A program made the position numbers and the translations under genes. Of a DNA stretch of 35,811 nucleotides, positions 1 through 35,811 are shown piece by piece. Position 1 is the first letter of the stretch; each line of letters starts with the position of its first letter. Origin of the DNA: Microcaldota archaeon (lineage in GTDB: Archaea; Micrarchaeota; Micrarchaeia; Micrarchaeales; Micrarchaeaceae); assembly GCA_027365735.1 (NCBI GenBank), contig DAHXLY010000023.1, positions 1 to 35,811 on the forward strand, read 5' to 3'. Below the pieces are notes generated by a model, which saw only the letters and a program-made list of their open reading frames with translations, did not search any database and was not told the origin of the DNA.

Positions 1-831
1 AATTGTTGTCTGGATTCTTGTCTCAGCCGGATAAAACTTGATGAGCGTTTCGTTTATCTTAAACCTGTTCTTTTTGTTTCCGAACTTCTTCGTGTCGATC
101 ATGAATTTTCCTGTCACGTCGTTCCAAAGTCCCATTTCACCCTCGAATATTGGCGCCGGGCCGGTCATTCCTTCCTTTGCAAGCATCGCAGCAAAGATTG
201 CATTCCTCGCCGAGTTTGCGAACACTGGTGCCTTCCACATCGAAAGTTCCCCTGCCCTTACCTGTCTCATAGTCATGTGTGAACTGAGGGCGATGTTTAT
301 TGCATGTGCTGTTTCGGGGATCGTGAGCCCCATCAGTTTTGACGATGCCGCAGCAACAGAAACAAGACCATATATTACGTGGTCCCACCCGTGCTTCCAA
401 AGGCACGCCGCATCGGCGAGCCTTGCCTGTATCTCGTACGCAAGCACCACGGCAAGAAGCGCGTCCTTCCCACTCTTTTTCTCCGCCTCCGCCACCGCAA
501 GGATTGGAAATATATTGTCGCTCGGGTGCGAGAACTCCTTCCCGTCGTATGTGTCGTTGTAATCGAAGTATCTTGACATCGTCCCATTTGCGAACGCTGC
601 CAGGTACGGTGTGGTTTTGTAATAAGTCCCCAGAACGGAGGCAGAATAACTGGTCTCTATGCCTGTGGCGACCTCTCTTACTATCCTGCACGGCTTTTCC
701 TGTGATGCTCCAATCGCGCATCCCATTGTGTCGATTATCCTCAGCTTTGCTGAATGGATTGTCTCTTTCGAAAGGTCAAAGTAGTCGGTGAAGTGAACGT
801 ATTTTGCTATGTCCTCTGCAATTGTCGCCAT
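1..831 (-). CDS. prpD: MmgE/PrpD-family dehydratase (2-methylcitrate/citrate dehydratase), 3' end cut by window edge
   Basis: The reverse strand is open from an ATG at 831 to the window edge, giving 277 codons of a family that is usually about 450-480 residues, so the C-terminal part is missing. Family hallmarks seen are an N-terminal helical region with a TMGCAIGAS stretch, then SHPSDNI, a GKDALLAVVLAYEI-like helix and WKHGWDHVIYGLV followed by an Ala-rich helix. Known family members dehydrate 2-methylcitrate to 2-methyl-cis-aconitate, and some (E. coli PrpD, B. subtilis MmgE) also act on citrate or cis-aconitate. Its ATG directly follows the TAA stop of the isocitrate dehydrogenase gene with no gap, so translation is probably coupled. 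Lying last in an mdh-citrate synthase-icd operon, it is a candidate aconitase substitute; that role is inference. Family assignment is firm, substrate is not. Confidence 0.88.
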   Translation of the reverse strand, partial: MATIAEDIAKYVHFTDYFDLSKETIHSAKLRIIDTMGCAIGASQEKPCRIVREVATGIETSYSASVLGTYYKTTPYLAAFANGTMSRYFDYNDTYDGKEFSHPSDNIFPILAVAEAEKKSGKDALLAVVLAYEIQARLADAACLWKHGWDHVIYGLVSVAAASSKLMGLTIPETAHAINIALSSHMTMRQVRAGELSMWKAPVFANSARNAIFAAMLAKEGMTGPAPIFEGEMGLWNDVTGKFMIDTKKFGNKKNRFKINETLIKFYPAETRIQTTI

Positions 832-1920
832 TTATTTCCCTATTTTGCTTATTATTTCGCTGGTCATCCTCTTTGTCCCCACCGGTTTGCCTGTTGCTAT
901 ATCGTACGTCACGAATTTATTCTCTTTTATCACACCCAGCACAGCATCCTCTAAGTCCTTCGCCGCCTTTTTCTCTCCAATATGCGATAGCATCAGCACC
1001 GCGCTGAGTATGCATGCGGTTGGATTGGCCTCGTCCTTTCCCGCATGCTTCGGCGCGCTGCCATGGACCGGCTCAAACACCGCGCAATCCTTTCCGATGT
1101 TTGCGCTCGGTGCGATCCCCAACCCGCCGGCTAGCCCGGCACAAAGGTCGGAGATTATGTCTCCATAGAGGTTCGGGCAGACAAGCACGTCATAGTCCTC
1201 CGGTTTCGTGACGAGGTGCATGCACATGTTGTCTACTATCATGTCCTCGAACTGCATCTTTGGGTATTTTTTCGCCACCCGCTGCGCGCATTTCAGGAAC
1301 AGTCCGTCCGTGAACTTCATTATGTTGGCCTTGTGGACCGCAGTGACCTTCTTCCTTTTCTCGTCCTTCGCATAATCAAATGCGAACTTGACTATCCTCT
1401 CGCTTGCGGTCTTTGATATTGGCTTCAACGTAATGGCGCTGTCCCTCCTTATTTTCTTGCCCAACTTTGATTTCACAAATCTTATCAGCTGACCAGCGCT
1501 GCGCGTGCCCTCGTCAAACTCTATTCCAGCATAAAGGTCCTCGGTGTTTTCCCTAACGACTACGAGATCCACCTTACCATATCTGGATTTTATCCCCTCG
1601 AAGTGCTTTGCCGGCCTGAGGTTCGCAAAAAGGTCGAGTCTTTGTCGCAACTCCACGTTCACACTCCTGAACCCCTCCGAAATCGGCGTTGTAAGCGGCC
1701 CTTTCAGCGCGACTTTATTTTTCTTTATCGATTCCAGCGTTGACTTTGGGAGCACAGAGCCGAATTTTTTCTCCGCCGTTTCACCGGCGAGGGCTATCTC
1801 CCACTTTACTTCAAAGCCGTGCCTCTTCGCCGCCGCGTCCACGCACCTGCGCGCGGCATCGCTGACCTCCGGCCCTATCCCGTCCCCGGGAATCAGGGTT
1901 ATTGTGTACTTCATAATCAT
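832..1920 (-). CDS. icd: Isocitrate dehydrogenase (isocitrate/isopropylmalate dehydrogenase family)
   Basis: A 362-residue beta-decarboxylating dehydrogenase, full length for the family. The N-terminus has LIPGDGIGPEV. The substrate loop GFRSVNVELRQRLDLFANLRP carries Ser86 and Asn88, as in isocitrate-specific enzymes, where isopropylmalate dehydrogenases have hydrophobic residues. Arg92, Arg102, Arg123, Tyr130, Lys197, Asp230, Asp254 and Asp258 match the catalytic and metal-binding positions. In the cofactor loop HGSAPKHAGK, Lys291-His292 replace the Asp-Ile typical of NAD enzymes and resemble the Lys-Tyr of NADP enzymes, so NADP use is plausible (inference). It converts isocitrate to 2-oxoglutarate. 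The start is ATG at 1920; a second in-frame ATG lies at 1914. It sits 6 nt after the citrate synthase gene and abuts prpD, in one operon. Homoisocitrate or isopropylmalate activity is less likely. Confidence 0.9.
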   Translation of the reverse strand: MIMKYTITLIPGDGIGPEVSDAARRCVDAAAKRHGFEVKWEIALAGETAEKKFGSVLPKSTLESIKKNKVALKGPLTTPISEGFRSVNVELRQRLDLFANLRPAKHFEGIKSRYGKVDLVVVRENTEDLYAGIEFDEGTRSAGQLIRFVKSKLGKKIRRDSAITLKPISKTASERIVKFAFDYAKDEKRKKVTAVHKANIMKFTDGLFLKCAQRVAKKYPKMQFEDMIVDNMCMHLVTKPEDYDVLVCPNLYGDIISDLCAGLAGGLGIAPSANIGKDCAVFEPVHGSAPKHAGKDEANPTACILSAVLMLSHIGEKKAAKDLEDAVLGVIKENKFVTYDIATGKPVGTKRMTSEIISKIGK

Positions 1921-1926
1921 AAGCCG

Positions 1927-3072
1927 TTATTTCCTCTTGTCAATCGGCACGAACTTCAGGTCCATCGGACCGGTGTACCACTCGAGCGGCCTTATCAGCC
2001 TGTTGTCGTCGTACTGCTCGAGCGCATGGGCGGTCCATCCTGAAATCCTCGCCAGCGCGAATATCGGCGAGTCGAGCTCTATCGGGAGCCCTAGGTCGCT
2101 GTAGACTATCGCAGAGAAGAAGTCCACGTTCGGATACAGCCCCTTCTCGCTTATCATTATCTTCTCGATCCGCTCGGCGATGTTGTACCAGGTCATGTCC
2201 CCTTCTATCTCGCTGAACTTCTTCGCCTCCTTCTTCAATATCTTTGCACGGGGATCCCATGTCTTGTAGACCCTGTGGCCTATCCCCATCATCTTCCCGT
2301 GATTTGCAAGCGTCTCCTTCACATATTTCTCGGCTTTCTGCGGCGTTCCTATCGCTTTGAGCTGCGCGATCACCGCCTCCGCCGCGCCTCCGTGGAGCGG
2401 CCCCTTCAGCACGCCGATTCCCGTCGTCATGGCAGAGTACATGTCGCTCAGCGTCGACACGGTGGTCCTGACGGCGAATGTGGATGCGTTGAATCCGTGT
2501 TCTGCGTGAAGGACCATGTCCATATCCATCGCCTTCGTCTCGACGTCGTTCGGCTCCTTGCCCTTGACCATGTAGAGGAAGTTGGCAGCAAGCCCAAGCT
2601 TCGGGTTTGGCCTTACTAGCTCGAGCTTTTTCTCTATCCTGTAACAGTAAGCGACGATTGTCGGGAACTTCGCGATCAGGGACTTGCCGATTGCGATGTG
2701 GTAGTCGGTCTTTATGTCCTTTATATCATCGTCCCCGCCTGCCAGCGCCGACACTGCGGTACGGAGCGCCTCCATCGGTGTGGTTTTTGGCACGACCTTC
2801 TCGAGTATTTCCACAACATAGTTCGGAAGGTTCCTCATCCTCGAAAGCTCCTTGTTGAATTGGTCCAGCTCTTTCCTGTTTGGGAGCTTTCCGTAAAGAA
2901 GGAGGTAGCTCGTCTCTTCAAATGTGCAGTTCTCGGCTAGGTCTTCTATTTTGTAACCTCTGTAGTACAGCCTCCCTTTTTGGCCGTCGATTTTGCAGAT
3001 CTTCGACTCCGCCGCGATTATGTCCTCCAAACCCTTCTTGAAACCTTCCGGCAACCCATTTTCCTTCACCAT
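1927..3072 (-). CDS. gltA: Citrate synthase (possibly also 2-methylcitrate synthase)
   Basis: About 381 residues, the usual length of small archaeal/Gram-positive-type citrate synthases. The catalytic triad is visible (numbering from the ATG at 3075): His228 in PLHGG, His267 in GIGHRVY and Asp318 in NVDFFSA, together with His193 in HAEHGFNAS and the RGY segment near the N-terminus. The enzyme condenses oxaloacetate and acetyl-CoA to citrate; homologues with the same motifs use propionyl-CoA. Two ATGs lie in tandem at 3075 and 3072. A Shine-Dalgarno-like GGGTG at 3078-3082 is better spaced from 3072, so I chose that one. It follows mdh by a short gap and precedes icd, which supports a citrate branch. 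The prpD gene at the end of the operon keeps a methylcitrate role open. Confidence 0.93.
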   Translation of the reverse strand: MVKENGLPEGFKKGLEDIIAAESKICKIDGQKGRLYYRGYKIEDLAENCTFEETSYLLLYGKLPNRKELDQFNKELSRMRNLPNYVVEILEKVVPKTTPMEALRTAVSALAGGDDDIKDIKTDYHIAIGKSLIAKFPTIVAYCYRIEKKLELVRPNPKLGLAANFLYMVKGKEPNDVETKAMDMDMVLHAEHGFNASTFAVRTTVSTLSDMYSAMTTGIGVLKGPLHGGAAEAVIAQLKAIGTPQKAEKYVKETLANHGKMMGIGHRVYKTWDPRAKILKKEAKKFSEIEGDMTWYNIAERIEKIMISEKGLYPNVDFFSAIVYSDLGLPIELDSPIFALARISGWTAHALEQYDDNRLIRPLEWYTGPMDLKFVPIDKRK

Positions 3073-3090
3073 CATATCACCCGATAATCT

Positions 3091-4017
3091 TCACATCAGC
3101 TGCTTCAGCGAGTCTTTCACTTTCGCTGCCGATTCCATTAGGAGCCTCTTCTCGCCCTTATTGAGTTCGAGCTCCACGATCTTCTCCGCGCCCTTTGCAC
3201 CCAGAACAACCGGAACGCCCATGAAGATGCCCTTTATTCCATATTCGCCGTCAAGGTATGCTGCGCAGGGAAGTATCATCTTCTTGTCCTTTAGTATCGA
3301 TTCGACCATCCTCACAAGCGAGTAGTCGGGTGCGTAGAACGCGCTGCTGTCCTTTTCCAGTTTTATTATTTCCGCTCCGGCATCCCTTGTCCTCGCAACG
3401 AGTGCGTCAATTTTCTTTTTCTGCATCAGCTCGGTAACTGGAATTCCGGCAACACTGGTGTATCTCGGCAGTGGAACCATGAAGTCTCCGTGTCCTCCGA
3501 GCACTACGCTTGAAACCTGCTCAACAGCTCGCCCTAGTTCTGTCGCCACAAAATAGCTGAACCTTGATGAATCCAATACTCCTGCCTGCCCAACAACCCT
3601 GTTCTTCGGGAAGCCGGTCACCTTCTTTGCAAGGTAGACCATCGAGTCGAGCGGGTTTGTCATCACAATGAGAACGCAATTCGGGGCGTATCTCTTCACT
3701 TGTGCGCAGGTGCTTTTGATCACCTCGGCGTTCACAGCGAGCAGGTCCTCGCGGGACATTCCCTCTTTCCTCGGGACACCTGCAGTGATTATTACCACGT
3801 CGCTGTCCTTTATGTCGGAATAATCGCCCGTACCTTTGATCTTCAGGTCGAACTGCTCTATCAGCGCGCTCTCCTCGATGTCCAATGCCACTCCCTGCGC
3901 CTTGCCGGCGGTCCTGTTCCAGAGCACTATGTCTCCGAGTTCTTTGTACGCAAGGAGCTGTGCAAGCGTAGAACCAACCTTCCCTGCGCCTATGATGGAG
4001 ATTTTCGCCCTCGCCAT
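3091..4017 (-). CDS. mdh: Malate dehydrogenase (LDH/MDH superfamily)
   Basis: A 308-residue LDH-like malate dehydrogenase. The Rossmann glycine motif is GAGKVG at residues 10-15. The active-site loop VPRKEGMSRED has Arg83 and Arg89, with Arg at the substrate-selecting position as in malate rather than lactate dehydrogenases. MTNPLDSM carries Asn121, SSRF carries Arg152, and GGHGDFMVP carries the catalytic His176. At the end of the second beta strand (VLWN) Asn34 replaces the Asp that normally fixes NAD preference, so NADP use is possible (inference). It interconverts malate and oxaloacetate and is the first gene of the mdh-gltA-icd-prpD operon. A TATA-like box about 25 nt upstream of the ATG suggests a leaderless transcript. 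Confidence 0.92.
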   Translation of the reverse strand: MARAKISIIGAGKVGSTLAQLLAYKELGDIVLWNRTAGKAQGVALDIEESALIEQFDLKIKGTGDYSDIKDSDVVIITAGVPRKEGMSREDLLAVNAEVIKSTCAQVKRYAPNCVLIVMTNPLDSMVYLAKKVTGFPKNRVVGQAGVLDSSRFSYFVATELGRAVEQVSSVVLGGHGDFMVPLPRYTSVAGIPVTELMQKKKIDALVARTRDAGAEIIKLEKDSSAFYAPDYSLVRMVESILKDKKMILPCAAYLDGEYGIKGIFMGVPVVLGAKGAEKIVELELNKGEKRLLMESAAKVKDSLKQLM

Positions 4018-4032
4018 GATAAGCAGAAGGAA

Positions 4033-4046
4033 CTAAATTATAAAAG
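4033..4046 (-). promoter_or_regulatory. TATA-like box for the mdh-gltA-icd-prpD operon
   Basis: Read on the minus strand this is CTTTTATAATTTAG, centred about 23-25 nt upstream of the mdh ATG at 4017. That spacing fits a leaderless archaeal promoter. It lies in the 42-nt gap after the upstream same-strand gene. Confidence 0.55.
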
Positions 4047-4059
4047 GTTTGGCTTATGC

Positions 4060-4776
4060 TTAGTAATTGTGCTTCGAGGGTATACCGGACCTTAGTAGAA
4101 GTCGGTTCTTAGAAATACCTTTCTGCTCCTCAGCAAGTTCCTCCGCCTTCCTCTCGCTTCTGATTCTCTCGAGCTCTGCCATAGCGAAGTGAACCTGTCT
4201 AACCTGGTACCTGCCAAGCTTTTCGGCGTATATCTCAGCGTCCTCATATATTTCCTGCGCGTGGTGGAAGTCCTGCTGCTGTATCTTTGCCATCGCCTTC
4301 TCCCCAAGCAAGACCATGAGCGCAGGTCCATACTCCCGCATAGTGTGGTCTGCCCACTGGTAGCCTGACTTTGCCATGGTCTCTGCAAGTTCTACTCCCT
4401 GCTTGAGGTAGAACTCTCGCTGTTCCGCCCTTTCAGCTCTTGCATAAAATTCTTCCTTTCTCTTTCGTTCAGCCTCAACCGTTTCATGAATATCTGCGGC
4501 CACGCGGAGCTGTTCCGCCTCGGTTGGCATAGGCCTGGTTTCCTGCCTCGGTTCTATTGCCAGGAGGCTAGAGCTAAAGATTACATGAAGGTCTTGCAAT
4601 CTTTTCTCAGTGGTCCGGTTCGCCCAATCTCTTTGCCTTTCCTCCTCCTTTCCGGCCTCATGCCAGTAGGTTGCTGTCGGGCCCTGGGGCACCATAGTGC
4701 CGTCGATCATCTTCTGGAGATCGCTCTTCTTCTCTTCCTGCACCGCAGCTTGTGTTCTTGTAGTTCCGATTGCCAT
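4060..4776 (-). CDS. Charged, alpha-helical hypothetical protein
   Basis: I do not recognise this protein of about 238 residues. It is rich in Glu, Lys, Arg and Gln, has no signal peptide or membrane segment, and looks largely helical, with likely coiled coil in the stretch EAERKRKEEFYARAERAEQ and again near the C-terminus. The C-terminal half (YEDAEIYAEKLGRYQ and flanking helices) resembles a TPR-like helical hairpin only in general pattern. I chose the ATG at 4776; an in-frame GTG at 4782 is an alternative. It is divergent from the propeller protein at 4880 and upstream of mdh on the same strand, but mdh has its own TATA-like box, so co-transcription is not required. The reading frame fits the codon style of its neighbours. 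Confidence 0.7.
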   Translation of the reverse strand: MAIGTTRTQAAVQEEKKSDLQKMIDGTMVPQGPTATYWHEAGKEEERQRDWANRTTEKRLQDLHVIFSSSLLAIEPRQETRPMPTEAEQLRVAADIHETVEAERKRKEEFYARAERAEQREFYLKQGVELAETMAKSGYQWADHTMREYGPALMVLLGEKAMAKIQQQDFHHAQEIYEDAEIYAEKLGRYQVRQVHFAMAELERIRSERKAEELAEEQKGISKNRLLLRSGIPSKHNY

Positions 4777-4806
4777 AACCACACCGGAGTACCTCAGCTC
4801 AAGCTT

Positions 4807-4816
4807 CTATATAAGA
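4807..4816 (-). promoter_or_regulatory. Candidate TATA box for the minus-strand gene at 4060-4776
   Basis: TCTTATATAG on the minus strand is centred about 35 nt upstream of the ATG at 4776. The same bases read on the plus strand (CTATATAAGA) could also serve the divergent gene, so the orientation is uncertain. Confidence 0.4.
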
Positions 4817-4839
4817 CTTTCTGCGAAGCATCCAGAAAG

Positions 4840-4850
4840 TTATAAATAAA
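4840..4850 (+). promoter_or_regulatory. TATA-like box for the propeller protein gene
   Basis: TTATAAATAAA is centred about 35 nt upstream of the ATG at 4880. This predicts a short leader of roughly 10 nt. Confidence 0.5.
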
Positions 4851-4879
4851 CGACTTCTGAAGCCCTAACGGGTGTATGC

Positions 4880-6037
4880 ATGAACAGAGCGGGAATGTGT
4901 CTGGTTTTGGTTATGGCGGTGTTGCTTGTCGGAAGCGCCAGCGCGCAGTTCTGGCAGTCCACGACTCAGTACCCGCAGCCGATAAAGCAGGAATCATGCA
5001 ATTATTACAGCGGTTACATCTACTGCCTCGGTGGAACAACAACATCCGGAACATCGCGTTCGGTTTATTCCGCGCAGGTAACATCCACTGGCGTCGGAAC
5101 CTGGACATCCGAGACTGGATATCCATCACTTATACTTAAACAGTCATGCGCAGCCGGTAGCGGCTACCTCTATTGTGTCGGAGGACAGAACGTTTACACG
5201 TCGTATTATGCCCCGATAAGCAACGGCAATGTCGGCAACTGGACGGCTACGACAAACTATCCGCTCAAGGTGTATTACCATACGTGCTCGATAAGCAATG
5301 GATACATTTACTGCGTCGGAGGTTACAACGGCTATGCGGGAGTGCAGAATGTCTACTATGCATCAGTCAACTCAACTGGAATCGGCGCATGGCAAGCCAC
5401 GAGCGGATATCCAATCCTGATTAACGGGCAGAGCTGCGCCATCAGCGGAGGATACATCTACTGCGTAGGAGGGCTGTTGCAGAACGGCAACCCGACAAAC
5501 CAGACCTACTATGCGTCGGTGTCTGGCGGCGGAGTCGGGCAGTGGTACAGTACTACCCCTTATCCAAACGCCATGGCGTTCGGAAGCTGCAACGTCGCTA
5601 ACGGACAGCTTTACTGCGTGCCGGGAAGCGGGTCCAATGTCACTTATTATGCAAGCCTTACTGGTTCGGGGATAGGAAAGTGGCAGGCCTCCCCGAGTTA
5701 TCCGGCATCCGGGACGACCGACATAAGTTGTACATCCTCGGGGTCCGCGATATACTGCATCGGAGGCAACGGCAACCCCCTGCTGCAGAGCGTGTACTAC
5801 GCTGCCGTCTCACTGAGCGGCGGTGGGAGCGGTTCCACGTCTGTTGTCTCGTCCGGAGGGGGGTACAACACCACCACCTCCGTGAATAACAACGGTGGAG
5901 GATCCAGCGGAACAGGTGGCTCAAGCAGCGGTGGGATAAGCACAACTACGGTTATACTGGTTGTGGTGATAGTAATCCTCGCAGGCGTGCTTGCGTGGAA
6001 AATGATGCTGCCCCAGATCAGGAAGCAGAAGAAGTAG
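4880..6037 (+). CDS. Secreted, membrane-anchored Kelch-like beta-propeller protein
   Basis: A 385-residue protein. Residues 1-22 form a Sec signal peptide with likely cleavage after SASA. It is followed by six tandem repeats of about 46-52 residues with the pattern W-x-x-T-x-x-YP, then SC, then G-Y-I-Y-C-V-G-G, then YYA and G-x-G. Each repeat has one Cys pair (SC and YC), suggesting a disulfide per blade. The pattern resembles Kelch-type blades, so a six-bladed propeller outside the cell is likely. A Gly/Ser/Thr/Asn-rich linker (about 270-350) leads to one transmembrane helix (about 355-375) and a basic tail (RKQKK), so the propeller should face outside. The same repeat unit recurs in the protein at 18773-20179. 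A binding or adhesion role is inference; the ligand is unknown. Confidence 0.85.
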   Translation: MNRAGMCLVLVMAVLLVGSASAQFWQSTTQYPQPIKQESCNYYSGYIYCLGGTTTSGTSRSVYSAQVTSTGVGTWTSETGYPSLILKQSCAAGSGYLYCVGGQNVYTSYYAPISNGNVGNWTATTNYPLKVYYHTCSISNGYIYCVGGYNGYAGVQNVYYASVNSTGIGAWQATSGYPILINGQSCAISGGYIYCVGGLLQNGNPTNQTYYASVSGGGVGQWYSTTPYPNAMAFGSCNVANGQLYCVPGSGSNVTYYASLTGSGIGKWQASPSYPASGTTDISCTSSGSAIYCIGGNGNPLLQSVYYAAVSLSGGGSGSTSVVSSGGGYNTTTSVNNNGGGSSGTGGSSSGGISTTTVILVVVIVILAGVLAWKMMLPQIRKQKK

Positions 6038-6147
6038 CTCCCCTGCCGAGAGCCGCAAAAACCAAAGATTTTAATAGGTTCCCGACATAATACTGACTGT
6101 AAAGCTCATTTCTAATTGCTGTTTCTACAGCCAATTTGGGAGATGTA

Positions 6148-6570
6148 ATGGCTAATGTATTCGATGTAAAGGGATCCGAACTGGTCAGGCTGGCAGCTGA
6201 GAAGCTGAAGGGGCAGATCAAGAAGCCGGATTACATAAACTATGTGAAGTCAGGCGCCGACAAGGAGCGCCCACCGGAGGACCCGGACTTCTATTACTTC
6301 AGGAGCGCCTCGATACTCAGGCAGGTGTATCTGAACGGCCCGCTCGGCGTATCACGCCTGAGGACCAGATATGGATCAGGGAAGGAGCACAACGGCATGC
6401 ACCGCCACCACCACGTAAAGGCCGGAGGGAGCATCATCCGTGACGCGTTCGCCTCGCTGGAGGGATTGGATTATATTAAGAAGACGAAGAAGGGGCGCGT
6501 AATAACCCCGAAGGGAAGGTCGTTCCTCGACAGGCTCAGCAGGGAGCTGAAGAACGCCCAACCGGCATAA
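6148..6570 (+). CDS. rps19e: 30S ribosomal protein S19e
   Basis: A 140-residue protein with typical eS19 features: an N-terminal winged-helix region (FDVKGSELVRLAAEKL), DFYYFRSASILRQVYL, the GVSRLRTRYG segment, and the C-terminal LEGLDYIKK and GRVITPKGRSFLDRL. It is a small-subunit protein needed for late 30S maturation in archaea and eukaryotes. I chose the ATG at 6148 because GGGAG lies just upstream (6138-6142); an in-frame TTG at 6136 would add four residues that the family lacks. It heads a plus-strand run of translation and secretion genes. An A/T-rich candidate TATA box (TTTTAATAGG) lies near 6069-6078. Confidence 0.93.
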   Translation: MANVFDVKGSELVRLAAEKLKGQIKKPDYINYVKSGADKERPPEDPDFYYFRSASILRQVYLNGPLGVSRLRTRYGSGKEHNGMHRHHHVKAGGSIIRDAFASLEGLDYIKKTKKGRVITPKGRSFLDRLSRELKNAQPA

Positions 6571-6578
6571 GTGTCCGC

Positions 6579-6881
6579 ATGTCCGAAGAAGAGAGCGAAC
6601 AAAAAAGAATGCAGAAGGCGCTGATGGAGCGCCAGAAAATGATATTGGCTGAAAGGCAAAGGAAGGATGCGATGTTGCGCCTTCTCGAACCCGCCGCGTA
6701 TGAAAGGCTGATGAATGTAAGGATATCCAACACGGAACTTTACCAACAGTTGGTCAACCTCATAATCTCGCTCGCACAGCAAAACAGGATCAACGGAAAG
6801 CTGACGGAAAAGCAGCTCCTCCAGATATTGGAGCGCGCCACTGTCACACCGGAAACAAAGATAGAATACAAGCACAAATGA
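6579..6881 (+). CDS. PDCD5/TFAR19-family DNA-binding protein
   Basis: A 100-residue archaeal PDCD5 homologue. It has a charged N-terminal helix (EEESEQKRMQKALMERQK), the LEPAAYERLMNVRISN core, and the LIISLAQQNRINGKLTEKQLLQIL helix-turn segment that is highly conserved in the family. The family forms a compact three-helix bundle and archaeal members bind nucleic acid; the exact cellular role is unsettled. It follows S19e by 8 nt and precedes L39e, a gene order common in archaea and consistent with a translation-associated operon. Confidence 0.9.
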   Translation: MSEEESEQKRMQKALMERQKMILAERQRKDAMLRLLEPAAYERLMNVRISNTELYQQLVNLIISLAQQNRINGKLTEKQLLQILERATVTPETKIEYKHK

Positions 6882-6891
6882 AATGATGTTC

Positions 6892-7059
6892 ATGTCCAAG
6901 AAAACCAGAACGCTGAAGATGAAGCTCGGAAAGAGGATGAAGCAATCCAGAAAGTTACCGTTCATCGCGAGGATAAGGACGCACCAACGGCTGCAATTCA
7001 ACGTCTTCAAGCGCGACTGGAGGAGGACGAAGATGAGGATACCGAACAAGGATGAGTAA
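6892..7059 (+). CDS. rpl39e: 50S ribosomal protein L39e
   Basis: A 55-residue, strongly basic protein. The motifs KLGKRMKQSRKLPFIARI, RTHQRLQFN and KRDWRRTKMRI match the L39e pattern of an Arg/Lys-rich helix, a Pro hinge and a C-terminal WRR(T/S)K motif. The protein lines the nascent-peptide exit tunnel. Three in-frame ATGs occur at 6883, 6886 and 6892; I chose 6892 because it gives the family-like start MSKK. The stop codon TAA directly abuts the ATG of L31e, which is the classical archaeal L39e-L31e order. Confidence 0.9.
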   Translation: MSKKTRTLKMKLGKRMKQSRKLPFIARIRTHQRLQFNVFKRDWRRTKMRIPNKDE

Positions 7060-7473
7060 ATGGCAGAAAGACTCCTAACCCTAAACATCAGGAAGTACCT
7101 GGTAACCCAGCCACGCACGAAGCGTGCCCGGAAGGCGGTGAAGTTCGTGAGGGAGAGGGTCGCTCATTACACGAAGATCAAGGAGGAAAACGTCAAGATC
7201 GCATACACGCTCAACAACCTTATCTTCAAGCACTATGCGAAGAGCATGCTACCTCTTAAGTTAAGGGTGAAAATAGGCACCGACACCGCCGACGTGCTTC
7301 CGTTCTCCGAACCAAAAAAGGAGGAGCCGAAGCAGCAGGCAGCCGGGCAGAAACAGGAAAAGAAAGGGCTGTTCTCGATAGGCAAGAAGGAGCAGCTGCC
7401 AGCTGTCGAGAAGAAGGAGGAAACCAAGCCGATGGCCCAGTCGCACAAGGCCGCCCCGCCCGCCAAGAAGTGA
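7060..7473 (+). CDS. rpl31e: 50S ribosomal protein L31e with extended C-terminal tail
   Basis: A 137-residue protein. The first 80 or so residues are the L31e core: LLTLNIRKYLVTQPRTKRARKAV, the KFVRERVAHYTKI helix, and NVKIAYTLNNLIFKHYAKSM followed by a short beta segment. The remaining roughly 55 residues are a low-complexity Lys/Glu/Gln/Ala/Pro tail that most L31e proteins lack. The core sits near the exit tunnel, where it can contact SRP, which is notable because ftsY lies further down the same cluster. The start codon abuts the L39e stop. The tail is probably disordered and its role is unknown. Confidence 0.92.
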   Translation: MAERLLTLNIRKYLVTQPRTKRARKAVKFVRERVAHYTKIKEENVKIAYTLNNLIFKHYAKSMLPLKLRVKIGTDTADVLPFSEPKKEEPKQQAAGQKQEKKGLFSIGKKEQLPAVEKKEETKPMAQSHKAAPPAKK

Positions 7474-7488
7474 GCGAACGGAAGGCAG

Positions 7489-7500
7489 TTAAATATTAAG
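7489..7500 (+). promoter_or_regulatory. TATA-like box for aIF6
   Basis: TTAAATATTAAG is centred 26 nt upstream of the aIF6 ATG at 7521, the spacing of a leaderless archaeal promoter. It suggests an internal promoter in the translation cluster. Confidence 0.55.
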
Positions 7501-7520
7501 TCTGATTATTTCGTGATGCA

Positions 7521-8195
7521 ATGGGCGCAGCCAAATGTGCAATCAAGGGCAGCGACTATATCGGCGTTTTCGGAAGCGCGACGGACAAGTACGTATTCTT
7601 CGGGTACGGAGTCAACCAAAGCATATGTGGCATGATATGCAACAACCTAAAGGTGGACCCCGTGGAGCTGTCCGTGTTCGGTACCGACATGGTTGGCCTT
7701 TTCGTAAGGGGTAACTCTAATGGCGTGCTTATCTCCAGCCTAGTGGAGGACTACGAGGTAGAGCGCCTCAAATCGATGAAGTTGGGGATCAACATCGCAG
7801 TGATAGACAGCGGACTCAATGCAGTCGGGAACAACATAATCGCAAACGACAAGCTTGCAATCATCAACCCCGAGTACTCACATGAGGCGGTCAGGCAGAT
7901 CGGCGACATCCTCGGAGTCGAGGTGATCCGGTACGACGTGGGGGGATTTAAAACAGTAGGGGCTAATAATATACTTACCAACAAAGGCCTGGTCGTGAAC
8001 AACCGCGCCTCCGATGAGCAGAAGGAGAAGTTGGACAAGACATCGGGGTTCGAATCGACCAGCACCACCGCCAACACCGGATCGCTCAGCATCGGACTGG
8101 CGACGATATCAAACAGCAAGGGCCTGATAGCCGGGGAGAGCACGACCGGCTACGAGCTCAACAGGCTCGTCGAAGGGTTGGATGTCGGGGATTGA
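7521..8195 (+). CDS. eif6: Translation initiation factor 6 (aIF6)
   Basis: A 224-residue protein of the expected length for archaeal aIF6, built from five quasi-identical beta-alpha repeats. Repeat signatures are visible: SDYIGVFGSATDKYVFFG, GTDMVGLFVRGNSNGVL, INIAVIDSGLNAVGNNII, ANDKLAIINPEYS, GANNILTNKGLVVNN and GSLSIGLATISNSKGLIAG. The factor binds the large ribosomal subunit and prevents premature joining of the subunits. It lies between L31e and LX, as in many archaea. It appears to have its own TATA-like box 26 nt upstream. No missing or odd elements are seen. Confidence 0.95.
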   Translation: MGAAKCAIKGSDYIGVFGSATDKYVFFGYGVNQSICGMICNNLKVDPVELSVFGTDMVGLFVRGNSNGVLISSLVEDYEVERLKSMKLGINIAVIDSGLNAVGNNIIANDKLAIINPEYSHEAVRQIGDILGVEVIRYDVGGFKTVGANNILTNKGLVVNNRASDEQKEKLDKTSGFESTSTTANTGSLSIGLATISNSKGLIAGESTTGYELNRLVEGLDVGD

Positions 8196-8210
8196 TACTA
8201 AAGTGATTTC

Positions 8211-8378
8211 ATGAAGTTCCATATAGAGGGAAACATAAGAGAAAGGAAGTTCAGCCTCGAGGTCGAGGCGAGGAGCGCAAAGCACGCGAGGGAGCTGGCG
8301 CTCGTAAGCCTGGGCAGCAAGGAGGGAGTTAGCGGGCTGCAGGTCCAGATAACCAAGGTCGAGGAGCAGAAGAAGTGA
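8211..8378 (+). CDS. rplX: 50S ribosomal protein LX (L18Ae/L20a)
   Basis: A 55-residue protein: MKFHIEGNIRERKFSLEVEA, then ARELALVSLGSKEGV and VQITKVEE. It is a single ferredoxin-like half similar to the archaeal LX family (the eukaryotic L18A core). It is too short to stand out as an ORF but the alternating beta pattern, the position between aIF6 and prefoldin alpha, and the length all fit. It has an ATG start 15 nt after aIF6, and the prefoldin alpha ATG follows its stop by 4 nt. Gene order aIF6-LX-pfdA-ftsY is widely conserved in archaea. Confidence 0.88.
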   Translation: MKFHIEGNIRERKFSLEVEARSAKHARELALVSLGSKEGVSGLQVQITKVEEQKK

Positions 8379-8382
8379 TGTT

Positions 8383-8835
8383 ATGGCCGACAAGAAACCT
8401 TCAGCACCAAGCACGCCCCAGCAGGATGCAGAGGCAAGGGAAGGGACTATGGAGGAGCTGAGGTACATCCAGCAGATGTACAACAACCAGTACATGAGCC
8501 TTGCTAACGAGGTCAACGCAAGGTTGGAGCTGTTGAAGGACTGCGAGACGGCGCAGAAGACGCTTGAGAATGTCAGTGAGATCAAGGACAAGAACACTAT
8601 GCAGCCGATCGGGCACGGGGTGTTCGCGAGCGGCAAGATAACCAATGACAAGACCTTTGTCGTTGCCGTCGGAGCGGGATTCTTCGTAGAGAAGGACATA
8701 AACGGCGCAAAGGCGTTCATTGCAAAAGAGATGGAAGAAGAGCAGCAGCACCTCAACCGTCTGGGCAGGACGAAGAGGGAGCTCGAGGCTGCATTGATGG
8801 AGATTTCGTACAAGATAAACGAGCTCTCCCACTGA
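8383..8835 (+). CDS. pfdA: Prefoldin subunit alpha
   Basis: A 150-residue protein. A variable N-terminal stretch is followed by a long helix (about 22-60, EELRYIQQMYNNQYMSL), a central beta hairpin region (MQPIGHGVFASGKITN and TFVVAVGAGFFVEKD, with the typical G-G-F/Y pattern), and a second long helix to the C-terminus. This coiled-coil/hairpin/coiled-coil layout is diagnostic of the alpha subunit, two copies of which join four beta subunits in the archaeal chaperone that hands unfolded proteins to the thermosome. It sits between LX and ftsY in the conserved order. The beta subunit is not in this window. Confidence 0.92.
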   Translation: MADKKPSAPSTPQQDAEAREGTMEELRYIQQMYNNQYMSLANEVNARLELLKDCETAQKTLENVSEIKDKNTMQPIGHGVFASGKITNDKTFVVAVGAGFFVEKDINGAKAFIAKEMEEEQQHLNRLGRTKRELEAALMEISYKINELSH

Positions 8836-8846
8836 TTGTGGTATGA

Positions 8847-10106
8847 ATGTTCGAGGGTTTAAGGAAGAAGCTTTCCGAGGCCGTAAAGGGATTCATAAAG
8901 CACGAGGAAAAGGCGGTCGCCGAGGAGAAAAAGGAGGAGCAGTGGGAACAGAAGCAGGAGGAAAAGGCCCCGCCAGAACCTGAACCGGCAAAAGAGGAGA
9001 AAAAGGAGGAAAAGAAGGAGGAAAAACCGCCCGAGCCTAAGGCCGAAAAGAAATTAGAGGCAAAGGAGGAGAAAAGGCACGAAGAGCTGAGGCCGGAACC
9101 GAAGAAGGAAGAGAAAAAGGAGGAGAAAAAGCCCGAAGAAAGAAAGCAGGGGCCAAAAAGAGAAGAGCACAAAGAGAAAAGGGAGGAAAAACCGGAGCCG
9201 CTAATAAAATTATCCCTTACAACGAAGATCAAGAGCGTTTTCATCCCCACCGTCAAGCTGAACGAGGTGGAGGTGAGCAACTTCCTTGAGAACATCCGTG
9301 TTTCCATGCTGGAGTCTGATGTGTCGTTCGACACCACCGATGCATTCACCGAAAGCCTTAGGGAGCGACTGACCACAGCAAAGGTAAACGCCCGCAACCT
9401 CCAGCCGGAACTGGTAAAGATGGTAAGGGATTCGCTGTTTGAGATACTTTCAAAGAGCGGTGCGGGGGTAAACATCTACAACCTTGCAAAGGAAAGGGCC
9501 GGAAAAGAGCCGTTGAAGATACTATTCCTCGGTCCGAACGGCACGGGCAAGACCACGACCATGGCAAAGATTGCCCACCGCCTGAAGAAGGAGGGAATCA
9601 CGAGCGTCCTTTCGGCGAGCGACACCTTCAGGGCAGCTGCGATAGAACAGACTGAACATCATGCGAACAAGGTCGGAGTGCCTGTGATCAAAAGCGCTTA
9701 CGGAGCCGATCCTGCAAGCATAGCATTCGACGCAATTGCATACGCAAAGGCTCATAACATAAACGTAGTGTTGATTGATAGCGCCGGAAGGCAGGAGACA
9801 AACAAAAACCTCATCAAAGAGATGGAGAAGATGGTTCGAGTTGCAAAGCCTGACATTATACTTTTTGTTGGAGAGAGCACCGCGGGCAACCGCCTGTCGG
9901 AGCAGATAAAGGAGTTCAACAAGGCGATGAAGATTGATGGGATCGTCCTGACGAAGCTGGATTGCGACGCAAAGGGTGGGAATGCAATATCCATCGCCCA
10001 CACCACAGGCATACCAATACTGTTCATTGGCACGGGAGAGTCATACGATGCATTGATTCCATACACTCCGGAGTTCATAGTCAACGCAATCGTCCCTAAT
10101 AACTGA
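8847..10106 (+). CDS. ftsY: Signal recognition particle receptor FtsY
   Basis: A 419-residue SRP GTPase. Residues about 15-120 form a highly charged Glu/Lys-rich tail after a short amphipathic N-terminus (MFEGLRKKLSEAVKGF) that could bind the membrane. The NG domain follows, with the P-loop GPNGTGKTTT at 229-238, DTFRAAAIEQ from 259, a G3 motif DSAGR at 311-315 where DTAGR is usual, and TKLDCDAKGGNAIS. FtsY docks ribosome-SRP complexes at the membrane. It closes the translation cluster, 11 nt after prefoldin alpha. The ATG at 8847 gives the family-like start MFEGL; another ATG at 8843 is out of frame. The Lys/Glu tail is longer than in many archaeal homologues but such tails vary. Confidence 0.96.
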   Translation: MFEGLRKKLSEAVKGFIKHEEKAVAEEKKEEQWEQKQEEKAPPEPEPAKEEKKEEKKEEKPPEPKAEKKLEAKEEKRHEELRPEPKKEEKKEEKKPEERKQGPKREEHKEKREEKPEPLIKLSLTTKIKSVFIPTVKLNEVEVSNFLENIRVSMLESDVSFDTTDAFTESLRERLTTAKVNARNLQPELVKMVRDSLFEILSKSGAGVNIYNLAKERAGKEPLKILFLGPNGTGKTTTMAKIAHRLKKEGITSVLSASDTFRAAAIEQTEHHANKVGVPVIKSAYGADPASIAFDAIAYAKAHNINVVLIDSAGRQETNKNLIKEMEKMVRVAKPDIILFVGESTAGNRLSEQIKEFNKAMKIDGIVLTKLDCDAKGGNAISIAHTTGIPILFIGTGESYDALIPYTPEFIVNAIVPNN

Positions 10107-10143
10107 TTTTTATTCCTTTCCAACCATACATAAACCGACATTT

Positions 10144-11469
10144 ATGGCGCTCAGTGACAAGCTTATCAGGCTAGAGGACCAGATTCTCGAGAGGTTGGTT
10201 GGCAAATTCGTGGAAGTTACCGACATGGAGAAGAGGAAGACCCTTGTCTATCAGACGGCCAGGGGGCTTAGCCCGAACACGACCAACGAAGAGATAGAGC
10301 AGATACTGCAGGATGTATACGACATGGGCCCGATAGCTCCATTCGTACTGGACTCATCAAAGGTCGAGGACATAATGGTCAATAACACAGAAAATGTCTT
10401 CATCTACGAATCCGGCGTGGGTTACAGGAAGCTGCCAGACAAGTTTTCCGACAGGGACGAGCTTGATCGGTTCGTTAACAAACTGAAGTTATGGGCGACC
10501 AATCAGGCAGCGAAGGGCAATATCATGGATGTCCACATGGAATCGGGCAGCAGGGCGAACATAATCACATCCCCGCTTGGGTATGATGTCACAATCCGAA
10601 ATTTCAGGACAAAGCCAATCAGCATGATCGACCTGATAAACCTCAGGACTCTGGATTACAAAATCGCCGCCAGACTCTGGTTGTACACCGATGGCTTCAG
10701 GGTAAGGCCTGCAAACCTGCTAATCGGCGGGGTTCCAGCGGCGGGGAAGACCACACTTCTAAATGCAATGTTTTCATTCTTCAGGCCCGACCAAAGAATA
10801 GTAACGATAGAAGAAACCTACGAACTCAATTCACAATATCACGAAAATACTGTCAGGCTGGAGACCAGCGAGGACCTTACAATGGAGGATCTTGTAAAGA
10901 ACGCCCTCAGGATGAGACCTGATATGCTAATAGTCGGAGAAGTCAGGGGAGCTGAGGCCAACGATATGATATCGGCGATGAATGTCGGAAAGATATCGAT
11001 GGCGACGATCCACGCATCATCGACAAGGGACATAATCAACAGACTCGAGCATGCGCCAATGGACGTGCCGAAGGATATCATCCCTGTGATAGATGCGTTG
11101 ATGATTTCGTCCGTCGTCTTTGAGAACGGAGTGCCACACAGGAAGATTATCCAGATATCGGAAATATCCGGGATAGAAACGCAGGTTCTGCTATCGGATA
11201 TTTACAAGTTCGACTACAAGACTCACCAAGCGGCACCAATCCTGCCGAGCGTCCAGTACCGAGACCTGCTTTCAAGGCTATTGGGAATCACCCCGCCTGA
11301 CCTGCTCGCAGAGGAGGCGGTCAGGGCGAAGGTGCTCGAGCAGCTCAACAAGCTCGGCAAGCGCGATATGGCGAGCATCAGCTCTGCAGTCCAGGAGTAT
11401 TATGCGGATCCAGATGCGCTCCTGAAGAAGATTGGTTTGCCACAGCTGTCTGCAGTGATAAGAGTATGA
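10144..11469 (+). CDS. Type II/IV secretion (pilus/archaellum-type) ATPase
   Basis: A 441-residue VirB11/GspE-superfamily ATPase of the archaeal TadA/CpaF-like class. It has an N-terminal helical domain (about 1-70), a PAS-like domain (VEDIMVNNTENVFIYESG), then the RecA core with Walker A GGVPAAGKTT at 195-204, an Asp box with Glu (IVTIEETYEL), a Walker B region (DMLIVGEVRG from 260), and a His box (ATIHASS near 290). Such ATPases power assembly or retraction of type IV pili or archaella. No TadC-like membrane partner, prepilin peptidase or pilin lies next to it; the nearest pilin-type signal is in the gene at 18773. It follows ftsY by 37 nt with a possible TATA-like TTTTTATTC around 10107 and converges on top6A. 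Confidence 0.92.
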   Translation: MALSDKLIRLEDQILERLVGKFVEVTDMEKRKTLVYQTARGLSPNTTNEEIEQILQDVYDMGPIAPFVLDSSKVEDIMVNNTENVFIYESGVGYRKLPDKFSDRDELDRFVNKLKLWATNQAAKGNIMDVHMESGSRANIITSPLGYDVTIRNFRTKPISMIDLINLRTLDYKIAARLWLYTDGFRVRPANLLIGGVPAAGKTTLLNAMFSFFRPDQRIVTIEETYELNSQYHENTVRLETSEDLTMEDLVKNALRMRPDMLIVGEVRGAEANDMISAMNVGKISMATIHASSTRDIINRLEHAPMDVPKDIIPVIDALMISSVVFENGVPHRKIIQISEISGIETQVLLSDIYKFDYKTHQAAPILPSVQYRDLLSRLLGITPPDLLAEEAVRAKVLEQLNKLGKRDMASISSAVQEYYADPDALLKKIGLPQLSAVIRV

Positions 11470-11478
11470 AGAGTATGA

Positions 11479-12600
11479 TTAGGGCAGCCAGTTCTTCTCC
11501 TTTATCTTCTCACGGATGTAGTCTCCGACGAAGGTGAGCCTCGGCCCCTGGAGGGTGTCTTGCTCAAGCTTCTGCTTAAGCTTTAGTACCTGCTTCAGCT
11601 CGCCGACCCACTCCTTATGTCGGTTTATCCATGGATAGTCCAGCATTTCTTGCGCCCTCTTCAGGTCCACCTCGTTGGCCTTGAGGGTCATCTTCTTCAG
11701 GAACTCGTATTTCTCAAGATCCGCCATTGTTATCCCTAGGAACTTCGCCTCCGGTGTGGCAATGTCTCCCCCTATATAAGCGAGGTTTATGCTTCCGGTC
11801 TTTATGGTCCAGTAGATGTACCAGCCCCACGCATCCCCGTCGTTGAACACATATACTGGCAGCCCCATATCCGCGAACTTCCTGATTATCCTTCTTGTTC
11901 CCCTTGTGGCCTGGCCCTGCGGTGAAAGGAGTATGCAGTTCTCCTTCTTCCAGAACCCGTCCTCATTAAGCCTCTGCCAGATAGCGTCCTTCTCCACCAC
12001 CAGTACGTACTTCGCTTTGACGTCCACGAACTTTATGTCATTATCCACATCGCTAGGTATCGCCCACCCCGACCTACCCATCTTGCTGGTGTCTATCTCT
12101 ATCCTTTCATTGCCGAAGGTGTCCATCACCTTCATGTTGCCCGCAAGCACGCCCCTTCTCGTGGCGTTGAGGTTGAGGTCCTCCCTCCTCACTCCGAGCG
12201 AGGCTTCAATGTCCTCGATCAGCGGATTGGATTCTGACTGCTCGTTGAATATATTCTCGTCTATGTCTTCTCCCAGCGCGTACTTCAGCTGGTAAAACAA
12301 CCCCCTGATGGACGTGTGAAGGTTTTCCTTTATGAACTTGTGGCACTTTGTTGCTATCGCCACGGTCTGCATGAACCTCTTTGTCTGGGCGATGTTAAGG
12401 AACGCTCTTTCCTCCATGTTCCTTCCGACGGTGAGGAAGCCTTTCTTCTCGTCAAAAATGATGTTGGATCTGGTCCTCGCCACAGTCTTGAACTTCGGCG
12501 GCTTCTGGGCCTTCACGTCACGCGCGATCTCCACGCCAAACTCCTCTATGAGCTTTTCCGGTTTAGAGTCGTTCTTCTCCTTCTTGTCGTCCTTTGCCAT
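11479..12600 (-). CDS. top6A: DNA topoisomerase VI subunit A
   Basis: A 373-residue Spo11-like type IIB topoisomerase subunit. The catalytic tyrosine is Tyr103 in SIRGLFYQLKY within the winged-helix domain. The Toprim domain shows Glu203 in VVEKDAIWQRL and the acidic pair Asp254/Asp256 in VFNDGDAWGWYI, where Pro usually follows DGD. The A subunit makes double-strand breaks through Tyr and needs the ATPase subunit B, which is not in this window although the two genes are often adjacent. It converges with the pilus ATPase gene, 9 nt between their stops, and follows lonB on the same strand by 20 nt. Confidence 0.94.
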   Translation of the reverse strand: MAKDDKKEKNDSKPEKLIEEFGVEIARDVKAQKPPKFKTVARTRSNIIFDEKKGFLTVGRNMEERAFLNIAQTKRFMQTVAIATKCHKFIKENLHTSIRGLFYQLKYALGEDIDENIFNEQSESNPLIEDIEASLGVRREDLNLNATRRGVLAGNMKVMDTFGNERIEIDTSKMGRSGWAIPSDVDNDIKFVDVKAKYVLVVEKDAIWQRLNEDGFWKKENCILLSPQGQATRGTRRIIRKFADMGLPVYVFNDGDAWGWYIYWTIKTGSINLAYIGGDIATPEAKFLGITMADLEKYEFLKKMTLKANEVDLKRAQEMLDYPWINRHKEWVGELKQVLKLKQKLEQDTLQGPRLTFVGDYIREKIKEKNWLP

Positions 12601-12620
12601 TCTTTCACTTTCTGGTCGCC

Positions 12621-14663
12621 TTATCCTGCCACGCCGTGTTGGAATTTGTTCAGTTCCTTTATTATTTGTTCCCTTCTTGCGCTCGGTTTGAGGGAATACT
12701 GTATTACCTCAGCAAGGTTCTTCACAGCCACTATCTTGACCTTCTTCATCAGGTCCTTGTTAAGATAAACGTCATCCAGGTTCCGGGACGGGACTATCAC
12801 AGTCTTTATTCCCTCTGCTATCGCCGCCTCTACCTTGCTGGTCGCACCGCCTATCGGCAGAACCTCGCCTCTGACTGTCAGGGAACCGGTCATCGCCACG
12901 GATTGGTCGACAGGTATGCTTTCCATCGCCGATATTATGCTGACCGCCACCGACACGCTTGCACTGTCCCCTTCCACTCCCTCCGGAGTGCCGACGAACT
13001 GCACGTGCATGTCATAATCGGCCACGTCCTTGCCAAGGTGCTTCTTGATTATGGCACTGACATTCTTCACCGCTTCCGATGCGATCTTCCCGAGTCTTCC
13101 TGTAGGAATGAACTTCCCTTCGGCACGGGATCCTGCCGGGGTTACCTCTGCGACTATTGGCAGCACAACTCCCGATGTGAGCGTGCCGGCCATCCCGCCC
13201 ACGACCGCAAGGCCATTTACCTTTCCGATCGCGAATCCTCGCGTGCTGAACAGCTTGTAGTCCTTCTTGTACTCGACAGCTTTCTCTATCACCTGTGCCT
13301 CTATCGGGTTCGCGAGCCTCCTCGCGCCAATCACGTCCTCCTTTGTGACGAGGTGGTGACCCTTTTCTACTGCTATGTCGCCAGCTGCCCTAACGAGACC
13401 GCCAAGGTCCCTAAGTATAAGTGTAAGCTTGCCCTTCCTGCCGCTCCTTCTCCTTGATTCTTCGACTATCTCCTCAATCGCATCCCTGTCAAACGCGGGA
13501 ATCTTCCCGTCCTTCTTTATTTCCTGTGCGACAAAGCGTATGATCTTCTCCCTGTTCATTTCGTTGTCAGATATTTCAGAGTCCATGTAGACCTCGTAGC
13601 CGTATCCTCTTATCCTGGACCTCAGTGCGGGATGCATGTTTTGTATGTCCTGAAGGTTGCCCGCCGCCACAAGGACGAAGTCGCATGGCACGGGTTCCGT
13701 TTTTACCAACGCACCCGACGACATCTCGCTCTGTCCGGTGATTGAGAATTTCTTTTCCTGCATTGCCGTAAGGAGGTCCTGCTGCGCCTTCGGGTCAAGC
13801 CTGGATATCTCGTCAATGAAAAGTACTCCCTTGTTCGCCTTGTGGATCGCCCCGCTTTCAACTCTCAGGTGGGCTGGAGTCCCAAGGCCGCCCGTCTGCA
13901 ACGGATCGTGCCGGCAGTCGCCGAAGAGCGCCCCCGCCTTTGTTCCTGTCGCATCTATGAATGGAGCATGTGTCTGGCCGGTGTTGTCTACTATCAGCTT
14001 AGGTTCCGAAGAGTCCATCAGGCCTGGCATCATCCCCACCCTCCTTGTGAGTCCCGAAGTGAAGAGCGCCACGGATCCGAATACCATTATGCCAAGTATA
14101 AGCGCAGCGATGAGCAGTATCTGGTATCCCGACACGAGACCGCTGAACGATAATGCAATGAGGCCTATCACCAATATCGCGACAAGAGGGGTCACGATCG
14201 ATGTGCCCTTGTTGATTGCCATACGGTTCTTCATTCTTTCCTTCTGGAGCATCATCCTCCCAGCCCCGTCCCCTAGTTTTCCATCCACCGGCGGGTTTGG
14301 GTAGGTCTTCATCGACTTGACCATCGGAGCGTTCTCATCGTTCGGGTTCCTGTATACCAGGATGTCCTCAAGCTCCGTACCTGGAAGGAGTTCCGCCATC
14401 GCTTGAGCCAGCATCGTCTTGCCCGTTCCGGGAGCGCCGATCAGCAGCACATGCCTTCTCTGCTTCGCCGCCTTTCTGATTATGTCAACCGCATTCTTCT
14501 GCCCGACGACCTGCTCGATAAGCGGTCCAGGTATCTGGATGTCGTCGGTCGACTTGAGGCGCTTCATTTGCGCGGTCATGCCATGCAGATGGGCTTCTAT
14601 CTTTTCTGCCGCTGTGGCCCTCGCCTTCGCTGCCTTGGCTGGTTTAGCCCTTCGTTTAGCCAT
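12621..14663 (-). CDS. lonB: Archaeal Lon-B membrane-anchored ATP-dependent protease
   Basis: A 680-residue protein with AAA+ and Lon protease domains. Walker A GAPGTGKT is at 76-83 and Walker B GVLFIDE at 279-285. Two transmembrane helices (about 155-174 and 180-201) are inserted within the AAA domain, which is diagnostic of archaeal Lon-B. The protease domain has the Ser567-Lys610 catalytic dyad in GDSASV and [10 protein letters not shown]. The protease degrades unfolded or regulatory proteins at the inner face of the membrane. The N-terminus is Lys/Ala-rich. It starts at ATG 14663 with a TATA-like box about 25 nt upstream and is divergent from the small membrane protein at 14765. top6A follows it with 20 nt between them. 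Confidence 0.96.
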
Positions 14664-14683
14664 ATGAACCGCGTATAGAATGC

Positions 14684-14693
14684 GATATAAATC
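14684..14693 (-). promoter_or_regulatory. TATA-like box for lonB
   Basis: On the minus strand this reads GATTTATATC, centred about 25 nt upstream of the lonB ATG at 14663. A second A/T run (TTTATAATG) lies a few bases further upstream. Confidence 0.5.
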
Positions 14694-14733
14694 ATTATAA
14701 AGGTTATCTGGTCGTTGCGGTTTTTCGGCTAAA

Positions 14734-14744
14734 GGTATTTAAGG
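14734..14744 (+). promoter_or_regulatory. TATA-like box for the small membrane protein gene
   Basis: GGTATTTAAGG is centred about 27 nt upstream of the ATG at 14765, which supports that start over the in-frame ATG at 14780. Confidence 0.5.
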
Positions 14745-14764
14745 CGTCATGCGCAAATGTCTCC

Positions 14765-15088
14765 ATGCGAACGCCGAAAATGGGTCTACTGCTCAAGATG
14801 CTAGGCGTGATAGTGGCTATAATGATAGTCATTATCGCAGCCTCCCTAATACTAAAGACCAACCTTATCGGAATTTCAGCGATAATCCCGATAGGGCTTA
14901 TAGCCTTCATTATCTGGAAGTTTGGCAAGAAGGGCACCGTAACTCTACTGATCTTCTTTGGCCTGTTTGCTTTACTAGTTGAGGTTATACAATTGTCATT
15001 CTCCATTGCCATTACGGTGGTCGGGGCGCTCCTAATTGCGATCGGCATACTCCTGATGAAAAAATGGGGCTTAAAAAGCCTGAAGTGA
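14765..15088 (+). CDS. Small four-helix membrane protein, function unknown
   Basis: A 107-residue hydrophobic protein that I do not recognise. Four predicted transmembrane segments cover about residues 10-28, 34-51, 57-74 and 77-97, with short charged loops (KFGKKG) and a basic C-terminus (KKWGLKSLK). It has no Cys/His clusters and no obvious transport motif. The start at 14765 fits the upstream TATA-like box; ATG 14780 would drop five residues. It is divergent from lonB and lies upstream of L29, which has its own TATA-like box. The Ile-rich composition and repeat-like helices are typical of small uncharacterised archaeal membrane proteins. Confidence 0.72.
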   Translation: MRTPKMGLLLKMLGVIVAIMIVIIAASLILKTNLIGISAIIPIGLIAFIIWKFGKKGTVTLLIFFGLFALLVEVIQLSFSIAITVVGALLIAIGILLMKKWGLKSLK

Positions 15089-15105
15089 CCGATTCCACAG
15101 ATAGC

Positions 15106-15115
15106 TTTTTATATC
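15106..15115 (+). promoter_or_regulatory. TATA-like box for the L29-SUI1 pair
   Basis: TTTTTATATC lies about 48 nt before the inferred L29 start. A transcript starting near 15136 would contain the Shine-Dalgarno-like AAGGTG at 15146-15151. Confidence 0.5.
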
Positions 15116-15145
15116 TAAATCCACACTAAGTAATCACTTCTTAGT

Positions 15146-15151
15146 AAGGTG
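15146..15151 (+). promoter_or_regulatory. Shine-Dalgarno-like site deciding the L29 start
   Basis: AAGGTG lies 6 nt before the ATA codon at 15158, ideal spacing for that codon. It is only 2 nt from the out-of-frame TTG at 15154 and 30 nt from the first in-frame TTG at 15182. Confidence 0.45.
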
Positions 15152-15157
15152 TTTTGA

Positions 15158-15355
15158 ATAAAGAAAAGAGACATAAGGGCATTGCCTGATTCTGCTCTGA
15201 AAACGCGACTGGGCGAACTCCAGCTTGAGCTTGGCATCGAGAGGAGGAAGGTCGCCGCGACCGGGGTGGCGAGCAAGGTCACCAAGGCAAAGAACATAAA
15301 GAAGACCATCGCGAGGATACTTACGATCCTGAACGAGAGGGGTGTCAAACTCTAA
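15158..15355 (+). CDS. rpl29: 50S ribosomal protein L29, apparently starting at ATA
   Basis: This frame encodes 65 residues with the L29 pattern: KKRDIRALPDSALKTRL, then GELQLELGIER, then KAKNIKKTIARILTILNE, two antiparallel helices on the large subunit near the exit tunnel. An in-frame TGA lies at 15155-15157, directly before the ATA at 15158, and no ATG, GTG or TTG occurs in frame before TTG 15182, which would remove the conserved N-terminal KKRDIRA segment. A Shine-Dalgarno-like AAGGTG 6 nt before the ATA supports initiation there. Removing one A near 15157 would join TTG 15154 in frame (L/M-I-K-K-R-D), so an assembly error is the main alternative. The stop overlaps the SUI1 ATG (TAATG), the usual archaeal L29-SUI1 pairing. 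Confidence 0.82.
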   Translation: MKKRDIRALPDSALKTRLGELQLELGIERRKVAATGVASKVTKAKNIKKTIARILTILNERGVKL

Positions 15356-15660
15356 TGGCCGATACTTGCCCGAGATGTGGCCTTCCGCTGGAACTCTGCG
15401 TATGCAAGGTACTGGACCGCGAGACCGAGTCGAAGATCAAGGTCTTCCAGAAGAAGGCGAAGTTCGATAAGTACATGACCGTCATTGAGGGGGTGAGCCA
15501 GGATGAGATCGAGCGCACCGCAAAGGAATTGAAGCGCGCTCTCGCATGCGGCGGTACCGTAAGAGACGGGACAATCGAACTCCAAGGCGAACACAAGGGC
15601 GACGTCAAGAAGGTGCTCGCCAAGCTCGGCTTCAAGGAGTCGAACGTGGACATCGCTTAA
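15355..15660 (+). CDS. sui1: SUI1-family translation initiation factor aIF1
   Basis: A 101-residue eIF1/SUI1 protein. The N-terminus has a likely zinc site, Cys5-x2-Cys8 and Cys15-x-Cys17. The SUI1 fold follows: KYMTVIEGVSQDEIERTAKELKRALACGGTVRDGTIELQGEH and VKKVLAKLGF, with the conserved LACGGTV and IELQG stretches. The factor acts at start-codon selection on the 30S subunit. Its ATG overlaps the L29 stop. In many archaea this pair is inside the S10 ribosomal cluster, but here no other ribosomal gene of that cluster is adjacent. Confidence 0.93.
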   Translation: MADTCPRCGLPLELCVCKVLDRETESKIKVFQKKAKFDKYMTVIEGVSQDEIERTAKELKRALACGGTVRDGTIELQGEHKGDVKKVLAKLGFKESNVDIA

Positions 15661-15666
15661 ATAACT
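15656..15666 (+). promoter_or_regulatory. TATA-like box for kae1-bud32
   Basis: CTTAAATAACT overlaps the end of the SUI1 gene and is centred 27 nt upstream of the Kae1 ATG at 15688, consistent with a leaderless transcript. Confidence 0.5.
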
Positions 15667-15687
15667 GCTCGGTCTATTTGTGATTAT

Positions 15688-16668
15688 ATGGCGATTTTGG
15701 GGATTGAGAGTAGCGCCCACACTCTTGGAGTGGGGATTGTCGAGAACGGCAAGGTCCTCTCCAATGAGAAAGTAATGTACGAGATCGGCACGACCGGAAT
15801 AATCCCTGCGAAGGCTGCCGACCAGCACGCCGGAAACATCGGAACTGTTATCCGGGCTGCGCTTTCAAAAGCTAACCTGAAGATGGGTGACATAGAGGGG
15901 GTCGGGTACACGAAGGGACCGGGACTTGGGCCGTGTTTGAGGGTCGGCCAGCTTGCCGCAAGGACCATCTCTCTGGAAAATAAGATACCGATTGTTACTG
16001 TCAATCATGCCGTTGCCCACATCGAGGCAACGCGGCACATCGCAAATGCAAAGGACCCTATTGTCCTTTACGTGAGCGGCGGAAATTCGCAGATACTCGG
16101 GATAATCGATGAGCCATTCAGGCATTACCATGTCTTCGGCGAAACGTTCGATATCGGAGTCGGGAACATGCTCGACGGCTTTGCAAGGGAGGCAAAGCTC
16201 AATCCAGCTTGGGGATCGAGCGTCGCAAAACTCGCTGAGGGTGGAAAATACATCGAGATGCCATACACCGTCAAGGGAATGGACTTCACATTCACCGGAT
16301 TGTTAACCAATGCTGTGAGAATGCTGAAGGCGGGGGTCAATTCCAAGGACATCGCTTTCTCTATACAGGAAACCTCATTTGCGATGCTATGCGAGGCGGC
16401 GGAGCGCGCGCTTCTCCTTGCGAGGAAAAAGGAAATCCTACTCTCCGGCGGCGTAGCGCAGAGCAAGAGGCTCAGCGAAATGATGAAGATGATGGGCAAG
16501 TCACACGGCGCTGATGTGTTTGTTGCTCCGAACGACCTGAATGCCGACAACGGTGCGATGATTGCGATAGTCGCGGAAAAGAAACTCGAGCACGGAATGA
16601 ACGACACGCTTGACAGATGCGACATCGATCAGAAGTTTAGGGCAGACAAGGCGGAAATAAAGTGGTAA
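15688..16668 (+). CDS. kae1: KEOPS subunit Kae1, tRNA N6-threonylcarbamoyladenosine transferase
   Basis: A 326-residue ASKHA-fold protein of the Kae1/TsaD/Qri7 family. The metal-binding motif HAVAH (His107, His111) is intact, along with the N-terminal GIESSAHTLGVGIV, YTKGPGLGPCLRVG, the YVSGGNSQI phosphate loop and LSGGVAQSKRL near the C-terminus. It transfers the threonylcarbamoyl group to A37 of ANN-decoding tRNAs within KEOPS. Bud32 starts 1 nt after its stop; in many euryarchaea the two are fused, while here they are separate. Pcc1 and Cgi121 are not in this window. Confidence 0.96.
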   Translation: MAILGIESSAHTLGVGIVENGKVLSNEKVMYEIGTTGIIPAKAADQHAGNIGTVIRAALSKANLKMGDIEGVGYTKGPGLGPCLRVGQLAARTISLENKIPIVTVNHAVAHIEATRHIANAKDPIVLYVSGGNSQILGIIDEPFRHYHVFGETFDIGVGNMLDGFAREAKLNPAWGSSVAKLAEGGKYIEMPYTVKGMDFTFTGLLTNAVRMLKAGVNSKDIAFSIQETSFAMLCEAAERALLLARKKEILLSGGVAQSKRLSEMMKMMGKSHGADVFVAPNDLNADNGAMIAIVAEKKLEHGMNDTLDRCDIDQKFRADKAEIKW

Positions 16669-16669
16669 T

Positions 16670-17290
16670 ATGGAGAAAAAGGTAGCGGAGGGCGCAGAGG
16701 CTGACATCTTCGCCGGAGAAGTCGCCGGAATCCCTGCAATAATAAAGGATAGGATAAAAAAGGACTATCGTGCCGAACAGCTTGACACTGCAATCAGGTC
16801 GCAGCGCACAAAATCAGAGGCGAAGATCACCGCGCACGCCAAAATGGCCGGAGTAAACGTCCCAACCCTCCTATTGGTCAGCGGAAACAGGCTTTATGCG
16901 AGCAGGATAGACGGCGAGACGCTCAACCATCTGATGTTGGCAAAGAAGGAAAGCCAGTTCACAGGTGCGATAGAGGACGCAGCGGGGCAGTTGGCGCTGA
17001 TCCATAGCAAGGACCTAGTGCATGGGGACTACACTCCAGCGAACTTGATGCTCGACAAACAGAACAGGCTGTGGGTGATTGACTTCGGCCTCGGCGAGTT
17101 CACCAATTCGGTCGAGGAAAAGGCGCTGGACGTGCTGTTGATGAAGCGCTCGATAAGTCCTTCACTGTACAAAAAGTTCGAGCACGCATACCTCTATTCA
17201 GACTGGAAGTATACCAAGCATGTGATTGCAAAGCTTGCGGAGATAGAACGCCGCGGAAGATACCAGACCCGCACCCTGATGACCGGATAA
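16670..17290 (+). CDS. bud32: KEOPS kinase/ATPase Bud32
   Basis: A 206-residue small RIO-like kinase. It has the glycine-poor N-lobe start VAEGAEADIFAG, the Lys in AIIKDRIKKDYR, the catalytic loop HGDYTPANL (His118, Asp120), DFGLG at 138-142, and the C-terminal SDWKYTKHVIAKLAEIERRGR that is conserved in Bud32. In KEOPS it binds Kae1 and hydrolyses ATP, stimulating t6A formation. It is translationally linked to kae1, with 1 nt between the genes. Its TAA abuts, with no bases between, the TGA of the convergent gene on the other strand. Confidence 0.95.
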   Translation: MEKKVAEGAEADIFAGEVAGIPAIIKDRIKKDYRAEQLDTAIRSQRTKSEAKITAHAKMAGVNVPTLLLVSGNRLYASRIDGETLNHLMLAKKESQFTGAIEDAAGQLALIHSKDLVHGDYTPANLMLDKQNRLWVIDFGLGEFTNSVEEKALDVLLMKRSISPSLYKKFEHAYLYSDWKYTKHVIAKLAEIERRGRYQTRTLMTG

Positions 17291-18412
17291 TCACAGCGAC
17301 TTAGGTATCAGCGTCTCCAACGGCCCCGTGCTCATCTTTTCATTCTCTTCTTCGAGCGTCTCGTAAGCCACCCTTGAATATGCCAGCGAGATGAGTGCGG
17401 AGAACGACAGTACCGCTACGGCCGCCAGATAAGGTTGCTGTGTGTTGAGGAACTCGTAGCTGAACAGCAACACCGTTAACAGCCCGACGAGAGTGCTGAA
17501 CCTGAAGCTTATGCGAGTGCTGGCGATGACTAATATCGCATTGACGAATGAGAGCAGCGCCAGGATTGACTCCGCAAACAGAATTTCTGTTTGTGCGCCG
17601 ATATTTGAAAGGAATACGCGGAGCCCGCTCTGTGCCATTGCGATGAATACCGTGTGTATCTGGCCGTAGTTGTAGTAGACGACTATCAGGAACACGAACA
17701 TGAAGAACACCGCGGATATGAGGCTGAGGCGGCTGTACCTGACCACTTCCGCGGTCCTCATTTCCTGTGGGACCTTATCTATGTCATCGAGGCAGTAGTA
17801 TGTGCCGTCGTGCTCGATAATGTCCTCATAACAAAAAGGTCTCTTGCAGTAGTCGCAGATTGCGTACCCCTTCCTCCACGGATGAAGCTCGCACGCCATG
17901 TGCTCCGCGATCTTTTTAGATTCCTTCCTGCTGAGCTTTTTCTCCGGCTTAATAACAGAGTAGCCGATCGTGGCCTCCTCAGCAGCCTCCGCATCGATTC
18001 CGTAAACGTTCATTTCAACCTGCGGCGGTTCAGCGATTATCTTCGCCACCTTTGCTATGCTCTCGGGGCTTACGGCTGGCGCTGGCGGCGCGGGCTCTGG
18101 ATTTTGCATCTGCGGCTGTACCTCTCCCCCAGGCGATACTATAGGTTTAGCTTTTGCCCTCTGCTGGACATGTCGAGGTTGTGGTTGGGGCTTTGGTCGG
18201 GGTTGAGGCTGCTGGACGACCTGCGGTTTTGATTGTTGCTGCGGAAATGCCATTAGTTTAGGAGTTGTCTGTGGTTGGACCGGAGGTGCCTCCACATTTG
18301 CCGGCTGCGGCGCGGGCGGCGCTGCCTGCGGCTGGAGCTGTTTCTTCTTCTTGGCACCAGACTTCTCCCCCCTCGCCCTGAAGATAAGGAGGTCGTCCGG
18401 GCTCATCACCAT
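17291..18412 (-). CDS. B-box-type zinc finger membrane protein with Pro/Gln-rich N-terminus
   Basis: A 373-residue protein without a known name. Residues 20-120 are low-complexity Pro/Gln/Ala/Lys, probably disordered. Residues 170-212 contain a B-box-like zinc cluster: Cys174, His177, Cys186, Cys189, Cys194, His201, Cys207 and Asp210. About four transmembrane helices follow (about 229-247, 278-297, 305-320, 328-345), then an acidic tail. B-box followed by membrane helices is a recurring prokaryotic layout whose function is not established. The ATG at 18412 starts 4 nt after the S26e stop, so the two share a transcript; a second in-frame ATG lies at 18406. The zinc domain and the N-terminal region should lie on the same side of the membrane. 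Confidence 0.8.
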   Translation of the reverse strand: MVMSPDDLLIFRARGEKSGAKKKKQLQPQAAPPAPQPANVEAPPVQPQTTPKLMAFPQQQSKPQVVQQPQPRPKPQPQPRHVQQRAKAKPIVSPGGEVQPQMQNPEPAPPAPAVSPESIAKVAKIIAEPPQVEMNVYGIDAEAAEEATIGYSVIKPEKKLSRKESKKIAEHMACELHPWRKGYAICDYCKRPFCYEDIIEHDGTYYCLDDIDKVPQEMRTAEVVRYSRLSLISAVFFMFVFLIVVYYNYGQIHTVFIAMAQSGLRVFLSNIGAQTEILFAESILALLSFVNAILVIASTRISFRFSTLVGLLTVLLFSYEFLNTQQPYLAAVAVLSFSALISLAYSRVAYETLEEENEKMSTGPLETLIPKSL

Positions 18413-18416
18413 AGAA

Positions 18417-18677
18417 TCACGGCTTCGGGCCTTGCGGGTTGAATGCGGGCCGGTTTGCGTCGCGGATTGCCTGTGCCTTCTTCTTCTCGAAGATTCCCCT
18501 GTGCTTTGCGCAGCTTATGCAGTACCAGATCTTCCGCCTCTCGAAGAAACGGACGTCGTTGGTGTTCTGCATCCCAGTGTTGAAGCTTATCGCCTTCTCG
18601 AACTGGACCCCTTTGTTCCTGGGGACTTTCCTTCCGCATTGGTCGCACACGACCTGGGTTTCTGATCCTCTTGACAA
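18417..18677 (-). CDS. rps26e: 30S ribosomal protein S26e
   Basis: An 86-residue protein with two zinc-binding Cys pairs, Cys11-x2-Cys14 and Cys53-x2-Cys56, in VVCDQCGRKVPRNKG and KIWYCISCAKHRGIF. The spacing, the Lys/Arg-rich C-terminus and the length fit eS26 of archaea. The start is a TTG at 18677; GAGGTG at 18683-18688 lies 5 nt before it and decides the choice. A TATA-like box at 18713-18724 would give a leader of about 15 nt that contains this site. S26e lies near the mRNA exit. It forms an operon with the B-box membrane protein downstream. A generic small zinc-ribbon protein is the alternative. Confidence 0.78.
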   Translation of the reverse strand: MSRGSETQVVCDQCGRKVPRNKGVQFEKAISFNTGMQNTNDVRFFERRKIWYCISCAKHRGIFEKKKAQAIRDANRPAFNPQGPKP

Positions 18678-18712
18678 AATTACACCTCTGTATTATAGGG
18701 TTTGTGCCCTAA

Positions 18713-18724
18713 GCATATATAAGC
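18713..18724 (-). promoter_or_regulatory. TATA-like box for the S26e operon
   Basis: GCTTATATATGC on the minus strand, about 41 nt before the TTG start at 18677. The predicted leader contains the GAGGTG ribosome-binding site. Confidence 0.55.
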
Positions 18725-18734
18725 GTTGGGGACG

Positions 18735-18749
18735 GGTATTAATAGCTTT
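18735..18749 (+). promoter_or_regulatory. TATA-like box of the pilin-signal gene, shared 15-mer
   Basis: GGTATTAATAGCTTT, centred about 32 nt upstream of the ATG at 18773. The identical 15 bases recur at 20203-20217 upstream of the next gene. Confidence 0.55.
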
Positions 18750-18772
18750 CTTCCCGATATCTAGCGACACAC

Positions 18773-20179
18773 ATGACCAATCTAAGGCTCCAGAGTGCTG
18801 TGGAATACCTAACCACCTATGGGTGGGCTATAATCCTTGTTGCTGTAATACTAGCTGCACTTTATCAATTAGGATTCTTTAGTGGTACAAATTTCATAAC
18901 AACATCATGCATAGCAGAGTCCGGGTTCAACTGCCAGCAGCCGGTTATGAATATCACTGGTTATGTGGAATTTAATCTCGGCCAAATCAGTAATGGAACC
19001 ATAACTGTTACTGGAGTGGCGTGTACAAACACTACTGCAAATCCAACCTTTACCGGTGTATTCGCCAATGGTTCTTCTACCGGTCTGTTGCAGCCTGAAC
19101 AAACCTCTTCAATGGTCGTTCAGTGCCCAGGCATTGGCAGTTCCGGAAAGATCGGTTCATCATTTAGGGGCTACATATGGATTCAATATACCTCTAATGG
19201 CCAGAGCGGTCTGATTGCTCAGATTGCGGTACTTTCTGCAGTTGCAACAACCCCTTCCGCTTTTTTACCTACAGCCGGCACCATCTATTGTGTAGGGGCA
19301 ACAACTGCGCCTTATGGCCTGAGCTATTATGCAGCAATATCTGCTGGTAATGTGAAAACCTGGAAATCAACAACAAGTTTTCCAATAACGCCGGATACCG
19401 CAGGATGCTCCATCTACAACGGTGATATATTCTGTTTTGGCGACCAGGCTTCTGCGCCAAAAAATGTTGTCTACTATGCTCCGATTTCTAGCAGTGGTAT
19501 AGGCACGTGGGTATTTGCCGGGAACTTTCTGAATCCCGGTGGCAGTTGTGAGATTTTAGGTGGCTATATATATTGCGAGGGTCAGTTTGGTGCAACACCC
19601 TCTAATGTACTTTATTCTGCGCAGATTAACAACAATGAGATAGGTTCGTGGTCATACGTGGGAAATGCACCAAATATTTTCGTTAACGGCATACCTGAGG
19701 TTCCATGCACTACATATTCTGGCAGTGATGTTTATTGCCTCTCTAGTTTTTTGGGCCCGTCTTACAATGGGGCTTACTATTCACCAATAAGCTCCGGAAC
19801 TTTTGGATCATGGTCACCGATAGATCTGCCAGCGGAGGGTACTGGAATAATGAGTTTTAACATCTATGGTGGATATATCTATGTGACTGGAGTATCACAG
19901 GAATACTATGCACCAATTTCAAGCACTGGCATTGGGACATGGACGCATGAAGGGGCATATCCGCTTGATTTGCGATATTCTGGTTGTGTTACATACCAAG
20001 GTTATCTGTATTGTGTGGGTACCCAGTATGGCGATACAAAAAACATCTACACTGCACCAATTTCCGCTGCAGGAATAGGCTCATGGCAAGCACAGGCTGA
20101 CTATCCGATAGCCTTTTATGACATTGGAGGGTGTGCCGTAAGCGGTGAAACGGGCGGATTGTGGAGTACCGGGACCTAA
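18773..20179 (+). CDS. Class III (pilin-type) signal protein with Kelch-like repeats
   Basis: A 468-residue surface protein. The N-terminus LRLQSAVEYLTTYGWAIILVAVI is a class III archaeal signal: cleavage expected before Gln7, Glu at +5, then a long hydrophobic helix, as in type IV pilin-like proteins. A Thr/Ser/Asn-rich domain of about 110 residues with several Cys follows. From about residue 164 there are about six to seven repeats with the W...YP...C...G-Y-I-Y-C-V-G...YYAPISS-x-G-I-G pattern seen in the protein at 4880-6037. There is no C-terminal membrane helix, and the last repeat ends abruptly after SGETGGLWSTGT. By eye the gene is more A/T-rich than its neighbours. Incorporation into a pilus-like fibre or membrane retention by the pilin helix is inference. 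Confidence 0.85.
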   Translation: MTNLRLQSAVEYLTTYGWAIILVAVILAALYQLGFFSGTNFITTSCIAESGFNCQQPVMNITGYVEFNLGQISNGTITVTGVACTNTTANPTFTGVFANGSSTGLLQPEQTSSMVVQCPGIGSSGKIGSSFRGYIWIQYTSNGQSGLIAQIAVLSAVATTPSAFLPTAGTIYCVGATTAPYGLSYYAAISAGNVKTWKSTTSFPITPDTAGCSIYNGDIFCFGDQASAPKNVVYYAPISSSGIGTWVFAGNFLNPGGSCEILGGYIYCEGQFGATPSNVLYSAQINNNEIGSWSYVGNAPNIFVNGIPEVPCTTYSGSDVYCLSSFLGPSYNGAYYSPISSGTFGSWSPIDLPAEGTGIMSFNIYGGYIYVTGVSQEYYAPISSTGIGTWTHEGAYPLDLRYSGCVTYQGYLYCVGTQYGDTKNIYTAPISAAGIGSWQAQADYPIAFYDIGGCAVSGETGGLWSTGT

Positions 20180-20202
20180 AAGCATAATACACCGCTTAAG
20201 CA

Positions 20203-20217
20203 GGTATTAATAGCTTT
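20203..20217 (+). promoter_or_regulatory. TATA-like element upstream of the RpiB-like gene, shared 15-mer
   Basis: GGTATTAATAGCTTT, identical to 18735-18749. It lies about 40 nt before the ATG at 20251, and a GGTG at 20242-20245 could act as a ribosome-binding site. GTTTATACTG at 20226-20234 is an alternative TATA box. Confidence 0.5.
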
Positions 20218-20250
20218 TTCCACCAGTTTATACTGTAAAACGGTGTTTTC

Positions 20251-20883
20251 ATGAGGGTATACATTATCAGCGACAATATTGATTACGGCATAGCTGCATC
20301 CAACATGCTCTCCGGAGGGGGGAGCAGCGTGATAATAAGTGAGCTCAGGAGCAACGACGTCAAAGATCTACTGACTGACCTGAAGGGCAGCGCTGGGTCG
20401 TATGACATGACCGTTATGATATGCACCAACGCGCGCGACAACGCCATCTCGGCGAACAAGCTCCCGGGCGTCAGGGCGGTCGTATGCAAGGACTATGAGG
20501 ACGCGAGCGAGGCGGTCGCAAACACGCGCGCGAATGTGGTGGTGGTAGATTCAACAAAGCTCACGAAGAAGGCCCTGTCCGATATAGCTAGCGGTCTGCT
20601 TGAACAGCAGGCTCCCGCTCCGGCCGCAACCCCTGCACGCGCAAGGGCCAAGGCACCAACCCAGCCTGCTCCCATGCCGCCGCAGCAGATGCAGGGCCAT
20701 GGTTCGTTGTTGTCGAGCATAAAGCAGGACATATCCAAGGGGGTCAGCAGCATAAGGAAACCCTCGGTGCCGCAGGCGAGCCAGGGCCAGGCCGGGTCTG
20801 GGCTGCTGTCCGACATAAAGAAGAAGGGAGCGAAGAAGGCGATCCAGGACGCGCTCGGCCTCGGCGACGACCAGGGACAATAA
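20251..20883 (+). CDS. Degenerate RpiB-like domain protein with Pro/Gln-rich linker
   Basis: A 210-residue protein. Residues 1-120 align by eye with ribose-5-phosphate isomerase B: MRVYIISDN at the place of the SDHAG motif, ICTNARDNAISANKLPGVRAVVC (56-79) at the place of the ICGTGIGMSIAANKVPGIRA motif, and an ANVVVV strand where RpiB has HNxANVLALG. Cys58 sits at the catalytic Cys position, but the GTGIG anion-hole sequence, the His of SDHAG and the HN motif are replaced, so isomerase activity is doubtful. Residues about 121-155 are Pro/Ala/Gln-rich, and two short basic amphipathic stretches (SLLSSIKQDISKGV and GLLSDIKKKGAKKAIQ) form the C-terminus. The stop overlaps the ATG of the HTH gene (TAATG). 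A binding or regulatory role is inference. Confidence 0.7.
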   Translation: MRVYIISDNIDYGIAASNMLSGGGSSVIISELRSNDVKDLLTDLKGSAGSYDMTVMICTNARDNAISANKLPGVRAVVCKDYEDASEAVANTRANVVVVDSTKLTKKALSDIASGLLEQQAPAPAATPARARAKAPTQPAPMPPQQMQGHGSLLSSIKQDISKGVSSIRKPSVPQASQGQAGSGLLSDIKKKGAKKAIQDALGLGDDQGQ

Positions 20884-21203
20884 TGTACACGAGCTGCGAT
20901 GAGGTTTTCAAGCTCACTATCCCCGCTGTGCGAATATCCGTTGCGAAGGTCCTGAAGCGGAAGTACGGTATGAACCAGCTCGAGATTGCGCGCGCATTAG
21001 GGATAACACAGGCCGCCGCGAGCAAATATCTCAGTGGCAGGCACTCGGCAAAAATAATAAAGCTGGAGAAACTAATCCACTCAAAAAAGCTTGACGACCA
21101 AGTTGCTACTGAGATAAAAAAGGACAGAAGGTCCGCATCAAAGAGGTTCGATGAGCTTGCATCGAGCGGTTTCCTGGTCAGCAACGCGATGAAGATCCTG
21201 TGA
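20883..21203 (+). CDS. HTH DNA-binding transcriptional regulator
   Basis: A 106-residue protein. Residues about 24-52 carry a canonical helix-turn-helix: KRKYGMNQLEIARALGITQAAASKYLSGRH. The N-terminal segment CDEVFKLTIPAVRISVAKVL resembles the dimerisation start of archaeal XRE/COG2522-like regulators. No ligand domain is present; the C-terminal half is a charged helix. It is translationally coupled to the RpiB-like protein (ATG within TAATG), so the pair may work together. Its own targets are unknown. The stop codon TGA abuts the TGA of the convergent translin-family gene, forming the palindrome TGATCA. Confidence 0.82.
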   Translation: MYTSCDEVFKLTIPAVRISVAKVLKRKYGMNQLEIARALGITQAAASKYLSGRHSAKIIKLEKLIHSKKLDDQVATEIKKDRRSASKRFDELASSGFLVSNAMKIL

Positions 21204-21776
21204 TCATCGCCTATTTCTGAAAGAGAGTATCTCGCTCCCCGCGGTTTCGATCTGTATCCTCGCCACATCCTGCTTCTTCCTAAACCCTCCAAGCACCGCT
21301 TCAGCGAAACGCAGGCTGCGCGTGCTGTCGTATATCGCCTTCATGGTATCTAGATAAAACTCCGCCTCCTTAATTTTCTCCGCCCTGAGCGATTCGAGTA
21401 TCTCCCTCTTCAGCTCCCCAACCACATCCATCAGCCCCATGAGGTAGCCCTCTTCATCCACTCCAGTTTCCTTGAGCGGCGGGATTATTTTCTTTGTCTT
21501 TATCCCGTGGAAGATGAAAGCCTCCGCGTATTCCTGATAAGCCTGCGATGTGTTGTACTTGAACCGTGCATCGATTTTGTTGAGCTGTTTTATCATTTCA
21601 CCCATGGCAGTCAGTTTTTCGCCCGCCCTTTCGACTTCGTTGTTGTGCATGAGCGTTATCGTCTGCCCTGCCTCCCTAATTATCTCCCTGTTCGCCTGCA
21701 TTACCCTGTCAAAGTCCTCCTGCTTCTTTGCAAGCAGTCTAGATATTTTCTCGACATCCGGTTCTAGTTCTTTCAT
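21204..21776 (-). CDS. Translin-family nucleic-acid-binding protein
   Basis: About 190 residues. The motifs AYQEYAEAFIFHG, EEGYLMGLMDVVGELKREIL, AEFYLDTMKAIYDS and RFAEAVLGGFRKKQDVARIQIE match the archaeal translin family (COG2178), all-helical RNA/DNA-binding proteins that form ring-shaped octamers in eukaryotes. I chose the ATG at 21776, 4 nt after the upstream gene's stop; the frame extends to 21860, but that would overlap the glycosylase gene by 80 nt and add residues the family lacks. It is co-transcribed with the 8-oxoguanine glycosylase. Its substrate in archaea is unknown. Confidence 0.82.
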   Translation of the reverse strand: MKELEPDVEKISRLLAKKQEDFDRVMQANREIIREAGQTITLMHNNEVERAGEKLTAMGEMIKQLNKIDARFKYNTSQAYQEYAEAFIFHGIKTKKIIPPLKETGVDEEGYLMGLMDVVGELKREILESLRAEKIKEAEFYLDTMKAIYDSTRSLRFAEAVLGGFRKKQDVARIQIETAGSEILSFRNRR

Positions 21777-21780
21777 TCGA

Positions 21781-22665
21781 TCACGACATTCTTTCTTTGT
21801 GAAATAGATATTGGTTTGCATACCCTTGGAAGTTCCCCCACCTATCATCTGCAAGGTCATGTATTTTTCCCATTTTCATCTTCTTACCCTTGAAGTAGAG
21901 GTTCTCCATGCTGCGCTTTATATGAACGTCTATCGGGAATGCATTCAGGTTGCCGTAGCCCATCAGCGCTATGCAGTCGGCTACCTTGTCCCCTACCCCG
22001 TTTATCTCCATGAGCGTTTCCTTCAGTGCCTCGTACTTGCCTGGGTTGAGTTTGTAAAGGTCAAGGTTGTTGGTGCAATACTCGGCAGCATGTTGGATGT
22101 ACTTCGCCCTGAAGCCTGTTCCGCATTTCATTAGGTCCTTGGCGTTGGCGGCAATCAGATTTTCCGGCCGCGGGAAAGATTTTAGCACACCTTTCCCGTC
22201 GGCGGCAGGAATTTCGCTTCCATATGCGTCGATAAGGTTCTTGACTATCAGCCTTATCCTTTTGACGTTGTTGAATTGCGATATTATAAAGCACAAGGTC
22301 GTTTCCCAAGGGTCGTTCAGCGTTACGCGCATGCCTTTGTACTTGTTTATCGCGTCGTTGATGTGGTCATCAGTGCTTATTCTCTTGTAGATTTTGTTCA
22401 GGTCATCTGCGAGCCTGAATCTTCTTGCGACTTCATGCGTTGCAAACTTCACGTCGCTGCTCACAACCATCAGAGTCTTACCTTCGCCAGGCTGGCCCAC
22501 GTTTACCATCCTTCCATCTGCTGTGTAGATTAGACTGTTCGTGTTGCGGTCGTAATCCCCATGGAAGGTCAGCGGGCATCCGCTCTCGAACGTATGCCTG
22601 AGGTCAAAAAGGGGAGAGCTGATTTTTGCTGCCTGCAGTTGTTCGTATATCATTTGCCCTACCAT
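21781..22665 (-). CDS. ogg: 8-oxoguanine DNA glycosylase/AP lyase (OGG1-like)
   Basis: A 294-residue HhH-GPD glycosylase. DPWETTLCFIISQFNNVKRIR (118-138) is the signature helix of OGG1-type enzymes. The hairpin MEINGVGDKVADCIALMGYG carries the catalytic Lys227, and PIDVHIKR carries Asp246. The N-terminal beta region (about 15-80) is of the OGG/AlkA type. It removes 8-oxoguanine and cleaves the abasic site, protecting DNA from oxidative damage. It starts with ATG 22665, 25 nt from a TATA-like box shared with the divergent methyltransferase gene. The translin-family gene follows by 4 nt. Confidence 0.92.
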   Translation of the reverse strand: MVGQMIYEQLQAAKISSPLFDLRHTFESGCPLTFHGDYDRNTNSLIYTADGRMVNVGQPGEGKTLMVVSSDVKFATHEVARRFRLADDLNKIYKRISTDDHINDAINKYKGMRVTLNDPWETTLCFIISQFNNVKRIRLIVKNLIDAYGSEIPAADGKGVLKSFPRPENLIAANAKDLMKCGTGFRAKYIQHAAEYCTNNLDLYKLNPGKYEALKETLMEINGVGDKVADCIALMGYGNLNAFPIDVHIKRSMENLYFKGKKMKMGKIHDLADDRWGNFQGYANQYLFHKERMS

Positions 22666-22683
22666 TGATGAATCAGAAGTTTA

Positions 22684-22697
22684 GGATATATAAATCC
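22684..22697. promoter_or_regulatory. Bidirectional TATA-like box between ogg and a methyltransferase gene
   Basis: GGATATATAAATCC is nearly palindromic and lies 25-27 nt from both the minus-strand ATG at 22665 and the plus-strand ATG at 22717. One box appears to serve two leaderless genes. Confidence 0.6.
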
Positions 22698-22716
22698 CCT
22701 GTTCCGACACTATACT

Positions 22717-23319
22717 ATGAGGGACTATTACCTTCCTGGCGAGGAAAGGTTTGGTTTTATCACATCGCGGATGTATTTCATTGCCGCGCAATTGCCGCTG
22801 CTAAAGAAGTTTTACAACTTCATCACAGACGACATGCTTAAAACCCGCGCGAAGAGGATCCTTGACGTAGGCACTGGACCCGGTGACATACCGCTCGCTC
22901 TCGCAAGGCTCAGCCGCGTCAAGAGAAAGATATATGCGATAGACCCTTCCAGCGAAATGGTGGGCATTGCAAAATGGCACGCCGGTAGTGACAGTAAGAC
23001 TATTTTTTCGGTCGGGTCAAGCAGGCACGTTCCATTTGCTGGAAAGTTCGATATCATTTTCACATGTGCGTCATACCACCACTGGCAAGACAAGGCTGGC
23101 TCGCTCAAGTATCTAAAGCGCCTTCTTAACAAGGGAGGGGAAATAAGGATATACGAGAGCAACAGGGAAAAGTTGAATTGGCTTGACAGGCATATTGTTG
23201 CGGGGCACACCCTTGACCTGAAGCCGCTCTACAAGACCGCCGGCCATGCAGGACTAAAGATTTCTGGGACACATAGAGCAGGGAGGTACATAAGGGTCTC
23301 GCTGAAGCCTAAGCGCTGA
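22717..23319 (+). CDS. Class I SAM-dependent methyltransferase
   Basis: A 200-residue Rossmann-fold methyltransferase. Motif I is RILDVGTGPGDIPLAL (about 47-62), followed by YAIDPSSEMVGIA (acidic loop Asp after beta 2), FDIIFTCASYHHW (motif IV region) and LLNKGGEIRIYE (post-motif). Substrate motifs are not recognisable: the family includes small-molecule, lipid and RNA enzymes. It is divergent from ogg across a single TATA-like box and is separated from the VIT1 homologue by 35 nt with its own TATA-like box. The C-terminal segment is basic. Confidence 0.82.
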   Translation: MRDYYLPGEERFGFITSRMYFIAAQLPLLKKFYNFITDDMLKTRAKRILDVGTGPGDIPLALARLSRVKRKIYAIDPSSEMVGIAKWHAGSDSKTIFSVGSSRHVPFAGKFDIIFTCASYHHWQDKAGSLKYLKRLLNKGGEIRIYESNREKLNWLDRHIVAGHTLDLKPLYKTAGHAGLKISGTHRAGRYIRVSLKPKR

Positions 23320-23330
23320 TTTATAAAACC
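23320..23330 (+). promoter_or_regulatory. TATA-like box for the VIT1/CCC1-MFS pair
   Basis: TTTATAAAACC is centred about 30 nt upstream of the ATG at 23355. A second A/T motif (CGTTATAAGT) lies at 23337-23346. Confidence 0.45.
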
Positions 23331-23354
23331 ATCAATCGTTATAAGTTTGATTTC

Positions 23355-24056
23355 ATGAGCAAAAAGATGGAGGCGATACATGAGATGCACGCGAAGTCGA
23401 ACTTCCTTTCCGACTTCATCCTCGGAAGCCAGGACGGGCTTGTCAACGTTCTCGGCATAATACTGGGCGTGACTGCCGCGTCCGTTAGCATCCAGATAGT
23501 TTTCATCGCCTCCCTCGCCGCGCTTGTTGCGGAATCAATATCCATGGGGGCGGTTGCCTACACGTCGACCTCTGCAAGGAGGAAACAATACCTGAAGGAA
23601 GTAGAGCGTGAAAAGTTCGAGATGCGCACCATGCCACAGATGGAGCGCGCAGAGGTCAAGGAGATTTTCAGGGAATGGGGATACAAGGGCAGCAAACTGG
23701 AAAAGGTGACGGATGACATCACCTCCAACCCAAAGGCATGGCTTGAGTTCATGATGGCTCATGAATTGAAATTGGCCCCCGTCGCAAAGGGACAGCCGCT
23801 CCGCAGCGGCGTGCTGGTCGGCCTCGCCTCAGTGGTCGGGTCCGCCATACCATTGGTGCCTTTCATATTCACGTCAAACATCCCAACCGGAGTGATGTGG
23901 TCCATCGCCGTCAGCGGCGTTGCCCTGTTCCTTATCGGCGTCTACGAGGCCAAGACCACGGTCGGATCGCTTTGGGCAAGTGGCATTAGGATGGCGATAA
24001 TCGGGCTGGTCGCGGGAATCGGCGGCTATCTTGTCGGAAGATTGCTCGGTGCGTAG
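23355..24056 (+). CDS. VIT1/CCC1-family iron/manganese transporter
   Basis: A 233-residue membrane protein. The signature FILGSQDGLVNVLGIILGV is followed by ESISMGAVAYTSTSARR with the conserved Glu and Met-Gly pair. A cytosolic helical metal-binding region (KQYLKEVEREKFEMR...EVKEIFREWGYKG) and three further membrane segments complete the fold. Plant and yeast homologues move Fe2+ or Mn2+ out of the cytosol in exchange for protons. It shares a 3-nt junction with the MFS gene, suggesting one transcript. In an acidophile-type archaeon an iron efflux role would fit, but that ecology is inference. Confidence 0.88.
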   Translation: MSKKMEAIHEMHAKSNFLSDFILGSQDGLVNVLGIILGVTAASVSIQIVFIASLAALVAESISMGAVAYTSTSARRKQYLKEVEREKFEMRTMPQMERAEVKEIFREWGYKGSKLEKVTDDITSNPKAWLEFMMAHELKLAPVAKGQPLRSGVLVGLASVVGSAIPLVPFIFTSNIPTGVMWSIAVSGVALFLIGVYEAKTTVGSLWASGIRMAIIGLVAGIGGYLVGRLLGA

Positions 24057-24059
24057 TCC

Positions 24060-25226
24060 ATGAAAGAAGACAAAGCATTCCTTGCGTTTGCCGCACTGAT
24101 GTTCTTCAGCCTGCTTAGTGAAAGGATACTCTTCGTGGTGTTTCCCGTTTACCTGCTGAGCCTGCACTTCAATGCGGAGCAGATAGGCCTCGTTTTCTCG
24201 ATAGCTGGAGCGCTGCTACTTATCACAAGACCGTTCATAGGCCGGCTTTCCGACACGGTGGGCAGGAAGGTGGTCATGTCGTTCGGGCTTGTCACGCAGG
24301 CCGTCGCCGTGTCCGCGTATGCGTTTGCCAACACCTTCCTTGCGTTCTCCATCGTGAAGAGCGTGGAACAAATCAGCGATACCCTGAACGCCTCTGTGGA
24401 CAACGCCCTGCTCGGTGACACCTACAAAAAGGGCGTCCGCGCGAAGGTGATATCAAAGCTCGGCATCTGGTACACGTACGCTCGCCTCATCACAATAATC
24501 ATAGGGTTCATCACGTCGACATACCTCGCCCTGTCGAGCAACTTCTTTGTGGCTGCCCTGGCCGCGCTGCTGTCCCTGTTTGTTGTGAACTTCATGCTCA
24601 GCGAGAAAAACAAGACGTCAGCATCCGTGGAAAAGAGGCCGCCCCTGCTGAAATCGATGCTGGGCTACTCCACTAACTTCAAAAAGATGCTGGTCGTCGG
24701 CTTCCTTTCGGAGAGCGCGTACAACTTCGTTTACGTGCCTGCGTTTTTCGTACTCGCGGTGAACATCGGCATGCAGGCGAGCACGATATTCCTTTACCTT
24801 TTCGTGTCATACGTGATAAACAGCACGATATTCTATTTCCTCGGCAAGAGAAAAGTCAACCTCGGAACTAAGACGGTCTGCATGCTGGGATTCGTCGTGT
24901 ATGGGTTGGCGCTCGCATCATACGCGCTTGCCTCGCAGCAGCTGCAGATCCTCGTGATAATCCCGTTCGTGACGCTTGGATTCTACCTGTACAGGATTGG
25001 AAACCAGAGGATCCTGCTCGACATGACAAAGACCAAGACCCGCGGGGAGCAGGTTGGAATCTACCAGACGTTGGTCAGCCTGTCGGACGTTGTTATACCC
25101 GCTGTGGCGGGGTACATGATAACCGCCGTGTCCATCACCTCCGTTTTCATAACCGGCGGCGCATGCGCGATGGGGGCGGCGCTGGCCATCTATCTGATAA
25201 GGGATGGCGGAGGTGCACGGCGCTGA
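24060..25226 (+). CDS. Major facilitator superfamily transporter
   Basis: A 388-residue protein with about 12 transmembrane segments and the MFS motif A GRLSDTVGRK between helices 2 and 3 (residues about 60-70), plus a matching loop in the second half (FLGKRKVNLGTK). The central loop (EKNKTSASVEKRPP) is cytosolic. The substrate cannot be read from sequence; drug or metabolite efflux is common for this size. It starts 3 nt after the VIT1/CCC1 gene. The coding region ends just before an A/T-rich stretch that precedes the PolD operon. Confidence 0.88.
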   Translation: MKEDKAFLAFAALMFFSLLSERILFVVFPVYLLSLHFNAEQIGLVFSIAGALLLITRPFIGRLSDTVGRKVVMSFGLVTQAVAVSAYAFANTFLAFSIVKSVEQISDTLNASVDNALLGDTYKKGVRAKVISKLGIWYTYARLITIIIGFITSTYLALSSNFFVAALAALLSLFVVNFMLSEKNKTSASVEKRPPLLKSMLGYSTNFKKMLVVGFLSESAYNFVYVPAFFVLAVNIGMQASTIFLYLFVSYVINSTIFYFLGKRKVNLGTKTVCMLGFVVYGLALASYALASQQLQILVIIPFVTLGFYLYRIGNQRILLDMTKTKTRGEQVGIYQTLVSLSDVVIPAVAGYMITAVSITSVFITGGACAMGAALAIYLIRDGGGARR

Positions 25227-25231
25227 GCTCA

Positions 25232-25241
25232 AGTTATTTAT
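25232..25241 (+). promoter_or_regulatory. Candidate TATA box upstream of UPF0147-polD
   Basis: TTATTTATAC lies about 85 nt before the ATG at 25321. It would give a leader of about 55 nt containing the inverted repeat at 25270-25286. Confidence 0.35.
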
Positions 25242-25269
25242 ACCTTCATCGCCCAAGCCTATCATACAA

Positions 25270-25286
25270 TCCGAAGTATATTCGGA
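25270..25286. promoter_or_regulatory. Inverted repeat upstream of the UPF0147-polD operon
   Basis: TCCGAA-GTATA-TTCGGA is a perfect 6-bp inverted repeat around an A/T core. It could be an operator overlapping a TATA box (GTATATT, about 40 nt before the ATG) or a small hairpin in the leader. Confidence 0.45.
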
Positions 25287-25320
25287 ACACAACAAAACAA
25301 CCACAGTACAGGGTGATACA

Positions 25321-25593
25321 ATGTCGGGGGATAACAAGAATCTAGAGGAGTCGATAGGGCACATCGTCAAGAAAATGGACATGCTCATCAGCGACACCTC
25401 CGTTCCAAAGAACGTGCGCAGCGCCGTTGGCGAGGCGCGCACCAAGCTCACAGCCGCGGGGGACTACACCGTCCGGATATCCGGCGCTATCTACAACATA
25501 GATGAGGTGAGCAACGACATCAACCTACCACCACAGGCACGAACGGTAATTTGGAACATCCTCAGCGATCTCGAGTCGCTGAAGGAGCAATGA
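25321..25593 (+). CDS. UPF0147 family protein
   Basis: A 90-residue helical protein. The pattern MDMLISDTSVPKNVRSAV, VRISGAIYNIDEVSNDINLP and ARTVIWNILSDLESL is typical of the archaeal UPF0147 family, whose function is not established. The start is the ATG at 25321, with GGTGAT a few bases upstream; the frame is open back to 25204 but that region overlaps the MFS gene. It lies 12 nt upstream of the DP1 gene, so it is probably transcribed with the replicative polymerase. Confidence 0.88.
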   Translation: MSGDNKNLEESIGHIVKKMDMLISDTSVPKNVRSAVGEARTKLTAAGDYTVRISGAIYNIDEVSNDINLPPQARTVIWNILSDLESLKEQ

Positions 25594-25605
25594 CCGCGTG
25601 CGCGT

Positions 25606-27123
25606 ATGGCGGATGAAACCACCGTCAAGGAACTCGTCAGAGTGCTTTCTCAGTCTAGGATTGTCCTTTCAGGGCAGATCACTCCATCCCACATCGAGGG
25701 GATAGACGTGGATCTCCTTGCCTCAAGGATAATCGAGACCACCGGGAGCGGGCTGGAGCTCAGAATCATAACCGCCGATGAGGTAAGGAGGATAATCGAG
25801 AACACCAAAGTTGAGAAGGCGCCAGTTCCTATCGAGGTAATCAGATCGAGCGACTTCAAGCCCATTGCAAACGAGTACGATGCAACATACAAAGTCCTGA
25901 ACAAGCCGATCGAGCGCACCGAAGGAACGACGCAGAACTTCGTCGACTACTTCAGGAGCAGGATGCGAAGGATAAAGATGATAATCGAGGACCATCGCCC
26001 CGACGTGGGGCTGGTCCCGCGGCTTGAGGTTTTGAACTCCATGACCACCGGCAGGGAGGTCACCATCGTGGGGATGGTATCGTCAAAGTTTGTCACGAAG
26101 AAGGGAAACCTGATGGTCAACCTAGAGGATGAGACCGGTGAGGCGAAGGTGATATTCTCAAGCAGCGGTATGTCACAGCAATCAAAAGCGCTATTCAAAA
26201 AGGCAGCCAACATAATAAACGATGAGGTCATCGCGATAAAGGGCAAAGTCTCCCCGCCGTTCGTATTCGCTACCGAGGTTCTATGGCCCGACGTTCCGTT
26301 CAAACAGAAAAAACAGACAGAAGAAGATATAGCAATCGCATTCATGTCCGACATTCACGTGGGCAGCAAGAGGTTCATGGAAAAGAACTTCTCAAACATG
26401 ATTCAGTGGCTCAACGGTAACGTCGACAGCAACAAAGAACTAGCGGGGAAGATAAAGTACATCGTCATGGCCGGCGACGTGGTGGATGGCGTAGGAATAT
26501 ATCCTGGCCAGGATCGCGACCTTTCGATACTGGACGTCTACACCCAATACCGCGAACTGTTCAATTTCATAGATGCGATACCGGACTACATACATGTCTT
26601 CGTCCTTCCAGGGAATCACGATGCGGTGCAGCTTGCCGAACCACAACCGCCGCTTACCGCTGACCTGCTGAAGGATTTCAAGAAAGACAACGTACACATC
26701 CTTTCGAATCCTGGCAACGCCACGCTCCACGGATTCGATGTTTTAGCTTATCATGGGAGGTCTCTGGACTCGATGATAGCAGAAGTGCCCGGGCTTAGCT
26801 ACTCCCAACCGGAGAAGGCGATGATCGAACTTCTAAAGAGGCGGCACATAGCCCCGATTTATGGCAACAACGTCAGTGCGGTGTTTGTCCCGAGCAAGGA
26901 GGACAACCTCGTGATAGAGAAAGTTCCAGACATACTGCACATGGGCCACGTCCACAAGAACGGGATCGCGAATTATCACGGAGTGGAGGTGGTCAACAGC
27001 GGAACCTGGCAGGCAAGGACCGACTTCCAGATAAAGCAGGGCCACATCCCGACTCCGTGCCTCCTTCCGGTGTATGAGACAAAGAGGAACAGCTTCACAT
27101 CAGTCAACTTCGCGGGCGAATGA
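25606..27123 (+). CDS. polB: DNA polymerase D small subunit DP1 (3'-5' exonuclease)
   Basis: A 505-residue protein. An OB-fold region (about 145-240: GREVTIVGMVSSKF and LMVNLEDETGEAKVIF) is followed by a calcineurin-like phosphoesterase domain with intact metal motifs: SDIHVGS (Asp249, His251), AGDVVDGVG, LPGNHD, AYHGRS and MGHVHKNG. DP1 gives PolD its proofreading exonuclease. The N-terminal part (1-75) is helical, as in other archaeal DP1 proteins. The stop codon overlaps the DP2 start (ATGA), so the subunits are translationally coupled. All catalytic motifs appear present. Confidence 0.97.
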   Translation: MADETTVKELVRVLSQSRIVLSGQITPSHIEGIDVDLLASRIIETTGSGLELRIITADEVRRIIENTKVEKAPVPIEVIRSSDFKPIANEYDATYKVLNKPIERTEGTTQNFVDYFRSRMRRIKMIIEDHRPDVGLVPRLEVLNSMTTGREVTIVGMVSSKFVTKKGNLMVNLEDETGEAKVIFSSSGMSQQSKALFKKAANIINDEVIAIKGKVSPPFVFATEVLWPDVPFKQKKQTEEDIAIAFMSDIHVGSKRFMEKNFSNMIQWLNGNVDSNKELAGKIKYIVMAGDVVDGVGIYPGQDRDLSILDVYTQYRELFNFIDAIPDYIHVFVLPGNHDAVQLAEPQPPLTADLLKDFKKDNVHILSNPGNATLHGFDVLAYHGRSLDSMIAEVPGLSYSQPEKAMIELLKRRHIAPIYGNNVSAVFVPSKEDNLVIEKVPDILHMGHVHKNGIANYHGVEVVNSGTWQARTDFQIKQGHIPTPCLLPVYETKRNSFTSVNFAGE

Positions 27124-30100
27124 TTATGGAAATCGAGGAATACAAGGCGGAATTCATGAAAAACTTCGAGGCTGCCAATGCTGTGGCAATCGCAGCGCGA
27201 GCAAAGGGCTTCGATCCAGAAACTGCAGTGGAAATAAGGGCAGCCCCTGACCTTGCATCAAGGGTGGAGGGGATAATTGCGATAGACGGCATAGCAGAGC
27301 TGATCAAACAGCGGTCTGCATCGGCCAAATCGCGGCAGGAGCTCGCGTTCGATATAACAAAGGAAATATGCACCAATCCCCGCTTTTCAAATCTTGAAAA
27401 GCAGAAACTCCTAACCCTTGCAGTGAGGGTCGGGTTGTGCATACTCACTGAAGGGGTGCTTGTGGCACCAACGGAGGGGATGCAAGGTGTCGAGCTTCAT
27501 AAGAACCCCGACGGCACAGACTACATAGCCGTTGTCTACGCAGGACCAATCAGGGGAGCCGGAGGGACCAGCGCCGCACTTTCAGTCGCGCTTGCTGACC
27601 TTGCCAGAAAGACCTTGGGGATAGGGGTGTACAGGCCAAGCCAAACAGAGGTGGAAAGATATGTTGAGGAAATGCTCCTCTATCATGCAAGATGCGCGAG
27701 GCTTCAGTACCTACCAAGCGAAGCCGATATGCGCCTGCTCGCTGAAAACTGCCCCGTCTGTGTGGACAGCATACCGACCGAGGATTTCGAGGTTGGAATC
27801 CACAGAAACATGAAGCGGCTCGACGCAACCGGCAAGGAACAGCCGATAACCAACAAGATCAGAGGGGGTATGCCGCTGGTGATGTGCGAGGGCATCGCCC
27901 AGAAAGCCAAGAGCGTCCTGAAGTACACGAAGGGGGCAGGTCTCGACTGGGACTGGCTCAATAAGATAATCAGGGTCGACAAGGCAACCAGCGGAGGGGC
28001 GCAGACAAAGGAGGAGAAGGAGGACAAGAACGCCGTGTTCCTGCAGGAGCTCGTCGCAGGTAGGCCGGTGCTCGCGTACCCCGGGCACAAGGGAAGCTTC
28101 AGGCTCAGGTACGGAAGGTCCAGGATGACCGGCATCGCCGCAAAAGGTTTCAATCCTGCGTCCATGCTGTTGCTCGGCACGTATATCGCCACCGGCACCC
28201 AGCTCAAAGTCGAAAAACCGGGAAAAGGGTGCATCGCCACTCCGGTGGACAGCATCGAGGGGCCGTTTGTCAAATTGAAATCAGGCGAAGCGCTCCGTGT
28301 CAACACCGCAGAACACGCTGAGGCGGTGATGAACAATATCGCAAAGATACTTTCCGTCGGCGACATACTCGCAACATACGGAGACTTCAAGAAATCCAAC
28401 ACACCGCTCGCCCCAACGAGTTACGTGGAGGAGTATTGGCAAGAGCAACTGAAGGCTGCCGGGTACAACGGCAGCTTCGACACTGTGCCGTCTTTCCATG
28501 ACGCTTACAACCTTTCAACCACCTACAAGGTGCCGATGCACCCGCGTTATATTTATGACTATGCGGAGGTGAGCGTAGACGAGCTGAAGCGCCTCGCGCT
28601 TGCGATGCTGACCGCGGAGGTGCACAGCACCGGCGAAACGTTGTCCGATGTGAGCGAGGTGTTGATCCGTGCCGACGCGCATGTGCGCGATACGGTCGAG
28701 AAGATGTGCATCCCGCACTTCGATGACGGTTCCACAATCACCATAAAGGATTATGACGCACGCAGCCTGCTCGCGTCGCTCGGTTTTGTAAAGCATGAAA
28801 AGCTGGACATCTCCGAGTCTGTCGTCGGCGGATACGACGCATCGAAAGGTTCGCTTGAGATGCTCAACGCCGTTGCACCGTTCAGGATAATGAAGAGGGC
28901 AACGCGCATCGGTGCAAGGATAGGCAGGCCAGAAAAGGCGAAAGAAAGGCTGATGAAACCCGCGCCGCATATGCTATTCCCGATATCGGAGTACGGGGGG
29001 AAGGAAAGAAGCCTTTACAAGGCATACGTAGAGGACAAAAGAAGGTTCGGCACTCCGTTCGTGGAAGTGGAGATCGCAAAGTACAAGTGCTCGGTCGGAA
29101 AGGAGCGCATCGTATCCCCATACTGCTCAGAGCACAACGCCCGCGGCATGGTCGAAAAGGTGTGCAAGGTCTGTGGCCGCTCCAGCTACAAGAACACGTG
29201 CCCGGGGTGCGGGAACAAGACATTCGGATTCGACGTGATGAAGGTCAACCTGCCAGGAGAAATGGAAAGATCGATGAAGAACATCGGCATGCAGACGATG
29301 CCGAAGGCGTTCAAGGGCGTGAAGGGGCTTGTCAGTCGTGACAAGATTGCCGAGCCGCTCGAAAAGGGGCTACTGAGAGCCATGCATGGTATTTACATAT
29401 TCAAGGACGGCACCTCGAGATTCGACGCGACCGACACGCCGATGACGCATTTCTACCCCAAGGAGATAAAAACAAGCGTCGAAAGGCTCAGGGAGTTGGG
29501 ATACACCGCCGATTACCAAGGAAAACCGTTGGAGAACGACGATCAGCTCGTTGAAATGCGGCACCAGGACGTGGTGATCAACCGGCGCGGGGCGGAATAC
29601 CTCCTGAAGGTCGCGAAGTTCGTCGACGACCTGCTGGTGAGGTTCTACAAGCTTGAGCCGTTCTACAAGATAAACACCACCGACGAGCTGATCGGCCAGT
29701 CGGTAATCACGCTTTCCCCGCACACATCGTGCGGGGTGCTTGGCAGGATAATCGGCTTCACTGAAGCTCACGTGGGATTCGCCCACCCCTACACAATCAC
29801 CGCAAGAAGGAGGAACTGCGATGGGGACGAGGACACTACAATGCTCCTGCTTGACGCGCTGGTCAACTTCTCAAGAAAGTACCTGCCCGTCACGATAGGG
29901 GGGACGATGGACGCACCGCTGATTCTTACGATAAACATCCTTCCGGAGGAGGTGGACGACGAGGTGCACGACATGGAGGTGGTCCAGAACTATGGACTTG
30001 CGTTTTATGATAAGACGATGGCGAGCCCGAGCGCCGCTCCCTCTGAAGTAACGCTCGAACTGGTGAGAAACCGACTGGGAAAGCGCACCGTTTACCAGGG

Positions 30101-30590
30101 ATTATCTTTTACTCACCACGCCGGCCCTGGCGCAGTCGAAAGTGCGCCGCTTAGAAGCGTATACACCACTCTCAAGACGATGCAGGACAAGATCGATAAG
30201 CAGTTTGAACTGATGGATCGGCTGTGCACTATCGATAAAGCCGACACGGCTAGGAGGTTGCTTATGAGTCACTTCATACCAGACCTGATTGGAAACCTCC
30301 ACTCATTCTCGAAGCAAACATTTAGGTGCGTGGCGTGCAACGCCAAGTACCGACGCGTACCGCTGTCGGGCAAGTGTGGGAAATGTACTGGCAAGTTGGT
30401 GCTCACAATATCTAAGGGAGGAATAGAGAAATATCTGAACTCCGCGACCAACCTTGCGGACAGGTACAACCTCGAGCCGTACATAAAGCAGAGGATAATG
30501 CTGATAAGGATGGAGATAGAGGCGGTGTTTGGCGGAGTGGGCGGCGGCGAACGACCGCAGGGCCAGTTCAACCTCGCGAACTACGTCTGA
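27120..30590 (+). CDS. polC: DNA polymerase D large subunit DP2
   Basis: A 1156-residue catalytic subunit of the archaeal replicative polymerase. Hallmarks are YAGPIRGAGGTSAALSVALADL, LQYLPSEADMRLLAENCPVCVD, the zinc site CKVCGRSSYKNTCPGCG, the catalytic acidic motif RNCDGDEDTTMLLLDAL, FYDKTMASPSAAPSEV and a C-terminal zinc site CVACNAKY...CGKCTGK. No intein interrupts it. The last eight residues, QFNLANYV, match a PCNA-binding PIP box (Q-x-x-L-x-x-Y). The ATG at 27120 overlaps the DP1 stop; ATG 27126 is an alternative. The TGA stop abuts the stop of the convergent gene. Confidence 0.97.
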   Translation: MIMEIEEYKAEFMKNFEAANAVAIAARAKGFDPETAVEIRAAPDLASRVEGIIAIDGIAELIKQRSASAKSRQELAFDITKEICTNPRFSNLEKQKLLTLAVRVGLCILTEGVLVAPTEGMQGVELHKNPDGTDYIAVVYAGPIRGAGGTSAALSVALADLARKTLGIGVYRPSQTEVERYVEEMLLYHARCARLQYLPSEADMRLLAENCPVCVDSIPTEDFEVGIHRNMKRLDATGKEQPITNKIRGGMPLVMCEGIAQKAKSVLKYTKGAGLDWDWLNKIIRVDKATSGGAQTKEEKEDKNAVFLQELVAGRPVLAYPGHKGSFRLRYGRSRMTGIAAKGFNPASMLLLGTYIATGTQLKVEKPGKGCIATPVDSIEGPFVKLKSGEALRVNTAEHAEAVMNNIAKILSVGDILATYGDFKKSNTPLAPTSYVEEYWQEQLKAAGYNGSFDTVPSFHDAYNLSTTYKVPMHPRYIYDYAEVSVDELKRLALAMLTAEVHSTGETLSDVSEVLIRADAHVRDTVEKMCIPHFDDGSTITIKDYDARSLLASLGFVKHEKLDISESVVGGYDASKGSLEMLNAVAPFRIMKRATRIGARIGRPEKAKERLMKPAPHMLFPISEYGGKERSLYKAYVEDKRRFGTPFVEVEIAKYKCSVGKERIVSPYCSEHNARGMVEKVCKVCGRSSYKNTCPGCGNKTFGFDVMKVNLPGEMERSMKNIGMQTMPKAFKGVKGLVSRDKIAEPLEKGLLRAMHGIYIFKDGTSRFDATDTPMTHFYPKEIKTSVERLRELGYTADYQGKPLENDDQLVEMRHQDVVINRRGAEYLLKVAKFVDDLLVRFYKLEPFYKINTTDELIGQSVITLSPHTSCGVLGRIIGFTEAHVGFAHPYTITARRRNCDGDEDTTMLLLDALVNFSRKYLPVTIGGTMDAPLILTINILPEEVDDEVHDMEVVQNYGLAFYDKTMASPSAAPSEVTLELVRNRLGKRTVYQGLSFTHHAGPGAVESAPLRSVYTTLKTMQDKIDKQFELMDRLCTIDKADTARRLLMSHFIPDLIGNLHSFSKQTFRCVACNAKYRRVPLSGKCGKCTGKLVLTISKGGIEKYLNSATNLADRYNLEPYIKQRIMLIRMEIEAVFGGVGGGERPQGQFNLANYV

Positions 30591-31010
30591 TCATTTTGTG
30601 CTCTCAGCCGGACCGTCATTAGCTATGATAATCGGAGAGCCACGCCTCCTCATGAGGTAGTCATGCACCTGCCTGCCCTTTGACGTGAATGATACATTTT
30701 CCCCTTCGCCAGGCCTGGTCTGCCCTGGCTTAATCTCTAGCTGCAGAAAACCGTCCCTTACGAGCTCGTCTATGCACTTTGCCGCATCCTCTATATCGCT
30801 GCATATTGTCTTTCTGTTGTTCTTGTTCGCAAGTTGGAGTGCGAGCTGCCATCTATTTACTGGTCTGTTGATATAACCGACTATGTTCGCCTTCTTTTCC
30901 CCGAGCCGTACAAGCATCGGTTTGAAAATGTCATCAACCCTGGCCAATCTTGGAAGGTCCCATGACCTTACTTGCGTAATGTCGACGATCGATACAGGAG
31001 TAGTCTCCAT
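30591..31010 (-). CDS. Winged-helix-like hypothetical protein
   Basis: A 139-residue protein that I do not recognise by name. Residues about 45-115 (YINRPVNRWQLALQLANKNNRKT then SDIEDAAKCIDELVRDGFLQLE and ENVSFTSKGRQVHDYLMRR) have the helix-helix-recognition helix-wing pattern of winged-helix proteins, including the SKGRQVHDYL end seen in small archaeal regulators. A DNA or RNA-binding role is inference. It follows PolX on the same strand after 31 nt, with a possible TATA-like GATAAATACC at about 31038-31047, and converges with DP2 with no spacer. Confidence 0.7.
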   Translation of the reverse strand: METTPVSIVDITQVRSWDLPRLARVDDIFKPMLVRLGEKKANIVGYINRPVNRWQLALQLANKNNRKTICSDIEDAAKCIDELVRDGFLQLEIKPGQTRPGEGENVSFTSKGRQVHDYLMRRRGSPIIIANDGPAESTK

Positions 31011-31041
31011 ACAACCGGTTCGATTCGGTCGGTCCTGGTAT

Positions 31042-32781
31042 TTATCTCTTTCCTATCAACTTTCGGAGCTTGTCGAGGGGCATCGCGTTGAGGATCCGGT
31101 CCTTGGTCAGCCACCCGCGCCTTGCTGTGCCAACTCCGTAGCGCATAAGCATGTAGTTCTGTGTCCTGTGTGCGTCGGTTGCGATCGAGTACAATATCTT
31201 GTATTTGCTTGTTAACATAATGTTCGTATCGTTAAGGTCCATCCTGTTAGAGGCGTTTATCTCCAGGGCCACGTTGTTCCGCTCGGCTACCTCCGCAACT
31301 TTTTCGAGGTCTATCTGGAACTGCTCCCTTTCGCCGATTATTCTTCCGGTGGGGTGGGCTAGGACGTGAACAAGTCCTGTATCCATCGCCTTGATCGCAC
31401 GGTCTGTCATCGTCTCCTTTCCGACGTCCACCTGCGCCAACCTCGAATGTGTCGCTCCAACGACGCAATCCATCTCCTTCAGTATGTTTTTGTCGAGGTC
31501 AAGCTTTCCGTTGCGGAGTATGTCGACCTCGGCACCCTTCAGGATTGTCAGTTCGCCATTTAGGTCGTCGTTAAGCTTGTCTACGCGCTTGAAGTATTCT
31601 ATGAATCCCTTTTCGTCCATTCCCTTCGCTATCACCAGGCTCTTGGTGTGGTTGGTGGTGGCAATGTACTTGTAACCGAGGCCCACCGCGGCTGCCGCCA
31701 TCTCCTGTATGCTGTTCGCTCCGTCCGTTTCTTTGGTATGGGTGTGGAGGTCCCCTTTTATGTCAGACATTTCTACAAGTTTCGGTATCTTGTGCCTTAG
31801 TGCCAGCTCTACTTCTCCCCTTGCCTCTCGCATCTCGGGCGGCATCCACTGCATCCCCAGCTTTTCATAAATGCTTTCCTCCTCCACACCTCCAACGTTT
31901 TTGTTTTTTCTGTCGAATAGCCCGTACTCATTGAGCTTGTAGCCCAACTTGACTGCAATCGTTCTCACTTGCACGTTGTGGTCCCTGCTGCCTGTGAAAT
32001 ATTGCACCGCTGCACCAAAACTTTCGGGTTCCAGCGCACGGAGGTCGCACTGGATTCCCATTTTCAGCCATACCGTCGCCTTGGTCGGGCCTTGTGAAAG
32101 AATTGATTCAACTTCAGGAAGGCTGGTGAAGAACCTCATTACCTCAGGAGCTTTTTTCGATATTGCGAGTATGTCCATATCCCCAACCGTCTCCCTCATC
32201 CTCCTCGCGGAACCGGCTATCATCACCTTCTCCACGAGCCCGCTCTTCCTGAGCTTTTCGACTATTGCCTCCGCCGCGGGGAGCGCGTCGATTATCAGCA
32301 TCCTTCCCTTGCTGGACTCCTTCATCTCGAGCCCGTGCTTTATCACCTCCTCGCTCTTCTCCCCAAAACCCTCGAGCTTGCTGACCTTGTGGGTGTCTAT
32401 CGCCCTCTTGAGGTCGTCTATGTTGCGAACCCCGAGCTTTTTGTAGAGCGTCAGTGCCTTCTTTGCCCCCAGCCCAGTCACGGCAGTGAGGTTCCTCATA
32501 TCGAACGGGTACTTCTTCTTCATCATCTCGTACTTCTTCGACTTACCTGTCTTGAGATACTCCTCAATCAGCCCAGCTATGGACTTTCCGACCCCTGGTA
32601 GCTCCATCAATGCGGCTGTGCCGCCCTTGTTGTATACCTCTTCAATCGGCTCTTGTAGTGTTTCAATCGTAAGTGCCGCCTTTTTGTAGGCCCTGACCTC
32701 AAACCTGGCTGTGGGAAAGTCCTCAAGCCCCAAAAAGTCAGCTATCTCGTACAGTATTTCAGAGATGGCCTTGTTCTCCAT
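31042..32781 (-). CDS. polX: Family X DNA polymerase with PHP domain
   Basis: A 579-residue repair polymerase. The N-terminus has the 8-kDa and fingers region with helix-hairpin-helix motifs LPGVGKS and VTGLGAKKA. The palm shows AGSARR with GDMDIL (Asp201, Asp203) and the third Asp246 in QCDLRAL. A C-terminal PHP domain has DLHTHTKETDG, NHTKS, GAEVDIL, GATHS, AHPTGR, EINAS and TDAH, which keeps the metal ligands. Bacterial and archaeal PolX enzymes fill gaps in base excision repair, and PHP adds 3' processing. It follows an unknown 67-residue gene by 8 nt. ogg elsewhere in the window fits a base-repair theme, though not one operon. Confidence 0.95.
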   Translation of the reverse strand: MENKAISEILYEIADFLGLEDFPTARFEVRAYKKAALTIETLQEPIEEVYNKGGTAALMELPGVGKSIAGLIEEYLKTGKSKKYEMMKKKYPFDMRNLTAVTGLGAKKALTLYKKLGVRNIDDLKRAIDTHKVSKLEGFGEKSEEVIKHGLEMKESSKGRMLIIDALPAAEAIVEKLRKSGLVEKVMIAGSARRMRETVGDMDILAISKKAPEVMRFFTSLPEVESILSQGPTKATVWLKMGIQCDLRALEPESFGAAVQYFTGSRDHNVQVRTIAVKLGYKLNEYGLFDRKNKNVGGVEEESIYEKLGMQWMPPEMREARGEVELALRHKIPKLVEMSDIKGDLHTHTKETDGANSIQEMAAAAVGLGYKYIATTNHTKSLVIAKGMDEKGFIEYFKRVDKLNDDLNGELTILKGAEVDILRNGKLDLDKNILKEMDCVVGATHSRLAQVDVGKETMTDRAIKAMDTGLVHVLAHPTGRIIGEREQFQIDLEKVAEVAERNNVALEINASNRMDLNDTNIMLTSKYKILYSIATDAHRTQNYMLMRYGVGTARRGWLTKDRILNAMPLDKLRKLIGKR

Positions 32782-32789
32782 GCTAAAAG

Positions 32790-32993
32790 TTAAGCAGGGT
32801 CTTTATAAAAAACTAGCAGCTTTGTTGCGTCCTCCGGAACCCTGACGCGTATGACTTTCCTGAGCATGTCGCCGTAACTCCTGGCAAACGCCGCAAGGTC
32901 GTTTATGTCGTTCCTAAGCATGCTGCCGCATGAAATCCACCTTTTTCTCTCGAAAATGGATATCATCTCCTCTGAAGTCCGCACGATTGCCAT
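32790..32993 (-). CDS. Short hypothetical protein upstream of polX
   Basis: A 67-residue protein of unknown function (MAIVRTSEEMISIFERKRW at the N-terminus, then RSYGDMLRKVIRVRV). It is basic and helical-looking, with no motif I can name. The ATG at 32993 lies about 24 nt from a TATA-like box that also faces the divergent gene, and polX follows by 8 nt, so it is probably the first gene of a polX operon. The frame is plausible but short, so a non-coding alternative cannot be excluded. Confidence 0.6.
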   Translation of the reverse strand: MAIVRTSEEMISIFERKRWISCGSMLRNDINDLAAFARSYGDMLRKVIRVRVPEDATKLLVFYKDPA

Positions 32994-33009
32994 ATGGGAA
33001 CTTTTCCAG

Positions 33010-33023
33010 CCAAATATTAATAC
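33010..33023. promoter_or_regulatory. Bidirectional TATA-like box upstream of the polX operon and the transglutaminase-like gene
   Basis: CCAAATATTAATAC is nearly symmetrical. It is 24 nt from the minus-strand ATG at 32993 (leaderless) and about 60 nt from the plus-strand start near 33079. Confidence 0.5.
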
Positions 33024-33078
33024 TTTGCCTATACGGCAGATATTTTACCCTTTCGATACCAATATTATTGGGGTGGAT

Positions 33079-33669
33079 GTGTCGGACGACAAAGACAAAG
33101 GTACTCTCGACAGGGAGATGAGGCTCAACCAGCTTTACCTCGCCATAATCTCCCGCTACAGGGAGTACATCGAGGAGAAAGAGCACATATCAGTAGCTGA
33201 GCTTCCTACCATGGTGCTTCCGAAGAACCAGAGGGTGCTCGGGAAGGCGGAGGAGATCAAGTCGTCCTTCGGGATGTATTCGTACAAAAGCCACTTCTAC
33301 GAGGCGAGCATAAACGCCTTCTATTTCGTCAAGAAGAACGTGGATGACGTGGTAATGCCCCTGCAGTTCTGGCTAACGCCCGAGGACACGTTAAACTTCG
33401 GAGTGGGCGACCTGCTCGATCGGAACGTGCTTCTCTGCAGTTTGATGATAGCTCTCGGCAATCCATCGGCGAAGGTGCTGGTCCACATAATCGGAGGCAC
33501 GAGGAGGGTGTTCACCTACTATGAATTTGAAGGCCACGCCTATATGCTGGATTTCAGCAGCGGTTTCAAGAAGTTCGAGAACAGGGATGCGCTGATAAAA
33601 TCGCTGGGCATAGATGATGAGACGATCGCCTACGAGTTCAACGATAAGATGTACGTGGAGATAAGCTGA
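33079..33669 (+). CDS. Transglutaminase-like fold protein lacking the expected cysteine
   Basis: About 196 residues. The C-terminal half resembles the archaeal transglutaminase-like pattern: LQFWLTPEDTLNFGVGDLLDRNVLLCSLMIALG, then AKVLVHIIGGTRRVF and FEGHAYMLDFSSG. In active members a Cys follows Gly-Asp (GDC); here it is GDLLD, so the nucleophile is absent, while the His (FEGH) and Asp (LDF) that complete the triad appear present. It is probably a non-catalytic relative. The start is uncertain: GTG 33079 (GGGGTGG just upstream), GTG 33073 or ATG 33118. The frame is open further upstream but overlaps the divergent gene and its promoter. It is divergent from the polX operon. Confidence 0.65.
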   Translation: MSDDKDKGTLDREMRLNQLYLAIISRYREYIEEKEHISVAELPTMVLPKNQRVLGKAEEIKSSFGMYSYKSHFYEASINAFYFVKKNVDDVVMPLQFWLTPEDTLNFGVGDLLDRNVLLCSLMIALGNPSAKVLVHIIGGTRRVFTYYEFEGHAYMLDFSSGFKKFENRDALIKSLGIDDETIAYEFNDKMYVEIS

Positions 33670-33694
33670 TTGTGCGTTATCCGCGCAGGGAAGG

Positions 33695-34948
33695 TTAGGC
33701 CGCGGGCATCTGGGCCCGAGTTTCCCGTTTCACCACAACTTTTGTTCTGGCGATAAGCACGCTCGCTATTATGTTTGTAAGTATTATCACCATGAAGCAG
33801 ATGTAAAATATGTCGCTAAAGTAGATCCCGCCGATGGAGAACAGTATCGCGGCAAGCACGGCAACAACCGTGCCCCTCTGCATGAGCGCAAATGCAATGT
33901 CGCGGTATCCCTTTTTACTGTCCAGCACGTACTTCACCTCAATGAACCTGATCGCGCACAGGATGGCTGTTACTAATATCGCATACAGGAAAAACTTCAA
34001 TGAGAGCAGCGCAATCATCCCTATGAAGACAAAAAAGAACGTTATTATGAGGAACTCTATGTCGCGCTCGACCGCATTTCTTTCGCTGACTTCTATCTTC
34101 TTTGCGTTCATCTTGAAGCCGAAGAAGTTTGCTATGGGCTTGTAGTTCCCAAGTATTATTGCAAAGATGAGCACGGATATTGCGGCGGCCCCGTTGAAAA
34201 GGTCAACGATTCCGTAGAGCAGTATCGCCATCGCAAGAGTTGCCAAATAGCCCCGCGCCCCCTTTATGTAGTTCTGCACCATGAGCCACAAGAGCCCCGC
34301 CACTAAGCCGAAGACTATGGAAACGCTGATGTAGTCTATCGCTATGTTGGCGAAGCCGCTCGCGGTAAGCGCATTGCCGTTTGTGAAAGAGAGCAAGAGG
34401 GTGAAAAACAGTATCGCAAACACCGAGTTTAACGTCGCCTCGAGCAAAAGCGACCCATAAATCTCAGCGGGCAGTTTTATCTTCTTGATGAGCGGCACCA
34501 CAATCACAGTAGATGTTTCACCAAGTATCGCGCCGAGAAGCGCCCCGTACAAAATGGGCCATCCGAAGACCGCCCACATTAGGACCGCCAGCACGACCAT
34601 CGGGATAAACGTATCGAGGAATCCGAGCGACAGGCCCCTAGTGTTGCTCAGCAGCTCTTTATTGGCGACTATCACTTTGCCGCCGTTGTACATTATCACG
34701 ACAAGCGCAAGGTCGCCGAATATGGCGGCAAGCGACCTGAGGAAGTTGACGGCGTTCTGGGAGAGAAGGTGCCCCACCGGGCCAAGCAGAATGCCTATCG
34801 CTATCAATATGAGCGCCTCCGGTATTTTTGTCCTATTGAATATCGCCCGCGCTATGTAGCCTATGATTATTATCGCCGCGACGGCTATAAGCACAGGTAC
34901 CGATGAAATGTCCGCCTGAAGAATACCAGAGTAAATCATGTATCCCAT
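33695..34948 (-). CDS. Cation/proton antiporter (CPA superfamily), altered transport motif
   Basis: A 417-residue membrane protein with about 12 hydrophobic segments of the CPA1/CPA2 antiporter fold. It has the family pattern: GPVG in helix 2, LALVVIMYNGGK, GALLGAILGETSTVIVVPLIKKIKLP and then LLEATLNSVFAILFF. In typical relatives the last segment reads ES-x-x-x-D, where Asp carries ions; here Glu170 and Asn174 remain but Ser175 occupies the Asp position, so activity may differ. The MYNGG segment also has Asn where LFEGG carries Glu. The ATG at 34948 lies about 25 nt from a TATA-like box. It converges with the transglutaminase-like gene. The ions carried are not predictable. Confidence 0.85.
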   Translation of the reverse strand: MGYMIYSGILQADISSVPVLIAVAAIIIIGYIARAIFNRTKIPEALILIAIGILLGPVGHLLSQNAVNFLRSLAAIFGDLALVVIMYNGGKVIVANKELLSNTRGLSLGFLDTFIPMVVLAVLMWAVFGWPILYGALLGAILGETSTVIVVPLIKKIKLPAEIYGSLLLEATLNSVFAILFFTLLLSFTNGNALTASGFANIAIDYISVSIVFGLVAGLLWLMVQNYIKGARGYLATLAMAILLYGIVDLFNGAAAISVLIFAIILGNYKPIANFFGFKMNAKKIEVSERNAVERDIEFLIITFFFVFIGMIALLSLKFFLYAILVTAILCAIRFIEVKYVLDSKKGYRDIAFALMQRGTVVAVLAAILFSIGGIYFSDIFYICFMVIILTNIIASVLIARTKVVVKRETRAQMPAA

Positions 34949-34966
34949 TAGGTAATTGATGACAGG

Positions 34967-34979
34967 GTTTTTATTTTTG
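34967..34979 (-). promoter_or_regulatory. TATA-like box for the antiporter gene
   Basis: AAAAATAAAAACC on the minus strand, centred 25 nt upstream of the ATG at 34948, consistent with a leaderless transcript. Confidence 0.5.
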
Positions 34980-35061
34980 CCTGATTGCCGTCAAAATCGT
35001 TGTAATGAAAAATGGAATAGTGCCATGGGCCCGACACAAGATGTATGTGGAGCTCGGCTGA

Positions 35062-35481
35062 CTATTTGTCCTTTCGGCGCGGAAGCGCCTCGATGTAGTC
35101 AATGATGTCCTTGTGGGTCTTCGCCCCTGCCTTCTTCGCCTCCCTCTCAAGCTGTTCGTCGCTCATTCCCATGCTTGTGAGCAGTTCCCTGAACACCTCC
35201 GTAGTTTTTTCTTTTGCCTCTCTGTCGGCCTCCTTTATGACCTGCGCGCGTGTAACTCCGCCTTTTGGGACCTTGTTGCCTATCTCGAAAGTGTACCTTT
35301 CAATGTGGGATCCGCCCAGTATATGCTTCGCTTCGTTCTCCGCGCTCTCGCTGTTCTTCCGAAGTAGTATCACGACGTCAATGCCCCTGGCGAACACACC
35401 GTTGACCTCGGGAGCCCTTCTCATTATCTCAGCAGCATACCTCTTGACCCAACCCGTTACCAATGTGTTGTTTTCTACCAT
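35062..35481 (-). CDS. Hypothetical protein with charged C-terminal half
   Basis: About 139 residues, not recognised. The N-terminal half looks alpha/beta (EVNGVFARGIDVVILLRKN, then SHIERYTFEIGNKVPKGG), the C-terminal half is a charged helix (AREAKEKTTEVFRELL, MSDEQLEREAKKAGAKTHKD). No signal peptide or membrane helix is seen. I chose the ATG at 35481, with GGTG about 7 nt upstream; an in-frame GTG at 35490 is possible. The upstream gene stops at 35500 on the same strand, so both are probably co-transcribed. It has the codon style of its neighbours. Confidence 0.62.
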   Translation of the reverse strand: MVENNTLVTGWVKRYAAEIMRRAPEVNGVFARGIDVVILLRKNSESAENEAKHILGGSHIERYTFEIGNKVPKGGVTRAQVIKEADREAKEKTTEVFRELLTSMGMSDEQLEREAKKAGAKTHKDIIDYIEALPRRKDK

Positions 35482-35499
35482 GTTAAACACCGACAGTCA

Positions 35500-35811
35500 T
35501 CAGAACCTCATCAACTCGACATGCTCATGCACTCCAACGCGTGACAGCGTCTCTCTGACCGCCATCTCTACGGTATTGCCCTTTCCATCCTTGAGCTCCA
35601 GCACATCCGGCATCGTGAGTGCGCGCATCGCAACCTCTTGGAATCCAACCGCCACATGCGCGACTGTTTTCCCATTCTCGTCCCTGAGCGAAAGGATTGC
35701 TGGCTTCTCTAAAGCTTTCCATGCTGCAAGTCTATTGCCACTGACTAGATAGTGAGCGACCGTGGTCTTGTGTGCATTACAAATAAATTCCTGCGTCTCT
35801 ATCGGTAACAT
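35500..35811 (-). CDS. Ankyrin-like hypothetical protein, possibly truncated at window edge
   Basis: The frame runs from the last base of the window to 35500, beginning with an ATG at 35811, but it may extend beyond the edge, so the N-terminus is uncertain. Of the 103 residues seen, two segments, LSLRDENGKTVAHVAV and LELKDGKGNTVEMAV, resemble ankyrin-type helix-turn repeats, spaced about 33 residues apart. The rest is not recognised. It lies 18 nt upstream of the next gene on the same strand. A protein-binding role would be the usual meaning of ankyrin-like repeats, but two imperfect repeats are weak evidence. Confidence 0.6.
   Translation of the reverse strand: MLPIETQEFICNAHKTTVAHYLVSGNRLAAWKALEKPAILSLRDENGKTVAHVAVGFQEVAMRALTMPDVLELKDGKGNTVEMAVRETLSRVGVHEHVELMRF

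Follow-up and report, generated by a model that had tools for sequence, protein, structure and literature searches.

The sequences compared here argue that the gene for ribosomal protein L29 (uL29) in the window, the whole 35,811-nucleotide stretch of archaeal DNA that we analysed, starts at AUA, and that relatives keep AUA, AUU or AUC (AUH, where H is A, U or C) at the same position. The next gene, which overlaps the end of L29, encodes the initiation factor aIF1, and the best explanation of this arrangement, which we judge probable from the sequences, is that aIF1 holds down its own production by way of the poor start codon of L29, the cistron to which its translation would be coupled. The AUH start codon itself is well supported by sequence comparison; the feedback is what we infer from it, and we lean towards it with more modest confidence. 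It is the coupled aIF1 neighbour and the family-wide AUH that make the finding interesting, and neither was noticed in the sequence-only reading of the window, which had flagged the missing standard start codon.

The relevant features are collected in Table 1. The ATA that opens the L29 frame stands immediately 3' of an in-frame TGA, and from that TGA until the TTG at 15182 the frame holds no ATG, GTG or TTG; translated from ATA, the L29 N-terminus reads IKKRDIRALPDS... The Shine-Dalgarno sequence is separated from ATA by a spacer TTTTGA (15152-15157) whose last three bases are the in-frame TGA. A GTG within the Shine-Dalgarno sequence shares the L29 frame, but the TGA closes that frame before ATA, so a GTG-started L29 is impossible in the window genome. 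Further upstream, the TATA-like element leads us to expect a transcription start at about 15134-15140, and similar TATA-like matches lie 37-60 nt 5' of AUH in 63 of 75 relatives. The sequence-only reading had described this layout, with TGA at 15155, ATA at 15158, no standard codon before 15182 and AAGGTG 6 nt before ATA, and it stands on every point; it had overlooked the in-frame GTG inside the Shine-Dalgarno sequence.

Table 1. Features of the L29-aIF1 region (positions are those of the window).
Feature	Position	Strand	Basis or remark
TATA-like element TTTTTATAT	15106..15114	+	sequence; similar matches in relatives
Shine-Dalgarno AAGGTG (core GGTG 15148-15151)	15146..15151	+	GGTG in 73/73 AUH relatives; 16S 3' end of G020, GATCACCTC
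In-frame GTG shut by TGA	15149..15151	+	open in 62 relatives, a rival start there
In-frame TGA adjoining ATA	15155..15157	+	sequence
Probable AUA start codon of L29	15158..15160	+	AUH in 73/75 family genomes; onset of coding constraint
L29 (uL29) gene, 65 codons plus TAA (15353-15355)	15158..15355	+	PF00831, TIGR00012 and PDB uL29 matches
TTG, first standard in-frame codon, rejected as start	15182..15184	+	no GGTG 5'; position varies in relatives
GGTG within L29, 10 nt 5' of aIF1 ATG	15341..15344	+	sequence
aIF1 (SUI1 family) gene	15355..15660	+	PF01253, NF002096, PDB 4mo0; ATG overlaps L29 stop by one base

Both genes are readily identified. With M as its first residue, the L29 product scores 42.6 bits against PF00831 (cut-off 24.5) and 41.4 against TIGR00012 (cut-off 22.6). 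The aIF1 product scores 50.7 bits against PF01253 (cut-off 25.5) and 110.5 against NF002096 (cut-off 98), and it aligns with a solved archaeal aIF1 (PDB 4mo0) across its length at an E value of 1.9e-27. Each of seven family genomes carries exactly one SUI1 match. Downstream of aIF1, the window holds a Kae1/TsaD gene and a kinase gene.

We compared 75 L29 loci from the window's family of Micrarchaeota, spanning 27 genera. At the position of the window's ATA these genomes carry ATA (62), ATT (7), ATC (4) or ATG (2), so that, as at bacterial infC, a near-cognate start (AUU, AUC or AUA) is kept across the lineage, in 73 of 75 genomes. GGTG stands upstream in all 73, and this joint recurrence is, as a sequence pattern, far beyond chance. 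The two genera that have gone back to ATG are sister groups on the tree, and both have lost GGTG. Within AUH, the share of ATA (62/73) exceeds the Ile-codon background of 68%, a weak comparison that ignores relatedness. Comparison with related genomes, which the sequence-only reading had recommended, also settles the choice it left between ATA initiation and a sequence error. The window genome is a draft, 53% complete, and an error in sequencing or assembly could in principle hide a standard start, for instance a TTG at 15154 masked by an extra A near 15157; the AUH codons of 73/75 genomes, from many projects and 27 genera, refute that option, whose probability we take to be negligible. ATA initiation is the option that finds support, for the window genome and, with less certainty, for the family.

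How would a ribosome find such a codon? The distance from GGTG to AUH is 6 nt in 63 genomes, 5 nt in 9 and 7 nt in 1. In G020, a single-contig relative of 929 kb whose 16S 3' end is given in Table 1, GGTG stands 5, 6 and 7 nt before the first ATG in 72, 65 and 14 long ORFs, counts that exclude the first-start rule, as counting an in-frame GTG as the start would bias spacing 6. The GGTG core and the spacing of L29 thus equal those of ordinary ATG genes in G020 (5-7 nt). Across the two sister families of the order, GGTG accompanies AUH in 74/74 cases and ATG in 1/30, counts that are not independent of relatedness.

Reading along the L29 frame of the window, one first meets a standard start codon at TTG 15182, and initiation there would give an L29 shorter by eight residues. 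We rejected this start, which we hold to be highly improbable: no GGTG lies 5' of it, and its position is not conserved, the first downstream NTG falling anywhere from codon 2 to codon 36 across relatives or, in 14 genomes, nowhere in the first 40 codons. The residues that it would discard are also constrained. The ratio pN/pS is 1.17 in the leader and 1.58 over codons -2 and -1, and falls to 0.37 over codons +1 to +6, so that constraint at the amino-acid level, as estimated from the sequences, starts right after AUH and is absent before it. In the PDB, uL29 homologues from solved ribosomes align with L29 from residue 2.

The more serious competitor is the GTG at -9, which in 62 of the 73 AUH relatives is in frame and open. 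For most relatives one can argue that L29 truly starts there (M-x-x-I-K...), at an older ATG position, with AUH a conserved Ile codon that is forced into use as a start only in the window genome and a few others. The outgroup families give this some footing: in other families of the class (L190-L202) L29 starts three codons earlier, at this -9 position and mostly with ATG (ATG GCN ATH/GTN ...), and in the window's order it has apparently shifted downstream. Spacing 6 is also commoner in L29 (63/73) than in the other GGTG-led genes of G020, so that GTG may see some use in the open-frame relatives. Several features of the alignment nevertheless make the argument unlikely to hold. In 11 AUH genomes, the window included, the open in-frame GTG is unusable or missing; in 10 of these the frame carries no ATG, GTG or TTG anywhere from the upstream stop to AUH, and the remaining one (G011) has such a codon only 12 codons upstream. 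On a quick tree with many weak branches, the state of the frame has changed about nine separate times while AUH and GGTG were retained. Where the -9 codon is in frame it is GTG every time, never ATG or TTG, although GTG is rare among the GGTG-led starts of G020, and the G at -10, outside a GTG-started frame, is as invariant as the GTG. Codons -2 and -1 lack amino-acid constraint, and the residue aligned to AUH is only Ile in the family, whereas in outgroups it may be Ile, Leu, Val or Met. In the window itself the TGA excludes this start. We conclude that AUA is very probably the start of L29 in the window genome, and that AUH is likely the start in use across the family.

Is this arrangement peculiar to L29? 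Between G020 and a second single-contig relative (G105, 814 kb) we scanned 542 non-overlapping reciprocal ortholog pairs, with overlapping antisense shadow ORFs removed. L29 alone shows, in both genomes and close to the aligned start, an in-frame ATH with GGTG 5-7 nt ahead of it. Because the scan picks up chiefly genes led by GGTG (121 and 61 NTG examples), it could overlook AUH starts that use other signals. Among the 24 pairs that align before the first NTG in both genomes, read by eye, no second convincing AUH case was seen.

The gene that follows L29 gives this codon its possible meaning. The aIF1 gene begins with ATG in 75/75 genomes, at -1 to +5 nt from the first base of the L29 stop codon, so that stop and start overlap or nearly touch in every one; in the window they overlap as TAATG. 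SD-like 4-mers stand about 10-12 nt before the aIF1 ATG in most relatives, where the usual distance is 5-7 nt. This spacing and the overlap suit termination-reinitiation, as judged from sequence. The factor itself is reported to discriminate among start codons in Sulfolobus solfataricus and to destabilise the complex on a non-AUG mRNA (cited in PMC6237735). We carry this property over to Micrarchaeota by analogy with other archaea.

Drawing these together, we propose that L29 and aIF1 are transcribed as one two-gene message from a promoter of their own. GGTG would position the ribosome and L29 would initiate at AUA, or at AUU or AUC in certain relatives. Such a near-cognate codon is wrong at its third base alone, and initiation there would presumably use the Met-initiator tRNA. 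Translation of aIF1 from the overlapping second cistron would follow by translational coupling, and aIF1 would destabilise initiation complexes formed on non-canonical start codons. Abundant aIF1 would depress initiation at AUA and so lower both L29 and the coupled aIF1, whereas scarce aIF1 would let initiation at AUA rise, giving a homeostatic loop like that of IF3 at the AUU of infC. An AUH start on the first gene and, as the coupled second gene, the discriminating factor mean that the parts for an infC-like loop are present, and a 'wrong' L29 start beside the factor that polices start codons suggests that the cell probably senses and limits aIF1. Because AUH sits on L29 and not on aIF1, the feedback requires coupling, and the SD-like sequence of aIF1's own speaks against it.

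AUH might also be the start and do no more than keep the output of L29 and aIF1 low and constant, with no feedback by aIF1. Such fixed low expression would give the same sequence picture, since weak and regulated initiation look alike in sequence; what the sequences point to directly is the conservation of AUH, the linked Shine-Dalgarno sequence, the onset of constraint, the uniqueness in two genomes and the aIF1 overlap, while coupling and feedback are read from these. We still consider a fixed output rather unlikely: the sole such case in 542 ortholog pairs is coupled to the very factor that assesses start codons, and a fully conserved Shine-Dalgarno sequence next to a poor codon is an odd means to a low constant level.

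Control of a fidelity factor through a bad start signal has precedents outside archaea. The E. coli infC transcription unit also holds ribosomal protein genes. Bacterial infC starts with ATT or ATC and IF3 autoregulates through that codon (PMC5472188), and the L29-aIF1 pair resembles it in joining a start-codon fidelity factor to a near-cognate AUH codon conserved in the lineage. It differs in that the odd codon of infC is on IF3's own gene and here it is on the upstream L29, with a normal AUG on aIF1 in 75/75 genomes. IF3 and aIF1 are, moreover, different protein families (aIF1 being of the eIF1 family), and the similarity reported between them is only structural and concerns the C-terminal domain of IF3 (PMC7531240). 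By analogy, then, L29-aIF1 would work like the infC loop without being a member of it. Eukaryotic eIF1, whose autorepression works through a poor AUG context (PMC6237735), is a homologous factor (SUI1 family), and in both cases a poor initiation signal would report the factor's level; there, however, the signal is an AUG in poor context on its own gene, whereas here it is a non-AUG codon with a good Shine-Dalgarno sequence on the upstream cistron, and the kinship is through the factor, not the signal. Streptomyces sigR, with a GTC start repressed by IF3, likewise has a non-canonical, lineage-conserved start hidden by annotation, but its control targets a sigma factor and not a fidelity factor.

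The accepted archaeal start codons are AUG, GUG and UUG, and an AUH start conserved across a family would lengthen this list; gene finders would overlook such starts or annotate them wrongly. In the literature that we searched, which took in few subscription journals, we found no archaeal precedent for L29 with aIF1 or for archaeal AUA or AUU starts. The location of AUH just ahead of aIF1 suggests that in each of the three domains the fidelity factor is controlled via a start signal that it dislikes. On balance we favour the broader reading, from relatives in one archaeal class, that aIF1 autoregulates via a conserved AUH on a coupled upstream ribosomal-protein gene, that bacterial IF3, eukaryotic eIF1 and archaeal aIF1 came under feedback through a bad start signal independently of one another, and that AUA, AUU and AUC are genuine archaeal starts.

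A few further observations concern the leader and the reading of AUA. In the L29 leader, GGTG is followed by a pyrimidine in 61 of the 63 spacing-6 genomes, and the next two positions are mostly T (15152-15154 in the window). Among the spacing-6 GGTG-led ATG ORFs of G020, 47/65 have an in-frame stop between GTG and ATG, often TAA right after GTG, a count that perhaps reflects in part a repeated family or counting bias. The near-identical genomes L050 (G035) and L277 (G257) differ by one T in the run between GGTG and ATA, so that GTG is in frame in one and out of frame in the other; one of the two assemblies may contain a homopolymer error. In the sister family of the same order L29 has ATG in 28/33 and ATA in one. 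Two of its loci, L183 (G187) and L083 (G047), are possibly separate non-AUG cases: one has ATA, preceded at 5 nt by GGTG, and lacks any in-frame NTG, and the other has GGTGCTTCTT followed by ACG. A genetic code in which AUA means Met throughout was rejected as needless, AUA being the commonest internal Ile codon in L29 (329/487). Both G020 and G105 have a Met(CAU) tRNA that shows initiator-like G-C pairs and, in addition, a tRNA-Ile whose anticodon is UAU (G020 90558-90634, G105 251946-252021). Such a tRNA-Ile is unusual for archaea, where AUA is mostly decoded with a modified CAU anticodon.
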